Shown here: positions 1 to 64,000 of the stretch, piece by piece
Layout: each line of letters begins with the position of its first letter
Numbering within the stretch: the stretch's first letter is position 1
Assembly: GCF_000981585.1 (NCBI RefSeq)
Contig: NZ_LN831776.1
Span: forward strand, 3,145,187-3,209,186
Direction: 5' to 3'
Source: Paenibacillus riograndensis SBR5
Lineage (GTDB): Bacteria; Bacillota; Bacilli; Paenibacillales; Paenibacillaceae
DNA length: 64,000 bases
The notes under the pieces: generated by a model
Told to the model about the DNA's origin: nothing
Seen by the model: only the letters and a program-made list of their open reading frames with translations
The model's database searches: none
Program-made: the position numbers and the translations under genes

Positions 1-618
1 GCGCATTTGCAAAACGGGCATCAGGAGTCATTTCTAAAGATGATGAACGAATTGTGTCAAGTGCTGTCCGGCATCCTCAGCCGCCATTCCTTGCATGCCA
101 TGGAGCTGTATCTGTCCGTTTGCAGAGTTCTTCTGACCTATATTAACGAGAATCAGTTAAGCGGCAAATTATCGCCCGGGCTCGATTTGTCGCTGCTGTA
201 CAACCCTGGTTCCATGACCGATTGGGCTGAACGGGCTCATTTTCTGTCCAAAACAGCGGCAGCATTATGCGATGCGGCAGAGATAGTGCGTAAAGACAAT
301 ACCGAATCGACAATTGCCCGGATAAAGGATTATATTAATCAGCATTTGTCGTCTGATCTTTCGCTGACTGCGCTAGGCAAAGCAACGGGCTTCAATCCCT
401 CTTATCTCTCCCGCATGTTCAAACGGGATGAAGGCACCGGACTGCATGATTATATTACCGATTGCCGGATCAATCTTGCCAAATCACTTTTGATGAACAC
501 AAATATGAAGATTTACGAAATTGCCCAAAAAAGCGGATACGACAACTCCAATTATTTTATCCGGACGTTCAAGCTGCTGACCGGACAAACGCCGCAGGAA
601 TACCGCTGCCAGGACTAA
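1..618 (+). CDS. YesN-type/AraC-family regulator, C-terminal part (cut by window edge)
   Basis: The reading frame is open from the first base and ends at 616-618, so only the last 205 residues are visible. The final 100 residues form an AraC-type double helix-turn-helix: SLTALGKATGFNPSYLSRMF is the first recognition unit and KIYEIAQKSGYDNSNYFIRT the second, followed by the usual LTGQTPQEYR ending. The upstream part has no recognisable motif and fits the linker region of YesN-like response regulators. It lies directly before an ABC sugar importer on the same strand, so it probably activates that operon. Whether a receiver domain is present cannot be seen here. Confidence 0.85.
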   Translation, partial: AHLQNGHQESFLKMMNELCQVLSGILSRHSLHAMELYLSVCRVLLTYINENQLSGKLSPGLDLSLLYNPGSMTDWAERAHFLSKTAAALCDAAEIVRKDNTESTIARIKDYINQHLSSDLSLTALGKATGFNPSYLSRMFKRDEGTGLHDYITDCRINLAKSLLMNTNMKIYEIAQKSGYDNSNYFIRTFKLLTGQTPQEYRCQD

Positions 619-717
619 CCATCTGCTGTAGCCAACGAGTAAAGGAATGAAAGTAAAAGTATAAATGTTAGCATTCCAATAGGAGCGGAAAAATTTAATA
701 ATTAAGATGCGATCGCA

Positions 718-732
718 AAGAAAACGCTTTAA
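718..732 (+). promoter_or_regulatory. Possible catabolite-responsive element (cre)
   Basis: AAGAAAACGCTTTAA matches the Bacillus cre consensus WTGNAANCGNWNNCW with two mismatches. It lies immediately upstream of the ribosome binding site of the first permease gene, a position compatible with CcpA roadblock or promoter repression of a sugar operon. This is a consensus match only. Confidence 0.3.
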
Positions 733-749
733 TCAAGGAGGGGATCGAC

Positions 750-1667
750 ATCAGTGCGTCCGGTAGAGCAAAGAAAAAATGGTTTATCAAGGAACTTCCG
801 TTTCATGCCATGCTGTTGCCTGCCGTAATTATTACGATTATTTTCCGCTATGTGCCGATAGGCGGGTTGTCCGTTGCTTTTATGGATTATCAGACGGTAT
901 TTGGTTTTTTCGATCAGGAATGGGTAGGGTGGGACAATTTCACCTATATTTTTAACCTTCCCGGGTTTTATAACGTATTGTGGAATACTTTCTTCATTGC
1001 TGTCATGAAGATTCTCGGCAATTTGATTGTGCCCGTTGCGTTTGCGCTGCTGCTAAATGAGGTCCGGCACAAACGGTACAAGCAATCGGTGCAAACGCTG
1101 CTCTATTTGCCGCATTTCTTATCCTGGGTTGCGCTTGCCGGCGTTCTGGTCGATATTCTGTCGCCATCTTCAGGAATCTTGAACAATGTGCTCGGTTTTT
1201 TCGGAGTAAAGCCGATCTTCTTCCTCGGCAACCCGGATATATTTCCTTACACGCTCGTCATTACAGATGTATGGAAAGAATTCGGCTGGGGGACGATTAT
1301 TTATCTGGCGGCGATCACAACGATCGATCCGACGCAGTACGAGGCGGCGATCATCGACGGGGCGGGGAGATGGAAGCAGACAATGCATGTGACGCTGCCT
1401 GCGCTGGCTCCGGTCATTATCCTGCTCACCGTGCTTGGAATCGGCAATGTGCTTCAGGCCGGTTTTGACCAGGTCTACAATTTGTACAGTCCGCAGGTAT
1501 ACAGCACCGGCGACATCATTGATACGCTTGTCTACCGGATCGGTATTGTGGATGTGCAGTTCGGCCCTGCTGCGGCAGTCGGATTTTTCAAATCGGTCGT
1601 TTCCTTTATCTTAATCGTTACAGGTTATAGGCTGGCCCACCGATGGACCGGGTACCGGATTTTCTAG
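750..1667 (+). CDS. ABC sugar transporter permease (LplB/YteP type)
   Basis: Inner-membrane permease of a carbohydrate importer (binding-protein-dependent permease family). The EAA loop that contacts the ATPase is visible as EAAIIDGAGRWKQTMHVTLP. The first ATG in frame (810) would remove the conserved charged N-terminus and has no ribosome site. A strong AAGGAGGGG (734-742) sits 7 bases before ATC at 750, giving I/M-SASGRAKKKWFIKELPFHAML, a normal start for this family, and 305 residues in all. I therefore place the start at the rare codon ATC; a sequence error of ATG to ATC is the alternative. The gene is followed 27 bases later by its partner permease. Confidence 0.88.
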   Translation: MSASGRAKKKWFIKELPFHAMLLPAVIITIIFRYVPIGGLSVAFMDYQTVFGFFDQEWVGWDNFTYIFNLPGFYNVLWNTFFIAVMKILGNLIVPVAFALLLNEVRHKRYKQSVQTLLYLPHFLSWVALAGVLVDILSPSSGILNNVLGFFGVKPIFFLGNPDIFPYTLVITDVWKEFGWGTIIYLAAITTIDPTQYEAAIIDGAGRWKQTMHVTLPALAPVIILLTVLGIGNVLQAGFDQVYNLYSPQVYSTGDIIDTLVYRIGIVDVQFGPAAAVGFFKSVVSFILIVTGYRLAHRWTGYRIF

Positions 1668-1694
1668 CCGCCTTTTATGAAAGGGGTTGCAACA

Positions 1695-2585
1695 ATGGAA
1701 ACAGCGAATCTTTCGAGGAGGATTTTTCAGATCTTTAACATCATTGTACTCACTTTCATGGCATTCCTTTGTCTGCTGCCGATTTTGAATCTGGTTGCAG
1801 TATCCTTCAGCTCGCGTTCGGTGGTTGAAGCGAATCAGGTCGGCCTCTGGCCCAAGGGATTGAACCTAAGCTCCTATGAGTACATTTTCAGCAATTCGCA
1901 ATTTTTCAAATCGTTGTGGATTACGGTTCAGAGAACGGTTTTCGGCTTGATCGTCGAGTTAAGCTTGACAATTCTGGTAGCCTATCCACTATCCAAAACG
2001 AACAGAGTCTTTCGGCTCAGAAGCATGTACGTCTGGTTTTTTATGGTGACGATGGTGTTCAATGGGGGGCTTATTCCTACCTATCTGGTCGTCAATGAGC
2101 TTCATTTGGTCAATTCCATATGGGCATTGATTCTGCCGGAAGCGATCATCATGTTTAATGTACTGCTGCTGCTGAACTTTTTCCGGGCGATTCCTAATGA
2201 ACTGGAGGAGGCCGCATTAATGGACGGCGCCGGCTGGTTTGTAACACTTACGAGAGTCTATCTGCCTTTGAGCCTGCCTTCGCTGGCGACGATCACCTTA
2301 TTTATTTTGGTAAGACATTGGAATTCATGGTTTGACGGCTTGATCTACATGAATTTGCCGGATCAATATCCACTGATGACTTATTTGCAGACGATGGTGC
2401 TGAATCTGGATCTGTCGCAGCTGTCTTCCACGGCATTGGCCAACAATCCGTCGATGCTGGAAATAACGGGGCGGTCTCTCCGATCGGCGATGATTCTGGC
2501 CTGTACACTTCCGATTCTGCTGGCATACCCGTTTCTGCAAAGATTTTTTGTCAAGGGCATGCTGCTCGGCAGCGTCAAAGGATAA
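1695..2585 (+). CDS. ABC sugar transporter permease (LplC/YtcP type)
   Basis: Second permease of the importer, about 296 residues with six predicted membrane segments. The EAA loop reads EEAALMDGAGWFVTLTRVYL, and the C-terminus ends in the family hallmark FVKGMLLGSVKG. The start at 1695 is chosen because AAAGGGG (1680-1686) lies at the right distance; an in-frame ATG at 1677 precedes that site. It would form a heterodimer with the preceding permease. No ATPase is encoded nearby, as is usual for these systems, which share an MsmX-like ATPase. Confidence 0.93.
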   Translation: METANLSRRIFQIFNIIVLTFMAFLCLLPILNLVAVSFSSRSVVEANQVGLWPKGLNLSSYEYIFSNSQFFKSLWITVQRTVFGLIVELSLTILVAYPLSKTNRVFRLRSMYVWFFMVTMVFNGGLIPTYLVVNELHLVNSIWALILPEAIIMFNVLLLLNFFRAIPNELEEAALMDGAGWFVTLTRVYLPLSLPSLATITLFILVRHWNSWFDGLIYMNLPDQYPLMTYLQTMVLNLDLSQLSSTALANNPSMLEITGRSLRSAMILACTLPILLAYPFLQRFFVKGMLLGSVKG

Positions 2586-2630
2586 GGCACAATCAGCCTG
2601 GTATGGAAAATGATGAGGGGGGAATTTTGC

Positions 2631-4346
2631 ATGGTACAACGGAAAGGTAAACACACAGTTCTAATTCTGGCGCTTGTCCTGATGATGATCACGGTTGCCG
2701 CTTGCGGGAATAACACGAACGGGAAGGAGCAGCCTACAGGCAATGACAGCACAGCGGCTGTAAGGCCCGAAAACGACGGACCTTTGGCTAAATACGAGCC
2801 TGAGATTGAGCTAACTGCGATGAAGAATCTGTACGGCGACGAGCGTTATTTGCCGGGCGATAATCTCAACAATAACGTGTGGACCCGCGCCTATGAGGAT
2901 GAGTTAGGCATTAAGGTCAATTACAAATGGGCCGTTGCGGGGGAAGGTTTCCAGCAGAAGGTGACGATGTCTATCGCCTCCAACGATTTGCCGGATATTA
3001 TGACGCTTCCCGCCAAAGATTATTTCACATTGGCCAAGGCCGGAAAATTAGCCGACCTGACACCGTATTTTGACAAATATGCTTCCGATACGCTGAAATC
3101 GACATTAAATGCGGACGGCGGCAAACAGATGAAAACCGCTTATGTAGACGGCAAATTATACGGGATTCCCCAGACCGGAGGCTCAGACGCCACGGCGGAT
3201 ATGATCTGGATCCGTCAGGACTGGCTGAAAAACCTGAACCTGTCTGTGCCGGAAACGCTGGACGATGTGATTGAAATAGCCAAAGCGTTCAGAAACGACG
3301 ATCCTGACAAAAACGGCGTCAAGGATACCTTCGGCATCGGCTTCCAAAAGGATCTGACCAGCTCAACCGGCAGCTTTGAGGGATTTTTCGCCGCTTACCA
3401 TGCTTACGGGAAAGCCTGGATCCGTGGAGAAGACGGAAAAATAACCTATGGAGCGATTAAACCGGGAATGAAGGACGCTCTGGCTAAGCTGCGGGAGATG
3501 TTTGCAGAGGACCTGATCGATGTCGAGTTCGGAATTAAGGACTGGAAGAAGGTCGGTGAAGATATCGCGGCGGGAAAAATCGGTCTTTTCTACGGAAGAG
3601 AAGGGTTGCCGTGGATGAGCGCCAAGGATGCGATTGTCAACAATCCGAAGGCGGAATGGATATCGGTTCCTATCGTATCTTCGGACGGCAAGCCGGCCAA
3701 ACCTGCAACCAATGTGACGATGGAACGCTATTTCGCCGTCCGGGCGGATGTTCAATATCCCGAGGCGCTCATTAAAATTATCAATCTGTTCCAGGACAAA
3801 ATCAACAATCCCAAGACGACGATGGAGATGCTGAACAAGTTTGGCGTTGATCCTGCAAGCGGTATCAACTTTGCCGCCTACGCCTTCGGAGGGCTGGACC
3901 CGTCGGAGGATAAGCCGAATATGTACTACAAGCAAATCAATGATGTGCTGGAAGGAAAAGAGCAGCTGGACAATATTCATCCCGAGGCGGTCCGTTATTA
4001 CAACACGATCAAAAATTATATAGACAAGGGCATGGATAAGGGAGCCGATCCGCTCGGCTGGAACTATTACAAGTTTCTCGGCCCGGAAAGCTCATGGAAA
4101 ATAATTAGCTATTACCGTGAGAACAACCTTTTTGAGCGCTCGGCCTGGTTCGGGCTTCCGACCAAGACGATGAGCCAGAAAGGCGCCACGCTGGATAAGC
4201 TGCAGGAAGAAACCTTTATTAAAATTTTGACAGGAAGCGCGCCGGTATCCGATTATGATACTTTTGTTGAAAACTGGAAAAAGCTCGGCGGCGATCAGAT
4301 TACGGAAGAAGTGAATGAATGGTATAACAGCACCTTTGGAAATTAA
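2631..4346 (+). CDS. Extracellular sugar-binding lipoprotein of the ABC importer (LplA/YtcQ type)
   Basis: A 571-residue solute-binding lipoprotein. The N-terminus has basic residues (VQRKGKH), a hydrophobic stretch and lipobox VAAC, with the Cys near residue 25 as the lipidation site, followed by a polar linker rich in N, G and T. The rest has the fold signatures of large oligosaccharide-binding proteins, including DLPDIMTLP, IRQDWLKNLNL and DPDKNGVKDTFG (a calcium-loop-like motif). Start 2631 is preferred over 2610 because GAGGGGGGAA lies just before it. It captures the ligand outside the cell and delivers it to the two upstream-encoded permeases. The specific sugar is not evident. Confidence 0.93.
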   Translation: MVQRKGKHTVLILALVLMMITVAACGNNTNGKEQPTGNDSTAAVRPENDGPLAKYEPEIELTAMKNLYGDERYLPGDNLNNNVWTRAYEDELGIKVNYKWAVAGEGFQQKVTMSIASNDLPDIMTLPAKDYFTLAKAGKLADLTPYFDKYASDTLKSTLNADGGKQMKTAYVDGKLYGIPQTGGSDATADMIWIRQDWLKNLNLSVPETLDDVIEIAKAFRNDDPDKNGVKDTFGIGFQKDLTSSTGSFEGFFAAYHAYGKAWIRGEDGKITYGAIKPGMKDALAKLREMFAEDLIDVEFGIKDWKKVGEDIAAGKIGLFYGREGLPWMSAKDAIVNNPKAEWISVPIVSSDGKPAKPATNVTMERYFAVRADVQYPEALIKIINLFQDKINNPKTTMEMLNKFGVDPASGINFAAYAFGGLDPSEDKPNMYYKQINDVLEGKEQLDNIHPEAVRYYNTIKNYIDKGMDKGADPLGWNYYKFLGPESSWKIISYYRENNLFERSAWFGLPTKTMSQKGATLDKLQEETFIKILTGSAPVSDYDTFVENWKKLGGDQITEEVNEWYNSTFGN

Positions 4347-4367
4347 AGGCGGGAGAGGGGAAGCACT

Positions 4368-5792
4368 ATGAAACAAGGCAGCAGACAACGATTCTACATG
4401 CATGAGGAAGAGCGCAAGAACATGCCGGGAATAGATACGTGCGGAGATTTCATGCCGTTCTATCATGAAGGCGTGTACCATCTGTACTATTTGCATAAAT
4501 ACTGTATCTATGAAGTAGCGACAAAGGACTTTGTCAGCTACGGGGAACCCCGTCTTGCTGTCGTCTGCGGCAGTCCGGAGGAGCAGGATTGGCATATCGG
4601 CACGGGCAGCGTTGTAGAGCGGGACGGTGTGTTCCACTTCTACTATACAGGTTTCAATGAGAACAACCGGGATACGGAAGGCAAGCATGAGCAAGTGCTT
4701 ATGCGCGCAATCAGCGATGATCTGATCCAATGGCGGAAGGACCCCGCCTTTTTCGTCCCGCCCTATACGGAGCGTTACGGCGGTCTGCACTGGAGAGATC
4801 CGCAGGTATTCTGGAATGATCAGGCGGGTGAATATTGGATGGCCGTCACCACAACGGAGAAGGACGGCCCTATGAACCGCAGCGGCTGTACGCATATTAT
4901 GAGGTCCGCCGATCTGGAGCAGTGGAAGCACGGGGAGATGATCTATGCGCCGCGTTCTTATGCCACACATGAATGCCACGATATTTTTCAGATGGGCGGC
5001 TGGTGGTATATGGTGTTCTCCAATTATACGCGCTGGTGGGAAACCCGTTACCGTATGGCGAAAAGCCCGGAAGGCCCATGGTTCATCCCCCCGTATGATG
5101 ATATGTTCGACGGCAGAGGCTTCTATGCGGCCAAGACAGTTTCCAATGGGACTAACCGGTATCTTGTAGGCTGGCAAGCCATTCGTTCGAATATGGATGA
5201 CATGAGTCCGTATCAATGGGGCGGAAGCACACTGGTGCATGAGTTGGTCCAGCATCCCGATGGAACGCTTGGCGTACAGCTGATCCCCGCGATTCAGGAC
5301 AGCTTCAGGCAGGAGCTGCCGCAAGCCCCTGCCGCCCATCTGGGCGTGTGGGATTCGGACACAGCAGCGATTACCGGGAAGGAGCCTTACGGATTCGGGT
5401 GGACCGAGCTCGGCCGCATGGCTGGCGACTGTCTGATCGAAGCTTCGGTCCAGTGGTCAAGCGATACGCAAGCCTGCGGAATTATGCTGCATACGAGCGG
5501 AGCCGGGCTGGAGAAATGGTGTCAGGTCCGGCTGGAGCCTCAGCGCAACAGACTTATATTCGACCGCTCCAACAAATTTGACGGCCATCATTTGTTCGTG
5601 GAGGAGCGCTATCTTCCACTGGACGGCAGCTCCGGGGCCGACATAAAAATCGTCGCCAGCGGAAATATCATAATCATCTATGTGAACAACACGGCGCTTG
5701 CGACACGGGCATACAATTACGAGCCCGGCAGCTTCGGATTGTTCGTCGAGCACGGCGAGGCTGCATTCTCCAATGTGAAAATATCCGAATAA
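4368..5792 (+). CDS. Glycoside hydrolase, GH32-like (beta-fructosidase fold)
   Basis: A 474-residue protein without a signal peptide, so probably cytoplasmic. The N-terminal 300 residues look like a five-bladed beta-propeller of the GH32/GH43/GH68 type: GDFMPFYHEG with candidate nucleophile Asp27, RDP at 143-145 (transition-state stabiliser), and ECHD at 202-205 with Glu202 as candidate acid/base, comparable to the EC-x-D motif of GH32. The last 150 residues would be the beta-sandwich domain. It begins 21 bases after the binding-protein gene, so it probably hydrolyses the imported oligosaccharide. The classical WMNDPNG motif is altered, so the substrate may not be sucrose or a simple fructan. 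Confidence 0.8.
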   Translation: MKQGSRQRFYMHEEERKNMPGIDTCGDFMPFYHEGVYHLYYLHKYCIYEVATKDFVSYGEPRLAVVCGSPEEQDWHIGTGSVVERDGVFHFYYTGFNENNRDTEGKHEQVLMRAISDDLIQWRKDPAFFVPPYTERYGGLHWRDPQVFWNDQAGEYWMAVTTTEKDGPMNRSGCTHIMRSADLEQWKHGEMIYAPRSYATHECHDIFQMGGWWYMVFSNYTRWWETRYRMAKSPEGPWFIPPYDDMFDGRGFYAAKTVSNGTNRYLVGWQAIRSNMDDMSPYQWGGSTLVHELVQHPDGTLGVQLIPAIQDSFRQELPQAPAAHLGVWDSDTAAITGKEPYGFGWTELGRMAGDCLIEASVQWSSDTQACGIMLHTSGAGLEKWCQVRLEPQRNRLIFDRSNKFDGHHLFVEERYLPLDGSSGADIKIVASGNIIIIYVNNTALATRAYNYEPGSFGLFVEHGEAAFSNVKISE

Positions 5793-5810
5793 CGCCTTGG
5801 AGTCCGTTTA

Positions 5811-5840
5811 TTGACCTTATACAAATCCTTATGATATGGT
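5811..5840 (+). promoter_or_regulatory. Promoter of the attenuated efflux gene
   Basis: TTGACC (5811-5816) and TATGGT (5835-5840) are separated by 18 bases. They sit between the GH32-like gene and the leader peptide at 5878, so transcription would begin near 5847 and produce a leader of about 280 nt before the efflux gene. Confidence 0.55.
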
Positions 5841-5877
5841 AATTAACAATAAGTATCGAAAGGGTGACTCCAAGCCA

Positions 5878-5889
5878 ATGATCTACTAA
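5878..5889 (+). CDS. Leader peptide MIY (three codons)
   Basis: ATG ATC TAC TAA preceded by GAAAGGGTG (5858-5866), a plausible ribosome site about 11 bases upstream. The stop codon and the last sense codon lie inside the first arm of the attenuator hairpin, so a ribosome arrested here would cover that arm. This is the arrangement expected for antibiotic-induced, ribosome-mediated attenuation. Translation is inferred, not shown. Confidence 0.5.
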   Translation: MIY

Positions 5890-6056
5890 TCCTATTCCAC
5901 AAAAGAAAAAATCGTAATCTTACGAATTTTCTGGATAGGATTAGTGCGGGCTTTTAATATTAACGTTAAGATCGCTGTTTCTTTGACGGGAGCAGTGTAT
6001 CTTTTCGTCTGTATGTCTGCCTCCTATCCAGCAACTTCCGGATAAGGAGGTTTTTT
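5885..6056 (+). promoter_or_regulatory. Transcription attenuator (anti-antiterminator / antiterminator)
   Basis: Four complementary segments are readable. Arm 1 ACTAATCCTAT (5885-5895) pairs perfectly with arm 2 ATAGGATTAGT (5935-5945); the hairpin is extended internally by TCGTAA/TTACGA. The part CTGGATAGGA of arm 2 (5931-5940) is an exact 10-base complement of TCCTATCCAG (6022-6031), which is the 5' arm of the downstream terminator. Thus 1:2 pairing frees the terminator, while blocking arm 1 lets arm 2 capture arm 3 and gives readthrough. Arm 1 begins within the MIY leader, linking the switch to ribosome stalling. Confidence 0.75.
6019..6056 (+). terminator. Intrinsic terminator of the attenuator
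   Basis: CCTCCTATCC (6020-6029), loop AGCAACTTCC, GGATAAGGAGG (6040-6050; one bulged base), followed by six T. It lies 70 bases before the efflux gene start and is the off-state structure of the switch. Confidence 0.85.
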
Positions 6057-6127
6057 GTGTGTGCAAATAAAGGAACATCTGTCGAACTCAAAAAAAATTT
6101 ATTTAATCAAAAAGATGGAGGCTCCGT

Positions 6128-7300
6128 ATGTTTACATTAACCAATAATAAAAGAATCCTCGCGATTCTAATGATCAATATATTCATTGTAATGCTGGGCG
6201 TTGGTTTAATTACACCTATCCTGCCAAAACTGATTACCGAATTTGGAGCGGGCGGACAGTCCATTGGTTTTTTAGTGGCAGCCTATGGCCTTACACAATT
6301 CCTGCTGTCTCCAATTACCGGGCAACTGTCGGACCGATACGGGAGGAAAACATTCATCATTACGGGTGTCATCGTCTTTGCTGCAGCAAAATTTATCTTT
6401 GCTATTGGAAATGCGCTATGGATGTTATATACCTCAAGGCTCCTGGAAGGAGTGGCAGCAGCCTTAATTATTCCGACAATGATGGCATGTGTGGCTGATA
6501 TTACAACAACTGAAGAACGCGCCAAAGGAAACAGTCTTCTGGCCGCAGCTATGTCATTCGGATTTTTATTGGGGCCCGGACTTGGAGGTCTTTTTGCAGG
6601 GTTTGGAACAAGAGTGCCGCTCTATGCAGCGGCTGGTGCGGCTGTTATAGCAGTAGTTTTTTCAATATTTTGTTTACCTGAAAGTATATCGAAAGAACAA
6701 ATGAATGCTGCGCGGGCAAAGGTTGCCCCAAAGGAATCAATATTCGAACAGTATGCGAAATCGTTGAGATCAAAGTATGTGATGCTCTTTGCACTTGTTC
6801 TGGTAATGACCTTTGGACTAGCTAACTTTGAAACTGTTTTTGGTTTATATGTAACGAACCGCTTCCAATTCACACCACAAAATATTTCCATTATTCTTAC
6901 CGCAGGTGCTGTTATTGGAGTGGGTATGCAGGCGTTAGTTGTTGCTAAGGTTATTAAGATTTTTGGTGAGCAGAAGGTGATAAAAGGATCACTTCTTATT
7001 ATCTCGTTGGGGTATGCTGTATTGCTGCTGGCAAAAGAGTTCTGGAGTATCTTTTTTATTACTTCTGGTATATTTTTTGCTAATGCAATGCTTCGCCCGG
7101 CGCTTAATACACTCTTATCGAAGCGGGCTGGAACTGAACAAGGTTATGCAGCTGGTATGAATAATGCATATATGAGTGTAGGGAATATCGCCGGTCCAAC
7201 TTTAGCGGGATTTTTATTTGATATAAATATGTTCGCGCCATTCATAGCAGGCTGTTGTATCATATTTATTACTTTTTTAATGACAATAAAATTGAAATAA
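6128..7300 (+). CDS. MFS multidrug efflux transporter (DHA1, NorA/Bmr/Tet-like)
   Basis: A 390-residue, 12-helix major facilitator protein. Motif A GQLSDRYGRK is at residues 65-74 between helices 2 and 3, and the antiporter motif C region reads GFLLGPGLGGLFAG. Length and motifs fit drug:proton antiporters of the NorA/Bmr type, which export drugs from the membrane or cytoplasm. The start follows GATGGAGG at about 6114-6121. The leader before it carries an attenuator with a mini-ORF, the usual arrangement for efflux genes induced by ribosome-targeting antibiotics, so a translation inhibitor is the likely inducer and possibly the substrate. The specific drug cannot be read from the sequence. Confidence 0.85.
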   Translation: MFTLTNNKRILAILMINIFIVMLGVGLITPILPKLITEFGAGGQSIGFLVAAYGLTQFLLSPITGQLSDRYGRKTFIITGVIVFAAAKFIFAIGNALWMLYTSRLLEGVAAALIIPTMMACVADITTTEERAKGNSLLAAAMSFGFLLGPGLGGLFAGFGTRVPLYAAAGAAVIAVVFSIFCLPESISKEQMNAARAKVAPKESIFEQYAKSLRSKYVMLFALVLVMTFGLANFETVFGLYVTNRFQFTPQNISIILTAGAVIGVGMQALVVAKVIKIFGEQKVIKGSLLIISLGYAVLLLAKEFWSIFFITSGIFFANAMLRPALNTLLSKRAGTEQGYAAGMNNAYMSVGNIAGPTLAGFLFDINMFAPFIAGCCIIFITFLMTIKLK

Positions 7301-7303
7301 TAC

Positions 7304-7342
7304 ATTGTGGATAAATCCAAGAATGGTCCATAATCGTTTTTT
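7304..7342 (+). terminator. Probable terminator after the efflux gene
   Basis: ATTGTGGA (7304-7311) pairs with TCCATAAT (7327-7334) with one internal mismatch, then six T at 7337-7342. Confidence 0.45.
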
Positions 7343-7412
7343 CCCTTTCCGGTTGAATTCACTTCTGCTAACTTGAAGAAGCAATGATACAGGCTGGAAG
7401 GATGACAAGCTA

Positions 7413-8315
7413 ATGAAAATTGAAGCGTTAAGTCAGGACAGAAGAGACGAATTTTTGAATTTTTGCCGGAAATACCGGGCGGAGGTGGATGACTCCTTTT
7501 TATATGAAGAGGACCTTGCTGAGTTTGAACTGTCTGAAGAGAACCCCACATATGTTGCGATAAATGCAGAGGGAACGCTGGTTGCAGCAGCTTCGCTGAT
7601 TTTGAATGATTATAACCGCAGAGGGCGGAAAGGCCGGTTTCGGATTTTCCAGGCGGATACAGCTGATCAGGCGGTTTACCGGGAGCTGCTGCAAGCCATA
7701 CTACCGCATACGGCAGGTCTGGATAGGCTGGATATATTTGTGCCGACGGTTAATACAAGAGAGACAAACAATATGCTGGCTGCCGGATTTACTGTGGAAC
7801 GCTATTCCTATTTACTCGTCAGAGATGAAGAGAAAATTCCTGAGTTCAGCCTGCCCGCCGGGTACGAAATTAAGCCCTTTCGCCCTGGTGCCGATGAGTC
7901 TGTCTGGTGTGAGGTGAGAAATGCCGGCTTTGCCAAACTAAAAGGAAGTGAAACGCCGGCCACCCCGGAGATGGTAACTAAGATGATCTCCGGCAAAGAC
8001 TACATTGCCAACGGCTTATTAATCCTCTACCATCACAGCCGGGCGGTCGGAATTGTCCGTGGAGCCGATGATGACTACGAAGGTTCACCCATCATGAACA
8101 TTGGCCCTTTGGCTGTACTGCCGGAATATCAAGGGAAGGGGCTTGGAAGAATTCTGCTCAGAGCGGCACTGCAGTTCGCCAAGGAGCAGTCATACACGCA
8201 AACCGTATTATGTGTAAATGCTGAAAATGAGCGGGCCCAGGCGCTGTATATCGCAGAGGGCTTTAAGCAGGTGGAGGCTGCTGCCTGCTTCACATATGAT
8301 CTGACAGCTAAATAG
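7413..8315 (+). CDS. GNAT-family N-acetyltransferase, tandem domains
   Basis: A 300-residue protein with two GNAT-like halves. The C-terminal half has the acetyl-CoA pyrophosphate loop QGKGLG near residue 238, within GPLAVLPEYQGKGLGRIL, followed by NAENERAQALYIAEGFK, which is motif B. The N-terminal half has a degenerate GNAT fold without that loop and is probably structural. The start follows GGAAGGATG. It transfers an acetyl group to an unknown amine, and the family includes drug- and peptide-modifying enzymes. It has its own upstream terminator and downstream terminator, so it is monocistronic. Confidence 0.85.
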   Translation: MKIEALSQDRRDEFLNFCRKYRAEVDDSFLYEEDLAEFELSEENPTYVAINAEGTLVAAASLILNDYNRRGRKGRFRIFQADTADQAVYRELLQAILPHTAGLDRLDIFVPTVNTRETNNMLAAGFTVERYSYLLVRDEEKIPEFSLPAGYEIKPFRPGADESVWCEVRNAGFAKLKGSETPATPEMVTKMISGKDYIANGLLILYHHSRAVGIVRGADDDYEGSPIMNIGPLAVLPEYQGKGLGRILLRAALQFAKEQSYTQTVLCVNAENERAQALYIAEGFKQVEAAACFTYDLTAK

Positions 8316-8329
8316 AGATAATGATAGAG

Positions 8330-8353
8330 CGCCTGGGAAACCGGGCGTTTTTT
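8330..8353 (+). terminator. Terminator after the acetyltransferase gene
   Basis: CGCCTGG (8330-8336), GAAA loop, CCGGGCG (8341-8347), then a run of T to 8353. Confidence 0.85.
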
Positions 8354-8445
8354 GACATCAGAATTTACACTTGAAGAAGGAGAATGCCATAGTTTGTAGA
8401 AATTTTTGTAGCGCCAATATAACAGTTACAGAAAGGAACATTCCA

Positions 8446-10092
8446 ATGAAAACACTGGTCATTGTTGACGATGAGCCTTCGGTGCTGAACGGATTGCGGA
8501 GCTATGTGGACTGGGCGGGGCAGGGGATCGAGCTGATTGGCACGGCGGATGACGGAGATGCGGGACTTGAGATGATCAAGGCGCTGAAGCCGGATATCGT
8601 ACTGACCGATGTGCAGATGCCGGCGATGGACGGCATCCGGATGGCGGCGGAAGTGCGTGCGGTGCTGCCTTTCACTAAAATCGTGTTCATCAGCGGGCAT
8701 AACGATGCCGAATATTTGCGGTCTGCGCTGCAGATCCATGCGGTGGATTACCTCCTGAAGCCCATCCGCCGCAAAGAGCTGGCCTCTGTCATGGGCAAGG
8801 TGACGGGAGCGCTCGATGCGGAAGCAAGGGAACGCAGCCGTGTGAAAGAGATGCAGGCCAAGCTGGCCCAGAGTCTGCCACTGCTGCGTGAACGGTTTCT
8901 CCTGTCTGTAATCAGTGACCGCATCAATCCGGCGCATATCCGGGAGAAGCTGGAGTTTCTGGATTTGACGTTGTTATCTGCAAGCGATTACATCATCATC
9001 GTCATTATGATTGATGATGTGCCGCAGGTACTGGATACCCGCAGCGAGCAGGATAAGCAGCTGCTTTCCTACACGGTGCTGAATATTATACAGGAGTTAA
9101 TCGACAAGCAGATGCGGGGCATTACCTTTGAGAAGCAGCCCGGAGAGTATGTGGGAATTCTGCTGACCCGGCAGCTGGAGGACGGAGATGCGGAAGAGGC
9201 TGAGGAGGTTCAGTCTCCCGAGCAGGAGCTTCTCCTGCTGGCGGAATCCATCCGTGACAATCTGCGGCAATGGCTGAAGCTCAGTGTGACCATCGGGGTG
9301 GGCGAAGGCGTCAGCAGCCTGCCGGAATTGCCGTTGTCCTACAAGCAGGCGAGAGGTGCGGCAGACCAGAAATGGTATCTGGGCAAAAACCGCATCCTTT
9401 CGATGGACAAGCTGGAATCTGCTGAGCATCTGCGGTACCGCTATGAAGCGGAGTGGAGTGAACGGGTGCTCACGGCATTAAGGTCTGGAGACCGGGAGCG
9501 CACCTTGAGCGAGCTGGAGCAGATTTTTGCAAGGCTGGAGCAGAACCGCGGGCAGGGCTCCCGTTATGCCCAGAATGTCAGCCTGCATCTGATCCTGCAA
9601 TCCGGGCAGGTTATGCTTGAGCTGAACGGGATGTCAGAGGAGTGGGAGCAGAAGGAGATGGAAGCCTGGAAGCAGGTAATGCGCCAGGAAACGATACATG
9701 ATTTGCTGCAGTATACTGCGGCATATCTGCAAGAGGTTTGCGATTACTCCCGTTTGAAGCGTAGTGGAAAAGCCAGCGAGGTTATTGAACGGGTACGCTT
9801 GCTGATCGGGCAGAGATATTCCGAGAATTTAAGCGCAGCGGACATCGCTGAAGGCGTATATCTCAGCCCTACCTACGTCAGACTGCTGTTCAAGCAGGAA
9901 ACCGGAGAAACCTTATTTGAATATCTGACCAAGGTCCGGATAGAGCAGGCCAAAAACCTGCTGAAAGATCCGCAGAATAAATTGTATGAGGTCTGTTATG
10001 CGGTGGGTTATACCGATCCCAGCCACTTCAGCAAGCTGTTCAAAAAAATAACCGGATGTACACCAAGCGCATACAGGGAGCAGCTGAAATGA
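8446..10092 (+). CDS. YesN-type response regulator (receiver + AraC HTH)
   Basis: A 548-residue response regulator. The receiver domain (1-120) has acidic Asp8/Asp9, phospho-acceptor Asp55 in LTDVQMPAMDG, and Lys105 in DYLLKP. A long middle region of about 300 residues is typical of YesN proteins, and the last 100 residues form an AraC double HTH (AADIAEGVYLSPTYVRLLFK, then LYEVCYAVGYTDPSHFSKLF). The start at 8446 is chosen for GAAAGGAAC just upstream. It lies before, not after, its kinase gene, and the pair precedes the ABC importer at 12920, which it most likely activates in response to an external sugar. Confidence 0.92.
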   Translation: MKTLVIVDDEPSVLNGLRSYVDWAGQGIELIGTADDGDAGLEMIKALKPDIVLTDVQMPAMDGIRMAAEVRAVLPFTKIVFISGHNDAEYLRSALQIHAVDYLLKPIRRKELASVMGKVTGALDAEARERSRVKEMQAKLAQSLPLLRERFLLSVISDRINPAHIREKLEFLDLTLLSASDYIIIVIMIDDVPQVLDTRSEQDKQLLSYTVLNIIQELIDKQMRGITFEKQPGEYVGILLTRQLEDGDAEEAEEVQSPEQELLLLAESIRDNLRQWLKLSVTIGVGEGVSSLPELPLSYKQARGAADQKWYLGKNRILSMDKLESAEHLRYRYEAEWSERVLTALRSGDRERTLSELEQIFARLEQNRGQGSRYAQNVSLHLILQSGQVMLELNGMSEEWEQKEMEAWKQVMRQETIHDLLQYTAAYLQEVCDYSRLKRSGKASEVIERVRLLIGQRYSENLSAADIAEGVYLSPTYVRLLFKQETGETLFEYLTKVRIEQAKNLLKDPQNKLYEVCYAVGYTDPSHFSKLFKKITGCTPSAYREQLK

Positions 10093-10144
10093 GGCTGCCT
10101 GAACACTTGCAGGAACAAGCCGGGCAGAGCGGGGGGGGTGAATT

Positions 10145-11989
10145 ATGAAAAAAGCCTGGGCTTATCTGATTGGACTCAGTCAGGGGATTCTCTCTGCGAA
10201 AAATTGGCTGCTTGCCTATGTATTGCTCATTCTGCTGCCTGTGTCGATTATGCTCGGCACCTTTTATCAGCGCTCCAATGAGGTTCTGGAGAAGGAAGTG
10301 ACCCGCACGATGCAGCTCACCCTGAAGCAAGCGGGAATGAACCTGACCTATAAGCTGAACCATATCCGCGACAGCAGCAACTCCGTCTTCATGAACCAGA
10401 TCCTGTACGACAATCTGCTGCAAAAGGACAAGATTACCGATCAGCTGGGCCAGATCAGGGAACTGCGGAATCTTGCCGAAACCGCCCAGGAGAATGAGGA
10501 TATTTTCCGGCTGCGGTTTTTTGTTGAGGCTTCCCGGATGTACGGCGGTGACCGGATTAACCTGTATCCGCTGGCGGATATGGACCAATACCCTTGGTAC
10601 GAAGCTGTGAAGGAGGCTGGCGGGGGCATTGTCTGGACGGGAGTATATCCGGAAATCTATAACGATTATGGGGAAAAGAAGATTTTCTCTGCCGCCCGGC
10701 TGCTGCGCAACCCCCGGGACTATGAGGAGATTGTCGGCGTTTTGGTGATGGATGTATCTGAAACGCTGGTACAGGAGATTGTGTCGGAGCTGCAATTCTC
10801 GGAGAAGTATGCACCGTATCTGCTTGACGGGCGCGGCAAGCTGATCTATGGAACAACTGGACCTGAAGGTGTGGAATCCGATGCTGCAGCAGGCTCCGAG
10901 CAAAAGATGAACCAGCTTCCCGAAGACGTGCTTAGCGCGATTAGCCATTCTGAAGAAGGAGTTGTTAAAAGAACCATTGGCCGCGACAACGTAAATGTGG
11001 TATACACGACTGTTGGCACGACAGGCTGGAAGCTGGTTGCACAGGTATCGGAAGCGGAAATCTCGCACCGCGCCACGGCGCTTGGCCAGTTCACCAGTAT
11101 TGCAACCCTGGCGGGGATCACGGTCATGTTCCTTGTGCTGGTGTTTGTGCTGCTGATGTTCATGATCCAGGGCGTGCAGCGCCGGGTGCAGATGATCCTG
11201 CGGATGATCCGCAAGGAGGGGATCGGGTGGCTGGAGGAGCGCCGGTCGATGCCGGACGGGGATTTCCGCCTGCTGGAACGCAGTGTTGATCATCTGATTC
11301 ATAAGGTGAACAACCTGGTGGAGGAATCCTATCAGGCAAAGATACAGGAGCGTGAAGCCCAGCTGAGGACGCTGCAGGCCCAGATCAATCCCCATTTTCT
11401 CTACAACGCCCTGGATATGATTAATTGGTCAGCGATTTCCCATAATGCCGAGGATACCAGCGAAATGATCGAGGCGCTGGCCCAGTATTTCCGGCTAAGT
11501 CTGAACAAAGGCCGTGATAATGTCAGCATTGAGGATGAACTGGAGCTGGTGCGGGTGTTCCTGGAGATTCAGCAGAACCGGTTTCCTTCTACCTTCACGT
11601 TCTCCATCCAGGCCGAGCCTGGCCTGGAATCTTATATCATCCCCAAGCTGACGCTGCAGCCGCTGGTAGAGAATGCGCTGCTGCATGGCATACGCAAGAC
11701 GAAATCCAAGCAGGGAACGATTGAAATCTCGGTGCGTCTGGAGAACGGCGATGTTGTCCTGACTGTGGCGGATGACGGCATCGGGATGGACCCGAAGCAG
11801 GCGAACCGCCTGCTGCTTGAACCCGCCGCCGGACAGCAGGCGGATGGAATGGAAGGCTCGTTCGGATTATATAATGTGCAGGAAAGAATCCGTTATTTTG
11901 CCGGAAACCGCTATGGCCTGTCCATCGAAACGGAACCGGGCAAGGGCACAGTTGTAAGGGTTGCTGTAAAGGCTGTTTTAAGAAAATAA
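10145..11989 (+). CDS. YesM-type sensor histidine kinase
   Basis: A 614-residue membrane kinase. A first hydrophobic helix lies near residues 20-40, then an extracellular Cache-like sensor, a second helix near 320-340, HAMP, the His-kinase domain with phospho-acceptor His417 in NPHFLYNALD, and a C-terminal ATPase with N-box NALLHG, GIGM and GSFGLYN. The start follows GGGGGGGTG. The partner is the regulator ending 52 bases upstream. Kinases of this subfamily usually sense glycans or a sugar-loaded binding protein at the cell surface. Confidence 0.93.
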   Translation: MKKAWAYLIGLSQGILSAKNWLLAYVLLILLPVSIMLGTFYQRSNEVLEKEVTRTMQLTLKQAGMNLTYKLNHIRDSSNSVFMNQILYDNLLQKDKITDQLGQIRELRNLAETAQENEDIFRLRFFVEASRMYGGDRINLYPLADMDQYPWYEAVKEAGGGIVWTGVYPEIYNDYGEKKIFSAARLLRNPRDYEEIVGVLVMDVSETLVQEIVSELQFSEKYAPYLLDGRGKLIYGTTGPEGVESDAAAGSEQKMNQLPEDVLSAISHSEEGVVKRTIGRDNVNVVYTTVGTTGWKLVAQVSEAEISHRATALGQFTSIATLAGITVMFLVLVFVLLMFMIQGVQRRVQMILRMIRKEGIGWLEERRSMPDGDFRLLERSVDHLIHKVNNLVEESYQAKIQEREAQLRTLQAQINPHFLYNALDMINWSAISHNAEDTSEMIEALAQYFRLSLNKGRDNVSIEDELELVRVFLEIQQNRFPSTFTFSIQAEPGLESYIIPKLTLQPLVENALLHGIRKTKSKQGTIEISVRLENGDVVLTVADDGIGMDPKQANRLLLEPAAGQQADGMEGSFGLYNVQERIRYFAGNRYGLSIETEPGKGTVVRVAVKAVLRK

Positions 11990-12000
11990 AGTATTTGTTG

Positions 12001-12052
12001 CACCGATGCCAATCATTCAATAATTTTCCTGGAGGCGGGAATTGGCACGGTG
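12001..12052. repeat. Inverted repeat after the kinase gene
   Basis: CACCGATGCCAAT and ATTGGCACGGTG form a 12-base-pair stem with one bulge and a loop of about 27 bases. There is no T run, so it may be an mRNA 3' stabiliser rather than a terminator. Confidence 0.5.
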
Positions 12053-12064
12053 GGCTCAGGTATA

Positions 12065-12247
12065 GTTGGAAAAAGGGAACTTAATTTCTCCCCAAAATCA
12101 ACAATTGTGAGATTTAAGTGGAAAAAGGAAACTTAATTGGGCGTCATTCCCTCTTCAGGAGCGAAATGAGCTGAATTAGTGACCCTTTTTCCACTTCACC
12201 TGCGAAGAATAGGGGATATGGGGAAATTAGTTATCCTTTTTCCACTT
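12065..12247. repeat. Four-unit intergenic repeat element, copy A
   Basis: Two direct units of about 23 bases (GTTGGAAAAAGGGAACTTAATT at 12065; AAGTGGAAAAAGGAAACTTAATT at 12116) are followed by two inverted units (AATTAGTGACCCTTTTTCCACTT at 12174; AATTAGTTATCCTTTTTCCACTT at 12225). Gaps are 28, 35 and 28 bases. The same geometry recurs at 26288-26470 with unrelated spacer sequence. The two halves are complementary and could fold into a long stem. No open reading frame of note is inside. Confidence 0.7.
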
Positions 12248-12346
12248 GGAATTGCCGAAGGATTGATAAGGGGCTCTCAAGGAAACGCTAAACTGGAATC
12301 CACAACGCAGCGTTGTCCGGTGAAGGATGACGCAGCCGTAAGCTCA

Positions 12347-12694
12347 TTATTTTTCCCAAAGTTCGATCAGCCGGCCTTCAGGATCTTCAATCCAAATAAA
12401 CTGTCCAAATTCACTGCTCTCTTTTTTCTTTGCAAGAGGTACACCAATTTGTTCAAGATGTTTAATCGTCTCGTCTAGATTATAGACTTGGAAATTTAAC
12501 ATCACTTGTTGTTCTGTCGGAAAATAACTGTCGTTCTCGCTAAAGAACGAAAAGATCGTCTCATTTCCTGCTTGGGGTTTTATCACAGTCCCATTCCAAT
12601 CTTCTATTTCAACCTGCAACACATCACTGTACCATTTTTTTATAGCTTCAAGATTCCTGGTTCTCCAAAATATTCCTCCGAAACCTTTGATCAT
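12347..12694 (-). CDS. VOC-superfamily (glyoxalase/bleomycin-resistance-like) protein
   Basis: A 115-residue protein with the single-module VOC pattern: GGIFWRTRNLEAIKKWYSDVL at the N-terminus (beta-alpha-beta start) and FIWIEDPEGRLIELWEK at the C-terminus, where Glu in the last strand is a usual metal ligand. It is a small cytoplasmic protein that probably works as a dimer. Substrate is unknown; relatives isomerise glyoxals, bind antibiotics or have no known activity. It lies opposite to the flanking sugar genes and is probably unrelated to them. Confidence 0.8.
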   Translation of the reverse strand: MIKGFGGIFWRTRNLEAIKKWYSDVLQVEIEDWNGTVIKPQAGNETIFSFFSENDSYFPTEQQVMLNFQVYNLDETIKHLEQIGVPLAKKKESSEFGQFIWIEDPEGRLIELWEK

Positions 12695-12800
12695 CGTATC
12701 TGACTCCTGTCTGTTATCAAATTTTTAGCTATCCGAATTTACATTAAATATTCTACGTTATTCTACGTTTAAATTTAAGTTCCATTTTCAACTTTCCTGC

Positions 12801-12888
12801 CCGCTAAGCGCTTTCGGATTTACAGTCGCCAGAGACCAGAAATAATCAGATTACCCTCTACAAGCCGTTTCCCGTTCCCCGGTATAAT
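12801..12888 (+). promoter_or_regulatory. Promoter region of the second ABC operon, with weak cre-like site
   Basis: A perfect -10 TATAAT lies at 12883-12888, 32 bases before the start codon, but no good -35 is found, so activator dependence is likely. CTAAGCGCTTTCGG (about 12804-12817) retains the AAGCG-TTTC core of a cre site but lacks the outer TG/CA. Confidence 0.4.
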
Positions 12889-12919
12889 CAACTCACAAGC
12901 ATATGGGGGGTGAGTGATC

Positions 12920-13885
12920 TTGGGCGCAGGTGCTACGGAGTTGAACCGGAAGAGCAGAGCAGCCGCAGCCAGAAGCAGGTCCGCAGGCAAGTGGAGAATC
13001 GCTTGGAGGAACAGGGACTATTATGTGCTGCTGATACCCGGTCTTTTGTTTTTGCTGCTGTTCAAATATACGCCTTTGTATGGCGTACTGATCGCCTTTC
13101 AGGACTTTAATATTTTTGACGGCATCAGAGGCAGTGAATGGGTGGGGCTGGAGCAGTTTCACAAGCTGGTCCAGTCCGAAGAGTTCGGACAGGTATTCAT
13201 GAATACGCTGCTGATCAGCGTGTATAAAATCGTGTTGCTGTTTCCCGTTCCGATAGTCATCGCACTGGTACTGAACGAGGTGCGGCTGATGTTTTTTAAA
13301 CGAACGATCCAGACGATTATCTATCTTCCGCATTTTCTGTCCTGGGTTATTATTTCCGGATTGTTCGTGACGATTCTCTCCACCTCAGGGGGGCTCGTCA
13401 ACAACATCATCCAGTGGTTTGGCGGTGAGCCGGTCAGTTTTTTTGTCAGCAACCAGTATTTCCGCAGTCTGGTGGTCTTCACTGCCGGGTGGAAGGAGGT
13501 GGGCTGGAATGCCATTGTCTTCATTGCCGCTATCGCCGGGATTGACCAGGAGCAATATGAAGCCGCTTCCATTGACGGGGCAGGCCGGATCCGCCGGATG
13601 CTGCATATCTCGCTCCCGGGAATTCTGCCTACTGTGGTGCTGATGTTCATTCTTCGCCTGGGCTCCGTTCTGGATGCCGGGACCGAACAGATTCTAACAA
13701 TGTATAATCCGGTAGTCTACGAGACGGCTGATGTCATCGGAACCTTTGTATACCGGATCGGCCTTGGCAAAATGGACTACAGCTTCAGCACGGCAGTCGG
13801 ATTATTCAACTCGGTCGTAGGTTTTATTCTCATTGTCTCCGGCAACTATATCAGCCGCAAGCTGCTGAAGCGCGGGATCTGGTGA
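12920..13885 (+). CDS. ABC sugar transporter permease (LplB type)
   Basis: First permease of the second importer. The start is placed at TTG 12920 because GGGGGGTGAG (12905-12914) is 5-7 bases upstream; GTG at 12914 overlaps that site. Hydrophobic segment YYVLLIPGLLFLLLFKYTPL is the first membrane helix, and the EAA loop is EAASIDGAGRIRRMLHISLP. It is 321 residues long, typical for the family. The partner permease follows 22 bases later and the binding protein after that. It is probably activated by the response regulator at 8446. Confidence 0.92.
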   Translation: MGAGATELNRKSRAAAARSRSAGKWRIAWRNRDYYVLLIPGLLFLLLFKYTPLYGVLIAFQDFNIFDGIRGSEWVGLEQFHKLVQSEEFGQVFMNTLLISVYKIVLLFPVPIVIALVLNEVRLMFFKRTIQTIIYLPHFLSWVIISGLFVTILSTSGGLVNNIIQWFGGEPVSFFVSNQYFRSLVVFTAGWKEVGWNAIVFIAAIAGIDQEQYEAASIDGAGRIRRMLHISLPGILPTVVLMFILRLGSVLDAGTEQILTMYNPVVYETADVIGTFVYRIGLGKMDYSFSTAVGLFNSVVGFILIVSGNYISRKLLKRGIW

Positions 13886-13907
13886 GGAAGAAAGGAGCAG
13901 CACAACT

Positions 13908-14783
13908 ATGACAAAACGGACTAAAGGCGATCTTTTGCTGGATATCGGGGTATATGCGTTTCTGATTGCCCTGGGACTGATCATGCTGCTGCCCTTGGCG
14001 AGTGTTTTCTCCAAAGCCGTCAGCGAAGAGTGGGCGATCACCTCCGGCAAAGTGGGCATTCTGCCCGTAGGGTTCCAGCTCGATACCCTGATGCAAGTCA
14101 TTTCCTCATCCGTGTTCATCAGGGCCTTCTGTATATCTGTCGGTGTTACCGCCGTTGGGACCATAATTTCTATTCTTATGACGGCGCTTACAGCCTATCC
14201 GCTGTCCAAACGCAATCTTCCCGGCATTTCCTTCTGTATGGTGCTGTTCATCTTTACGATGCTGTTCAGCGGCGGATTGATTCCCAATTATCTGCTGATG
14301 CGCCAGCTGCACCTCGTAGACAATCTCTGGGTGCTGATTCTGCCGGGAATGATCAGCGTGTTCAACATGCTGGTGATCAAAAGCTATTATGAAAGCCTGC
14401 CCGAAGCGCTGGAGGAATCGGCACGGATCGACGGAGCGAAGACTTATACCATTTTGTTCCGGATCATTCTTCCGCTCAGTATGCCCGTGATCGCTACTAT
14501 TGCACTGTTCTATGCCGTGGGCTACTGGAACGATTATTTCGGCCCGATGATTTACATTAATGACACCGCGCTTAAGACGCTGCAGCTCTACCTGCAGGAT
14601 GTGGTGATGGACGCAAACAACGCGAATCTCACGAATAAAAGTATAGATGATCTTATGAATATGTCGCCTGAAGGCATCCGCGCAGCCACAGTCGTCGCAT
14701 CCACGGTGCCGATCCTGCTCGTATATCCGTTTATGCAGAAGTATTTTATCAAAGGGGTGCTGATTGGTTCGGTGAAGGGTTGA
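13908..14783 (+). CDS. ABC sugar transporter permease (LplC type)
   Basis: Second permease, 291 residues. EAA loop EESARIDGAKTYTILFRIIL and C-terminal FIKGVLIGSVKG are the family signatures. The start is preceded by GAAAGGAG. It pairs with the product of the upstream gene in the membrane. Gene order permease-permease-binding protein is the same as in the first operon at 750-4346, but the sequences are clearly diverged, so this is a separate system and not a recent duplication. Confidence 0.94.
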   Translation: MTKRTKGDLLLDIGVYAFLIALGLIMLLPLASVFSKAVSEEWAITSGKVGILPVGFQLDTLMQVISSSVFIRAFCISVGVTAVGTIISILMTALTAYPLSKRNLPGISFCMVLFIFTMLFSGGLIPNYLLMRQLHLVDNLWVLILPGMISVFNMLVIKSYYESLPEALEESARIDGAKTYTILFRIILPLSMPVIATIALFYAVGYWNDYFGPMIYINDTALKTLQLYLQDVVMDANNANLTNKSIDDLMNMSPEGIRAATVVASTVPILLVYPFMQKYFIKGVLIGSVKG

Positions 14784-14821
14784 CCTGCGGATTTTAGAAC
14801 TTATGGGGAGGTTTAATTCAT

Positions 14822-16369
14822 ATGATAATGATAAATAGAAAATGGTTGTCACTTGTGCTGTGTGCGGGGCTTGCGGCATCGATCGCCGGCTGCGGTTCAT
14901 CCGGCAATACGAACAAGGAAGGGGCGGCAGGAGGTACAGCGGAGCAATCAGCCGGTGCGCAAACAGAGGGCGGCTCCAAACCGGAGCTGAAAACGCTTAA
15001 TATATGGTCAAAGGATGATTATAACACGTATAAGCTGGCTAAGGTGGTGGAGGAACAAACGGGCTATAAGGTTAAATATGAAATGCTGCCTGCCGACAAG
15101 GCGATGGATAAGCTGAATCTGCTGATTTCCTCCGCCGAGCCATACGATGTCATTACCATCACAGGGGAAAAGGCCGCCTATACCGACTATGCCAAAATGG
15201 GCGCGCTCGTCGATCTGACGCCGCTGATTGATAAGTATGGAGAGAATATCAAAGCTTCCATCTCTCCGGAATCCTTCGAGGCCATGAAGGTGGACGGCAA
15301 AATTTACGCCATTCCGAACCGGACCTCCGAGTTCGTTGGCAGCAGTCTGATGATCCGCACGGATTGGCTCGATAAGCTCGGCCTGAAGATGCCCGCAACA
15401 CTTGATGAATTAACCGCAGTCCTGAAAGCCTTTAAAGAAAAAGACCCCGGCGGCAACGGCGATAAAGGCGCTCCGCTCTCCATTGACGGCGCACAGGCTA
15501 CGATGGCTAATGTAACCGGAGCTTTCGGCATTGCCACGGGCTGGAGCGAGGTGGACGGCAAGCTGGTCGCGGCGCCGCTGCAGCCGGGGTTCAAGGAATA
15601 TCTCAGCTATGCGGCTGACTTGTATAAACAGGGATTGCTGGATAAGGAATTTGCCGTGAACAAGGACGCAACGCTGAAGGAGAAATTCACCAGTGGCCGG
15701 GTCGGTGTGATTCCGCTTCCGTGGTATGACATCCCGGGCATTGCCGATGCCTTGACCAAGAACTTCCCGGATGCCAAATATGCATATGTTCCCGCCCTGA
15801 AGGGCAAGAACGGGCAGGCAGGCCTGGGGATGAGCGGCGGCTTCGACCGGCTGACGTTTATTCCGAAATCCTCGAAGCACCCGGAAGACGCGATAAAGTG
15901 GATCAACGCCAAGCTGGATAAAGACACCTTCAAGCTGATCGCCATTGGCGAAGAAGGCAAGCACTTCACCTACAAAGACGGTGTATACAGCCCGATTCTG
16001 CCCCTGTTCACGGATGAGCGCGGGCTTGCGAGCAACTATTTGACCGGGATTGATGAAAAGCTGTATCCCGTCTACTGGCAGGCCCGTGTCCAGAAAGACC
16101 CGCGTTTGTTCGCAGGCTTCACCTTCCTGAACAGCGAAATTCCGGCAGAATACCGGATCTCCGATCCGCTGGCGCTGGCGCCGTCCTTACCGGAATATTC
16201 GAAGAACAACGCGTCGCTGAATCAAATGATCAATGATTTTGCCGTCAAAGTGATTGTGGGCGAGGAATCTACCGACGCCGTGGCGGCGTTCATCGAGAAA
16301 TACAACGCCGCCGGCGGAGAAGCCAGCAGCAAGGAAGTCAATGAATGGTATGCTTCGGTGAAGAAATAG
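14822..16369 (+). CDS. Sugar-binding lipoprotein of the second ABC importer
   Basis: A 515-residue extracellular binding protein. Signal peptide with lipobox SIAGC (Cys near residue 24), then a Gly/Ala/Glu-rich linker. Further on are LKTLNIWSKDDYNTYKL, MIRTDWLDKLGLKMPATLDE and SKEVNEWYASVKK, a C-terminal ending shared with the other binding proteins of this window. The start at 14822 follows GGGGAGG. It feeds the permeases encoded directly upstream; the ligand cannot be read from the sequence. Confidence 0.93.
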   Translation: MIMINRKWLSLVLCAGLAASIAGCGSSGNTNKEGAAGGTAEQSAGAQTEGGSKPELKTLNIWSKDDYNTYKLAKVVEEQTGYKVKYEMLPADKAMDKLNLLISSAEPYDVITITGEKAAYTDYAKMGALVDLTPLIDKYGENIKASISPESFEAMKVDGKIYAIPNRTSEFVGSSLMIRTDWLDKLGLKMPATLDELTAVLKAFKEKDPGGNGDKGAPLSIDGAQATMANVTGAFGIATGWSEVDGKLVAAPLQPGFKEYLSYAADLYKQGLLDKEFAVNKDATLKEKFTSGRVGVIPLPWYDIPGIADALTKNFPDAKYAYVPALKGKNGQAGLGMSGGFDRLTFIPKSSKHPEDAIKWINAKLDKDTFKLIAIGEEGKHFTYKDGVYSPILPLFTDERGLASNYLTGIDEKLYPVYWQARVQKDPRLFAGFTFLNSEIPAEYRISDPLALAPSLPEYSKNNASLNQMINDFAVKVIVGEESTDAVAAFIEKYNAAGGEASSKEVNEWYASVKK

Positions 16370-16384
16370 CCGGGAGGGAAGCGC

Positions 16385-17769
16385 ATGGGCAGTTACAGAA
16401 TGAACAGCGAAATACCGCTTCAGGATTCATGGGATGTTATTGTTGTGGGGGGAGGCCCGGCCGGATGCACCGCCGCAGCCGCGGCGGCGCGGGAGGGGGC
16501 CAGAACCCTGCTGGTTGAAGCCACAAGCAGCCTGGGCGGAATGGGGACCTCGGGACTTGTCCCGGCGTGGTGCCCATTCTCTGATCTGGAGCAGATCATT
16601 TACCGGGGGCTGGCTGTGAAGGTGTTCGAGTCCCTCAAGGCGCAGATGCCGCATGTCCGCAAGGATGCTATGGACTGGGTACCGATGACCCGGAGAAGCT
16701 GAAGGTTATCTATGACGACCTGGTCCGGGAGCCGGGGGCAGTCGTTCAGTTCATGACACAGCTTGGGGCGGTAGATACAGATGACAACGGCAAGGTGACG
16801 GCGCTGATTACGGCCAGCAAGAACGGACTTCAGGCTCTCCAGGCCAAGGTGTATATCGATTGTACGGGTGATGCGGATGTTGCCGCTTGGGCGGGAGCGG
16901 AATATCTCAAGGGAGATACGCAGACCGGTGAGATGATGCCTGCCACACACTGCTTCACCCTGGGTAATGTGGATGAATACGCTTATCTCAATGGTCCGCT
17001 GCTGCACAGCAACAACAAAACCAGTCCGATCTATGACATCCTCAAATCAGGCTGCTATCCCCTGATTCCTGATGCGCATATCTGCAACAACATGATCGCC
17101 CCCAGAACGGTGGGGTTCAACGCCGGACATTTATGGGAAGTGGATAATACGGATGCCGGGTCCATATCGGAGGCCCTGATGCAGGGCCGCAAGCTGGCTG
17201 CAGCCTACAGGGACGCGCTTGCTGAATTTATACCGGCTTCTTTTGGAAGCTCATATGTAGCCAATACGGGATCTTTGCTGGGCGTGCGGGAGACACGGAG
17301 AATTACCGGAGATTATGTGCTTAGTGTTGAAGATTATGTGGCCCGCCGCAGCTTTGCGGATGAAATCTGCCGCAACAGCTATTTCATTGATATTCATGGA
17401 ACGGAGAAGGAAGAAAAGCAGGCCGGAGGCAAACCGGAAGTCATTAAACGTTATGGTCCGGGGGAATCGCACGGTATTCCTTACCGCTGCCTGACACCCC
17501 GATCTCTGAAAAATGTATTGGTTGCCGGACGCTCCATTTCTTGTGTACGCGAGGTGCAGGGCAGTGTCAGAGTGATGCCGGTCTGTCTGGCCATGGGTGA
17601 AGCTGCCGGAATCGCGGCTGCCATGGCCTCCGCACAGCCAGCGCCTGACGTCCACGCAGTAGATATCGCTGCGCTCCGCAGACGTCTGCGGGAGGAAGGC
17701 GCATATCTGCCGCTGACCGAAGCTGAAGCGGCAGATGCAACCGCAGCCGGAAACTTTAAACACCATTGA
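16385..17769 (+). pseudogene. FAD-dependent oxidoreductase, interrupted by a frameshift
   Basis: Two reading frames together encode one FAD-dependent dehydrogenase of the FAD_oxidored type (about 460 residues). The first frame holds the dinucleotide-binding motif [14 protein letters not shown] and ends at 16702; the second resumes with [13 protein letters not shown] and contains YIDCTGDADVAAWAG and the C-terminal FAD contact VLVAGRSISCVREVQGS. The break is near 16685, where one missing base (GTACCGATGACC) explains the shift. The gene starts 15 bases after the binding-protein gene, so it belongs to the operon and may oxidise the imported sugar or derivative. Sequencing error cannot be excluded. 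Confidence 0.82.
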
Positions 17770-17770
17770 T

Positions 17771-18607
17771 CTACCGCTTGAGTGAACGCTTCATCAGGAT
17801 GGCATTGATCTCCCCGCCGGCCAGGATGATGATGGAGCTGATATACAGCCAGATCAGCAGGATCATCACTCCGCCGAGACTGCCGTAGGTTTCGGTGAAA
17901 TTACTGAACTGGTTGACATAGACGGAGAACAGGATAGAGGTTATGATCCAGCCGAGGGTGGCAAACATCGCGCCGGGCATAACCTCTTTCAGCGTGAGCC
18001 TGCGGCTGGGGGCAATCCAGTAGAGCAGGGTGAACACCAGAAACATGACAAACAGCGGGACGGCATATTGCAGCAGGTCCCATATTTTTTGGAAGCCGTA
18101 GGGCAAATCGATGAGCAGAAAAACCTGTGTTTTCAGCCAGGTGCCAAGCACCAGCAGCAGAATGCTGAGCAGCACCACCAATCCGATGAACAGGGTAGCC
18201 AGAAAGGCAATGCCGCGTATTTTCCAGAACACCCGGCTCTCTTCGATATCATAGGCACGGTTAAGGCCTTTGATAATAGCATTGATTCCTTTGGAAGCCG
18301 CCCATAACGTGCCCAGCATCCCGAAGGACAGCAAGGCCTGGCTGCGGCCCTCTGCCACATCCTTCAGAATTTCCTCGATAATCGAGATAGCCTCTGCAGG
18401 CATGATCTGCTCCAGATCACGAATTTTGTCCTCTACTGAAATATGGGCATAGCCAATCAGGGTCATAATAAAAATCAGAAAAGGGAACAAGGACAGGATC
18501 AAGTAGTAAGTAAGCTGCGCGCTGATCCCCTGCACATCATCCAGTTTCATCTTTTGGTACAGCTGTCTGGAAAAAGAAAATGCTCTTCCGGCGGCGCTTT
18601 TCTTCAT
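17771..18607 (-). CDS. YihY/BrkB-family inner-membrane protein
   Basis: A 278-residue integral membrane protein with about six hydrophobic helices. The family signature region is visible: AQLTYYLILSLFPFLIF near residue 30, LWAASKGINAIIKGLNRAYD near 105, and GSLGGVMILLIWLYISSII near the C-terminus. Proteins of this family (once called ribonuclease BN) are of unsettled function, with proposed transport roles. It converges on the FAD oxidoreductase gene with a 1-base gap, so the two transcripts must overlap at their 3' ends. Confidence 0.9.
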   Translation of the reverse strand: MKKSAAGRAFSFSRQLYQKMKLDDVQGISAQLTYYLILSLFPFLIFIMTLIGYAHISVEDKIRDLEQIMPAEAISIIEEILKDVAEGRSQALLSFGMLGTLWAASKGINAIIKGLNRAYDIEESRVFWKIRGIAFLATLFIGLVVLLSILLLVLGTWLKTQVFLLIDLPYGFQKIWDLLQYAVPLFVMFLVFTLLYWIAPSRRLTLKEVMPGAMFATLGWIITSILFSVYVNQFSNFTETYGSLGGVMILLIWLYISSIIILAGGEINAILMKRSLKR

Positions 18608-18752
18608 AATGCCCTCCTCTGCTTATCCTATAATATGCTTATCGGATATATTTAACTCAACCGGGCAGTTTGAATCAGCAGGCGAAGGGGAGATACGATT
18701 ATGGGGGGGGTAACTGGAACACAGCGCTTGATCGAAGCATTAGACCGGGGAG

Positions 18753-19082
18753 CTATCGAAGCGGTTCTCCGAAATAAATATGCCAGTGCAGGTGTTTGGA
18801 ATCCTGATAATCCCCCAGATTGGTAGAGACTCTGCAGGCTCCGTATTTCTCTGTCACCATCGCGGCAACCTGCTTAATCACTCCTAGCAGCTCAAGAAGC
18901 GTCTCATTGTCACTTTCCTGCAGCGTAAGTAATGAAGAGATATGCCGCTTGGGGACAGCGACGATGTGAATGGGATAGAATGGCTTGGTATGATAGTAGG
19001 CTAATACATGATCAGTTTCGATTACTTTATTGACAGGTGTTTTTCCGCTGAATACTTCGTCACAGTAGAAATCCTCGCTCAT
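18753..19082 (-). CDS. HIT-family nucleotide hydrolase
   Basis: A 109-residue histidine-triad protein. The active-site motif is HLHWHIY close to the C-terminus, where the middle His is the nucleophile, and IVAVPKRHISS is the conserved mid-region. Family members hydrolyse adenosine phosphoramidates or dinucleoside polyphosphates in the cytoplasm. The start is set at 19082 because AATAGGAGG lies just before it; a longer in-frame version begins at 19121 but would contain that ribosome site. The neighbours give no pathway context. Confidence 0.9.
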   Translation of the reverse strand: MSEDFYCDEVFSGKTPVNKVIETDHVLAYYHTKPFYPIHIVAVPKRHISSLLTLQESDNETLLELLGVIKQVAAMVTEKYGACRVSTNLGDYQDSKHLHWHIYFGEPLR

Positions 19083-19140
19083 AATGAAACCTCCTATTAA
19101 CTTGAACTCCGTAATTTTCATTGTCGATAAGATGAATTTG

Positions 19141-19270
19141 CTGATTGCACTTTATGCAACAGAATGCTTATTATTCTGCGCTAAACTGCATTCTATTGTA
19201 TTTCGTGCAGTAGATTTCTTGATTTTGAGTCAAAAGCGCCATTTTCGCCAGATTCTGCTGTATTTTGGAG
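19141..19270. repeat. REP-like palindromic repeat left of the IS element
   Basis: CTGATTGCACTTTATGCAACAGAATGC (its core TGCAACAGAATGC ends at 19167) has an imperfect inverted partner at 19188-19213 (GCATTCTATTGTATTTCGTGC), and a second related inverted unit, ATTCTGCTGTATTT, lies at 19252. Similar motifs lie directly to the right of the IS element, so the IS appears to interrupt the array. Confidence 0.5.
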
Positions 19271-20923
19271 TCAATTTCATAATTCAGTTTGCTGAATAGC
19301 AAGACTCGGCCAAAATCTAAGGTCATTTTTTAAAAAATCAGGCCACTTGCTGGGAGTTGCGTAACCGCTGGTTTAACTTGTCTAGCGCAAACTTGCTGAG
19401 ATTGTAAGCTAGTGTACTGAGCTGGAAATCAACTCTTGCCCGGACGCCGCGGTGACGCGTACGTTTCATGCCAAAATACTCTTTAAGATATGCAAAAACT
19501 CGCTCCACTGCCGTACGCTTCTTGTACAGCTCTGTAAAGCTCTCGCTACCTCTTGCGGGATAGGTGTGCTTGCGTAAATCCGTTTGTATGCGGATTTTAA
19601 ACACCTTTTGGCAGCCGGAACCGGAAAGTGGACAGTCTTTGCACTGGCTCGGCTGGGTATACTTCAGCGTTTCGTACTTGGCATCAAAACTGTCGTAGCG
19701 GTAGGTATGCCCCTGTGAGCATACGGGATTGTAGTCCGAGTTCATTCCCTTGGGCGGCTCTTTGTGGTGAATCATTGGAATCGTAGGATAGGCGCCTAAC
19801 GAATGAATCAACTGGTAGATGGCTGCGCTGTCGTACCCTTTGTCTCCCAAGACATGCTTTACGTTTAACCTAGGAAACTTCAGGAGCAGGCCTTTGAGAA
19901 GGATAACCGCCATGCGCTGGTCATTCAAATTCGCCGAACTCCATAAGCCACTAAGAATATACTGACAGTCCGCATCGACCAGCAGATTTGCCTTGAACCC
20001 GTAATAACTGGTAAGTCTACCTTTCGCATTTTTCTTGTCACAACGCGCGGCATGCCGGGGTAATGCTGCAAGCAATTCATCGTACGTGTAGGGCAGCATC
20101 TGTTCAATGGTTTTCTCAAACGGTCCTAGGCTCTCTTCATAAGCTTCCCGTTCCTTGCGCCGACGTTCCTTTTCTTCAGCAGAAGGACGTCCAGGCGGGT
20201 AGACGGGTTTTTTGGGCCGCTCGTCCACAGGCTCGGACTCGGGCTCGGTGAGTTCTAGCTGCAGCTGCTGAGCCACCGGAGCATCACTTGGCTTTTTAGC
20301 ACGGCGGGCCGCGCGGCGTTTGGATGCAGCTTCGCTAAATAGGCTATCCCAAGCCTCAACGATAGAGGAATCCAAAGCGAGATGCATACCCGTAACGAAC
20401 TCTTCCTCCAGGGCGGACAGCACCAGAGTATCCTGAAGGTCCTCGAGCATGCCCGTTTGCTCAAGCACATGAATCAAACGGGAGTACGAGGCTTCGCTCG
20501 GGATGCGGTTGGAACCGGTGAACCGGCACTGCACCCGAAATTCCTCGCTGAATCGAAGTCGCCGGACCAACGCGGATACAAACTCGATGCCCTCCATTTT
20601 TGCGATGAGCAGCGAGTAGATCATCGCGGGTACGTTTAGTTCTTCCGGCCGCCCACGGTTGTTCTTTTTTCCAAGCGCGTGCAAGACCGGAGCGAGATTT
20701 AAGTGTTCAAAGATCTGACTGTATTTATCTTCCGGTCGCATCAGCAACAAATCCTCAAAGGAAAACAGCTCTTCTTGCCGAATAGAATACATGGGGATTA
20801 CCTCTTTTCATTCTCGGATGTTGGTTTGGTCACCTATATCTTCGAGATTTGGGGAGGTACTCCCTTTTCTATGCTCAAAAAAACCAATCCTAGCAAGGGT
20901 TTTGAATTATGAAATTGTCTCCA
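19266..20923 (-). mobile_element. Insertion sequence, IS1182-like
   Basis: Terminal inverted repeats of 21 bases match at 20 positions: TGGAGTCAATTTCATAATTCA at 19266-19286 and its reverse complement with one change at 20903-20923. Total length is about 1.66 kb with a single transposase gene. No target-site duplication is evident at these ends. The transposase frame is intact, so the copy could be active. Confidence 0.85.
19338..20792 (-). CDS. IS1182-like DDE transposase
   Basis: A 484-residue transposase. The N-terminal third is a DUF772-type DNA-binding domain. The DDE residues are visible as Asp in LALDSSIVEAW, Asp in VLGDKGYDSA and Glu in RTAVERVFAYLKEYFGMKR. The cysteine cluster CKDCPLSGSGC before the last motif is typical of IS1182-group enzymes. 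A lysine/arginine/proline-rich linker separates the first Asp from the rest. It catalyses cut-and-paste or copy movement of the surrounding element. The frame is intact from start to stop. Confidence 0.92.
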   Translation of the reverse strand: MYSIRQEELFSFEDLLLMRPEDKYSQIFEHLNLAPVLHALGKKNNRGRPEELNVPAMIYSLLIAKMEGIEFVSALVRRLRFSEEFRVQCRFTGSNRIPSEASYSRLIHVLEQTGMLEDLQDTLVLSALEEEFVTGMHLALDSSIVEAWDSLFSEAASKRRAARRAKKPSDAPVAQQLQLELTEPESEPVDERPKKPVYPPGRPSAEEKERRRKEREAYEESLGPFEKTIEQMLPYTYDELLAALPRHAARCDKKNAKGRLTSYYGFKANLLVDADCQYILSGLWSSANLNDQRMAVILLKGLLLKFPRLNVKHVLGDKGYDSAAIYQLIHSLGAYPTIPMIHHKEPPKGMNSDYNPVCSQGHTYRYDSFDAKYETLKYTQPSQCKDCPLSGSGCQKVFKIRIQTDLRKHTYPARGSESFTELYKKRTAVERVFAYLKEYFGMKRTRHRGVRARVDFQLSTLAYNLSKFALDKLNQRLRNSQQVA

Positions 20924-20924
20924 G

Positions 20925-20992
20925 AGTGCAACAGATTCCATATTTCCGCTAGATTCGGGGGGTTCTATTGTAAAAAGTACAATTGAATGCAG
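20925..20992. repeat. REP-like palindromic repeat right of the IS element
   Basis: GTGCAACAGATTCC near 20927 resembles the left-flank unit, and ATTGTAAAAAGTACAAT (20967-20983) is a perfect 6-base-pair hairpin within TTCTATTGTA, a motif also found at 19191. These units look like the other half of the array interrupted by the IS. Confidence 0.45.
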
Positions 20993-21061
20993 ATTAGCTC
21001 GCGTATATGACCGTATATGCTTCAAATCGTTTTTTTCAGGAGCAAAAGCTCCGGTTTGCGC

Positions 21062-21925
21062 TCAACCCAACCTACCGGCGGCGGCAAATTCCTGCTCATA
21101 TATGGCTTGCACCTTCGATAGGACCCTGGAGCTGTATTCTGCGAACTTCAGCTCAGTTATCTGATCCTTGATCAGAAAGACGCCGGGCAGTTTGCTGTGC
21201 CGGCCCAAGGCCGCATTGTACAGCAGTCCGGCGCCATGGCTCGGATGCGGGAAGAACAGCTTCATGACCGGCTTCAGCCAGAATGGCAATCCGGAGTCCT
21301 TGCCGCTGCGCAGCGTGTTATTGGCTCCCGGGTCTGCGCTCCGGATCATAATTCCTGCTGCGGCCAGCTGCGGCGCAAGCTCCCGGGTCCAGAGGGAGAG
21401 GGCCAGCTTGGAGGCGGCATATGGGCCGAGCAGCTTTTTAAACTTGGTGGGATGCTCCAGTGTCTCCGGGTCGAAATGCCTCACGGTCATAGCGGCATTG
21501 GAGGAAGTATTGACAACAGTTTTCAGCTGTCCCTTTTGGAGAAGCTCTTGAAGCTCCATGATGATGATATACGGCACTACGGTCTGCAGTTCGAAATGCA
21601 GCTCCCGTCCCTGCTTGGAGTAGAGCAGCTCAGGAAAGCTGCCGCCCGCATTGTTGAACAGCAGATCGATCTGCTGCTCCTGCAGCCTGATCTCATTCAA
21701 GGCGCGTTTTAGTGCGGTGAAATCACTGAGGTCGGCTTTGTAGATCCGCAGCTGTTTGCTTTTGACAGCCCCGCTGACCAATGAATCGTCACCGGGAAAG
21801 CTTGAACGGATCAAGGCGATAATCTGCCAGCCTTCTGCCAGCATTTTACGGGTCAATTCGAGCCCGATTCCGTTGTTTGCTCCTGTAATAAGCGCAGTTC
21901 CGCGGTGTTGTTGTCCTATAGTCAT
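21062..21925 (-). CDS. Short-chain dehydrogenase/reductase (SDR)
   Basis: A 287-residue classical SDR. The Rossmann motif TGANNGIG is at residues 14-21, NNAG at about 91-94, and the catalytic YAASK near residue 170, preceded by TSSNAA. An NAD(P)-dependent alcohol/ketone oxidoreductase of unknown substrate. The long insertion and the ending resemble the retinol-dehydrogenase-like group. The gene is transcribed divergently from a MerR regulator, and its own promoter (21997-22027) contains the same palindromic operator as the regulator promoter, so it is almost certainly the target of that regulator. Confidence 0.9.
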   Translation of the reverse strand: MTIGQQHRGTALITGANNGIGLELTRKMLAEGWQIIALIRSSFPGDDSLVSGAVKSKQLRIYKADLSDFTALKRALNEIRLQEQQIDLLFNNAGGSFPELLYSKQGRELHFELQTVVPYIIIMELQELLQKGQLKTVVNTSSNAAMTVRHFDPETLEHPTKFKKLLGPYAASKLALSLWTRELAPQLAAAGIMIRSADPGANNTLRSGKDSGLPFWLKPVMKLFFPHPSHGAGLLYNAALGRHSKLPGVFLIKDQITELKFAEYSSRVLSKVQAIYEQEFAAAGRLG

Positions 21926-21996
21926 TTGTCATTTCTCCTTTTGGGCTTAAGTCTGGGCTGGCGGATTATAACTCTGGGCCTGCCGTGATTGCGCTC

Positions 21997-22027
21997 AGTG
22001 TATAACTTGGAGCCGACTCCAAGTCAA
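21997..22027 (-). promoter_or_regulatory. MerR-type promoter of the SDR gene
   Basis: On the minus strand: TTGACT, a 19-base spacer, TACACT. The spacer holds the palindrome CTTGGAGTCGGCTCCAAG (plus-strand 22006-22023). A 19-base spacer with a central dyad is the hallmark of promoters activated by DNA distortion by MerR proteins. Confidence 0.85.
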
Positions 22028-22036
22028 GAGGAGAAT

Positions 22037-22135
22037 TTAGGATTGTTTAAAATGGACTAAGGTGACCACATCCGCATGAAGTTTTACTTCCTCAGGGGCA
22101 TTTCCCATCGCCACCCCCAGCCCGGTATACGGGCA
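22037..22135 (-). pseudogene. Remnant of a Cof-type HAD phosphatase (C-terminus)
   Basis: The minus strand encodes PYTGLGVAMGNAPEEVKLHADVV and a stop at 22037. The segment GLGVAMGNAPEEVK is the conserved C-terminal signature of Cof-type HAD hydrolases (usually AMGNA-x-x-x-VK-x-x-AD-x-VT). Nothing upstream continues the gene, so only about 32 residues remain. It now lies between the two divergent MerR-type promoters. Confidence 0.55.
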
Positions 22136-22177
22136 CAAAAGAGAACGAAGGAAATATGGTTGTCTCTAAAAATAAAG

Positions 22178-22208
22178 TTGACTTGGAGTCAGCTCCAGGT
22201 TATACAAT
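22178..22208 (+). promoter_or_regulatory. MerR-type promoter of the regulator gene
   Basis: TTGACT (22178-22183), 19-base spacer, TACAAT (22203-22208). The spacer contains TTGGAGTCAGCTCCAG, nearly identical to the operator before the SDR gene. This supports autoregulation and joint control. Confidence 0.85.
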
Positions 22209-22248
22209 GAATGTACATCGTCTAAAATAATCCGCAAGAGGTGATCCT

Positions 22249-22704
22249 ATGAGTGAAACTGGAGCGGGTACCAGCGTGCATATAGTGCAGGGCTATTCCA
22301 TTAAACAAACTGCTGAGCTAACTGGAATTACGGAGGATACCATCCGGTATTACGAGAAGATCGGATTGCTCCCCCGGGCGCAGCGCAAGGGAAACAGCCA
22401 CCGTATCTACAGCGACAACGATATTGAGACCATGAAGCTGATTACCTGCCTCAAAAAAACAGGAATGTCGCTGGACGACATGCGTCCATATCTGGATCTG
22501 TCATTGGACTCCAACCTGTCCGAATACCCCGAGCTGCATGAAATGATCCTGAATCATAAGCAGAAAATCCTGGATCAGATCGCCTCGCTGCAGCAGATTG
22601 TAGACCTGATCGACAGTAAAATTGACCAGAACTACCTCGGACCGCAGGAATGCGAGCTGACCGTTGGCCAGAAAAAGATGCCGGTGCGGCGGACAATCCG
22701 ATAA
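22249..22704 (+). CDS. MerR-family transcriptional regulator
   Basis: A 151-residue regulator. The winged HTH reads YSIKQTAELTGITEDTIRYYEKIGLL, followed by the wing RIYSDNDIETM and a long dimerisation helix (about residues 90-130). There are no cysteines in the metal-binding positions, so it probably responds to an organic compound rather than a metal. It is divergent from the SDR gene, with two near-identical operators in 19-base-spacer promoters between them. Hence it probably activates both genes in the presence of a substrate-like or toxic aldehyde or alcohol; the ligand is unknown. Confidence 0.92.
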   Translation: MSETGAGTSVHIVQGYSIKQTAELTGITEDTIRYYEKIGLLPRAQRKGNSHRIYSDNDIETMKLITCLKKTGMSLDDMRPYLDLSLDSNLSEYPELHEMILNHKQKILDQIASLQQIVDLIDSKIDQNYLGPQECELTVGQKKMPVRRTIR

Positions 22705-22712
22705 AACCCGGA

Positions 22713-22742
22713 AGCTCTAGCCTTTAGGGGTGGGGCTTTTTT
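22713..22742 (+). terminator. Probable terminator after the MerR gene
   Basis: AGCTCTAGCC pairs imperfectly with GGGGTGGGGCT, followed by six T. Confidence 0.55.
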
Positions 22743-22868
22743 CATTGCACGATTTCCCGCAGCCTGCTTAAAATGAAAGGAATTGGCAAGCATAGGCTTC
22801 CGAAGCAGCGCTATTGAGAACATACTCAGGAAGTGTAAGCACGCCAAACTTTCTAGGGGGAATTGCAT

Positions 22869-23966
22869 ATGACGCAGATCATTGGTGCTCCGTTCAAATA
22901 TATTCAGGGCAGCGGCGAGGTTTCCAGGCTTGGACTGTACTGCTCACAGCTTGGGGCGAAAGGGGTTTATGCTGTCGTTGATCCGTTTGTTCGCTCGCTG
23001 TATGGAGAAGAGATTACCCGTAGTTTTGAGCAGCATTCCGTTGCGCTCGTTCAGGAGGAATTCAGGGGAGAATGTTCGATTGAGCAGGTGGAGCGTATTG
23101 TCTCTGCAGCGCAGGCAGCGGTTAACAGCAATGTCATTGTAGGGATTGGCGGCGGCAAAACCTTGGATACGGCCAAAGCCGTCAGCCACTTTGCGGGTCT
23201 TCCTGTGGTTCTCGTTCCAACGGTGGCTTCTACGGATGCGCCATGCAGCGCACTGTCGGTGCTGTACACGGAGGACGGACAATTGGACTGCTACCTCCCT
23301 TTGCGGCGCAACCCGGATATGGTGATTGCCGACGTGGATATTATCGCCAAAGCGCCGCCCAGACTGCTGGCTGCAGGTATGGGGGATGCGCTGTCTACTT
23401 ACTATGAAGCCCGGGCCTGCCGTAGCGCAGGTGCTGTCACCCAGGCCGGGGGCAGCAGCTCCATCGCCGCCTTTGCCCTGGCCAGGGCTTGTCATGACAC
23501 CCTGATTGCATATGGAGCGGAGGCGCTGCGGGATTGCCGGGAAGGGATCGGGTCAGAAGCGGTTGGGCGGATCGTCGAAGCCAATATTTATCTCAGCGGC
23601 ATCGGCTTCGAGAGCGGAGGGCTGGCCGCGGCCCATGCGATTCATAATGGTCTTACGCTGCTGGAGGAATGCCGCCACATGCTGCATGGGGAGAAGGTTG
23701 CATTTGCCACATTGGCACAGCTGATGCTGGAGCAGGCACCTGCGGAAGAAATCGCAGAGGCCACTGCTTTTTGCCGGATGGCCGGTTTGCCCGTAACCCT
23801 GGGCGAGCTGGGCCTGAGCGCTGCAAAGACGGACAGGCTGATGATTGCCGCCGAAGCGAGCTGTGCAGCGGATAACCCGATGGGGAACATGCCGTTTGCC
23901 GTTTCGCCGCAGCAGGTGCTGGATGCTATGCTTGCGGCAGACCGGCAGGGACAGCAGGCTTCCTGA
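22869..23966 (+). CDS. gldA: Glycerol dehydrogenase-like iron/zinc alcohol dehydrogenase
   Basis: A 365-residue GldA-type enzyme that oxidises glycerol to dihydroxyacetone with NAD+ in the cytoplasm. Visible signatures are the NAD-binding GIGGGKTLDTAKAV, PTVASTDAPCSALSVLYT, the metal ligand Asp in AAGMGDALSTYYEA, and His residues in AAHAIHNGLT and RHMLHGEKVAF. The start at 22869 follows CTAGGGGGA at good spacing. It stands alone, with no glycerol kinase or dihydroxyacetone kinase nearby. Confidence 0.92.
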   Translation: MTQIIGAPFKYIQGSGEVSRLGLYCSQLGAKGVYAVVDPFVRSLYGEEITRSFEQHSVALVQEEFRGECSIEQVERIVSAAQAAVNSNVIVGIGGGKTLDTAKAVSHFAGLPVVLVPTVASTDAPCSALSVLYTEDGQLDCYLPLRRNPDMVIADVDIIAKAPPRLLAAGMGDALSTYYEARACRSAGAVTQAGGSSSIAAFALARACHDTLIAYGAEALRDCREGIGSEAVGRIVEANIYLSGIGFESGGLAAAHAIHNGLTLLEECRHMLHGEKVAFATLAQLMLEQAPAEEIAEATAFCRMAGLPVTLGELGLSAAKTDRLMIAAEASCAADNPMGNMPFAVSPQQVLDAMLAADRQGQQAS

Positions 23967-24055
23967 CGATTGTTAATAATTGCGCAGCCGGACAGTACAT
24001 ATTTATCCTTCGTGTTCCAAACAATGAGAACTAGAACTCGAAGGAGGCGTTCCCT

Positions 24056-24988
24056 ATGAAGAAGGGCAAACGTATGGTTAAGCGCATCAAGATGTATTTT
24101 TACCCTGCCGCAGTTTTTATATTAGCCCTCTGCGCTGCAATTCCGCCCGCATTTGGGGCCGGTCTTCCGCAGGCTGTCCATCACAGCGGGGGGGACAAAG
24201 CAGCAGCTGTCCTGCTGGCTGAGCCTGCTGCGCCAAACGGCGGCCGCAGCTCCAGGGTGCAGTCTGCGGAGGACAGCGCAAGGCGGAGCCGTGTAGCCAT
24301 CATCATCGATGATTTCGGCAACGGTATGAAGGGGACTGACGAGATGTTTGCGCTCCCGGTCAAATTCACCGTAGCGGTAATGCCATTCCTGCCGACCTCG
24401 GTGAAGGATGCCACCAGGGCTCATGAGCTGGGGCTTGATGTGCTGGTGCATCTGCCCATGGAGCCGCGCCAGGGCAAACCGGAATGGCTGGGTCCCGGAG
24501 CCGTCCTGACCCGGATGAGCGATGCGGAGGTCCGGAAATCGGTCGAGGCAGCACTGGATAATGTTCCGTTTGCCATCGGAATCAACAATCACATGGGCTC
24601 CAAGGTAACCGGGGATGAGCGGGTCATGGGGATTGTGCTGGCGGTCTGCAAGGAACGCGGATTGTTTTTTGTCGACAGCCATACCAATTACCGGTCCGTT
24701 GCCGGAAGAATGGCGCAGGAGATCGGACTGCCCCCGGTGGAGAATCACATTTTTCTGGACGATGTTCATACCTCAGCCCACGTCGTGAAGCAAATGCGGC
24801 TGGTGCAGGAAAAGGCGCTGAATCAAAACTATTGTGTAACCATCGGACATGTCGGCATCCACGGAAAAGAAACCGCCGCAGGTATCCGCAGCGGCATTGC
24901 CGTATTGAAGGACAGTGTTGAATTTGTCGGAATCTCCGAGCTGGTCAAGGACCAATGGAAATGGAATTCCCGGGTTACACTTCCATAA
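24056..24988 (+). CDS. Divergent polysaccharide deacetylase (YibQ-type), secreted
   Basis: A 310-residue protein with a basic N-terminus, a hydrophobic signal segment (VFILALCAAIPPAFGA) and a 50-residue linker before the deacetylase-fold domain. Motifs include AIIIDDFGNG (paired Asp), LVHLPMEP, GINNHMGSKVT, FVDSHT and HVGIHGKETAA. The paired Asp and the His residues fit the metal site of carbohydrate esterases, but this subfamily has no settled substrate. Its 3' end overlaps that of the convergent amidase gene by 14 bases. It probably acts on cell-wall or exopolysaccharide in the envelope. Confidence 0.85.
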   Translation: MKKGKRMVKRIKMYFYPAAVFILALCAAIPPAFGAGLPQAVHHSGGDKAAAVLLAEPAAPNGGRSSRVQSAEDSARRSRVAIIIDDFGNGMKGTDEMFALPVKFTVAVMPFLPTSVKDATRAHELGLDVLVHLPMEPRQGKPEWLGPGAVLTRMSDAEVRKSVEAALDNVPFAIGINNHMGSKVTGDERVMGIVLAVCKERGLFFVDSHTNYRSVAGRMAQEIGLPPVENHIFLDDVHTSAHVVKQMRLVQEKALNQNYCVTIGHVGIHGKETAAGIRSGIAVLKDSVEFVGISELVKDQWKWNSRVTLP

Positions 24989-25805
24989 GATAGGCAGCAA
25001 TGCCGACCGCAATGGCTTCGGCAATTTCCTCCTGGCCTTTCGGGCTGCACAGCCTGCTCCGGTCACTCGGGCTGCTAATGAATCCCGCCTCAACGATAAC
25101 CGTTGTGGCGGTTATTTTGTTGAGCAGATAAAAGGGTTTCCCTACCATGGGTTCCGCCTTTACACCATAGAGCTGGTTCAACTGGTCCTGAATTGACTTT
25201 GCCAGCAGGAAGCTGCGACCTTCTTGGCGGTACAAAACCAAAGGCCCCTGTTTCGCCGGGGATCGCGCCCAATTGATATGAATACTGACCACCACGTTCG
25301 CCGGCAGTGTCTCCGCCAGCTCTTTCCGCTGGGCCAGATCCTTCATATGCCGCGAGGAGCTGCGGAGCCAGCGGTTTTCGTCACTGGGCGCATAGTCGCC
25401 GGTCCGGTTCAGGATGGCATCAAAGCCATCGCTGCGCAGCAGCAGGAACAGACGGCGGGAAATCGCCAGTGTAATATCTTTTTCCAGAATGGGGCCGTGC
25501 GAGGTGCCTCCGTCGATGCCTCCATGGCCTGCATCAATCAGAATGATCCGTTGATCATGGCCCAGCATCTGCTGGCGTTTCGGACTTGCTTCCGTCCCGG
25601 AAGCCCTGGAAGTCCCGGAAGTTGCGGAAGTCCCGGAAGTCCCGGAAGCCCCGGTAACCCCGGAAACTCCGTGTTCCCCGGGTACCGCCTGTGCCCCCGC
25701 TCCCGTTCCTGACATGAGCGACAGCAGCAGTCCTGCTGTTGTCAGAAGCAGCCACAAACGCCGGGTCTGCACTGCCGGGGGGGCCGCTGGGGTTTGTGTT
25801 TTCAA
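24975..25805 (-). CDS. N-acetylmuramoyl-L-alanine amidase (Amidase_3, CwlD-like)
   Basis: A 276-residue secreted zinc amidase that cleaves the bond between N-acetylmuramic acid and L-alanine in peptidoglycan. Zinc ligands and catalytic residues are visible: His in DAGHGGIDGG, Glu in LEKDITLAISR, His in VSIHINW and Glu in VEAGFISS. Signal peptide at residues 17-40. Between it and the enzyme domain lies a Ser/Gly/Thr-rich linker encoded by a 9-base tandem repeat. Size and domain plan resemble CwlD, which acts in spore cortex formation, but the assignment to that role is inference. Confidence 0.9.
   Translation of the reverse strand: MKTQTPAAPPAVQTRRLWLLLTTAGLLLSLMSGTGAGAQAVPGEHGVSGVTGASGTSGTSATSGTSRASGTEASPKRQQMLGHDQRIILIDAGHGGIDGGTSHGPILEKDITLAISRRLFLLLRSDGFDAILNRTGDYAPSDENRWLRSSSRHMKDLAQRKELAETLPANVVVSIHINWARSPAKQGPLVLYRQEGRSFLLAKSIQDQLNQLYGVKAEPMVGKPFYLLNKITATTVIVEAGFISSPSDRSRLCSPKGQEEIAEAIAVGIAAYLMEV
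25590..25672. repeat. Tandem 9-base repeat inside the amidase gene
   Basis: Imperfect repeats of GTCCCGGAA/GCCCCGGAA encode the Gly-Thr-Ser/Gly-Ala-Ser linker of the amidase. About eight to nine units are seen. Being in multiples of three, copy-number changes would vary linker length without breaking the frame. Confidence 0.75.
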
Positions 25806-25995
25806 TTGAATGACCTCCTTGCCCAGGATATTGATCTTTTGGGATGGATACTATGTTAGAGTGCGCCGCCGCAGGCGAACCTATACGAAATACAGGACAA
25901 TGGTTTAGGGAGAGGCAGATTGGAGCAGACTAGATACATGAAGCTTATAGCTGACAAAGGGGAATAACCGATCAAAGGAAACAGGAGGTGCCAAG

Positions 25996-26241
25996 ATGGC
26001 TTCCGGCGGAGATGATCTGGTGAAGTTTATTACGGAGAAGGTAGTCGTCTATATGGAAGACCCGCGGGCCAGCCGGGAACGCAGAAAGGCCGGGAAGCAG
26101 CCGTGGGCGGAAAAATGGTTCGGGATGCTTCCGCTTGGCTGGTCTATATGGCGCAGCAAGTGGGCCCGCGGCGGCAAATCCGACAGGACTCGGGCGGCTT
26201 CGCCAGACAAAAATAAAGACATGGAGAAACTCGGAACGTAG
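25996..26241 (+). CDS. yqzE: YqzE-family small protein
   Basis: An 81-residue basic protein. The pattern DLVKFITEKVVVYMEDPRASRERRK followed by WAEKWFGMLPLGWSIWRSK matches the YqzE family of Bacillales (short helical start, RKERK-like basic run, then an aromatic WFG-x-x-P segment). Function is unknown; in Bacillus subtilis the gene lies near the competence comG operon, which is not present here. The start follows ACAGGAGGTG at ideal distance. The C-terminal tail is polar and poorly conserved. Confidence 0.75.
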   Translation: MASGGDDLVKFITEKVVVYMEDPRASRERRKAGKQPWAEKWFGMLPLGWSIWRSKWARGGKSDRTRAASPDKNKDMEKLGT

Positions 26242-26287
26242 TAAGCCGCCATATCGATTAAATTAAAAAACTGGGCTAGTCATTCTT

Positions 26288-26470
26288 AGTGGGAAAAAGT
26301 ACCACTAATTGAACTGGTTTGGCTTGTGGAAGCTGCTATGTTGGAAAAAGTACCACTAATTCGGCTGAAAGCGGCTATATGGGATGAAGATGCACGAATT
26401 AGGTGTACAAAATCCAACTAAAACCTGCTGAAGCCAGGATTTCAGAAAATTAGTTTTACTTTTTCCACTT
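26288..26470. repeat. Four-unit intergenic repeat element, copy B
   Basis: Direct units AGTGGGAAAAAGTACCACTAATT (26288) and GTTGGAAAAAGTACCACTAATT (26340), then inverted units AATTAGGTGTACAAAATCCAACT (26397) and AATTAGTTTTACTTTTTCCACTT (26448). Gaps are 29, 35 and 28 bases, nearly the same as in copy A (28, 35, 28), while the spacer bases differ. The third unit is the most degenerate. Confidence 0.7.
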
Positions 26471-26552
26471 CGCTCTGGTTCATTATGAGCCACATTACTT
26501 ATCCCAAACTTTCAAGTTCTTTCAGTTCAACTCATATAGCGGAAATTACAAC

Positions 26553-26598
26553 AAAAAGAACCTTCTCATGCCGGTTCGACGGCAAAAGAAGGTTCTTT
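26553..26598 (-). terminator. Terminator of the minus-strand gene at 26625
   Basis: AGAACCTTCT (26557-26566) and AGAAGGTTCT (26587-26596) are perfect complements; on the minus strand the stem is followed by a T run (26556-26553). It is 26 bases beyond the stop codon. Confidence 0.85.
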
Positions 26599-26624
26599 GG
26601 CTTGCGCTTATTGCAATAATAGTA

Positions 26625-27701
26625 TCATTTGCGGGGCGGAACCGCTCCTGGCGCAGAACCGAGAGTAGTGCGGCTGCGTTCCTTAGTCAGCGTGTGCAGG
26701 GTACCGCTGTCCAGCAGCACCGCCAGCGGGAGATACCGCTTGCCTTCCGGACCGGAAGCGGCATACACAATGGCCGCCCCGCCGCTTGCCGTGCCGGTGC
26801 CGGAGGCGGATAAGCCCCAGTTCTGGCAGCCGGTAATCATAAACGGACCTCCAAACGCGTCATTGCGGCCCGGAGACTGAAAGGCAAGGCTGCCCCCGGA
26901 AGCGAGAGCAAGCGCGAATTGGTTTCCGCTCAGGGGAGCCAGCGGAGGCGCTGACAGCCACAGCAAATCGGCATAGGGATCATCCTGCCCCCCAGTCTGG
27001 TAGGCGGGAAGGGGAGCAAGGCCGGGTTCCAGGCTGGATATTGCGCCGGCAGCGGCAGATTTCGCATGAAGCATATCCTCTGCCTTGCTTATACTCCATG
27101 GCAGAACCTGCAGTACGGATGCGTTAATATACAGGGTTTTGTTGTCTATCGTTAACTTCCATAACGGCAGCAGGGGAGCGTAGAGTGCCGTAAGTTCCAA
27201 TTGTCCGGATAAGTTGGACGGGATAAGTTCCTGCTGCGCCAGAAACTGGCGCAGATCCTGCAAGCTGTAGGGGAGGCCGTAGCTTCCGGCTCCGTATTCA
27301 CTGAGCATATAACCGCCTTGATCCTTAGCGGTAATAATTAAATAGCCGATCCGCTGCTCTCCGTCCATAACATTGACGAGCCAGCTGTGGGTTCCCGGTC
27401 CCAAGGGATAATATTCGGTGCCGGCATTTTTCCAGGAGGTGAAAGGCGGGTCGGCAGACAGCTTGTTAATGGTCAGACGGGCGAAGTCCTGCACCGAATC
27501 CGGTGAAGCCATCCATTTCATTTCAAGTAAAGGCAAAGAGGGTTGGGAGACCGCCTGCGTAACGGTTACCCGGGTACCTGTGGCGGACAGCTCGGCAGGA
27601 AATGCGGAACCCGCTGAATAAAGGGTAAGTCCCAGACACAGACAGAGGAGGAGCCGTACACGCCGTCCGAGCCTGTCCGTCTGCCTTGCTTTTATCTTCA
27701 T
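26625..27701 (-). CDS. Secreted protein of unknown function
   Basis: A 358-residue protein with a clear signal peptide: basic start KIKARQTDRLGRRVR, hydrophobic LLLCLCLGLTLYSAGSAF, and a likely cleavage site after AFPA. I do not recognise the rest. The middle contains several tryptophans and short hydrophobic strands (HSWLVNVMDGEQRIGYLIIT, LPLWKLTIDNKTLYI) compatible with a beta-rich extracytoplasmic domain, and the C-terminal quarter has a Gly/Ser/Thr stretch. It has its own terminator and is not coupled to neighbours. No catalytic motif is evident. Confidence 0.75.
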   Translation of the reverse strand: MKIKARQTDRLGRRVRLLLCLCLGLTLYSAGSAFPAELSATGTRVTVTQAVSQPSLPLLEMKWMASPDSVQDFARLTINKLSADPPFTSWKNAGTEYYPLGPGTHSWLVNVMDGEQRIGYLIITAKDQGGYMLSEYGAGSYGLPYSLQDLRQFLAQQELIPSNLSGQLELTALYAPLLPLWKLTIDNKTLYINASVLQVLPWSISKAEDMLHAKSAAAGAISSLEPGLAPLPAYQTGGQDDPYADLLWLSAPPLAPLSGNQFALALASGGSLAFQSPGRNDAFGGPFMITGCQNWGLSASGTGTASGGAAIVYAASGPEGKRYLPLAVLLDSGTLHTLTKERSRTTLGSAPGAVPPRK

Positions 27702-27857
27702 TTGTCGTTCACCTTTCCTAAAATATAAAAATTTTCACACGGTTCATCCTGCTTCTATTGTAGGGGACAAGCTTCAAAAAGACTGTTGCTTGCTGTCGCG
27801 CGGGCGTGCAGGAATTCCGCTGTTTTTTTGCCTGCTTTTAGCGAGCCGGGTCGCATC

Positions 27858-28928
27858 TTATGTGCTCCGCAGGTGGAAGAGGCCATAGGTTACGGCAGAA
27901 ACTGCAATCTGCGGTTCATACTGCCAAGCCGTTTCCTTGCGGCGGCGGTTGTACTGTTCAAGGGTGGCCAGTCTTTTTTCCTCATCCTGCTCTTTGAGCA
28001 GTTCCTGGTAGTATATATCCACAATGTCCAGCTCCAGCCGCAGCCGTTCGCGTGCCTCCTCGGCCCAACTGTAGTCCATGAGGGCCAGCTTGGAGGTCAA
28101 ATAGCCTTCGAGCCGGCCGGCCCCGTCAGCAACAGTCAGCTCGAAGGGCTGAATGTGAATATTCTCGGGCAGGCGCGGGGTCAGTTCCCGGGAGGCCAGT
28201 TTCGCTTCAAAGTCCGGGATGATTAGCCCGGTGGTGAGGGAGACGCCGATAAAATGCAGCTCTTCGCGCTTCAGATCGCAGCTCATCTCCACCTTGTAGC
28301 AGACAGCGAGCCATGGCTCATAGGCAGCCGAGAATAAGGTCATCCGTTGTCTGCTTCCCGGGTCCTCAAAGAGCTGCAGGCATTTGCCTTCATCCCGGGC
28401 GGCTGCCCAGATCTGCCGCAGCCGCTTGCTGCCGTAGATAATGTCCTCGCGCCTGATCATGCCGGGACCGATCCGGGGCAGCGCCGGAACGACCCCGAAA
28501 AAACGGGCGAGAATGCTGTCCTGCGGATCAGCCGGGAGCCCGGGCGGCCCCATTGGCGGGCCGCCAACAGTGATGCCGCCGGTGTCTGCGGCGGCTTCCA
28601 TCCCGGCCGCTCCAGCTCCGGCCGGCAGACCCGCAGCGCTTGCGGGGTTCCCCGGGCGCAGCGGCCGGGAAGGAGGGGCCGCCTGCGCCGCAGCGGCCAG
28701 ATTGTCGTACTTCTCCGGCTCGAAGACGAAGGTGAAAGACAGCGTCTCCGGGTCCACGCCCGTCCGCTCGACAAACCCCCAGTAATAAGGCCGGTCCGTA
28801 AGCATCCGGTCCGCACGCGGCGAGAGCTTCACCGTTACATGCAGCGGCGACGCCTCGATAATCGAGCATTCCGTCGCCTCCAGGTAATCCATCACATGCC
28901 TGCGTATTTCCTGAGCGGTGAGCGTCAT
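27858..28928 (-). CDS. yqhG: YqhG-family protein
   Basis: A 356-residue protein matching YqhG: N-terminal EIRRHVMDYLEATECSIIE, then HVTVKLSPRADRMLTDRPYYWGFVER, and C-terminal YQELLKEQDEEKRLATLEQY with EQYNRRRKE. Function is unknown. The gene overlaps the end of the helicase gene yqhH by four bases (ATGA), and this pairing is conserved in Bacillales, so the two products probably act together. A Pro/Ala/Gly-rich insertion (about residues 78-130) is unusually long and GC-rich, and is likely a lineage-specific disordered loop. Confidence 0.85.
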   Translation of the reverse strand: MTLTAQEIRRHVMDYLEATECSIIEASPLHVTVKLSPRADRMLTDRPYYWGFVERTGVDPETLSFTFVFEPEKYDNLAAAAQAAPPSRPLRPGNPASAAGLPAGAGAAGMEAAADTGGITVGGPPMGPPGLPADPQDSILARFFGVVPALPRIGPGMIRREDIIYGSKRLRQIWAAARDEGKCLQLFEDPGSRQRMTLFSAAYEPWLAVCYKVEMSCDLKREELHFIGVSLTTGLIIPDFEAKLASRELTPRLPENIHIQPFELTVADGAGRLEGYLTSKLALMDYSWAEEARERLRLELDIVDIYYQELLKEQDEEKRLATLEQYNRRRKETAWQYEPQIAVSAVTYGLFHLRST

Positions 28929-30670
28929 GCTTCTGCCTCCTGTCCGTCCCGCATCCCGTGGGTCAGCTCACTCAGCGAGTCGCCTATGTGATCCACGCCG
29001 CTGCGCAGCTCCTCGTCACTGCGGGCTTCGAGCATGATCTTATAGAGGCTTTTTTCCAGCGATTCCTTCTTCTCAAAGCGCTCCAGAATCACGTCTAGCC
29101 CGCCGATCACCATCTCGAACATGTTGATCTTCTCATGCAGCAGATGGAGAATATGCTCCTCAATGGTGCCTTCGGTAGATAGATTGTAGATGACCACATC
29201 ATTCTCCTGGCCCAGCCGGTGCACCCGGCCGATGCGCTGCTCGACCCGCATCGGGTTCCAGGGCAGATCGAAATTGATCATATGGTGACAGAACTGCAGG
29301 TTGATGCCCTCGCCCCCGGCTTCCGTGGCAATCATCACCTGGGCGCGGCCGCGGAAGAGATCCATCATCCAGTCCTTTTTGCCCCGGTTCATGCCGCCGG
29401 AGTAGGTGACGCACTGGAGCCCGTGATCGCGGAAATACTGCAGGAGATACTCCTGGGTGGCCCGGTATTCAGTGAACACAATCACCTTTTCGTTCATTTC
29501 CCGGATCAGCTCCATGGTCTTCTCCGCTTTCGTGTTGGTTTTGACCGTGCGGATGGTCTGAAGCAGCTCCATCATCCGGTCGCGCTTGGGAGAATCGGCC
29601 GGAAGCTTTTTGATCAGATTGACGAGAGTGATGAATACGGCATCCCGGCTGCTGCATACCTCCCGCTGAAGTGTGACCAGAGAGAGCATGCTGCTGAGAT
29701 TGCCGCCAGCCTCCTGATATTGGTCTTTGACAAAAGCGGTGACACCGTCATATAATACTTTTTCCTCCGGTGAGAGCGTGAGCGGTATATTGCGCACTTT
29801 GCGCTTCGTGAAGGTGACCGGACCTTCGCCGCGGCGGTTGCGGATCATGACTTTGGAGAGCTCATCCCGAAGCTGGACTTCATTCTTCGGCTGGCGCTTG
29901 TCCACCACGAAATTAGTGGCAAAATCCCCCTGGTTTCCAAGCTGGCCCGGCTTCAGCAGCGTAATCAGATTGAACAGCTCCCCGAGATCGTTTTGAACCG
30001 GAGTCGCGGTGAGCAGCAGGCAGTATTTTTTGCGGAGCTGCTGAACGAACAGGTAGTTGGAGGATTTTTTGTTTTTGAGTTTATGGGCTTCATCGATAAC
30101 CAGCATGTCGTATTCATTGTTCAGCAGCATTTCCTTATGCGGGTCCCGCTTGGCGGTATCCATAGAGGCGACCACAATGTCATTGCTCCAGGAGTAGGAT
30201 TTCTTCTGGGCTACAGCGGAGATCCCGAATTTGGTATTCAGCTCGCGCACCCATTGCAGCACCAGTGAAGCGGGAACAAGAATGAGCACTCTGGCCACAA
30301 GTCCCCGCACCAGATATTCCTTCAGCACAAGCCCGGCTTCTATCGTCTTGCCAAGCCCGACTTCGTCGGCGAGAATGGCGCGTCCTGACATTTGGAACAG
30401 TACCTTATGGGCGGTATCAAGCTGGTGGGGGAGCGGGGACAGCCCGGACAGATGCTTCATGCACTGCAGCTCATCAAAGCTGGTGACAAGCCCGGACTTC
30501 TCGCCCTCGACGGCCAGCCTGGATAATCTCCAGTCTCCCCAAGGTCCGCCCTTGTCCAGCCTTGACTCTAAATCATTCAGCCAGTTTCGTTCAAAAGACA
30601 GGGGAACAGGAAGCAGGGGAGCCGAGGTACCCGCCTCTTCGGGCAGGGAATTGCGGAATAATTGCGTCAT
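28925..30670 (-). CDS. yqhH: SNF2-family helicase YqhH
   Basis: A 581-residue DEAD/SNF2 ATPase. Motif I DEVGLGKTIEAG near residue 102, motif II VIDEAHKLKN, motif III LLLTATPVQN, motif V/VI region EAGGEGINLQFCHHMINFDLPWN and RIGRVHRLGQ are all present. Such proteins translocate on double-stranded DNA or remodel nucleoprotein complexes. There is no extra nuclease domain. The following yqhG overlaps by ATGA, indicating translational coupling. Its biological role is not established in Bacillus. Confidence 0.92.
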   Translation of the reverse strand: MTQLFRNSLPEEAGTSAPLLPVPLSFERNWLNDLESRLDKGGPWGDWRLSRLAVEGEKSGLVTSFDELQCMKHLSGLSPLPHQLDTAHKVLFQMSGRAILADEVGLGKTIEAGLVLKEYLVRGLVARVLILVPASLVLQWVRELNTKFGISAVAQKKSYSWSNDIVVASMDTAKRDPHKEMLLNNEYDMLVIDEAHKLKNKKSSNYLFVQQLRKKYCLLLTATPVQNDLGELFNLITLLKPGQLGNQGDFATNFVVDKRQPKNEVQLRDELSKVMIRNRRGEGPVTFTKRKVRNIPLTLSPEEKVLYDGVTAFVKDQYQEAGGNLSSMLSLVTLQREVCSSRDAVFITLVNLIKKLPADSPKRDRMMELLQTIRTVKTNTKAEKTMELIREMNEKVIVFTEYRATQEYLLQYFRDHGLQCVTYSGGMNRGKKDWMMDLFRGRAQVMIATEAGGEGINLQFCHHMINFDLPWNPMRVEQRIGRVHRLGQENDVVIYNLSTEGTIEEHILHLLHEKINMFEMVIGGLDVILERFEKKESLEKSLYKIMLEARSDEELRSGVDHIGDSLSELTHGMRDGQEAEA

Positions 30671-30748
30671 GTTGCAGCCTCCTCCGGTGCTTGGTTCATA
30701 TCGAACGCGTAGCAGTAGTATGCTCTTAAAAGAGAGAATTCATAACCT

Positions 30749-30838
30749 GCTATTTTCGGCCGGATGTTGTAAAATAGCGAGCAAGAGGGAGTAAAAGTGC
30801 CATCTTTTGCCGATATTTCGGCGAGATGCTCCTATTTT
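30749..30838. repeat. Small palindromic cluster upstream of yqhH
   Basis: GCTATTTT (30749-30756) and AAAATAGC (30771-30778) form a perfect 8-base-pair hairpin. Two further degenerate units (GGAGTAAAAG and CTCCTATTTTCG) follow. It may be another REP-like intergenic repeat of the type seen elsewhere in the window. Confidence 0.35.
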
Positions 30839-30853
30839 CGAAAAAGACCTTCC

Positions 30854-30902
30854 ACACAATATGTGGTATAGTTGAAAAGCTGACTGACACAATATATTGT
30901 TA
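30854..30902 (+). promoter_or_regulatory. Two NrdR boxes before nrdJ
   Basis: ACACAATATGTGGTAT (30854-30869) and ACACAATATATTGTTA (30887-30902) match the NrdR box consensus ACACWATATATWGTGT; the second is almost exact. They are 33 bases apart, close to three helical turns as is typical. TTGAAA (30872) and TATTGT (30895), 17 bases apart, form a plausible promoter lying between and over the boxes, so NrdR binding would repress nrdJ. Confidence 0.8.
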
Positions 30903-31098
30903 CAAATGCTTGAAATTTTTGATTACAACGGGCATTTTGCGGTTATTTTTTATTGACAAGGGATTCTTCCTGAGTGCACGCCGGCTGCGGCGGATTCCCG
31001 CAAAGTTTCTGCTGAAATATAGGGATTTATAGATCAGCGCCATGAGGCATCCTTGTATTTCATGGTTTACATATCACAATATCCGGGAGGTTTTTCTA

Positions 31099-33738
31099 TT
31101 GAGTACAGTGGAACGCAAGCAGCGTCTTGAGGGTCTGAGCGAAAAAATATTTTTGGACCGCTACGCCTGGAAGGATGCGGACAGCAACAATGCCAAGGTA
31201 GGCGATGTGGTGCTTGTGCTGACCAAAGACGATCCGAAATTCCCTACCAAGGAAGTCGGAGAAATTGTTGAACGTACCGGGCGTATCGTAACGGTAAAAA
31301 CACGCAGCGGCGAGCTTGTAGAGTCCGATGTGGAGAAGCTGACGCTTAACATAGAGAAGACCCCGGAAGAAATGTGGGACCGGCTTGCCTCCGCTATGGC
31401 TTCCGTAGAGTCTACCCCTGAGCTTCAGGAAGAGTGGACAGGCAAATTCCGGTCGATTCTGGATGACTGGAAGCTTGTTCCGGGCGGCCGGATTGCCGCA
31501 GGTGCCGGAGCAAGCGAAGAACTGACACTGTTCAACTGCTATGTTGTGCCTTCGCCAAAAGACAGCCGGGGCGGCATCATGCAGACGCTGTCCGAAATGA
31601 CTGAAATCATGGCCCGCGGCGGCGGAGTCGGCATTAACCTGTCCTCGCTGCGCCCGCGCCGCGCGATTGTCAGAGGCGTGAACGGCTCATCCAGCGGCTC
31701 CGTATCCTGGGGCGGACTGTTCAGCTACACAACCGGACTGATTGAGCAGGGCGGAAGCCGCCGCGGCGCGCTGATGCTGATGATCAATGACTGGCATCCG
31801 GATGTTGTCGATTTCATCACCGTGAAGCAGACCATGGGTCAGGTGACAAATGCCAACCTGTCGGTATGCGTGAGCAACTCTTTTATGAAGGCTGTGAAGG
31901 AGGATCTGGACTGGGAGCTGGTCTTCCCGGATACCACCGATCCTGATTATGATGCAGTCTGGGACGGCGATCTGGATAAATGGAAGGCTGACGGACGCGC
32001 AGTCATTCCTTACCGCACGGTCAAGGCCCGCGATGTCTGGCATACCATTATTGAATCGGCCTGGAAATCGGCTGAGCCGGGCGTCGTATTTATGGAATAC
32101 TATAATCAGATGTCCAACAGCTGGTACTTCAACCCGATTATCTGCACGAATCCGTGCGGTGAGCAGGGTCTGCCGGGCTGGGGCGTGTGCAATCTGTCTG
32201 CCGTCAACCTCTCCAAATTCTATGATGCGGAGAATCATGATGTGGATTGGGCTGATCTTGCGACGACTACCCGCTATTCCGTCCGTTTTCTGGACAACGT
32301 CATTGACAAGACACCGTACCACTTCCCGGAAAATGAAGCCAATCAGCGCAAGGAACGCCGCGTAGGTCTGGGAACCATGGGTCTGGCCGAGCTGATGATC
32401 AAGCTGAACATCCGCTATGGCAGCCCGGAATCGCTGGAGTTCCTGGACAAGCTCTACGGCTTCATGGCCCGCGAAGCGTACCTGGCTTCGTCCGAAATTG
32501 CCGGTGAGAAGGGTTCCTTCCAGGCCTTTGATACAGAGAAATATCTGCTGAGCGGATTTATGAAAAACATCACCGAAACCTACCCTGAAGTAGGTGAAGC
32601 GATCCGTAAGAACGGCATGCGCAATGTTACCGTTATTACTCAGGCACCTACAGGCAGCACGGGGACCATGGTCGGCACCTCGACCGGGATCGAGCCTTAT
32701 TTTGCCTTCAAATACTTCCGTCAGAGCCGTCTCGGCTACGACGAGCAATTCGTGCCGATTGCCCAGGAATGGCTGGAAGCCCATCCCGGTGAAGAGCTTC
32801 CGGATTACTTCGTGACCTCGATGGATCTGTCCGCCAAGGATCATATCCGGGCGCAGGCGGCAATCCAGCGCTGGGTGGACAGCTCGATCTCCAAAACGGC
32901 GAACTGCCCGTCCGATTTCACCGTTGAGGAAACGGCAGAGCTGTATGAAATGGCCTTCGATCTGGGCTGCAAAGGCGTAACGATCTACCGTGACGGCAGC
33001 CGTGACGTACAGGTGCTGGAAACCTCGAAGAAGGAAGACAAGAAGGATGCAGCGGCAGCTGAAGGAGCAGCTCCGGCTGCTGAACCGGCTGCAACAGCTG
33101 GCGCGGTTGCAGCCACTGCTCCTGCGCCGCAGGGAAGCGCAGTAGACAAACAATACAAAAAACGCCCGCAGGTGCTGCGCGGCGCTACCTATAAGATCAA
33201 CACGCCGTTCGGCATGGCGTATATCACCATCAATGACCTGGACGGCATTCCGGCCGAAATCTTCCTGAATGTCGGCAAAGCCGGCTCCGACGTCTTCGCC
33301 ATGGCCGAAGCGCTGGGCCGTGTCTGCTCGCTGTTCCTGCGCTACGGCGACCACGGCGAGAAGGTTGAGCTGCTGATCAAGCATCTCAAGGGTATCGGCG
33401 GCTCCGGCGCCATCGGCTTCGGCGCGAACCGCGTCGAGTCCATTGCCGACGCAGTAGCGAAAGCCCTGGAAACCCATGTGCTGAACAACGCCCATGACGA
33501 CCATGTGCCCGCTCCAATCGCGGCCACACTGGAGCTGGATTTCAACGAAGCGCTCAGCGCCGAGCTGAAATCCAGCGTCCCGGCGGCAGCTTCCACCGAT
33601 GACGGCCACGGCGGCCACAGTGCGCACAGCCACGCCACCGCCTCCCGCGACCTCTGCCCATCCTGCGGCAGCGCCTCGCTGATCAACATCGAAGGCTGCA
33701 AGACCTGCAGCAACTGCGGGTATAGCCGGTGCGGGTAA
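31099..33738 (+). CDS. nrdJ: Adenosylcobalamin-dependent ribonucleoside-diphosphate reductase (class II)
   Basis: An 879-residue class II reductase that makes deoxyribonucleotides using vitamin B12. Catalytic-barrel signatures include ELTLFNCYVVPSPKDSRGGI, MARGGGVGINLSSLRPR, NPCGEQGLPGWGVCNLSAVNL, the radical-site Cys in NPCGEQ, and TQAPTGSTGTMVGTSTGIEP. A C-terminal cysteine cluster (CPSCGS, then CKTCSNCGYSRCG) is the likely zinc ribbon/redox tail. An Ala/Pro-rich linker of about 40 residues separates the barrel from the C-terminal domain. The start is TTG at 31099, set by GGGAGG at 31085; it is not coupled to other genes and is under NrdR control. Confidence 0.95.
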   Translation: MSTVERKQRLEGLSEKIFLDRYAWKDADSNNAKVGDVVLVLTKDDPKFPTKEVGEIVERTGRIVTVKTRSGELVESDVEKLTLNIEKTPEEMWDRLASAMASVESTPELQEEWTGKFRSILDDWKLVPGGRIAAGAGASEELTLFNCYVVPSPKDSRGGIMQTLSEMTEIMARGGGVGINLSSLRPRRAIVRGVNGSSSGSVSWGGLFSYTTGLIEQGGSRRGALMLMINDWHPDVVDFITVKQTMGQVTNANLSVCVSNSFMKAVKEDLDWELVFPDTTDPDYDAVWDGDLDKWKADGRAVIPYRTVKARDVWHTIIESAWKSAEPGVVFMEYYNQMSNSWYFNPIICTNPCGEQGLPGWGVCNLSAVNLSKFYDAENHDVDWADLATTTRYSVRFLDNVIDKTPYHFPENEANQRKERRVGLGTMGLAELMIKLNIRYGSPESLEFLDKLYGFMAREAYLASSEIAGEKGSFQAFDTEKYLLSGFMKNITETYPEVGEAIRKNGMRNVTVITQAPTGSTGTMVGTSTGIEPYFAFKYFRQSRLGYDEQFVPIAQEWLEAHPGEELPDYFVTSMDLSAKDHIRAQAAIQRWVDSSISKTANCPSDFTVEETAELYEMAFDLGCKGVTIYRDGSRDVQVLETSKKEDKKDAAAAEGAAPAAEPAATAGAVAATAPAPQGSAVDKQYKKRPQVLRGATYKINTPFGMAYITINDLDGIPAEIFLNVGKAGSDVFAMAEALGRVCSLFLRYGDHGEKVELLIKHLKGIGGSGAIGFGANRVESIADAVAKALETHVLNNAHDDHVPAPIAATLELDFNEALSAELKSSVPAAASTDDGHGGHSAHSHATASRDLCPSCGSASLINIEGCKTCSNCGYSRCG

Positions 33739-33804
33739 GGGGATAGAGGATTGATGTGAAAGTCGCCTCCGTTGCAAAATTTTAATTAGATATATTATTA
33801 ACAT

Positions 33805-33838
33805 ACACGACAGCAAGAATTTATTGCTGTCGTGTTTT
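33805..33838 (+). terminator. Terminator of nrdJ
   Basis: ACACGACAGCAA and TTGCTGTCGTGT pair perfectly over 12 bases with a 7-base loop, followed by TTTT. Confidence 0.92.
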
Positions 33839-33959
33839 AATTTTACTGTGAATGATTAATTGAAATTCGACGAATATGGGCTGGTTTATTATTATGGCGA
33901 GGGAGGATAGTTTTATGGCTCTTTATGTTACGCAATACTATATTTTGGAAATTATGTAA

Positions 33960-34365
33960 TTGTTCAAAATTTTTAAGGGCTTTTCTAAATCTTCCATCTC
34001 CATTGAAATGCTCCGGGTCATTCTAGGCGAAGCCAAGATTACGTACCAAAACACAAAAACATGGAAGGATTTAAATGACCCAGACTTTGAGTCTAAAAAA
34101 ACGAATCGAAGGCCTCCACCAGAACCCACCAACGGATGGGCGTGTAATTTGTATGGATGAATTTGGCCCGCTTTCTCTTCAACCTTATCGCGGGAAGGGT
34201 TGGTTTCAACAACGAAGACCGGTCCGGCTGCGGGCGACCTTCAACCGTCCGCTTGGAGTCAAGCATCTGCTTGTGACATTGGATTTGAAAACAGACCAAC
34301 TCTACGGCCATGCTTCAAAAACGAAGAAGCATCAGGATATTCTTCGGCACCCTTATGAAGATTAA
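33960..34365 (+). pseudogene. IS630-family transposase remnant
   Basis: Two overlapping frames make up the middle of an IS630-type transposase. The first reads LRVILGEAKITYQNTKTWKD and LNDPDFESKK; the second continues with RIEGLHQNPPTDGRV and then ICMDEFGPLSLQPYRGKGW, where Asp/Glu after ICM are in the first catalytic position. The frame changes in the A-run near 34094-34101 by one base. The N-terminal DNA-binding part and the last catalytic Glu region are missing. No terminal repeats were found. It marks the left edge of the accessory island. Confidence 0.75.
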
Positions 34366-34382
34366 TTTTCGCCAATCTGGAT

Positions 34383-34783
34383 TTAAAAGTGTAAGTCGAA
34401 GTGATTCTTTATTTTTACCAGTGTATGAGCTTTGGTTTTACTCACAGCTTGTCTAGTTATACCGAGGAAGTAAGCAATATCAGTATCTGTTTGATCCCTA
34501 ACATATTTTAGAAACAAGATTTTCTTTTCTATAGGACTTAAATTAAGTTCTTGAATTATTTGCGAAATAGCTTGTTTATCTTCAACTTGTAATAAAGAAG
34601 GTAATTAAATATTTACACTGAAACTATAATTTCGAGCTTTCTTTTCATCAAGTAAAGTCGTATGCGAAGAATGGTATATTTTTTTCTAAAGTAATCTCCA
34701 CTTGAACGTCGTAAGCATGTTTTCACATAGCTGCTAAATACCTTTAGTATTGCATCTTTATCTTTGTTACCATTTCGCATCAT
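34383..34783 (-). pseudogene. Degenerate small sigma-70-like factor
   Basis: Starting at 34783 after AAAGGAGAT, the frame gives MMRNGNKDKDAILKVFSSYV and a region ending RKK; a one-base shift in the A/T run near 34680-34685 continues as YHSSHTTLLDEKKARNYSF. One in-frame TAA follows, and then comes LLQVEDKQAISQII with a clear sigma region 4: LSPIEKKILFLKYV, DTDIAYFLGITRQAVSK, ending DLHF at 34383. The layout resembles the small sigma factors of conjugative elements such as Tn916. One frameshift and one stop make it a likely pseudogene. Confidence 0.6.
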
Positions 34784-34799
34784 TCCATCTCCTTTCAAG

Positions 34800-35204
34800 T
34801 ATTAAATGGGGAAGATAGACTCGAAAAGGGCAACTGAGATGTAGGAAAAAGAATAAAATGTAATAAATGTTCGTTTATTGTAATTAGTGACACTCATATA
34901 TTTTCTATAACATAAATGAAAAGACGACAGACTGAAGTTGAAGCGAGCTTGAAAAGTTCAAGGCATGCCCCGCATGGTATACTTGTGGAATCTGACCCAG
35001 CAAAAAAATTCGGAGTGTGGCCACACCGACTTGCTTGCCGTTTATACGCTCCTATACATAACACGAAAAAACGGAGTTCGCATTTTTTTACGTTCCCTCC
35101 GTTTCCTTGGCTCTTTTGATTGTCCAAATCATGCTTTCCGCACGCGAAAAGTCTTTGCCATCCATAGATCTGTAAGATCCCTCAAAAGATGATTGGAATT
35201 TTTC
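34800..35204. other. Non-coding or unrecognised DNA in the island
   Basis: No convincing gene. It contains the palindrome GTGTGGCCACAC (35015-35026) and an 8-base inverted repeat AAACGGAG/CTCCGTTT (35069-35104). Short open frames on both strands lack ribosome sites and recognisable motifs. Confidence 0.5.
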
Positions 35205-35747
35205 TTAAAGTCCTAAGTTCTTAAACATATCTGCCATTTCAGTTGCAGATTCCTTCATTCCTCTTTGAAACCATACTTCGACCCAACCATATAACGTGTA
35301 GGCAACAAAGGCTTTTGAATAGGCCTCTATTTTAGAAGATTCAGGCTTCAATCCACAGATTTCTACGACAACATCCTTCAGGAGATAGACAAGTCCTCTT
35401 TCATTGAGCAAACGGTAAAAATCCAGATGGTCTTCAATGTGTGTGAAGAGTGCGCGAATTAAATCACTTAACGGCCTCTCGATACCCTCACTGTAATTAT
35501 GATATTCATCCATAAAGCTCTGAAATAGCAGGTCGATATAAGCTTTTAAAATATCCTCTTTTTCTGTGTAATTGCGATAAAAGGATACTCTACCTACACC
35601 GGCTCCTTCGCACAGTTCGCTGATGGAAATGTCACTAATGGGCTTATCCCGTAACAAGACCAAAAGAGTATTTGTAAGACGCTCAGTGACATAGGCGTTT
35701 CGACCTTGGTTGCTCATCGGTGAAACAATTTGCAGGTTTTGTTCCAT
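35205..35747 (-). CDS. TetR-family regulator
   Basis: A 180-residue regulator. N-terminal HTH: ISISELCEGAGVGRVSFYRNY near residues 40-60 with KEDIL following, the standard TetR pattern. The C-terminal region contains YGWVEVWFQRGMKES, also seen in the second TetR of this window (YGWIEEWIGRGMQES), so the two are paralogous. The start at 35747 is set by AGGAGG with 7-base spacing; GTG at 35753 is too close. A perfect palindrome in its promoter (35779-35800) is the likely operator. It probably represses itself and the neighbouring esterase genes. Confidence 0.9.
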   Translation of the reverse strand: MEQNLQIVSPMSNQGRNAYVTERLTNTLLVLLRDKPISDISISELCEGAGVGRVSFYRNYTEKEDILKAYIDLLFQSFMDEYHNYSEGIERPLSDLIRALFTHIEDHLDFYRLLNERGLVYLLKDVVVEICGLKPESSKIEAYSKAFVAYTLYGWVEVWFQRGMKESATEMADMFKNLGL

Positions 35748-35778
35748 TTTCACGCCTCCTGTTGACAGTTATGCCATC

Positions 35779-35800
35779 CGCCGATACGATTGTATCGGCG
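35779..35800. promoter_or_regulatory. Operator palindrome of the first TetR regulator
   Basis: CGCCGATAC (35779-35787), GATT, GTATCGGCG (35792-35800): a perfect 9-base dyad typical of TetR operators. On the minus strand it contains TACAAT, a likely -10 of the regulator gene, so binding would block autotranscription. Confidence 0.75.
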
Positions 35801-35953
35801 AAACAAGTGTAACAATATGCGATGTTATAGTCAATAAAGGGTTTTGGCGAGAATGGAATAGAATCGGCTACTCATTCTGCCACTGGTGATCTTAATAGTT
35901 GGCTGAAAATCTAGACCGTTACATGTCAACAGAAAAATAGTGGAGGAATAGGG

Positions 35954-36709
35954 ATGAAAAAAGTTTTGAAAATTTTAGGGATAATCATTATTTTTATTTT
36001 GCTTATTTTATTTTTGGTTTACAAATTTATTTTGCAATATCCAAAGTTGAAAGAAAACCCGGAAGTTGGTAAATGGTATCGCGTCACTAGTAGTGAAATG
36101 AAATCATCGGATGGTAGCCACTATCGAGCCTTTTTCAAAAAAGGCAGTGAAAATAAAGTGCTTGTTTATTTCGCAGGTGGTGGAGTTAGCGTTAGTGCAG
36201 AAACAGCTAAAGAAGATATGTATAATAAAAAGGTTATTGGTATTGATAGGCTTGCAAATTTAACTATGAATATGGGGGGGATTGCTACTGATTCAGATTC
36301 AAATCCTTTCAAAGATTGGACTGTAATTGCATTTCCATATGCAACAGGTGATTTTCATGCAGGAACCGGGGAGCTAAAGTATACAGACAAAAGTGGCAAA
36401 GAAAAGATACTTTATCATTACGGTTATAAAAACTATAGTGCTGTGATGCAAAAGGTTATGGAGCGTTCTAATATTGATAACCCTGAGGCAGTTGTAGTTA
36501 CAAGTTATAGTGCCGGTGGCTTTGGAGCATCTTTACTTGCCGATGATGTATTTACCAATTACTATCCGAAAGCTAAAAGTAAAACAGTTTTAGTAGATGC
36601 TTCTTTACTTTTAAACGATGATTGGCATAATGTTGCAAAAGACGTCTGGAAAACCCCGGCAGAAATATCTGCAAGACTAAAAACAAACATATCTTGTTGC
36701 ATTATTTAG
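35954..36709 (+). pseudogene. Pectinacetylesterase-like protein, N-terminal half
   Basis: A 251-residue frame with an N-terminal membrane anchor (VLKILGIIIIFILLILFLVY) and an alpha/beta-hydrolase core resembling the pectinacetylesterase/Notum family: VLVYFAGGGVSV (oxyanion region), VVVTSYSAGGFGASLLADDV (Ser in SYSAGG as nucleophile) and VLVDASLLLNDDWHN. Homology ends at about residue 243 (EISARLKTN), after which ISCCII and a stop appear. The family normally continues for another 100-150 residues with the catalytic His. That C-terminal part is found nearby in opposite orientation, so the gene is broken. Confidence 0.65.
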
Positions 36710-36996
36710 TCTTCATTAGTCGAAGGGTATGTCTTGTCAACTAAATCCAGCCCGTAATCTTCCAGCTTGCCATTAACCGCATTCATTGCCCATTCGGATA
36801 TGGACATATTTACATTTTCAAATTTGGTAAGAAAATGAGGTGTTGCTATTATGGTATGCATTGTTAAATTTCTTGGATCATCGTACCATGGTAAGCCATC
36901 CCAAATAAACAAGTGTGCACCAGCTTGTTCTTTGAATTTCGGTATCGTTTCCTTTAATATCTGCTGATATATATCCGCTCTTTCTTCATCAAATAG
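36706..36996 (-). pseudogene. Pectinacetylesterase-like protein, C-terminal segment in inverted orientation
   Basis: Reading the minus strand from 36996 gives LFDEERADIYQQILKETIP, FIWDGLPWYDDPRNLTMHTI and ISEWAMNAVNGKLEDYGLDL before the stop at 36706. This is the expected C-terminal end of the same esterase family as the plus-strand gene ending at 36709, with the candidate catalytic His in NLTMHTI. It has no start codon near its beginning. It starts just beyond the stop of the next gene (37002). Either a local inversion or two decayed paralogs would explain it. Confidence 0.6.
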
Positions 36997-37001
36997 TTAT
37001 G

Positions 37002-37988
37002 TTATTTTGCCTGATAAATCTGCTGATTCTGGTAAAGTGGATTTGTTAATATTTCAGCATCATTTGTAAAGAATGCCGCTTTGGCTTCTTCATCATCCTG
37101 CAGATAATACATAAACCATGCAGTAACATATCCATCTGCATAGTAGAGCATTTGTCCATGATCGGCATCGTTTCTTCTTGCCAACACTTTAGTTGTTCCA
37201 TCCTGTATATTTGAATACAGTCCCTGCAAATTTTCAAGAGATGCTACAACAGAATCAAATTCACCTGTAGAGCCAACAATCAGCGAAGGTGTCTTAATAA
37301 GGGTTGAATCAGCATCCCACATAAAATCATTGCCGCTAAAAGAAGCGTCTGAGCTGAGGATAACAGCAGCCTTATAGCTTGCCGCATGTTTTTGAACGGT
37401 AATTGCATTAACAACACCGTAACCACCTTGTGAATGTCCTGTAATACCAATGTTATTTAAATTGATTTTTTGATAGAAAACATTGTCTTTGTTGTCGAAT
37501 AGTTCGGAACTGTTCAGCTTTTCAAGGAATCTGACGCTCATTTCTGCGGAAAAACCATTCCATGCGAAATCTTCTTCGGTAGCAATTGTGATGAATCCCC
37601 ATGATGCCATATGTTTTTGAAGAGCCTTATACTTAGAACCTTTGATTCCCGTGCCATTGACAAAAACTACCACAGGAGGCTGCTTGTCTATATCTGCAAT
37701 GTCTGAGGGGTAAAAAATCTCGTATTTTTGAAACGACATCATGGCATAGCTTTCAAAATAACTTACTTCATGGCTGCCCATAGCCATATATTTAGCTTCC
37801 AGTTCACCGGCTGTTTTCACTGTTGTCGTGTAATTTTCAGGGACACTCTGAATATTTTCCATAACTTTCCCGCACCCATTAAGTAGAAGTGAACCTGCAC
37901 CTACTACTGCCAAAATAATAATTGGAATACGCCACCATCTAATTTTTCTTTTTTCACTTCTATTATTCACTGTCATTGTTTTCATCAT
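37002..37988 (-). CDS. Lipoprotein alpha/beta hydrolase (PET-hydrolase/chlorophyllase-like)
   Basis: A 328-residue hydrolase. N-terminal signal with lipobox LLNGC, so probably anchored outside the cell. The nucleophile elbow is GHSQGG in NIGITGHSQGGYGVV, the oxyanion region VVVFVNGTGIKGSK, and the catalytic His is in DADHGQML. The start at 37988 follows GGAGG. The domain resembles dienelactone/PET-hydrolase type enzymes that act on esters. It stands next to a second hydrolase on the same strand, 61 bases away, suggesting an operon under TetR control. Confidence 0.85.
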   Translation of the reverse strand: MMKTMTVNNRSEKRKIRWWRIPIIILAVVGAGSLLLNGCGKVMENIQSVPENYTTTVKTAGELEAKYMAMGSHEVSYFESYAMMSFQKYEIFYPSDIADIDKQPPVVVFVNGTGIKGSKYKALQKHMASWGFITIATEEDFAWNGFSAEMSVRFLEKLNSSELFDNKDNVFYQKINLNNIGITGHSQGGYGVVNAITVQKHAASYKAAVILSSDASFSGNDFMWDADSTLIKTPSLIVGSTGEFDSVVASLENLQGLYSNIQDGTTKVLARRNDADHGQMLYYADGYVTAWFMYYLQDDEEAKAAFFTNDAEILTNPLYQNQQIYQAK

Positions 37989-38049
37989 TATATTTACCTC
38001 CACACTCTAATTTCATGCGACTAACGGAATTGCTGTTCTGTTTGATAAA

Positions 38050-39027
38050 TTATTCGACTGGTAGATAAGTATCCAGATATTCTTCCACTGTTTCCATATA
38101 CTTTACATACAGAGCATTGTCATTTTGAAGTGCATGCCCCGAATGCGGGAATTCGATGTACTCATGGGTTACGTTATTTTTTTCTAAGGCATTAATCAGA
38201 TGCTTCACAGTATCAAAAGGGCACACTCTGTCATATACGCCATAGGCGGCGACAGTAGGTACCGAATGTTCATTAACCCACATATAGGCTGAAATCGGTT
38301 TGATTGCTTCTTCATAAGCTTCCGTGCCGAGCAAATCTGCCTTAATGTCAGTACCGGCCATGATTGAGAACAAATTGGCTGCCGCCTCCGGGTTTTGATC
38401 GAGACCGTATACAGACCAGTCTTCCGGGTAGAAGCTCGACGGCCCTACAGCTTCAAACAGCATCTTCACCGGAATGGGTGATTCATCCGCATCCCGGTAT
38501 GCATAAAGCATCGCCAGCGTCCCGCCTGCAGAACCGCCGGATATGGCCATTGAATCAAGATTGTATCCCAGCTTCTTAGCCTCTTCGACAACAGCGGGGA
38601 TACTGCTTTTAATTTCCATCGACTGTGAATAAACGCTCGCCTCAGGGTGTACTTCATCGCGAAGGGTGTAATTGATTCCTGCTGCCACGTAACCTTTAGA
38701 AGCCAGCCACTTCAGCATGCTTGCATCATCCGATTTATCACCCGTAGTGAATCCTCCCGCATGGAGATATACGACAAGGCCATAGGCTTCTTTGGTATGA
38801 TCAGCCGGTACATATAAATCGAATTTATTGGCTTCGCCGTCTCCGTAAGCAATATCGGTGTAGCTCGTTCCCATCTCATCGTTCCAGTCTACCGAATATT
38901 TTTTTAATTCCGGAGAAGTATAAGTCACTTTGAAGATAGCCGACCCCGCAAAAGAAACGATAAACGCCCCTATACACAGCAGAATAAACATGCCTGTTTT
39001 GTTTCCCTTCTGTTTACCTTTACTCAT
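38050..39027 (-). CDS. Alpha/beta hydrolase, acetyl-esterase/HSL-like
   Basis: A 325-residue hydrolase with an N-terminal membrane anchor (GMFILLCIGAFIVSFAGSAIF) and an esterase domain. Visible: oxyanion motif YLHAGGFTTG (HxGG type), nucleophile elbow GGSAGG, the Asp in YGVYDRVCPFD and His in FPHSGHAL. It acts on small esters at the membrane. Its start codon overlaps the stop of the small membrane protein upstream (ATGA), so the two are translationally coupled. Confidence 0.88.
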   Translation of the reverse strand: MSKGKQKGNKTGMFILLCIGAFIVSFAGSAIFKVTYTSPELKKYSVDWNDEMGTSYTDIAYGDGEANKFDLYVPADHTKEAYGLVVYLHAGGFTTGDKSDDASMLKWLASKGYVAAGINYTLRDEVHPEASVYSQSMEIKSSIPAVVEEAKKLGYNLDSMAISGGSAGGTLAMLYAYRDADESPIPVKMLFEAVGPSSFYPEDWSVYGLDQNPEAAANLFSIMAGTDIKADLLGTEAYEEAIKPISAYMWVNEHSVPTVAAYGVYDRVCPFDTVKHLINALEKNNVTHEYIEFPHSGHALQNDNALYVKYMETVEEYLDTYLPVE

Positions 39028-39164
39028 AGAAAATTACCTCCGAACAATGATCCGCCAACCATCAAATTAATAAGCATTCGCACTGCCAGTCTTCCTAAAA
39101 TCAACCCGATAATCATGACTGCAGCGAGAATAACGATTCGTTTCATCGTGAAAAGTTTTGTCAT
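39024..39164 (-). CDS. Small membrane protein, 46 residues
   Basis: ATG at 39164 follows AAAGGAGACACAT, an excellent ribosome site. The product begins MTKLFTMKRIVIL, has one hydrophobic helix (VILAAVMIIGLILG) and a basic N-terminus, and ends GGSLFGGNFL. Its TGA overlaps the ATG of the hydrolase gene as ATGA. I do not recognise it. Coupling to a membrane esterase suggests an accessory or chaperone peptide. It is short but has the strongest start signal in this stretch. Confidence 0.65.
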   Translation of the reverse strand: MTKLFTMKRIVILAAVMIIGLILGRLAVRMLINLMVGGSLFGGNFL

Positions 39165-39187
39165 ATGTGTCTCCTTTGTCTCTGCGG

Positions 39188-39238
39188 TTTAAAATCGTAT
39201 CCTTTGCCCTTGACAATCTGCTGCAGCAGATGTACTCT
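39188..39238. promoter_or_regulatory. Divergent promoters with TetR operator
   Basis: Plus strand: TTGACA (39210-39215), 17 bases, TACTCT (39233-39238), leading to the TetR gene at 39324. Minus strand: TTGTCA (39216-39211), 17 bases, TTTAAA, leading to the small protein/hydrolase genes. ATCTGCTGCAGCAGAT (39216-39231) is a perfect 16-base palindrome inside the plus spacer and touching the minus -35, placed to repress both. Confidence 0.75.
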
Positions 39239-39323
39239 AACGACGTATCAAATGTACCAGCCCTTATTGGCAAGATCAACATTTACAACAAAAATGGCAC
39301 AAATCAGGAGGAAATGTACCATC

Positions 39324-39830
39324 ATGAATAACGAAGAAAAAAACACTTTTGTAAAAGAACAAATTACGGAAGCTACCCTAAAGCTATTAATGAAATACGA
39401 ACTTTCTCAAATCTCTATAAGTCAAATCACTGCGAAAGCGCAGGTGAGCAGAAATTCTTTCTACCGAAATTATGTCGATAAAGAGGATATCTTACTGAAG
39501 CACATTAAGAATTTAATTTCAAAGTGGGATGCGGATTATCAACTAATAAATAATGATTCCAATGCAGAACTATACGGCAGTTTGTTTAAGCACTTAAAAG
39601 AATATAGCGATTTTTATCTTTTACTAAAAAAAAGAAATTTATTTTATCTGTTTTTAAACATTTTTACCGACCTATATGGAGCCAAAACCGAGCACGACAA
39701 TATGACAGCCTATGTTACATCTTTTATCGCCTACGGGACTTATGGCTGGATCGAAGAATGGATTGGTCGTGGCATGCAAGAATCAGCCGAGGCCATGTCG
39801 TCGCTTCTCTCATCACATGGGATGAAGTAA
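39324..39830 (+). CDS. TetR-family regulator (second)
   Basis: A 168-residue TetR regulator. HTH region ISISQITAKAQVSRNSFYRNYVDKEDIL near residues 31-60. The C-terminal ligand domain has YGTYGWIEEWIGRGMQESAEAM, shared with the TetR at 35205, which places both in one subfamily. The start at 39324 has AGGAGGAAATG a little upstream. Divergent from the hydrolase operon with a palindromic operator between them, it most likely represses that operon and itself until an inducer binds. Confidence 0.9.
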   Translation: MNNEEKNTFVKEQITEATLKLLMKYELSQISISQITAKAQVSRNSFYRNYVDKEDILLKHIKNLISKWDADYQLINNDSNAELYGSLFKHLKEYSDFYLLLKKRNLFYLFLNIFTDLYGAKTEHDNMTAYVTSFIAYGTYGWIEEWIGRGMQESAEAMSSLLSSHGMK

Positions 39831-39966
39831 TATTTATTCCTTTGAAAGCAATAATTTATGGCATGTATACATACTTACGCTTCTTTGGTAATGAAGAATT
39901 AAGCTGATGAAGGAACTTTAGTTCAATGACTCAGTAGCAGTTGTCCTCCGCGGAAGCTATCCCTAC

Positions 39967-40272
39967 TTGGCGTTAAGCTATCGGGTACAAGAGATCAGCG
40001 ATGAAACCGAACTGGGTGATGCCAATGGATATTATGAAACATGGAGACATCGTCCCTGGGGGAGGAATAAGGCATATTTCAACTGGGATGGAACTTTGAA
40101 AAGCTCAATACTGGACATTGCGGGCAATTCGATAACAAAATTGGCATTGGAAATACGCTCTCGGACGTTGACGAGCTTTGCGGGGATTTGCTTTGAGCTT
40201 GAGGATGTGGATTACGATGAAGAGTGGGATGAAATGATAGCGCCAATTTCCGCCATTAGCGTTTTCACTTAA
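39967..40272 (+). CDS. Hypothetical protein, possibly a gene fragment
   Basis: An open frame runs from about 39918 to 40272 without ATG or a good ribosome site; TTG at 39967 is the first conventional start, giving 101 residues (LSYRVQEISDETELGDANGY, then WDGTLKSSILDIAG and FELEDVDYDEEWDEMIAP). The composition is that of a real soluble protein, acidic towards the end. I do not recognise the family. The lack of a start signal and the surrounding decayed genes make a truncated remnant likely. Confidence 0.45.
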   Translation: MALSYRVQEISDETELGDANGYYETWRHRPWGRNKAYFNWDGTLKSSILDIAGNSITKLALEIRSRTLTSFAGICFELEDVDYDEEWDEMIAPISAISVFT

Positions 40273-40329
40273 AGGGGAACATTGTTCCGCTAACGGGTAC
40301 GATAGTTGAACAAGTCGAGAAAAAGGATA

Positions 40330-40354
40330 GGGCCATCCCGCAAAAGGATGGCCC
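40330..40354. terminator. Hairpin between convergent genes
   Basis: GGGCCATCC, loop CGCAAAA, GGATGGCCC: a perfect 9-base stem. Only short T runs follow in either direction, so termination is probable but not certain. Confidence 0.5.
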
Positions 40355-40440
40355 TAAAACTTGCCGTTACAGACAGCGCGGAGAGCCGTATCACAAGTAT
40401 CTACTTCACCTTATGCGGCATGATAAAGTCTGTGTGACAA

Positions 40441-40992
40441 TTAAAGTGAGCGGATCGCCGTACAAGGGTTGCCGACAGCCAAAGTGCTCGGTGGGATATC
40501 CTTAGTAACAACACTACCTGCACCGATTACACTATTTGCGCCAATCGTTACGCCTGGCAATATGATGACACCAGCACCGATCCAGACATTATCGCCAATC
40601 GTAACAGGAGCTGTGTATTCTAGCCCCGCCAAACGGTGCTCCACATCCATCGCGTGATTTTCCGTTATGATACAAACATTGGGGGCAATAAATACGTTGT
40701 CTCCAATAGTAATGAATCCGCTGTCCATTAGTTTGCAGTTGAGATTAATAAAACAGTTATTGCCCAGTGTAGTATTATAGCCATAAGTACAAAAAAGCTG
40801 CTGCTCCACAACACAATTTTCACCGACCTTACCGAGCAATTCGCGTATAGCGGCACTTCTTAATTCGCGCTCAAGCGGGTGTAGGTTGTTGTAGTCGTAC
40901 AGTTTCTTCACAGTCACATCACGGTCCGCAACAAGTTCTGGGTCATTAGGTTGGTATAACAATCCAGTATGTGATTTTTCTTTTTCACTCAT
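40441..40992 (-). CDS. Sugar O-acetyltransferase (Maa/LacA-type, left-handed beta helix)
   Basis: A 183-residue hexapeptide-repeat acetyltransferase. N-terminal mac domain EKEKSHTGLLYQPNDPELVADR and repeats of the form [LIV]GxxxxI such as TIGDNVFIAPNVCI, TENHAMDVEHR (catalytic His in ENHAMD) and VTIGDNVWIGAGVIILPGVTIG. It transfers acetyl from acetyl-CoA to a sugar such as maltose or galactosides. The start at 40992 follows a GAGGTG site. It lies 130 bases downstream of the MFS gene on the same strand and probably modifies the sugar handled by that transporter. Confidence 0.9.
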   Translation of the reverse strand: MSEKEKSHTGLLYQPNDPELVADRDVTVKKLYDYNNLHPLERELRSAAIRELLGKVGENCVVEQQLFCTYGYNTTLGNNCFINLNCKLMDSGFITIGDNVFIAPNVCIITENHAMDVEHRLAGLEYTAPVTIGDNVWIGAGVIILPGVTIGANSVIGAGSVVTKDIPPSTLAVGNPCTAIRSL

Positions 40993-41122
40993 TTCAGACA
41001 CCTCGTAAAATGTTGATTTTCTCTCAAAAATTCTGTGTTTTCTCGGCAAAAAATGTGATTGCGATAAATCAAAAAGTAGTTTGAAAAGATGAAGCATAGC
41101 AGGTACTGGAGAAGCAAACGAT

Positions 41123-42304
41123 TTAAAGCAGTTTTATTTGCTGTTCCTTCAGAGTAGCTCTTAGACGGTAGATGGAGAAGAGCATCATACAAAATAAGAG
41201 CACTATAAAATAAGGGAATATACTCATGCTAAGTTTTTGAGCAAGTATACCGTAAAGTGGAGGCATCAGGGCAATCCCGACATAGGAAACAGCCATCTGA
41301 GCTCCCATCATGGACTGTGAGTACTCTTTTCCAAAATTCTGTGGAGTTAAGTGAAGAATATTAGGGAATATAGGGGCGTTACCAAGGCCGATTAATAATA
41401 ACGCACCAACTGAAACGCTTGTAGGCAATGGCAGCATAAGCATGAAAATCGCGGTAATCAAGACACTCTGGCCGATATAAATTAACTTCCAGCTTGATAA
41501 TCGGGTTGCTGCCAAACCTGCTAACAATCTACCGGTAGCTAGTCCAATATAATACAAAGCAAGGCATTTAGCAGCGTTCTCGGCAGTTAATCCTTTAGTG
41601 TTCACTAGAAAAGTGCTCCCCCAAATGCCAGCCGTATACTCAATAGCGCAAGAGCTGATGAGAATAAAGAATACTGCTCTAGCAGAGGGAAGTTTAAATA
41701 GTGTGGTAATGCTGACGATATGAAAAACTTCATCTTCAGCTTCTTGCTTGTGTCGATTTACTTTCTTCCAGAGCGGTAAAGAACACAGGGCAATCAATGC
41801 GATAATTATCTGAATCCAAAATGCATTGCTATAACCACCCCGCCAATTATTCTGTTGTGAAAGTGCAAGTGACATGATATATGGACTTACAGAAACTCCA
41901 AGACCGTAAAAGCAGTGCAAGAGATTCATATGGCTGGCTTTATAATAAAGCGCAACATAATTGTTGAGCGCTGCATCTACAGCTCCTGCACCTAGTCCTA
42001 ACGGAAGAGCGAATAGACAAAACCAAATTATATTTGGTGAAAGCGAAAATCCTAATAGTGCAGTAGCTGTCAGGAAAACACTGATTGTAGTGAGCTTGGC
42101 TGTGCCGTATTTATTAATAAGCCTTGCACTAAGAAGACTTGAAATGGTTGTACAAGCCGAAATGGTAAACGTCACAGATCCTGCTGCTGAAACTGGTAAA
42201 CTAAATTCATCGTAAATAGCTGGCCAAGCAGCCCCGAACAAGGAATCAGGAATTCCAAGACTTATAAAAATGATGTAAATGACTACCAGTAGCAGTGTTG
42301 CCAT
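41123..42304 (-). CDS. MFS transporter, sugar-type
   Basis: A 393-residue 12-helix major facilitator. Motif A-like LLSARLINKYG near residues 55-65 and repeated Gly-rich helices (LGLGAGAVDAALNNYVAL, LLLIGLGNAPIFPNIL) suit the FucP/YfcJ-like sugar or drug MFS group. The start at 42304 follows GAGGAGG. Gene order with the acetyltransferase behind and a divergent AraC regulator in front suggests import or export of a sugar that the acetyltransferase modifies. The exact substrate is unknown. Confidence 0.87.
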   Translation of the reverse strand: MATLLLVVIYIIFISLGIPDSLFGAAWPAIYDEFSLPVSAAGSVTFTISACTTISSLLSARLINKYGTAKLTTISVFLTATALLGFSLSPNIIWFCLFALPLGLGAGAVDAALNNYVALYYKASHMNLLHCFYGLGVSVSPYIMSLALSQQNNWRGGYSNAFWIQIIIALIALCSLPLWKKVNRHKQEAEDEVFHIVSITTLFKLPSARAVFFILISSCAIEYTAGIWGSTFLVNTKGLTAENAAKCLALYYIGLATGRLLAGLAATRLSSWKLIYIGQSVLITAIFMLMLPLPTSVSVGALLLIGLGNAPIFPNILHLTPQNFGKEYSQSMMGAQMAVSYVGIALMPPLYGILAQKLSMSIFPYFIVLLFCMMLFSIYRLRATLKEQQIKLL

Positions 42305-42334
42305 AATATCCTCCTCTGGAGATGTGTGTGAGAT

Positions 42335-42400
42335 GTAATATATCACAAGAACTTTTCAGTTTACTTGCAGTATTACATAAAATCATTGTACAATATCACA
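42335..42400. promoter_or_regulatory. Candidate AraC operator repeats between the MFS and regulator genes
   Basis: GTAATATATCACA (42335-42347) and GTACAATATCACA (42388-42400) are direct repeats matching at 11 of 13 bases and 53 bases apart, five helical turns. Their orientation and spacing suit two AraC half-sites in the divergent promoter region. Confidence 0.55.
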
Positions 42401-42432
42401 TTATTAATTGAGAAAGGACGGATATATATAAT

Positions 42433-43365
42433 ATGGTTATTACAAATGACCAGCTTCGGGAAATGACAACGCATGGCTCGAAAAATTTTCCAATTCAATA
42501 TTATCTTGATGATATTAATCATTATCCTGACCGCAGAATTAATTGCCATTGGCATGATGAGATAGAGTTCGCAGTCATTCAAGAAGGGGAGGCTAACTAT
42601 CAGATCGGTGATCAAACGGTTGTGCTCCATAAAGGAGAAGGGATTTTTATCAATTCGGGGATTATTCACGGTTATGAAGCTGAGAATCATACACTTGTTC
42701 CAAATATAGTGTTCTCTCCGGAGTTAATTGCTGGCGGAAATCAGACAGTGTATCAAAAATATATACAGCCAATACAAAACTCTCAGATCTCTTACTTATA
42801 CTTAAGCAGCAGGGTTAGCTGGCAAGAGGATATTCTGATGTCCTTAAATCATATTTTTAGCACATGCAATTCAGAGGATGAGACAAGGGAACTGGATATA
42901 CAAATTGCAATTACCTCTATTTGGCGCCAAGTGTTTCTGCATCAAGATTCCTGCAGTTCATCTCCTCATACCGCAACCTATATCACTACCCAGACACGTC
43001 TGCGTTTGATGATAGAGTACATTGCAAACCACTTTATGGAAAAAATTCGTCTTGAAGATATTGCGTTTGCGGCTAAAGTAAGTAAAAGTGAGGCTTTGCG
43101 CTGTTTTAAAGAAGGAGCAGCTACCTCACCTGTAGATTATTTGATCCAATTTCGTCTTAAGCAAGGCAGAAAAATGTTATTGACTACAAAAAGAAGGGTT
43201 ACAGATATTGCTGGAACAGTCGGATTTGACAATGTAGGGTATTTCGACCGTTTGTTTAAGAAGGCATATGGGGTTACGCCAAACCAGCTACGTAGACATG
43301 CTATAGAACAAGGGCTCGCTCTTTTACATCATAGAGCAGAAAAGCGGACCCGGGGGCTGGGTTAA
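42433..43365 (+). CDS. AraC-family regulator with cupin sensor domain
   Basis: A 310-residue regulator. The N-terminal half is a cupin (CHWHDEIEFAVIQEGEANYQIG and GEGIFINSGIIHGYE) that would bind a sugar. The C-terminal 100 residues are the AraC double HTH (LEDIAFAAKVSKSEALRCFK, then RVTDIAGTVGFDNVGYFDRL, ending YGVTPNQLRRH). It is divergent from the MFS/acetyltransferase genes and probably activates them. A ribosome site GAAAGGACG lies before the start. Confidence 0.92.
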   Translation: MVITNDQLREMTTHGSKNFPIQYYLDDINHYPDRRINCHWHDEIEFAVIQEGEANYQIGDQTVVLHKGEGIFINSGIIHGYEAENHTLVPNIVFSPELIAGGNQTVYQKYIQPIQNSQISYLYLSSRVSWQEDILMSLNHIFSTCNSEDETRELDIQIAITSIWRQVFLHQDSCSSSPHTATYITTQTRLRLMIEYIANHFMEKIRLEDIAFAAKVSKSEALRCFKEGAATSPVDYLIQFRLKQGRKMLLTTKRRVTDIAGTVGFDNVGYFDRLFKKAYGVTPNQLRRHAIEQGLALLHHRAEKRTRGLG

Positions 43366-43406
43366 CAAGTCTGCTATGGCAGAAACGCAATTGTGACAAA
43401 AACTGA

Positions 43407-43658
43407 TTGTGGACCTATCAATCTATTGCCCACGGTGCAGATCTGGTCGTGTACTTCCGGTTGTGCACGGCTGTGGTGAGTATCGAGATTTACCACAATC
43501 AGCCTAACCACCGCGTGAGGGAGGTTACACAGATCGGAGAAGAAATCCTGCGGAATGATGATCAGATTGCAAAGACTAGTTATCATGTGGATATTGCGAT
43601 TGTAAGAGCTTCAGTTCCGACGGAAGATCGGCAATGCTCGATTCATGTTGGTTTGTAA
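43407..43658 (+). pseudogene. GH42 beta-galactosidase remnant
   Basis: An 83-residue frame whose first part, WTYQSIAHGADLVVYFR, corresponds to the W-x-YQ-x-IAHGAD-x-x-x-FF core of GH42 enzymes, followed by HRVREVTQIGEEILRNDDQI, matching their R-x-x-REV-x-x-IG-x-EL segment. A natural GH42 enzyme is about 650-700 residues, so only a piece of the barrel and linker remains. No catalytic Glu pair is present. It is probably the leftover of a galactoside operon once linked to the AraC/MFS genes. Confidence 0.55.
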
Positions 43659-43714
43659 AAGCAGTCAAGTTTTTGGTTTATGGGAATGTTCAGATATTTT
43701 TTGGTTAATCAACT

Positions 43715-43745
43715 AACCGGTCAGCATCTGCTGACCGGTTTTTCT
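43715..43745 (+). terminator. Strong hairpin terminator
   Basis: AACCGGTCAG (43715-43724), loop CATCTG, CTGACCGGTT (43731-43740), then T run. Perfect 10-base stem. Confidence 0.85.
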
Positions 43746-44124
43746 ACAATATGGTAAATAAAGGTATGGCGAAGTTAATTTCAGGTACTCAGGACAAAGC
43801 GCTAAATGTGTTATGAAATTAAACTAATTATTAATAGGACGAATTAGACCTACATGTAAGATAATCATGTGATCATTCAGGCGGTTCGGGTTGCATATGC
43901 AAGTCCAGTCTAATTAATGATCCACTTGTTGCCTCTGGGGCTTTTTTGTTTAAAGGCAGATTAAATAAGGACACTCCCGGTTGCTGCAAATATATTAGCA
44001 AATGCATATTAAATTAATATAAATGTGAATTCAAGATCACTATATAACAATTCAAGCAGAAACAGCCTTATATTTGTCGAATAATAGGTGCGATAATGAA
44101 TTTAGATAAGCCATAGCTGGGGGG
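43746..44124. other. Leader region of the third sugar system
   Basis: No gene recognised. It contains a short palindrome GCATATGC (near 43895) and AAGTCCAG/CTGGGGCTTTTTT at about 43903-43948, which could be a weak terminator. AT-rich sequence near 44000-44090 precedes the kinase gene, but I could not define a confident -35/-10 pair. Confidence 0.4.
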
Positions 44125-44130
44125 ATGTCG

Positions 44131-45882
44131 ATGAGTGCAAAGCTAAAGCTAATAATGAATTACCTTCAGCAGGCGACGATGAAGAAACGGATCATGTTTA
44201 TTTTTGCAAGCGCTACCCTGATTCCCTTTATTTGTGTCGTGCTTCTGTCCTACCATACGATGTCTTCCATATTGGCGGGCAATCTGGAGAGCAGTGTTCG
44301 CAGTAATCTGAAACAGGCTGAATTGTCCCTGGAAAGGACTATAAGCAACCTGAATCATGTCTCCCAGCAGCTTGCGCTGCAGGGCAGTATCGGTAAGAAG
44401 GTTGATTTACTCCTTTCCTCCGATAAACAGTTTGAACGTGCTGTGCTGACGGAAGAGATTAATACGGAGATTAATTTGATTTCTTTTACCAATCCTACGA
44501 TCGGTTTGATGATGTACTATTCTAAAGTTAAAGGTACTTACATGTTCAACAGTACCATCGTTAAAGAGGATTATGAGATTACCGGATTGCCGCTGCTGGC
44601 AGAGTATTTCCGGATATCTTATTTTGGACCTCATATCAGCAATGAACGTTACAATGACGAATATGTGATCTCCGCGTTGCGAAAGGTAGATTTACCCGGG
44701 GATCCAGATGACATGTATGTTTATGTTGAATCCGGCTTCAAGATGACCCCTTCTATCTTTGAGGATAATCAGGAGGATGCCTCCTATTACCTGATTCTGG
44801 ACAATGACAAACGGATTGCATACAGCGATGTTCCGGAAGACTTTGCTATGGATGATTATTTCGCGGACAGCGGGAGCAGCGGTGACGCAGGCCTGCAGAA
44901 CGGATATTACTGGTTTGAAAGTACAAGCAATCAAGGATGGAGCGTTATCTCACTAATTCCCGTGAATGAATACAACCAGCAAAAAAATCGCTGGGTCATT
45001 CAAATGATCTATTTGTTCCTGTTGTTTCTTGCCGTCAGTCTGCTGATTGCCTGGTTCCTGTGGAAAATGGTCTATGTTCCGCTGCAGCAGTTCAACCATC
45101 AGATCAAGTCCATTGCACAGCGGAATACGGCAGTTACCGAGGTCACGCGCATTAAAATACCCGAGTTCGATTTTCTGCTCAAGCAGCTGCAGAATATGAA
45201 GAACCAGATTGCCGAGCTGATCCAGGAAGTTGAGGTTAAGGAGAAGGGGCGGGCAGACCTGGAGGTGGAAAAGCTGCTGTATCAGATTAATCCGCATTTT
45301 CTGATGAATACACTGGATACGGTCCACTGGCTGGCAGTGATGAACGGGCAGAAGGACATTGATAAGCTGGTCGTTTCGCTCAACAAGCTGCTGTATTACA
45401 ATCTGGGCAAAAGAGGACTGGTCTCTACGATCCGTGAAGAAATCGACTCCATCCGGCAATATTTAACGCTCCAGCAGGTCCGGTATGACTTCGGCTTTGA
45501 TGTACGGATTCATGTCGATGATGATGTACTGGAATTACCGATTCCCCGCTTTATTTTGCAGCCGGTGCTGGAGAATTCCTTGTACCACGGTCTTCATGAT
45601 GAGGGCTATATTCAGGTTGAGGTAGGAAAGGAAGAAGGGCAGATAATCATCTCTGTTTATGATAATGGCGCAGGCATTTCAGCAGAAGAAATCGCGAAGC
45701 TGCTGCATCAGCAGCAGGTTGAACAGCAGAAAGCCGGAATGGGCATTGGAATGAGTTATGTCAAACGGATGATTGAGAACCAGTACGGCGGACTGGCCAG
45801 CCTGGAGATTCATAGTGAACTGGGCCAGGGAACAACCGTCTTTTTGAAATTACCGAGCATGGAGGTTTTGCCGAATGATTAA
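44131..45882 (+). CDS. YesM-type sensor histidine kinase
   Basis: A 583-residue kinase. First membrane helix around residues 20-45, extracellular sensor to about 290, second helix (MIYLFLLFLAVSLLIAWFLW), HAMP, and the His-kinase domain with phospho-acceptor His389 in NPHFLMNTLD, then N-box (PVLENSLYHG), GAGI and GMGIGMSYVK of the ATPase. Start 44131 is preferred because GGGGGG ends seven bases before it; 44125 is too close. The response-regulator gene overlaps its end by 8 bases. It should sense the glycan used by the following importer. Confidence 0.94.
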   Translation: MSAKLKLIMNYLQQATMKKRIMFIFASATLIPFICVVLLSYHTMSSILAGNLESSVRSNLKQAELSLERTISNLNHVSQQLALQGSIGKKVDLLLSSDKQFERAVLTEEINTEINLISFTNPTIGLMMYYSKVKGTYMFNSTIVKEDYEITGLPLLAEYFRISYFGPHISNERYNDEYVISALRKVDLPGDPDDMYVYVESGFKMTPSIFEDNQEDASYYLILDNDKRIAYSDVPEDFAMDDYFADSGSSGDAGLQNGYYWFESTSNQGWSVISLIPVNEYNQQKNRWVIQMIYLFLLFLAVSLLIAWFLWKMVYVPLQQFNHQIKSIAQRNTAVTEVTRIKIPEFDFLLKQLQNMKNQIAELIQEVEVKEKGRADLEVEKLLYQINPHFLMNTLDTVHWLAVMNGQKDIDKLVVSLNKLLYYNLGKRGLVSTIREEIDSIRQYLTLQQVRYDFGFDVRIHVDDDVLELPIPRFILQPVLENSLYHGLHDEGYIQVEVGKEEGQIIISVYDNGAGISAEEIAKLLHQQQVEQQKAGMGIGMSYVKRMIENQYGGLASLEIHSELGQGTTVFLKLPSMEVLPND

Positions 45883-47020
45883 AGTCTTAATTGTTGATGA
45901 CGATAACCTGGTGCGCAAAGGCTTAAGATCTATGCTTCCCTGGCTGGAGTACAACATGGAAGTGGTTGGAGAGGCTAAGAATGGTGAAAAGGCGCTGGAT
46001 TTCCTCGCTGAGCAGCAGGTAGATTTATTGCTCACCGATCTGGCCATGCCGGTTATGTCCGGTATGGAGCTGATGCGAGTAGTTCGCAGGCAATATCCCC
46101 GTATCTCTATTGTTGTGCTCACGCTCCATCAGGATTTCGAATACATTCAGGATTGTCTCCGGCTGGGGGCAATTGATTATATCGCCAAGGTTGAACTGGA
46201 AACGGACAGCTATGATGAGGTAATGGGCAGGATCAGCGCCAGAATACAGGAAGAGAAAATGAAGAATGCTGCGCCGGTCAATTTAACCGCTGAGGCGGTG
46301 TCTGGTAATAACAGCTTCTATACTGTTATTCCCGGCCAAATGCCAACAAATGAAGTAATCCGGGATACAGCATCCCTATCCATGCCGACAGTAAGTATGG
46401 ATTTACTAACCGGGCTGAAAAAGTCAGGCCAGTCACTGGGCTGGGTTCATAAGGAGTCCGAATTCGTCAGGTTTCTGGAGAGTTTGAAAGGTGCAGCATT
46501 GCCTCCTGCCAGGCTGACCGGGTTCCTAAATACATTACTGCCCGGATGGAACCGGATCTATGCTTCTGTAACGGGGCAGCAAATCGAACTGCCGGAGACC
46601 TTCGTTGCTTGGTTTGAAGTGGAAGAATGGCTGAATAACACCAGACAATCCTTGGCTGCTGCCATTGGCAAGCCCCAGTACTCGGAAGAGGTTAAAGAAT
46701 GTATCGCCAGAGCGGTGCAGGCTATGCATGAAGAAATGGCTAATCCGGTCATTGCTTCCGAAATGGCCAAGAGAGTGAATATGAGCCGAAGTTATTTCAG
46801 CCAGTGTTTTAAGGATATGGTCGGGATGACCTTCAATGATTATTTGCGGACAATCCGGATGGACAAAGCCAAGGAGTACCTGCAGTATACACAAAAAAAC
46901 ATGCAGTGGATCTCCGAGCATACGGGATATACGGATCAGAAGTATTTTAGCCGGGTATTTTACGAGAAAACAGGCATGCTCCCTAGCGAGTACAGGCAGT
47001 CCGTTCAAGCGGGTGGATAA
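45875..47020 (+). CDS. YesN-type response regulator
   Basis: A 381-residue regulator: receiver domain with Asp8/9/10, phospho-acceptor Asp55 in LLTDLAMPVMSG and Lys105 in DYIAKVE, then a 130-residue linker and an AraC double HTH (ASEMAKRVNMSRSYFSQCFK and MQWISEHTGYTDQKYFSRVF, ending GMLPSEYRQSV). Its ATG lies within the last codons of the kinase gene (8-base overlap), so translation is coupled. It likely activates the downstream binding-protein/permease operon. Confidence 0.94.
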   Translation: MIKVLIVDDDNLVRKGLRSMLPWLEYNMEVVGEAKNGEKALDFLAEQQVDLLLTDLAMPVMSGMELMRVVRRQYPRISIVVLTLHQDFEYIQDCLRLGAIDYIAKVELETDSYDEVMGRISARIQEEKMKNAAPVNLTAEAVSGNNSFYTVIPGQMPTNEVIRDTASLSMPTVSMDLLTGLKKSGQSLGWVHKESEFVRFLESLKGAALPPARLTGFLNTLLPGWNRIYASVTGQQIELPETFVAWFEVEEWLNNTRQSLAAAIGKPQYSEEVKECIARAVQAMHEEMANPVIASEMAKRVNMSRSYFSQCFKDMVGMTFNDYLRTIRMDKAKEYLQYTQKNMQWISEHTGYTDQKYFSRVFYEKTGMLPSEYRQSVQAGG

Positions 47021-47174
47021 ATGTCCGATATTTAGGGGGATAAATGACTGCTGCTCCAGCATGAACTTCCCCCATTTCTCTACCCAGATTCGAAGCCGCT
47101 TTCTATCTCGAAGGCGGTTTCTATCCTATATACTCAGTTTACAAGGTGTTATCACTGAGAGAAGGGAAGGTAAG

Positions 47175-48851
47175 ATGAAAAGAAGGCTTGGGATGATTGC
47201 TGTGCTTCTTATATCGCTAACGACAAATGCATGTAGCAACAGCAAAAATTCAAACTCAGATGCAAGTCAGCATGCCAAACTGCTTCCCGGTTCATCGGGC
47301 AAATATGAAGAGCCCGTCACCATTCATATCGGTACCACAGTCGAGTCTACCAAATCTCTGCTGCAGGGTGAAACCCTTGTTGATAATCAATATACCCGTA
47401 ATATCAAAAACAACTTAAATATTATTGTCGACTATTCCTTCAAAGCCTCACCGGCGAATTATAACCAGAAGGTAAGCCTGGCGATTGCCAGCGGTGACCT
47501 GCCGGATGCAATGGTTGTCGGCGCTGTTGAGCTTAAAGAAATGGTAGAGGCTGACCAGCTGGCGGATTTAACCGAGGTCTATAATACCTACGCGTCTCCA
47601 GTAATCAAGAGAATTGTTGACAGCACAGGCGGAGAGGCATTGGGCAGCGTAACGTTTAACGGTAAAATCCTTGCACTGCCTAATGTACAGCTACAGGCAG
47701 ACGGGATACATCTTTTATGGCTTCGTAAAGATTGGCTCGATAAGCTACAGCTCAAGCCGCCGCAGACGATGGAGGAACTGGAAGCAGTTGCCCATGCGTT
47801 CGTTGAACAGGATCCGGACGGCAACGGCCAGCGGGATACGATTGGGCTGGCCGGACCAAGTGCAACGGGCAGGATGTATGCCAATTTTCTTCAGTCAACC
47901 AATAATCTGTATGGTTTTGACGGGATATTTGCTGCTTATAACGCCTACCCTGGCTATTGGCTGGAGAATAACGGCAAGGTTGTATACGGCTCCATTCAAC
48001 CTGAGACCAAGGAAGCCTTGGGGATATTAAGGAAGATGTATCTATCAGGGGCAATTGATCCTGAAATGGGGGTGCGTGAAGATCCGGGAGAATCTGTTGC
48101 AAGCGGGAAAACGGGGATGTTCTTTGCACCATGGTGGGCTCCCTATGGGCCTATCGACGATGCAGTACGGAATAATCCTGAGGCAAATTGGCAGGCGTAT
48201 GCACTCCCTCTGGACAAGAGTGGCTCGTACCGCCCGCATATGAGTAATACTACAAGCCAATTTGTCGTTGTCCGCAAAGGGTATGAGCATCCTGAAGCCG
48301 CTATGTTAATCGTTAATAATCTGGTACTTGGGGAAAGCCGGGGCACCTTCACTACCGAAAGAGGTCCCACGGAGTACCCGTTACGCTTGACTTATGCGGC
48401 AGCTGATGAAACCGAGTATGAAGTGAAGGCACTCCGGCAAGTATTTGCTGGTACTAAAACCGCTGAAGATTTCTTGAATAAGCCTGAGTACAAGATGTTG
48501 CAGTCCGATATCCGCAATATTGGACCTGTCAAATTAGGACCTTACGACAAATACGATATTCAGTACTGGGAACCAGATAAGAACAGGGCCATGTGGGTTC
48601 GCGCCTATTCTTTAATGGTTGGCGGATCGCCGCTAGTGGACAATGAGATTAAGGGAATATTCAGTGCCACTTATACTCAGACTCCGACGATGGAAAGCAG
48701 ATGGCTGAAGCTTCAGCGGCTGGAAGATGAGACCTTCTTGAAGATTATCCTGGGCGCGGCTCCACTGGAAGCCTTTGACCATTTCGCTGAGGAGTGGAAG
48801 CGGCAGGGCGGAGAAGAGATTACCCGTGAAGTTAATGAATTAGAGCGTTAG
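47175..48851 (+). CDS. Sugar-binding lipoprotein of the third importer (first of two)
   Basis: A 558-residue binding protein. Signal peptide MKRRLGMIAVLLISLTTNAC with lipobox TNAC, then a polar linker. LPDAMVVGAVELKEMVEADQ and LRKDWLDKLQLKPPQTMEEL are family signatures, as are EQDPDGNGQRDTIGL (calcium-loop-like) and the ending REVNELER. The start is set by GGGAAGG before 47175; the longer frame from 46836 runs through the regulator gene and is not real. It stands before the permease genes, with a different binding protein after them. Confidence 0.93.
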   Translation: MKRRLGMIAVLLISLTTNACSNSKNSNSDASQHAKLLPGSSGKYEEPVTIHIGTTVESTKSLLQGETLVDNQYTRNIKNNLNIIVDYSFKASPANYNQKVSLAIASGDLPDAMVVGAVELKEMVEADQLADLTEVYNTYASPVIKRIVDSTGGEALGSVTFNGKILALPNVQLQADGIHLLWLRKDWLDKLQLKPPQTMEELEAVAHAFVEQDPDGNGQRDTIGLAGPSATGRMYANFLQSTNNLYGFDGIFAAYNAYPGYWLENNGKVVYGSIQPETKEALGILRKMYLSGAIDPEMGVREDPGESVASGKTGMFFAPWWAPYGPIDDAVRNNPEANWQAYALPLDKSGSYRPHMSNTTSQFVVVRKGYEHPEAAMLIVNNLVLGESRGTFTTERGPTEYPLRLTYAAADETEYEVKALRQVFAGTKTAEDFLNKPEYKMLQSDIRNIGPVKLGPYDKYDIQYWEPDKNRAMWVRAYSLMVGGSPLVDNEIKGIFSATYTQTPTMESRWLKLQRLEDETFLKIILGAAPLEAFDHFAEEWKRQGGEEITREVNELER

Positions 48852-48917
48852 CTACAATGAAGATTCCAGGGTAGCGCTGGCGCACCTATTATTATTTAGA
48901 GCAGCGGAGGAGAAACA

Positions 48918-49877
48918 ATGGACATCAATCCTGCAAGTAAATCTTTAGTGAATGCAAGCACCCCCAAACATTTGCGCAACAATGATAAATACCGCTTGTT
49001 CCTGATGGCGCTGCCATTTCTGGTCCTGGCCTTCTTATTCTCGTACCTGCCGCTTTACGGATGGATTTATGCCTTCTATGATTACCGGCCGGGTATTCCG
49101 CTCTCAGCTTCCGAATTCATGGGTTTGGACTGGTTCACTTCGATGATTTCCAATGAAATTCAGCGACAGGAAGTTCTGAGAGTACTGCGCAATACCTTTG
49201 CTATCAGTTCTTTAAATATTGCTACTTCAGTTTTACCGGTAATTTTTGCAGTGTTTCTGGTTGAGCTAAGAAGCACCAGGTTCAAAAAAATTGTACAAAC
49301 GCTTACAACACTGCCGAATTTCATTAGCTGGGTGCTTGTTTATTCCTTTGCCTTCATGCTTTTCTCGGTAGATAATGGTTTTTTGAATAACTTGCTGCTG
49401 GATTTGGGTTGGATCTCAACACCCATGAATATTCTCGCCTCCGATAACCATACCTGGATGGCAATGACTTTATGGAGTATATGGAAAGGGCTCGGCTGGG
49501 GAGCAATTATGTATATTGCCGCTATAACCGGGATTGATCAGGAGATCTATGAGGCAGCAAGAGTCGATGGAGCCGGAAGATTCCGGTTAATGTGGCACGT
49601 AACGGTTCCGGGCATTATGCCTACCTTCTTCGTACTGCTGCTGCTATCCATCGGAAATTTCATCAATAACGGAATGGAGCAGTTCTACGTGTTCCAGAAT
49701 GCAATGAATACGAATCATATCGAGGTTCTCGACTTATATGTGTACAATATCGGAATGACAAATTCCAATTTCGGCTTCGCTACAGCAGTGAGCATGCTTA
49801 AATCACTGGTCAGTCTGTTCCTGTTGTTCGTGGCTAATACCATGTCGAAAGTCATCCGCGGTGACAGCATCTTTTAA
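48918..49877 (+). CDS. ABC sugar transporter permease (LplB type)
   Basis: A 319-residue permease. Membrane segments are evident from FLMALPFLVLAFLFSYLPLY onward, and the EAA loop is YEAARVDGAGRFRLMWHVTV. The start at 48918 has GGAGGAG upstream. It pairs with the next gene. The preceding binding-protein gene ends 66 bases before, so the genes are probably co-transcribed. No ATPase is present. Confidence 0.94.
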   Translation: MDINPASKSLVNASTPKHLRNNDKYRLFLMALPFLVLAFLFSYLPLYGWIYAFYDYRPGIPLSASEFMGLDWFTSMISNEIQRQEVLRVLRNTFAISSLNIATSVLPVIFAVFLVELRSTRFKKIVQTLTTLPNFISWVLVYSFAFMLFSVDNGFLNNLLLDLGWISTPMNILASDNHTWMAMTLWSIWKGLGWGAIMYIAAITGIDQEIYEAARVDGAGRFRLMWHVTVPGIMPTFFVLLLLSIGNFINNGMEQFYVFQNAMNTNHIEVLDLYVYNIGMTNSNFGFATAVSMLKSLVSLFLLFVANTMSKVIRGDSIF

Positions 49878-49907
49878 TAGACAGACAGAAAAGGAGAGAA
49901 GAGACAT

Positions 49908-50795
49908 ATGCCTGCCAAAGAGAAATTTACGTTGTTCCACTTCATTAATTATGCCGTTTTTGCCCTTATCACGCTCATCTGTGTATTTCCATTCTATTAT
50001 TTGTTCATCAATACGATTAGTAACAATGACCTTAGCAGCAGAGGGCTGGTTATGTTCTATCCCAAGGGTGTTCACTTTACCAACTACATGGATGTCTTTA
50101 AAATTCCCGGCCTCGGACAGGCGGCACTGATGTCGGTCGGCCGCACAGTGATTGGTACCCTTTTGACGGTTGCCGCTTCCGCCTTTCTCGGTTATCTGTT
50201 TACCAAACAAATGTGGGGACGCAAATTCTGGTACCGCTTTCTGGTCATTACGATGTATTTCAACGCCGGTTTGATTCCGTGGTATTTAACAATGCTGAAT
50301 TTAGGTCTTACTAATAATTTTGCCGCTTACGTACTGCCGTTTATCGTCCAGCCGTTCTTTATTATTCTTGTCAAAACCTTCGTCGAATCTACACCGATAG
50401 CCTTGCAGGAGTCTGCACAGATTGATGGAGCCGGGTATTTCAAGGTGTTCACAAGTATTATCTTACCGCTCATTACGCCAATACTGGCTACCATTGCCAT
50501 CTTCTCGTCAGTTACCCAATGGAACAGCTTCACAGATACGTTGTTCCTGGTCACGGATCAGAAGCTATTCACACTTCAATTTATTCTATATCGTTACATG
50601 AATGAAGCGACTTCCATCGCCCAGCTAATGAAGCAGTCTACAGGTGCTATGGATCTGGATCTGGCCAATATGGCAACGCCAACCTCCATCCGCACCACCG
50701 TATCTATGGTTGTAGTACTGCCGATTCTGCTGGTGTACCCGTTCTTCCAACGGTTCTTTGTAAAAGGAATTATGATTGGTGCAGTCAAAGGCTGA
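49908..50795 (+). CDS. ABC sugar transporter permease (LplC type)
   Basis: A 295-residue permease with EAA loop ESAQIDGAGYFKVFTSIILP and C-terminal FFVKGIMIGAVKG. The start is preceded by AAAGGAGAG. It is the partner of the preceding permease. The following gene encodes a second binding lipoprotein, 102 bases downstream, so this importer may accept two related ligands. Confidence 0.94.
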   Translation: MPAKEKFTLFHFINYAVFALITLICVFPFYYLFINTISNNDLSSRGLVMFYPKGVHFTNYMDVFKIPGLGQAALMSVGRTVIGTLLTVAASAFLGYLFTKQMWGRKFWYRFLVITMYFNAGLIPWYLTMLNLGLTNNFAAYVLPFIVQPFFIILVKTFVESTPIALQESAQIDGAGYFKVFTSIILPLITPILATIAIFSSVTQWNSFTDTLFLVTDQKLFTLQFILYRYMNEATSIAQLMKQSTGAMDLDLANMATPTSIRTTVSMVVVLPILLVYPFFQRFFVKGIMIGAVKG

Positions 50796-50897
50796 CTGCC
50801 GGAGGTTCATTACTTGAAAGGGGTGAAATTCTTCCACGAAACGGTGTTGTATTCAACAATAAGAATAATGCGTTCAAAACAGGGGAGGATTTAAAAT

Positions 50898-52670
50898 ATG
50901 AAAAAGAGATGGGCCGGAACGGCACTTACCGCTGCAATGTGTGCGATGCTCGTATTCACTTCAGCGTGCAGCAGCAATAATAACGGCGGGAATTCAGCAG
51001 GCAGCGCAACAAACGCACCAGTTGCTTCTGATAACAACGATAATACAGATAAAAAAGAAATCACCATTGATGTGTTCTCCATGCTGGCCAACTATGCCGG
51101 GGAGCAGCCCGGCTGGTTTGCCAAGCTTGTCAAAGATAAGTTTAACATCAAGCTTAACATTATCGCCTCGAACCTGGCCGGCGGACAGCAAAAAGTCGCA
51201 ACCATGATGGCTTCAGGAGATCTGGGTGACCTGGTAGTCTTCGGCACCAACGGCAAGGACTATCAGGATGCAATCAAAGCAGGCCTGCTGCTCGATTTTA
51301 CGAAGGACGATATGCTAAATAAGTATGGTCAGGGCTTGCTCGCTAATGCTCCGGAAGCCATTGAAGCAAATAAGAAGCAATTCGGTGGAGGTACCGCGGT
51401 GTACGGAGTTGGATTCGATGTAGGAACAGGAGAAGGCCCCTCCGAAGGGGCGACAATGAACTATGGACCGAACCTCCGCTGGGACTTGTACCAAAAACTC
51501 GGCAGTCCGGAAATCAAGACACTGAATGATTATCTCCCGCTGCTGAAGAAAATGCAGGAACTCGAACCAAAGAGTGAGAATGGTCGTCCGACCTACGGCA
51601 TCTCCCTGTGGTCCGACTGGGATGGCACTTACATGACCCTGGCTAAAGTTATCGCCCAGTTCCACGGTTATAATGAAGGCGACGGACTGAATCCAGCAGG
51701 GCTGACCCTGACGCATCAAAATAAGGACGAATGGCAGGGTGTCCTGGATGAAGACGGATATTATCTTCAAGGTCTGAAGTTCTATTATGACGCGAATCAG
51801 ATGGGACTGCTTGATCCTGATTCCTTAACGCAGAAATTCTCGGATGTCTCCAACAAGATCAAGGACGGGCAAGTATTATTCTCACATTTCCCTTGGGTTG
51901 ATAACGTTTACAATACGCCTGAACGTACAGCTGAGGGCAAAGGCTTTGCTCTAGTGCCTTTTGCCGATGAGAAAGTTACTTCTTACGGACAAAGTCCGTA
52001 TGGCGGCAACCGGGTATGGGCAATCGGTTCAAAGGCCAAGGAACCTGAACGTATTATGGAATTCCTGAGCTGGCTGTACTCGCCTGAAGGCGTGATGGAA
52101 GCGAATTATGGTCCAAAGGGCCTGGCTTGGGATATTGATGAGAGCGGGAAGCCGTTCGTGACCGACTTCGGCTGGAAGGCGTTGCCTGCGAATGCTGAAC
52201 CTGTACCGGCTGAATATGGCGGAGGCACGTTCAAGGACGGTACAAACCAGATTAATAATACTACTTTGAAGCTGACGAACATCAACCCGGATACCGGTGA
52301 AACCTATGACTACAACCTGTGGCCTTCAACGCTGAATCATGATCCGGACCCGGTCACCAAAAGCTGGCGCGAAGCTACGGGAGTGATGACGGCGAAAGAC
52401 TATTTTGTGAAGAACAACATGATTGAAGTATCGAAGCCGTTCTTCACGACTGAAACTCCGGTCACTGTGCCTGCCCAGCTGCAGCAGAAGATTGACGGAA
52501 TCGGCAAGATTATCAAGGAGTACTCATGGAAAATGGTATTTGCCAAGAATGATGCTGAATATAACAAGCTCAAGGAAGAAATGATTACGAAATCCAAAGG
52601 CCTTGGTTATGATGAGGCTGTAGCCTTTGAAGTCGGCAATGCTGAAAAGATGGTATTCCCGAACAGATAA
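50898..52670 (+). CDS. Sugar-binding lipoprotein of the third importer (second of two)
   Basis: A 590-residue binding protein. Signal peptide with lipobox TSACS (Cys near residue 22), then an Asn/Ser-rich linker. Motifs include DVFSMLANYAGEQPGWFAKL, MMASGDLGDLVVFGTNGKDY and WLYSPEGVMEANYGPKGL. The protein is clearly diverged from the first binding protein at 47175 and lacks its REVNE ending, so it is not a simple duplicate. A strong bidirectional terminator follows at once. Confidence 0.94.
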   Translation: MKKRWAGTALTAAMCAMLVFTSACSSNNNGGNSAGSATNAPVASDNNDNTDKKEITIDVFSMLANYAGEQPGWFAKLVKDKFNIKLNIIASNLAGGQQKVATMMASGDLGDLVVFGTNGKDYQDAIKAGLLLDFTKDDMLNKYGQGLLANAPEAIEANKKQFGGGTAVYGVGFDVGTGEGPSEGATMNYGPNLRWDLYQKLGSPEIKTLNDYLPLLKKMQELEPKSENGRPTYGISLWSDWDGTYMTLAKVIAQFHGYNEGDGLNPAGLTLTHQNKDEWQGVLDEDGYYLQGLKFYYDANQMGLLDPDSLTQKFSDVSNKIKDGQVLFSHFPWVDNVYNTPERTAEGKGFALVPFADEKVTSYGQSPYGGNRVWAIGSKAKEPERIMEFLSWLYSPEGVMEANYGPKGLAWDIDESGKPFVTDFGWKALPANAEPVPAEYGGGTFKDGTNQINNTTLKLTNINPDTGETYDYNLWPSTLNHDPDPVTKSWREATGVMTAKDYFVKNNMIEVSKPFFTTETPVTVPAQLQQKIDGIGKIIKEYSWKMVFAKNDAEYNKLKEEMITKSKGLGYDEAVAFEVGNAEKMVFPNR

Positions 52671-52684
52671 GCTTATTCAAGACA

Positions 52685-52726
52685 AAAAAGCCTGTAGTCC
52701 AAACGATTCTGGACTACAGGCTTTTT
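52685..52726. terminator. Bidirectional terminator between the importer and the GH27 gene
   Basis: AAAAAGCCTGTAGTCC (52685-52700) and GGACTACAGGCTTTTT (52711-52726) pair perfectly with a 10-base loop, giving A and T runs on both sides. It serves the plus-strand operon and the minus-strand GH27 gene, whose stop is at 52729. Confidence 0.93.
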
Positions 52727-52728
52727 CC

Positions 52729-54009
52729 TTACAAGAAGCTATACAGGCGTACACCATGAGACGGTACAGTTGTCTGAAGCACACCTGCGGCAATTTTGGC
52801 TGGCGTCCCGCTCCAGAGCTCAGTGCCGGAGGCTGAGCCGCTGAAGCCAATCTCCTCAAGCGCCAGTTCCACCGGCAGTAGGGTGTCGCCGACGTTGAAT
52901 ACAGCAGCATACCGGGTGCCATCGCTGTGTCCTGCAGTCCAAACAATAAGCTCATCTTTGCAGAGTGCTTCTCTGGCTCCGCAGCTCTCGCGGTGCAAGC
53001 GCAGCACCTCACGGTTGGTCAGCAGCGATAGTGTCCAGTCGTCATTGTCCCGCAGTTCACCGCCGAAGATCAGCGGAGAGCGGAAAATGCTCCAGAGCGA
53101 CATCATCGTCAGCTGTTCGTCACGCGTGAATCGGGTCCAGCGGTCTTCCCCGCCGCCATCCACAGAGCGAATGCCAATATGACCGAGCGGCAGCATGTCG
53201 CAGTCCGGCCAGGAGCCGGCCTGCGGAACGCCCTGCCATTTTCGGCAGCGATCGAACATGTCCAGAAGCAGTGGCCACAGGTCCCAAAAATCATCTGTTA
53301 CGCGCCACATGTTGGCATGCTCTACGAAGAAGTCCGAGTACTCCACCGGAGCAGGACCAGGCGAGAGACTCAGCACCATAGGCCGGCCGCATCGTTCGAT
53401 CGCTTTGGAGATCAGGGCGATTTCTGGCTGATGAGTATCGTACAGCCGGGAAGCTGCGATATCATCGACCTTCACCAGATCAACGCCCCATTCTGCGTAC
53501 AGTTCAAAGAGCGAATCGTAGTAAGCCTGTGCTCCTTCTTTGGAGGCATCTACACCGTACATATCCGTATTCCATGGACAGATGGAGTTCGCGTGCGCTA
53601 TCTCGCGTGCCGTTGCACTTGTACCCAGTACAGGAGTGGCAGCGTGGGCGGCCTGCCGTGGAATACCGCGCATAATATGAATACCGAATTGCAGGCCAAG
53701 ACTGTGGACATAATCGGCTAATGGCTTGAAGCCCTGACCTCCCGCTGCGGAGGGAAACCGGTTCTCGGCAGGCATCAACCGGGAATATTTATCCATCACT
53801 AGCGGTACGAATGGACGGTATTGTGAAGAATTCGCAAAGGGCTCGTACCATTGAATATCGACGGTAATGTAGCTCCAGCCGAAGTCTTTGAGATGTTCTG
53901 CCATATATTGCGCATTGCCGCGGATTTCGTCTTCAGTTACGGCTGCACCATAGCAGTCCCAGCTGTTCCAGCCAAGAGGTGGAGTAGGTGCTGCAAGTTT
54001 ATGATTCAT
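52729..54009 (-). CDS. GH27-family glycosidase (alpha-galactosidase-like)
   Basis: A 426-residue cytoplasmic glycosidase. N-terminal PPLGWNSWDCYG is the GH27 hallmark. The nucleophile Asp182 is in LVKVDD, and the acid/base Asp239 is in RVTDDFWDLW. The C-terminal 110 residues would be the beta-sandwich domain. Substrates in the family are alpha-galactosides, with some members acting on beta-L-arabinopyranosides or alpha-N-acetylgalactosaminides. It sits next to the third ABC importer and after an AraC gene on the same strand, so it likely hydrolyses sugar brought in by that system. Confidence 0.92.
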   Translation of the reverse strand: MNHKLAAPTPPLGWNSWDCYGAAVTEDEIRGNAQYMAEHLKDFGWSYITVDIQWYEPFANSSQYRPFVPLVMDKYSRLMPAENRFPSAAGGQGFKPLADYVHSLGLQFGIHIMRGIPRQAAHAATPVLGTSATAREIAHANSICPWNTDMYGVDASKEGAQAYYDSLFELYAEWGVDLVKVDDIAASRLYDTHQPEIALISKAIERCGRPMVLSLSPGPAPVEYSDFFVEHANMWRVTDDFWDLWPLLLDMFDRCRKWQGVPQAGSWPDCDMLPLGHIGIRSVDGGGEDRWTRFTRDEQLTMMSLWSIFRSPLIFGGELRDNDDWTLSLLTNREVLRLHRESCGAREALCKDELIVWTAGHSDGTRYAAVFNVGDTLLPVELALEEIGFSGSASGTELWSGTPAKIAAGVLQTTVPSHGVRLYSFL

Positions 54010-54117
54010 TGTAAATCTCCTTTACTGATGTATTATTGCTCTTGTCATACTCATCATAATAAAGGATAGTAGCAATATCTATAGTAATCTTAGTAGCTGA
54101 ATAGCACAAAATTGCGG

Positions 54118-54999
54118 TTAGTCAAAAAACAGCCTACGGTATGCAAGACTGTCGCCTCCGCTGCGGAATTCTCCAGGCGTCAGTCCGGTCAGGCTGCGGA
54201 ATGCCTTGATAAAGTAGCTCCCGCTGGAGTAGCCGATCTGCTTGGAAATGGCTTCAATACTTAAGCTGCTTCCCCGGAGCAGTTCCATAGCCTTCTCAAT
54301 ACGGATACGGGTTAGATAAGCACCGGGAGTCAGACCTGTGCTAGCCGAAAAGCGGCGAATCAAATGATATTTGGACAAGGAGACATGCTCGGAAAGCTGC
54401 TCAATACTTATCATCTGTGCAAAGTTGTGCTCAATATAATCGGCAGCGCGCCTTATGCTCTCCGACCAGTTATCCTTGTTTCTCAGCGTTGTTACTTGTA
54501 GCCTGGACAGCTCTGTCATGAACTGATAGATGGAAGAAGATGCGATCAGAGGATCGGAGATTCTACCTGCAGCTGCATCATTTACAATCATCCGTAGAAG
54601 CCGGACCGGTGCACAGTCTGCAGACAAATGCGGTACTTCCCCTGCCTCACGCAGAAATTTACGCCAATGGGGCAGGATCAGATCGGGCCGGAATAACAGG
54701 AACAAGAATTGCCATGGTTCTTTCGAATCCGGAGGGTAGAAATAACGGTGGCGGCCGGGAATTTCTGCCAGAAAAGCCTGTCCGGCAGTGACCAGGTAAG
54801 TCCGGTTCTCCGACTCAAACACACCTTCTCCGGAGAGGGTGTATTGGAACAATAGAAGAGGACCGTCATTTCGCTCCAGACCGTCCCAACGGTAAGAGGG
54901 ATCGGTGATAGAATCATAACCGGCCGCAAATAGAACGCATAATTGCAACTCCTTATCTTCTGCAAACCGAAAGCCGTAGGTTCCTCTGGTGAAGTCCAT
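54118..54999 (-). CDS. AraC-family regulator
   Basis: A 293-residue regulator with an N-terminal AraC sensor fold (GPLLLFQYTLSGEGVFESEN, AGQAFLAEIPGRHRYFYPPD) and a C-terminal double HTH (SIEQLSEHVSLSKYHLIRRF and SIEAISKQIGYSSGSYFIKA, ending LTGLTPGEFRSGG). It lies upstream of the GH27 gene on the same strand with a 108-base gap and no terminator, so it may be in the same transcript and probably activates it. Confidence 0.92.
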   Translation of the reverse strand: MDFTRGTYGFRFAEDKELQLCVLFAAGYDSITDPSYRWDGLERNDGPLLLFQYTLSGEGVFESENRTYLVTAGQAFLAEIPGRHRYFYPPDSKEPWQFLFLLFRPDLILPHWRKFLREAGEVPHLSADCAPVRLLRMIVNDAAAGRISDPLIASSSIYQFMTELSRLQVTTLRNKDNWSESIRRAADYIEHNFAQMISIEQLSEHVSLSKYHLIRRFSASTGLTPGAYLTRIRIEKAMELLRGSSLSIEAISKQIGYSSGSYFIKAFRSLTGLTPGEFRSGGDSLAYRRLFFD

Positions 55000-55153
55000 G
55001 ATTGTTCTCCTCTAGTCAGTGAAGATACTTTAGCATTGATCTTAACATACAACCCATATCCGGGGTAATACATGCAAAGTTAGGGAGGCTTATTGAAAAG
55101 AGAGAGAGCCTTTGTTACTGTTACAAATATTAGCTGAGAAGGAAGGTTTAGAA

Positions 55154-55315
55154 ATGTCTAGTACTCAAGTGTATAAAGCAACAGAAGGCCATGTGAAAAT
55201 TATCGGGCGGACCTACTATACCAATGATGTACTATGGCTTGCCCTCTCCGGTGCGGCGTGGAATTCTCATTCCGTGGTAAAAAAGATTAACGCTCAGTAT
55301 CTTTGTGACGATTAA
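55154..55315 (+). pseudogene. N-terminal remnant of an SGNH/GDSL-type esterase
   Basis: After GAAGGAAGG, ATG 55154 opens a 53-residue frame beginning SSTQVYKATEGHVKIIGRTY and YTNDVLWLALSG. This matches the N-terminal jelly-roll domain of secreted SGNH esterases (IGRT-x-x-x-x-D-x-LWLALSGSGVEF). A one-base shift after LALSG gives GVEFSFRGKK in another frame and then stops. The rest of the gene is absent. Real expression of the peptide is doubtful. Confidence 0.5.
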
Positions 55316-55598
55316 TTCATTGTTTAAGTCTTAATGCTGGGTGTATGAGAGGAAGATTTATAGCCTATTTTTGCATATAAAAAGAAAGCTTTATCCCCGA
55401 ATGGAAATTAAAGCCGCCAACTTAAAAGCTCTATCATGTTTATACTAACAATACATGTATAATAAGCTAACTGGAGTGTGCGATGACAACAGGCTGCGAA
55501 TAATTCGGTAGCCTAACGAGCAGGTTAATTAAGAGAGAACTGCAACCATTTTGATAAAGAATTTTTCCATTCAGAAACAGGAGACTTAATTTCAATAA
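55316..55598. other. Intergenic, nothing recognised
   Basis: No open frame with a ribosome site and no recognisable RNA. A possible minor promoter-like stretch (TATAATAAG near 55455) is seen. The region follows the esterase remnant and is probably decayed DNA. Confidence 0.4.
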
Positions 55599-55636
55599 AG
55601 AAGGGTTGTCCCTCTGAAAGTCAGACAACCCCTTGA
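55599..55636 (-). terminator. Terminator of the second SDR gene
   Basis: GGGTTGTC (55603-55610) and GACAACCC (55624-55631) form a stem; on the minus strand it is followed by CTTCTTTATT. It lies 16 bases past the stop of the SDR gene. Confidence 0.75.
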
Positions 55637-55651
55637 TTAACACAAAAACTC

Positions 55652-56500
55652 TTATTTTTTGAAATCAGCTTTGATCGTAGTTTCTTTCCATTCCTCTATA
55701 TTTGCAAGCAGATTCGTAAATTTATGCGTGGCTGCTTGATAAGCCATTTCTCCAAGGAGCAGACGAAGTGGCGGTTTGTCTGCTTCAACGACAGTAATAA
55801 CCGCTTCTGCAGCCTTGGAAGGATCGCCGGCTTCTTGTCCTGCCTCCTGCTGGACAGCGTTCAACATTTGGCCTACAGGCGACTGCTTTAATTCAGGAAT
55901 AGCTGTGTCAGTTTTAACCGAAGAACGACCGCCCCAATCCGTACGGAAGCCACTTGGCTCGATCAGTGTCACATGAATGTTGAACGGCGCTACTTCTTGA
56001 GCGAGACTTTCGGAAATCCCCTCAACAGCATATTTTGTCGCGTGATAATAGCCGAGTGTTGGAAACGAGGTCAAGCCACCGATTGAAGAAAAGTTAATGA
56101 TATGCCCGGATTTCTGGCTTCTCATATGTGGTAATACGGCATTTGTCACATGCATGAGACCCCAAAAGTTAATTTCGAACATTTTGCGAGTCTCTTCCTC
56201 GACGCTTTCCTCAACCGAACCAAAATAGCCAATGCCGGCATTGTTAACCAGCACATCTATGCGACCAAAATTCTCAATCGTCTTGGCGACAGCACTGTTA
56301 ATTTGACCTTGATTGGTCACATCTAATGGGAGAGCCAGTGTATTTTCTTCATATCCAGCTGTGAGATCCTGAATCTGATCCACATTGCGGGCTGTTACCA
56401 CAACTTTATATCCTGCATCAATGGCATGCTTCGCGATATGACGTCCAAATCCGGTTGAGCATCCTGTAATAAACCAAACTTTTCCTTGTTGTTGAGACAA
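55652..56500 (-). CDS. Short-chain dehydrogenase/reductase (second SDR)
   Basis: A 282-residue SDR. TGCSTGFG Rossmann motif near residue 12, NNAG near 87, and the active-site YHATK near 153 after SSIGG. It is an NAD(P)-dependent oxidoreductase of unknown substrate; the TGCSTGFGR start is common in oxidoreductases near retinol-dehydrogenase-like SDRs. The start is TTG at 56500, with AAGGAG 8 bases upstream. It has its own MerR-type promoter and follows a MerR regulator gene on the same strand. Confidence 0.9.
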   Translation of the reverse strand: MSQQQGKVWFITGCSTGFGRHIAKHAIDAGYKVVVTARNVDQIQDLTAGYEENTLALPLDVTNQGQINSAVAKTIENFGRIDVLVNNAGIGYFGSVEESVEEETRKMFEINFWGLMHVTNAVLPHMRSQKSGHIINFSSIGGLTSFPTLGYYHATKYAVEGISESLAQEVAPFNIHVTLIEPSGFRTDWGGRSSVKTDTAIPELKQSPVGQMLNAVQQEAGQEAGDPSKAAEAVITVVEADKPPLRLLLGEMAYQAATHKFTNLLANIEEWKETTIKADFKK

Positions 56501-56529
56501 TATAATCACTCCTTCAAGTTTATATCCAC

Positions 56530-56560
56530 AGTCTACAACTTAAAGTAAACTTGAAGTCAA
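56530..56560 (-). promoter_or_regulatory. MerR-type promoter of the second SDR gene
   Basis: Minus strand: TTGACT, 19-base spacer, TAGACT. The spacer contains ACTTCAAGTTTACTTTAAGTTG-like dyad symmetry (CTTCAAG and CTTTAAG halves). Spacing and symmetry are as in the first SDR module. Confidence 0.75.
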
Positions 56561-56568
56561 CAAGGGAT

Positions 56569-56955
56569 TTAAATCAAATTTACTTTACTTGACTCCTTCT
56601 TATACATCAAGACATCGTAGATCGCGATTTTACGAATGATTTTCTCCAGATGGAATTGCGTTTGTGCTACTGATTTTTCTACTTTCATTTTATGCTGTGA
56701 CAGAAAATCCTTCCTTGCGTTCAGCGTCTCATCTCCGTGTAGTATAAGCTCTGTATAGGCTTTGATCTCTTCGATCGACATGCCAGTATCCTTTAAAGCA
56801 ACAACTAATTCTAGCCATTCTAATACTTCCTCTGTATATTCTCTTCTCCCACGAGCATTTCGATTCACGCTAGGTAAAATCCCCTCTTGCTCGTAATAAC
56901 GGAGAGTAGAGGCGGGCAGTCCAGTTATTTTTTCAATTTCACTGATGCTATACAT
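56569..56955 (-). CDS. MerR-family transcriptional regulator (second)
   Basis: A 128-residue MerR protein: HTH YSISEIEKITGLPASTLRYYEQEGILP, wing RREYTEEVLEWL, and a dimerisation helix to residue 120. No conserved cysteines, so an organic effector is likely. The start follows AAAAGGAGG. It shares its strand with the SDR gene downstream, which has a separate 19-base-spacer promoter in the 68-base gap; the regulator therefore most likely activates that promoter. Confidence 0.92.
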   Translation of the reverse strand: MYSISEIEKITGLPASTLRYYEQEGILPSVNRNARGRREYTEEVLEWLELVVALKDTGMSIEEIKAYTELILHGDETLNARKDFLSQHKMKVEKSVAQTQFHLEKIIRKIAIYDVLMYKKESSKVNLI

Positions 56956-57156
56956 TATGGTTTACCTCCTTTTATATTCAAGCTGACTTTAATTAGATTA
57001 TACACTATTTTCCTCAGGTCAACTCGGTTTCTTTCAATTTTTTTACTGAAGAGGATCTGAAGCTTAACGGGCTCGAACGATAAAAGACAGAATTGGATAA
57101 AGGATAGTTCGAAATTCGAGAGAAAGCACTAGTTTCGGCTTTTGGAAAGTGCCCGT

Positions 57157-57292
57157 GGAGCCGATCTTCCTGGCAAAGATGTCATCTATCGATTTCTAAA
57201 TCAACCTTTTTTTGTTTGGTGCTGCTTTTTGCAGCCTTAAGTCTCGTATTGTGCTATATTTCGAATCGCTTATTTCATTTATGCGTGTATGA
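57157..57292 (+). pseudogene. Short transposase remnant
   Basis: One frame gives GADLPGKDVIYRFLNQPFFVW, comparable to the GKDTIYRFLN segment of IS4-like transposases; a shifted frame continues with SLKSRIVLYFESLISFMRV and a stop at 57290. Only about 45 residues remain. Assignment is by pattern only. Confidence 0.4.
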
Positions 57293-57322
57293 GTATTTCC
57301 GGTAACGCTCCACGTTAAAAGC

Positions 57323-58528
57323 TTACGCCGTCCGGCCAGGAAGTTTGATGAAGAGCGAGTTGATCAGGCCTACGGTAAGCAGGCCGGCAAAGATCAGGAA
57401 CGGCAGCACATTGGGCGGGCCGATATCGAGCGCATAGACGGATACAATCGGTCCGAGGCTGGCGCCGGCGAACAGGATGAACGTGTACAGCGATGTGGCA
57501 GTAGCCCGCTGCTTGCTGCCGATGTCACCGACCAGCGAGATCAGGGACGGCACAAGGATTGCAATGCCGGCCACGAAGACGGCGCTCAGCGCCGTATAGG
57601 CGGCGATCGAGCGGACGAGCGACAGGGCGCACATCGCGGCAATCGCCAGCAGCAGCCCGCTGCGCAGCACCGCCTTGCTGCCCCAGCGGGCGCAGCAGGG
57701 CCCTGAGATGAAGCAGCACAGCATGCCGATCATGCCGAAGGCGCGGATGCCGAGCACCTGCATATTGGACAGCTCATACGGACTGTTGTGCAGGAAGCTG
57801 CCCAGCACGGTATACATGCCGACGAAGCACAGCAGCAGCATGACGGCTACGCTGTAGCAGAGCCATAGATAGCGGTTCGCCAGAATGCTCCGCCACTCCG
57901 TCCGGCGGCTACCGGGAGTTGCGGCGCTCCCGGCGGAAGCCGGGCTGGACGGAAGATACAAGGCCAGTGCGAGGAATGTCAGGCCGTAGACAGCGGCCAG
58001 CAGGAGGAATACGGCGTGCCAGCCGAGCCGTTCATTGAGATAGCTGGCCCAGACCTGGCCGAGTATGCCGGCCATCAGGAACCCGGCGCTGATCATCCCG
58101 ATGGCTGATACGCGCCTGTGTGTCGGGAAAACCTCGCCGGCGTAGGTTAAGGCTACCGGCGAAAAGGTCGCGGCAACGGCTCCCTGGATGCAGCGAAAGA
58201 CGATCAATGCCGGGAAGGAAGAAACCAGGCCGGTGCCGAGTGTAGCCAGCGAGAGCGCAGCCAGCCCCAGCACCATGACCCGCTTGCGCCCAAGCTTGTC
58301 CGACAATGGCCCGAACAGCAGACAGCCGAAGGCAAAAAAGAGGGAGAAGGCACTCCCGCTCCAGGCCGCTTGCTCAAGCGATATATGGAACTCCCCGGCG
58401 AACACCGGGATCAGCGGGACTGTAATGTACAGTGCCGAGAGAATGAACAGGGCCGGGAAGAACAGCAGGATGCTGATCATACGGTAATTGGAATGAATCC
58501 ATGGAGGGTTGGTGGTCAGTTTGCTCAT
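57323..58528 (-). CDS. MFS transporter (AraJ/YybF-like DHA1)
   Basis: A 401-residue 12-helix transporter. Motif A GPLSDKLGRKRVMVLG near residue 80, motif B RCIQGAVAATFSPVALTYAGE, and motif C region AGFLMAGILGQVWASYLNE are visible. The start at 58528 follows AAAGGAGCC. It is transcribed divergently from a FadR-type regulator, with two similar palindromic operators between them, so it is probably controlled by that regulator along with the NCS2/hydrolase genes. Confidence 0.9.
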   Translation of the reverse strand: MSKLTTNPPWIHSNYRMISILLFFPALFILSALYITVPLIPVFAGEFHISLEQAAWSGSAFSLFFAFGCLLFGPLSDKLGRKRVMVLGLAALSLATLGTGLVSSFPALIVFRCIQGAVAATFSPVALTYAGEVFPTHRRVSAIGMISAGFLMAGILGQVWASYLNERLGWHAVFLLLAAVYGLTFLALALYLPSSPASAGSAATPGSRRTEWRSILANRYLWLCYSVAVMLLLCFVGMYTVLGSFLHNSPYELSNMQVLGIRAFGMIGMLCCFISGPCCARWGSKAVLRSGLLLAIAAMCALSLVRSIAAYTALSAVFVAGIAILVPSLISLVGDIGSKQRATATSLYTFILFAGASLGPIVSVYALDIGPPNVLPFLIFAGLLTVGLINSLFIKLPGRTA

Positions 58529-58571
58529 GGCGGCTCCTTTGCGGTTGCAGAAATAATGGCACAAACATTAG

Positions 58572-58726
58572 ATCATCAGATGTTTAATCTGTATTAAAAC
58601 TAGCCGGAAACCGGAGTGCTGTCAAGGATTATGTCAATATAGCTTACATAACAAAAAAATAATGCTTGTTTTTACGCAAGACAGTCCATATAATGTGCAA
58701 TATAGCACGACAAACATCAGATGTTT
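58572..58726. promoter_or_regulatory. FadR-type operators and promoter in the divergent region
   Basis: AAACATCAGATGTTT (58712-58726) is a perfect 15-base odd palindrome; ATCATCAGATGTTTA (58572-58586) is a close variant near the MFS start. For the regulator gene, TTGTTT (58666) and TATAAT (58689) are 17 bases apart, putting the first operator about 12 bases downstream of the start point. This supports autorepression and control of the divergent MFS gene. Confidence 0.7.
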
Positions 58727-58766
58727 CGATCAATATGTGAAGTATAGTAACAAGGGGGTGCGGTTC

Positions 58767-59495
58767 ATTTCTAACCAGACAGGACTTAAAGCCGTTCAAA
58801 GAAGAAAACTGGTTGATGAGGTGCTGGATCAGCTGATGGGGCTGATTCAATCCGGGCAGTACAAGAAAGACGAGAAGCTCCCGCCCGAGCCTGAATTGAT
58901 GAAGCTGCTCTCCGTCGGCCGTTCGACGGTGCGGGAAGCGGTGAAGATTCTCGTACATGCCGGATTTCTGGAGGTGCGCCAGGGCGACGGCACCTATGTA
59001 AAAATGCCGTCCATCGGCTTCCAATCCGTGCAGGCTACCCTGATTCCGCAAAATTTCGAGCAGGTGCTTGAAGTGCGCCGGATGCTGGAGATTGAAGCGG
59101 CCGGGCTGGCCGCTGCCAGACGGACAGATGCCGATATCGGGATTATGCGCTCCAGGCTGGACCTGCGGAACGAGTATTTGGACAAGGGAAGATACGCCGA
59201 ATATGTCGCGGCTGATATATCGTTCCACATGGCGGTAGTGGAGGCCTGTCACAACGATGTGTTCTCGGCGATGTACAAGGTGATTGCCGACGGATTAAGG
59301 GAAATGCTCAGCCAGCTGATACTGGACACACGCGGATATGAGGATAATACAATCTACCATGAAGCGATTTATATGGCGATCAAGGCAGGCGACAGCGACG
59401 GAGCGAAGCGGTACACCGCTCAGAACCTGGATGCATTGACCGGCAAACACGGCTCCGGCCGGGGCTTGAAGCAGGAGGACCTTACAGCCAACTGA
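58767..59495 (+). CDS. FadR/GntR-family regulator (FCD domain)
   Basis: A 242-residue regulator: N-terminal winged HTH (LPPEPELMKLLSVGRSTVREAV, then EVRQGDGTYV) and C-terminal FCD ligand domain (EVRRMLEIEAAGLAAARRTD, DISFHMAVVEACHNDVF, HEAIYMAIKAGD) with acidic/His metal-site residues. The start is uncertain: AAGGGGG (58752-58758) lies 8 bases before ATT at 58767, while in-frame GTG 58758 overlaps that site. The longer frame from 58662 has no ribosome site. It likely represses the adjacent MFS, permease and hydrolase genes until a metabolite binds. Confidence 0.85.
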   Translation: MSNQTGLKAVQRRKLVDEVLDQLMGLIQSGQYKKDEKLPPEPELMKLLSVGRSTVREAVKILVHAGFLEVRQGDGTYVKMPSIGFQSVQATLIPQNFEQVLEVRRMLEIEAAGLAAARRTDADIGIMRSRLDLRNEYLDKGRYAEYVAADISFHMAVVEACHNDVFSAMYKVIADGLREMLSQLILDTRGYEDNTIYHEAIYMAIKAGDSDGAKRYTAQNLDALTGKHGSGRGLKQEDLTAN

Positions 59496-59539
59496 ACGCA
59501 GTCGCTGTGAGAAGCGTAACGTATTCTTACATTAATATC

Positions 59540-59636
59540 AGAGACGGCACCGTTCATAGCGATGGGGCAGCCGTATCTGCTTGCCGCGAAACAGCAGATG
59601 ATATGCTGTCTGGAGAGACGGCGCTACTAACAGACA
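59540..59636 (+). promoter_or_regulatory. Structured 5' leader of the NCS2 permease, possible riboswitch
   Basis: Three consecutive stems: ACGGC/GCCGT (59544-59548 with 59570-59574), ATCTGCT/AGCAGAT (59575-59581 with 59593-59599) and TGTCTG/CAGACA (59607-59612 with 59631-59636). The sequence GAGACGGC-RC occurs both in the first stem (59541) and in the third loop (59615). It ends about 6 bases before the ribosome site. It does not match a riboswitch class I recognise. Confidence 0.35.
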
Positions 59637-59658
59637 ACAGATAGGAGCGGGTTTAATC

Positions 59659-61020
59659 ATGCATAGTACACATTCAGAGGAACAAGTACTGACCGTAGGG
59701 ATTGAGGAGAAGCTGTCCATCGGCGCCAATGTGACGTACGGGTTCCAGCATCTGCTGGCATTAACCGGTATCTTTCTGTTCCCCGTGCTGATCGGGCAGG
59801 CGCTTGGCCTGGATGCCAGCATCATCGGTTATATGATTCAGGCGTGTTTTTTGACCACGGGGATTGTAACAGTCTTGCAGTCGGGCAAAATGCTGCGGCT
59901 CCCGGTTGTTCAAGGCCCGACGGCGGCGTTCTTCGTCGCGGTGCTGTCAGCGGGGTCAACTGTGGGGCTAGGGACGGCATTCGGCTCCATGGCGGTCGCC
60001 GGCCTGATCTTCATGCTGCTGTCGATTCCGGTCCGCAGATTCGGGCTGATCGGCTATTTGAATAAATTTATTTCGCCTCCCATCGTCTATGGTACACTGC
60101 TCATTATTATCGGAGCTCAGCTTGCCGATATCGGGTTGAAGAACTGGTTCGGCAGCGCCGACACCGGCATTAACTTTGCCGCCTCACTGGTTACGGTCCT
60201 TATTGTGCTGGTGCTGCTCATCTTCGGCGGCAATACCATTCTGCGCCGCGGCGCGCTGCTATGGGGCATCATTGCCGGCACGATTTTCTATTCGATCTTC
60301 GGTACGACGAACTTCTCTTCTGTTGCAGCGGCCGGCTGGTTCAGCTTCCCGGACGTCTTCCCCTTCGGCTTCGGTGTATCCGTTCCAATCGTTATTCTGA
60401 TGCTGCTCGCGTTCCTTCAGGCTTCGGCCGAAGCGGTAGGGATGTACACGCTGCTGACCAAGTGGGGCAATCAGAAGCTGGACAATGACCGCGTGAACCG
60501 TGGCCTGTTCGGAGAATTCCTCGGCAGTACGCTTGGCGCGGTGTTCGGCGGGCTGGGCACAACCTCGTATCCGGAGAATATTGGCATTGTCCGCGTATCC
60601 GGAATCGGCAGCCGGTATGTGACGATGACCGCCGGCGTTCTCGCGATTGTTCTGGGCCTCATTCCGAAGGTGGGCATGTTCATCGCCTCGCTTCCGGGAC
60701 CGGTGCTGTCGGCGGCCTCCACCATTCTGTTCGGCATTATTGCCATCAGCGGCATTCAGATGGTCAGCAAGGTCGTCTGGGATGAACTGAATCTTGTGGT
60801 GGCAGGCTCTTCCTTCATTATCTCTCTCGGCACGATGTATCTGCCGGCCGAGCTGACGCAGAATCTGCCGCTTGCCTTTCAGAGCATAGTGACCCAGCCG
60901 ATGCTGGTCGGCGTGGTGCTGCTGATTGTGCTGAATACAGTGGTCAACATTTGGATTCGTCCGCTGCTTGAGCGGCGCAGCACGACGGGAGTGTCTGAGG
61001 TGACAAGCGAGGCTGTCTAG
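59659..61020 (+). CDS. NCS2-family nucleobase permease (uracil/xanthine type)
   Basis: A 453-residue transporter with about 12-14 helices that imports purine or pyrimidine bases with protons. Signatures: YGFQHLLALTGIFLFPVLIG at the N-terminus, VVQGPTAAFFVAVLSAG, AFLQASAEAVGMYTLLTKW, and FLGSTLGAVFGGLGTTSYPENIGIV, which corresponds to the conserved N-x-x-x-x-T/S-[FY]-x-EN-x-G region. The start follows ATAGGAGCGG. It is probably co-transcribed with the hydrolase gene 39 bases downstream. The exact base transported is not readable. Confidence 0.93.
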   Translation: MHSTHSEEQVLTVGIEEKLSIGANVTYGFQHLLALTGIFLFPVLIGQALGLDASIIGYMIQACFLTTGIVTVLQSGKMLRLPVVQGPTAAFFVAVLSAGSTVGLGTAFGSMAVAGLIFMLLSIPVRRFGLIGYLNKFISPPIVYGTLLIIIGAQLADIGLKNWFGSADTGINFAASLVTVLIVLVLLIFGGNTILRRGALLWGIIAGTIFYSIFGTTNFSSVAAAGWFSFPDVFPFGFGVSVPIVILMLLAFLQASAEAVGMYTLLTKWGNQKLDNDRVNRGLFGEFLGSTLGAVFGGLGTTSYPENIGIVRVSGIGSRYVTMTAGVLAIVLGLIPKVGMFIASLPGPVLSAASTILFGIIAISGIQMVSKVVWDELNLVVAGSSFIISLGTMYLPAELTQNLPLAFQSIVTQPMLVGVVLLIVLNTVVNIWIRPLLERRSTTGVSEVTSEAV

Positions 61021-61059
61021 TCTGGGGAGCACGTATTATTTTCACAGGAGGATTAACAT

Positions 61060-61704
61060 ATGAAAGCTAAAATGAAGTGGGATATTCAGCCGGAGCGAAC
61101 GGCCGTTATCGTTGTTGATATGCAAAATGTATTCTGCAAGCCGGAAGGTGCCCTCTACGTCCCGCGGACCGAGGGGATTATCGGCAACATCAAGGAGCTG
61201 ACCGGTGCTGCGAGAGCGGCCGGGATGCCGGTCGTCTATCTTCGCCATATTGTGAGAGGCGACGGCAGCGATACAGGCCGGATGCTGGATATGTATCCAA
61301 ACGTGAATGAGATTCTGAAGCGCGGTACGCCGGGAGTGGAGATTATCGACGAGTTGGCGCCCGAGCCACAGGATATTATTGTAGATAAATTGTTCTACAG
61401 CGGCTTTCACGATACCGATCTGGATACGATTCTGCGGGTGCATGACATCAACACAATCATTATTTGCGGAACCGTCACGAATGTATGCTGTGAGACGACG
61501 GTCCGCGACGGTGCGCACCGTGAGTACAAGGTGATTTTCCTCAGTGATGCCAATGCGGCCATGGATTACCCCGATATGGGCTGGGGCGGCATTTCCGCCG
61601 AGGAGATTCAGCGTGTAACCTTGACGGTCGTTGCCTACGAATTCGGGCAAGTCTCGCTGACCGAAGACATTATTCAAGAGATTCAATCGAAGACGCTCAG
61701 CTAA
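61060..61704 (+). CDS. Isochorismatase-fold cysteine amidohydrolase
   Basis: A 214-residue hydrolase. The catalytic triad is visible: Asp20 in VVDMQN, Lys110 in IVDKLFYSGFHDTDLD and Cys143 in TNVCCETT. Such enzymes cleave amide or carbamoyl bonds, for example ureidoacrylate (RutB), biuret or N-carbamoylsarcosine. Position behind a nucleobase permease and a FadR regulator suggests a step in breakdown of a pyrimidine, purine or related ring. The start follows CAGGAGG. No other ring-opening enzyme is in this window, so the substrate stays open. Confidence 0.87.
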   Translation: MKAKMKWDIQPERTAVIVVDMQNVFCKPEGALYVPRTEGIIGNIKELTGAARAAGMPVVYLRHIVRGDGSDTGRMLDMYPNVNEILKRGTPGVEIIDELAPEPQDIIVDKLFYSGFHDTDLDTILRVHDINTIIICGTVTNVCCETTVRDGAHREYKVIFLSDANAAMDYPDMGWGGISAEEIQRVTLTVVAYEFGQVSLTEDIIQEIQSKTLS

Positions 61705-61710
61705 GCCGGA

Positions 61711-61745
61711 AGGCGGCCCTTGAATCAGTCAGGGGCCGTCTTTTT
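61711..61745 (+). terminator. Terminator of the permease/hydrolase operon
   Basis: AGGCGGCCCTT and AGGGGCCGTC form a GC-rich stem (one G-T pair) followed by TTTTT. Confidence 0.85.
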
Positions 61746-61812
61746 ACCTTTCCTTCCCGTCTCCCCCTCAATAAGGACAGGCTGGTAATAGGTGCTGTCC
61801 TTCAGTTTTTTT

Positions 61813-62390
61813 CTAGTCCTGCCCAATTAACAAACAGACACGGGTTTCTAGGCGATTTAAATAAAGGTTAGGGTCTTTGCGGAAGTGAAGACGCTTTGTT
61901 CCTTCGAGCAGCCGAGATTCCCAACCCTTACGTTCGAGGAGATAGCTTTCATAGTCTACACGGCTCAGCCGTTTCAACAGATTCTCTTGTTTAAAGCGTC
62001 ATCTACCCAAATGACAAATTCACCACTGCGCCAGATGTAGCGATTCCAACTGCTTAGTCCGGTCGTTCGGCGGTGACTTATTTTGGATTCGGCGGAATCG
62101 CCAAGGCTTCTTAGTAACTCGAATACCCAGGAGATCTAGAGGCGGGTTGCCATCCTCGAGCAATACAGCACGTACCGCAGCCAAATAGTCTCTGGCAATA
62201 GCAGCATCTTCAGAGTCCACCATCTGAATCTGCTTTTCCAATTGGCGAATCCCACCCGTAAGTTTTTCTTAATCCCCGTCTTCAGCTTGCGGTCCAGGTC
62301 CATGACGGGTTTGGCAATATCTTTGAGATAATGGTACTGACAATACTGGTAAGGTACTTCCGGCCACAGGCTGGACATCGCTGTGCTAAA
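61813..62390 (-). pseudogene. Degenerate transposase with several frameshifts
   Basis: Minus-strand frames together give SSLWPEVPYQYCQYHYLKDI and AKPVMDLDRKLKTGIKKNLR, then MVDSEDAAIARDYLAAVRAV and LLEDGNPPLDLLGIRV. Further on, NLLKRLSRVDYESYLLERKG and LHFRKDPNLYLNRLETRV run to a stop at 61813. The order is consistent with one long transposase-like protein broken by at least two frameshifts. I cannot name the IS family with certainty. Its left junction lies in the FtsX fragment. Confidence 0.6.
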
Positions 62391-62673
62391 AGCCATCGGT
62401 ATGACACAGAGACAGGTTAACAAAATGATTCTACTGAAAGGAATATTTTACGGAGTGTATGCAGCGATATATGGAAGCATCATCGGAACAGGTTTAAGTT
62501 TCGGCGTGCACTACCTCTTCAAGGGTGTGGTTGATATCGAATGGTCTCTGCCTTGGATTAATAATGGGATTGCATGTGTAGGTGCCGTTGTTACAGTCCT
62601 TATTGCGACAGCATGGCCAATGTATAGACTTACGAAATCAACAATAGTGGATGCATTAAGAAAAGAAAACTAA
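62383..62673 (+). pseudogene. FtsX-type ABC permease, C-terminal fragment
   Basis: The last 96 residues of an FtsX/MacB-type permease: LKAIGMTQRQVNKMILLKG is the conserved LRAIGMS-x-x-Q motif before the third helix, followed by a membrane segment (GVYAAIYGSIIGTGLSFGV), another (IACVGAVVTVLIATAWPMYR), and the typical ending IVDALRKEN. The first several hundred residues are missing and are replaced by the transposase remnant. It is probably the relic of a bacitracin/lantibiotic-type efflux permease. Confidence 0.7.
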
Positions 62674-63240
62674 GGAGTTATATCATGAGGAATTTGCTCT
62701 GACCAACATCATCATCAATATGGGAAATGATTTGCTACCGCAGTATCAGCAGAATTTATGGGGTGTAATGTAATAGAATCTGTTTTGATGTGGCTGCTCA
62801 GGGCCACCTTAATAGGCTTCTAAATTCAGCGGTAGGAAACTCTTAGAAGGGTGCGGAGCAAAGTGCATTACAATCGCTGGTCTGTGCGTGAATATGGTAA
62901 TTTCCGGTTGAATTATTGATAGACTTATCCAGCAATGAGTTTATTTTATACCGGGCGTGGATAGGAATGGTTTTTCTCGGTATGCAATTCAAACTGTTTT
63001 AATTAAATTCCAAACAGTCTTAATATGAACGGTTCAGCAATCTGGAGCACCATAAGGATTTATGAAGCAGGGGACATCCTCTTCAATCATAAAAACAGCG
63101 TAAAAGAAAGGTTATGCGTTATTTCTACGAGATTGCAAGTAAAAAGAGCAGAATTTGAAGTTTAATTTCATCGTAGACATTGAATTGTCCTGACTTTGAG
63201 ATGTAAGAATATTCTTATGTTTGCGCAGGAAGGTGATTTT
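62674..63240. other. Decayed intergenic DNA
   Basis: AAGGAGTTATATC ATG at 62684 opens only MRNLL before a stop. A different frame just after gives EEFALTNIIINMGNDLLPQY and then QQNLWGVM with a stop, which looks like the end of a lost gene but has no start. No other coding or RNA signal was recognised in the remainder. Confidence 0.4.
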
Positions 63241-63242
63241 TC

Positions 63243-63275
63243 TAAAAAAAGTACTCACGAGGAGTACTCTTTTTA
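63243..63275. terminator. Bidirectional hairpin terminator
   Basis: AAAAAAAGTACTC (ending 63256), loop ACGAG, GAGTACT (63262-63268), then CTTTTT. A and T runs on both sides. Confidence 0.8.
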
Positions 63276-63276
63276 C

Positions 63277-63796
63277 TTAGCCTAGTTTTTCTTTATTTTT
63301 GTTCTCATTGACCTGATTTGTCTTAACCTTGATGCTTTTGGTCACTTTCACACTTTTTTGCAGTGCCTCAAGTAGATCTATAACAATCTCCTCCTCGTGA
63401 ACTTGTTTAGAAATGATCTGTTGACCAGCTCGACTGAATGGCTGCTTGTAATTTTTCTTGTCCTGGATTAGAAAGTGAGGTTAGATCAGTTTTACCTGCA
63501 ATACCTTTGATAACTTGCAATGCTAACTTCAATTGAATCTCATTCACATTATTATCGTTAGTTAGAGAGGGAACATTACTTATCGATCGAATCTCATTTG
63601 CGTAATGCAGAGTGGCTAGTTGAATGCAATTACCATTAACTGGTTTAATCACTGGACCAAGGAAATATGCTTTCTGTGTATACATTAAGTCGATCTGGTC
63701 CTCTTTAAGGAAATCAAGAATACTGATACGCTTGCTGGCCTCTTCTTGAACTTTATCTAATTCAAAACTTATTGAACCCTTCCATATTGTATGCAC
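63277..63796 (-). pseudogene. ku: Bacterial Ku protein, internally deleted and frameshifted
   Basis: GTG at 63796 after GGAGG gives HTIWKGSISFELDKV, the N-terminal signature of bacterial Ku (usually HTIWKGSISFGLV). The frame then jumps to KRISILDFLKEDQIDLMYTQ and KAYFLGP, which belongs about 90 residues further on in a normal Ku, so roughly 60-80 residues are deleted. Near 63425 a frameshift is needed to reach GQQIISKQVHEEEIVIDLLE and ALQKSVKVTKSIKVKT with a stop at 63277, matching the Lys-rich Ku tail. Ku normally binds broken DNA ends for LigD; this copy is very likely non-functional. Confidence 0.7.
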
Positions 63797-63810
63797 AGAA
63801 ATTCCTCCAA

Positions 63811-63969
63811 ACATTTATTAACCAGTTATCATATTTGCTAGAAATACTTATCAAAAATGATTTAAATGAAGTAGTTAGGCCAGAGGTAACGTTGGTAATT
63901 GATGAATCGACAAAACAAGTTATGAATATAGAACAAGCTACGATAAGTAGATTAATAGTAGTAGTCTAA
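63811..63969 (+). CDS. Short open frame of uncertain status
   Basis: A 52-residue stretch (FINQLSYLLEILIKNDLNEV, then RPEVTLVIDESTKQVMNIEQ and ATISRLIVVV) lacks a ribosome site at a suitable distance. The phrase VTLVIDESTKQV looks protein-like, but I do not recognise it. It may be a remnant or a chance frame near the edge of the window. Confidence 0.25.
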   Translation, partial: TFINQLSYLLEILIKNDLNEVVRPEVTLVIDESTKQVMNIEQATISRLIVVV

Positions 63970-64000
63970 TCAATTCGAGTCTTTCTAGCGGCGTCTTGAA

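Follow-up and report, generated by a model that had tools for sequence, protein, structure and literature searches.

A three-codon leader before an MFS efflux gene of Paenibacillus riograndensis SBR5 and its relatives: a predicted family of vmlR-type attenuators before diverse resistance genes

The chromosome of Paenibacillus riograndensis SBR5 carries a gene for an MFS efflux protein behind a leader with a reading frame of only three codons, which raises the question of what so short a frame could sense and whether it belongs to this gene alone. The window, that is, the whole stretch of 64,000 nucleotides that was analyzed (contig NZ_LN831776.1, positions 3,145,187 to 3,209,186), contains all parts of the leader on the forward strand (Table 1). 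A sequence-only reading had described a promoter, a ribosome site, the frame ATG ATC TAC TAA and a canonical terminator, and all of these were found to be exact to the base. Its two pairings were also exact on re-reading: arm 1 is the perfect complement of 5935-5945 in arm 2, and CTGGATAGGA (5931-5940), ten bases of arm 2, is the perfect complement of 6022-6031 in the 5' arm of the terminator. The stop codon (5887-5889) lies within arm 1, as had been claimed. A consensus scan for promoters returned three sites per 500 bases versus 1.7 in shuffled sequences and thus proves little on its own; by eye, TATGGT also occurs upstream of the leaders of several relatives. The three-codon frame is presumably translated, although the gap between the Shine-Dalgarno site and the ATG, which is kept in relatives, is long (10 bases beyond GGTGA) and counts against this.

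Table 1. Features of the leader and of the gene behind it (window positions).
Feature	Position	Strand	Description	Basis
Promoter	5811..5840	+	-35 TTGACC (5811-5816), 18-base spacer, extended -10 TG-A-TATGGT (TATGGT at 5835-5840, preceded by TG)	Sequence reading; consensus scan
Shine-Dalgarno site of the mini-ORF	5858..5867	+	GAAAGGGTGA	Sequence; near invariant in alignment A2 (29 leaders)
Anti-antiterminator lower stem, 5' side	5872..5876	+	AAGCC; partner 5949-5953	Fold; 94.4% of cells paired
Three-codon uORF	5878..5889	+	Met-Ile-Tyr-stop, ATG ATC TAC TAA	Sequence; AUG-X-X-stop in 104/109 leaders
Anti-antiterminator arm 1	5885..5895	+	ACTAATCCTAT; contains the stop codon	Fold; 93.1% of cells paired, no double changes
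Arm 2	5931..5945	+	5935-5945 pairs with arm 1 (off); 5931-5940 pairs with 6022-6031 (on)	On-state pairing covaries
Lower stem, 3' side	5949..5953	+	GGCTT	Fold; pair counts
Middle hairpin	5968..6003	+	Occupies the place of vmlR SL-2 (pause hairpin there)	Folded in both predicted states
Intrinsic terminator	6019..6056	+	5' arm 6022-6031 is the partner of arm 2; T run 6051-6056	Hairpin 6019-6051, -14.5 kcal/mol
Controlled gene	6128..7300	+	390-aa MFS efflux protein	ORF; nearest solved structure NorA

Relatives of the leader were sought by sequence and by structure. A BLAST search with the window DNA detected it in 18 of 100 genus genomes, a figure that counts the genome of the window itself. With a covariance model (R1; 29 leaders, 97 positions; matches taken at E <= 0.01), 57 of the 394 family genomes were positive, representing 13 of 19 genera; a sample of 398 genomes from the class gave 65 positives in 29 of 145 genera. 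Searches over 40 genomes apply stricter filters, by which weak matches are lost. The leader of the window matched R1 over its full length at 108.4 bits, being itself one of the 29 rows of the model. The 132 loci examined were reduced to 109 once near-copies (alignment score above 0.93 of the 230 bases) were removed. Dropped before the counts were L019 (a partial BLAST match with no AUG by pattern), 15 loci among L136-L165 (L139, L149-L158, L161-L164) that duplicated the window or places already found by BLAST, and, from the class search, 12 weak rows (10 places and two opposite-strand shadows).

The frame AUG-X-X-stop was exact in 104 of the 109 non-redundant leaders; this count is partly circular because the model contains the frame stretch, and the clean test is the nine orthologs found by protein, all of which carry it. 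The 104 frames encode 23 tripeptides (MIY 49, MIN 11, MKY 8, MNN 5, plus 19 others), including one from L203 that was counted as three codons, where an in-frame ATG two codons further up would give five. No conserved arrest peptide of the kind seen in macrolide-type peptide-motif leaders was found among them. No positions are more invariant than the start codon and the stop, whose spacing stays fixed amid insertions and deletions on either side (29-leader alignment; 109 leaders). This invariant length, combined with a free sequence, indicates that the place of the frame on the RNA counts for more than the peptide it encodes. Of the five exceptions, L175 has lost the stop and keeps an intact vgb; L179, L238, and L251 precede short or broken genes; and no resistance gene was recognized behind L211. 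Among leaders with assigned genes, the frame was lost in three of 11 with a short gene versus one of 90 judged intact (Fisher P 0.004); these classes were set by length after the fact, the full length was guessed for two of the 11, and L167, counted among the 90, looks interrupted. The conservation of frame and pairings in homologous leaders, on which the sequence-only reading had staked its proposal, was borne out, the pairing of arm 2 with the terminator being kept through changes on both sides. The inference that a leader of this length responds to initiation or the earliest steps, and not to a peptide motif, agrees with the variety of tripeptides and with the available part of the work on vmlR (PMC9226507). 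On the other hand, the three codons that it had called very short are not unusual for a leader of this kind, since the accessible text on vmlR (MIN; PMC9226507) and cplR (MRI; PMC10201436) describes leaders that are equally short.

The fold of 5840-6060 had a z-score of -5.35, and none of 200 shuffled sequences folded equally well. When the window RNA (5847-6056) was folded free, the anti-antiterminator and the terminator had predicted probabilities of 0.96 and 0.98, respectively; when -15 to +16 of the AUG was held open as a ribosome mask, the antiterminator rose to 0.90 and the terminator fell to 0.00. A terminator was present in 104 of the 109 leaders by the criteria of the script. At full equilibrium, the ribosome mask flipped only 39 of the 99 leaders whose free form terminates (for the window's gene group, 8 of 13), and 100 of 104 still terminated under a control mask of like size; most leaders would therefore need a kinetic, co-transcriptional argument. 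Folding of the nascent RNA, for which the 3' arm of the terminator was left off in the 104 leaders that have one, gave a mean antiterminator of 0.19 free, 0.82 with the ribosome, and 0.13 with the control mask. Values of at least 0.4 were reached by 21, 98, and 16 of the 104 leaders, respectively, and a gain of at least 0.3 was seen in 80 of 104 with the ribosome mask and in four with the control mask.

The on-state helix also covaries. The pair adjoining its core was U-A in 34, A-U in 8, C-G in 5, G-C in 5, and G-U or U-G in 13 of 86 leaders, with 21 unpaired. The resulting 65 paired cases compare with a permuted mean of 45.8, and none of 2000 permutations was as high, in a test that is inflated by sequence relatedness and a count that omits the 23 of 109 leaders without a match to the core motif. 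The vmlR-type leaders, which are among those 23, pair in another register (by eye). One pair of the core changed from G-C (68) to A-U in seven leaders, all before ABC-F genes, and to G-U in six, with five mismatches. No double changes were found in the off-state helix among the first 29 leaders; its sequence hardly varies, and covariation thus gives this helix no independent support.

The nearest solved structure to the MFS protein by sequence is NorA (E 2.6e-69), and the NCBIfam model for Tet(A)/Tet(B)/Tet(C) scores it at 178 bits, below the cut-off of 475. The G+C content of the gene is 41% (36% at third positions), and its neighbors have 54% (65%) upstream and 50% (52%) downstream; no match above 52% identity to the protein was found in the other genomes of the genus (100 genomes). 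The low G+C content and the lack of close matches in the genus would fit a unit that was acquired. Relatives of the protein were fetched by protein alone from named genomes, and the best 80 of 209 loci were considered. Within these, the leader lies directly upstream in all nine close orthologs (71-81% identical; eight from Paenibacillus and one from Brevibacillus fluminis), with Met-Ile-Tyr in eight and Met-Ile-Asn in one (L028). At E <= 0.1, no leader was found upstream of the MFS gene in the other 71 loci of the best 80, which are more distant (45-53% identical); in three of them (L044, L054, L063), a match lies downstream of the MFS gene, ahead of a complete or partial ABC-F gene. L057 was flagged by a motif scan and rejected for want of a match there in the search for the leader, and weak matches near distant MFS genes in L034 (other strand, E 0.19) and L037 (E 0.58) were taken as chance. 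In L003, a relative of the window's locus, the leader is intact and the MFS gene is reduced to about its last 80 codons.

The MFS gene of the window has its own Shine-Dalgarno site (6117-6121). In the orthologs L026, L029, and L030, the MFS start codon directly follows the terminator, whose 3' arm AAGGAGG doubles as the Shine-Dalgarno site of the gene, so that transcription and translation would be controlled together; the same arrangement was judged by the place of the frame in L136-L138, L140, and L141. A frame of 27 codons starts from a GTG right after the terminator of the window (6057-6140) and overlaps the MFS start codon; by eye, a similar frame is present in L024 and absent in L023 and L025.

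The leader does sit before an MFS efflux gene, as the first reading had it, but it is not peculiar to that gene, since its relatives precede other gene classes. The genes behind the 109 leaders encode Vat (23), ABC-F (23), a second MFS group (21), the window's MFS group (13), Vgb (10), GNAT (5, in two groups), RibD_C-type (2), DHA2-type MFS (2), Cfr (1), and Tet-type ribosome protection proteins (1), with eight other or unclear; the DHA2-type label of two loci is our presumption, Pfam giving MFS_1. Representatives were scanned, and the others were assigned by similarity to them. Vat(I), a streptogramin A acetyltransferase (447.9 bits), the Cfr representative, and a ribosomal-protection ABC-F exceeded their cut-offs, whereas Vgb, Vga, and the Tet-type protein gave good matches that were below the cut-offs of the named families. 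The product of L248 is VmlR (ExpZ; PDB 6ha8, 950 bits). The GNAT, RibD_C, and MFS classes were assigned by Pfam, and those of L003, L159, L202, L205, and L215 were first set by hand and then confirmed by tblastn. Some leader matches to R1 are weak, with 58 bits (E 8.2e-10) for the single Tet-type locus, 46 and 51 bits for those of RibD_C, and 34 and 37 bits for the second GNAT group. The eight other genes include a short-chain dehydrogenase, a hydrolase, a DinB-type gene, and an AraC-type gene, and their loci may be chance matches, decayed leaders, or true targets.

Genes with no assigned drug behind the leader are candidate resistance genes found by way of the leader. These comprise five GNAT genes (L194, L195, L198, L212, L215), two RibD_C genes (L229, L233), and MFS genes similar to TIGR00900 (L181, L188, and 28 more), with L238 truncated. 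In L007, L010-L012, L018, and L200, a Vgb-like frame lies downstream of Vat, which seems to place resistance to both streptogramin components behind one leader. The Tet-type ribosome-protection gene of L206 follows a leader whose frame reads Met-Arg-Arg, which suggests that drugs outside the PLSA group may be sensed.

Several genomes carry copies before different genes, namely G621 (ABC-F, Vat, RibD_C), G032 and G065 (Vat, Vgb), and G128 (ABC-F, Tet-type). A tree of the sensor halves (103 rows, 126 columns) needs 22 changes of gene class, where the least possible is eight and the shuffled mean 61.8. The sensor presumably had a single origin. Repeated swapping of the leader between genes is suggested by this tree, not demonstrated, because support is low (12 of 100 inner branches starred).

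These results make it very likely that the leader is a ribosome-mediated transcription attenuator of the vmlR kind before the MFS efflux gene, which would sense drugs that arrest ribosomes at the first codons. It has the very short uORF with its own Shine-Dalgarno site and the intrinsic terminator whose 5' arm is the partner in the antiterminator, and the hairpin that holds the frame is predicted to exclude the antiterminator. In the absence of drug, ribosomes would read the three codons and leave at once, arm 1 would pair with arm 2, the terminator would form, and transcription would end near 6056. If formation of the first peptide bonds is blocked by a drug (by analogy a pleuromutilin, a lincosamide, or streptogramin A, and perhaps others), the ribosome would be held on the AUG or on either of the following codons. 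Its footprint would cover arm 1, and the freed arm 2 would capture the 5' arm of the terminator ahead of the synthesis of the 3' arm, so that RNA polymerase would read through into the pump gene. The frame would be so short because the ribosome must cover arm 1 from the start codon itself, and the identity of the peptide would matter little. According to the available excerpt on vmlR, the toeprint of a ribosome whose P site holds the AUG lies 16 bases from the A (PMC9226507). This distance corresponds here to 5893-5894, and the ribosome would thus cover most of arm 1. The PLSA type of the drug, the position of the stall, the readthrough, and the substrate of the pump are inferences; against sensing of the PLSA type stand the Vgb lyase and the Tet-type gene behind relatives, neither of which belongs to PLSA resistance.

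It is unlikely that a particular nascent peptide or the termination step is sensed, with Ile-Tyr-stop arresting the ribosome with a given drug as Arg-Leu-Arg does in macrolide leaders. MIY is the commonest tripeptide, and isoleucine at codon 2 is kept through synonymous change (ATC 53, ATT 20, and ATA 2 times), but the same architecture holds all the other tripeptides, position 2 is also Lys, Asn, Ser, Arg, Asp, Val, or Cys, and the close ortholog L028 departs from MIY. In the part of the vmlR study at hand, mutation of the start codon or of the Shine-Dalgarno site virtually eliminates induction, and induction with the MDN and MDK variants equals or exceeds that with MIN, whereas MRK gives less (PMC9226507). 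A later paper of the same group, as far as its text is accessible, calls the vmlR sequence crucial, and some effect of the peptide is therefore possible (PMC10201436).

Three further explanations were weighed against the early-stall attenuator. Amino-acid attenuators typically combine a leader frame, alternative hairpins, and a terminator. The layout here is shared with them; however, a classical attenuator that senses a shortage of charged tRNA-Ile or tRNA-Tyr is hardly credible, given a single codon for each amino acid, a peptide that varies over the family, and genes behind it that are mostly for drug resistance, none of those scanned being biosynthetic for Ile or Tyr. A ligand-binding riboswitch or a protein-controlled antiterminator, to which the three codons would be incidental, could draw on the blocks that are conserved beyond the frame in the 29-leader alignment (GAAAGGGTGA, AGCC, and GTGCGGGCTTTT). 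These blocks are accounted for as the Shine-Dalgarno site and stem partners, and both the invariance of start and stop at fixed spacing amid indels and the commoner loss of either with short or broken genes (in the classes made after the fact) speak for the frame, which leaves this reading very improbable. There is also little chance, somewhat less again than for a riboswitch, that a short terminated transcript is made constitutively and without regulation, as an "sRNA" of the type under which Rfam files the vmlR-type relatives (RF02452); the antiterminator helix is conserved with covariation, and the tie to resistance genes is fixed.

The early-stall attenuator in the window is intact and stands before a gene class (MFS) for which no report was found. 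It is probable, from the comparison of loci and the folding models, that one homologous tripeptide attenuator has come to stand before genes from at least eight unrelated families of proteins across Bacilli, namely Vat, Vgb, ABC-F, Cfr, Tet-type ribosome protection, MFS (three groups), GNAT, and RibD_C-type. It would form a resistance regulon without a regulator protein, in which each gene carries its own sensor of stalls in early elongation. The breadth of gene classes behind one homologous sensor appears to be the new part, three-codon leaders being already known. The available portions of the open-licence literature yielded no description of such a leader before vat, vgb, cfr, or MFS genes, which does not establish its absence from print. 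If this is true, the best-studied example, vmlR, would be a single branch of a broad RNA family through which enzymes, target-protection factors, rRNA methylation, and pumps all come under drug-inducible control, and that would explain a shared induction spectrum of unrelated resistance genes. The leader could then serve as bait, since the gene behind it would probably answer a ribosome-targeting drug, and MFS, GNAT, and RibD_C-type genes with no assigned drug would gain a first testable function.

An Rfam scan of the whole window gave no match at gathering thresholds. Relaxed scanning returned RF02452 (ncr1575) at 37.1 bits (E 0.00044), below the gathering score of 60, RF01481 (rli53) at 23.1 bits, below that of 70, and, as a third and weaker match, a plasmid antisense RNA on the other strand (E 0.37). 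RF02452 exceeds its gathering score in three of 20 loci scanned (L237, L244, L248), all with ABC-F genes, which R1, built without them, found at 34-42 bits. Its consensus reads AUG AUU AAC UAA, and the entry "Bacillus sRNA ncr1575" appears to be the vmlR attenuator filed as an sRNA, which the present reading, if true, would correct.

In Bacillus subtilis, according to the part of the vmlR paper that is available, the uORF Met-Ile-Asn lies within the first hairpin of the leader, and the inducers are lincomycin, iboxamycin, and retapamulin, with erythromycin and linezolid much less active (PMC9226507). As far as that text describes it, the vmlR leader shares with the window a Shine-Dalgarno site, a three-codon frame in the first hairpin, a middle hairpin, a terminator, and an antiterminator that carries the middle hairpin at its apex, with sequence similarity by way of RF02452. 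On the other hand, the window has an MFS pump instead of an ABC-F gene, the tripeptide MIY, and an on-state helix in a different register (by eye); SL-4 hides the Shine-Dalgarno site of the main gene in vmlR, whereas 6052-6145 of the window is without such a hairpin (z 0.03 versus shuffles). Lincomycin-induced antitermination is described for Listeria rli53 (lmo0919/vgaL) in the accessible part of PMC11550727, and by our own reading the Rfam consensus has a three-codon frame, AUG AAA UUC UAA; in contrast to the window, the gene is an ABC-F, and the match reaches only a third or so of the gathering score. Very short frames before PLSA resistance genes are also given, in the available excerpt, for Clostridioides cplR (MRI), vmlR2 (MK[L/Q]), and lsaA (MAGN), but these genes are ABC-F and the likeness considered here is one of layout; in cplR, as in the orthologs L026, L029, and L030, the terminator also hides the Shine-Dalgarno site of the gene (PMC10201436). 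The rli80/hflXr leader, as described in the part consulted, likewise attenuates transcription of a resistance gene through the ribosome, with a frame of 14 aa and an RLR motif (PMC6310831), in contrast to three codons with no fixed peptide here. The bmrCD leader, which the available vmlR text mentions (PMC9226507), is placed here beside rli80 among leaders with longer frames or peptide motifs; it too is a ribosome-mediated transcription attenuator of a resistance gene.
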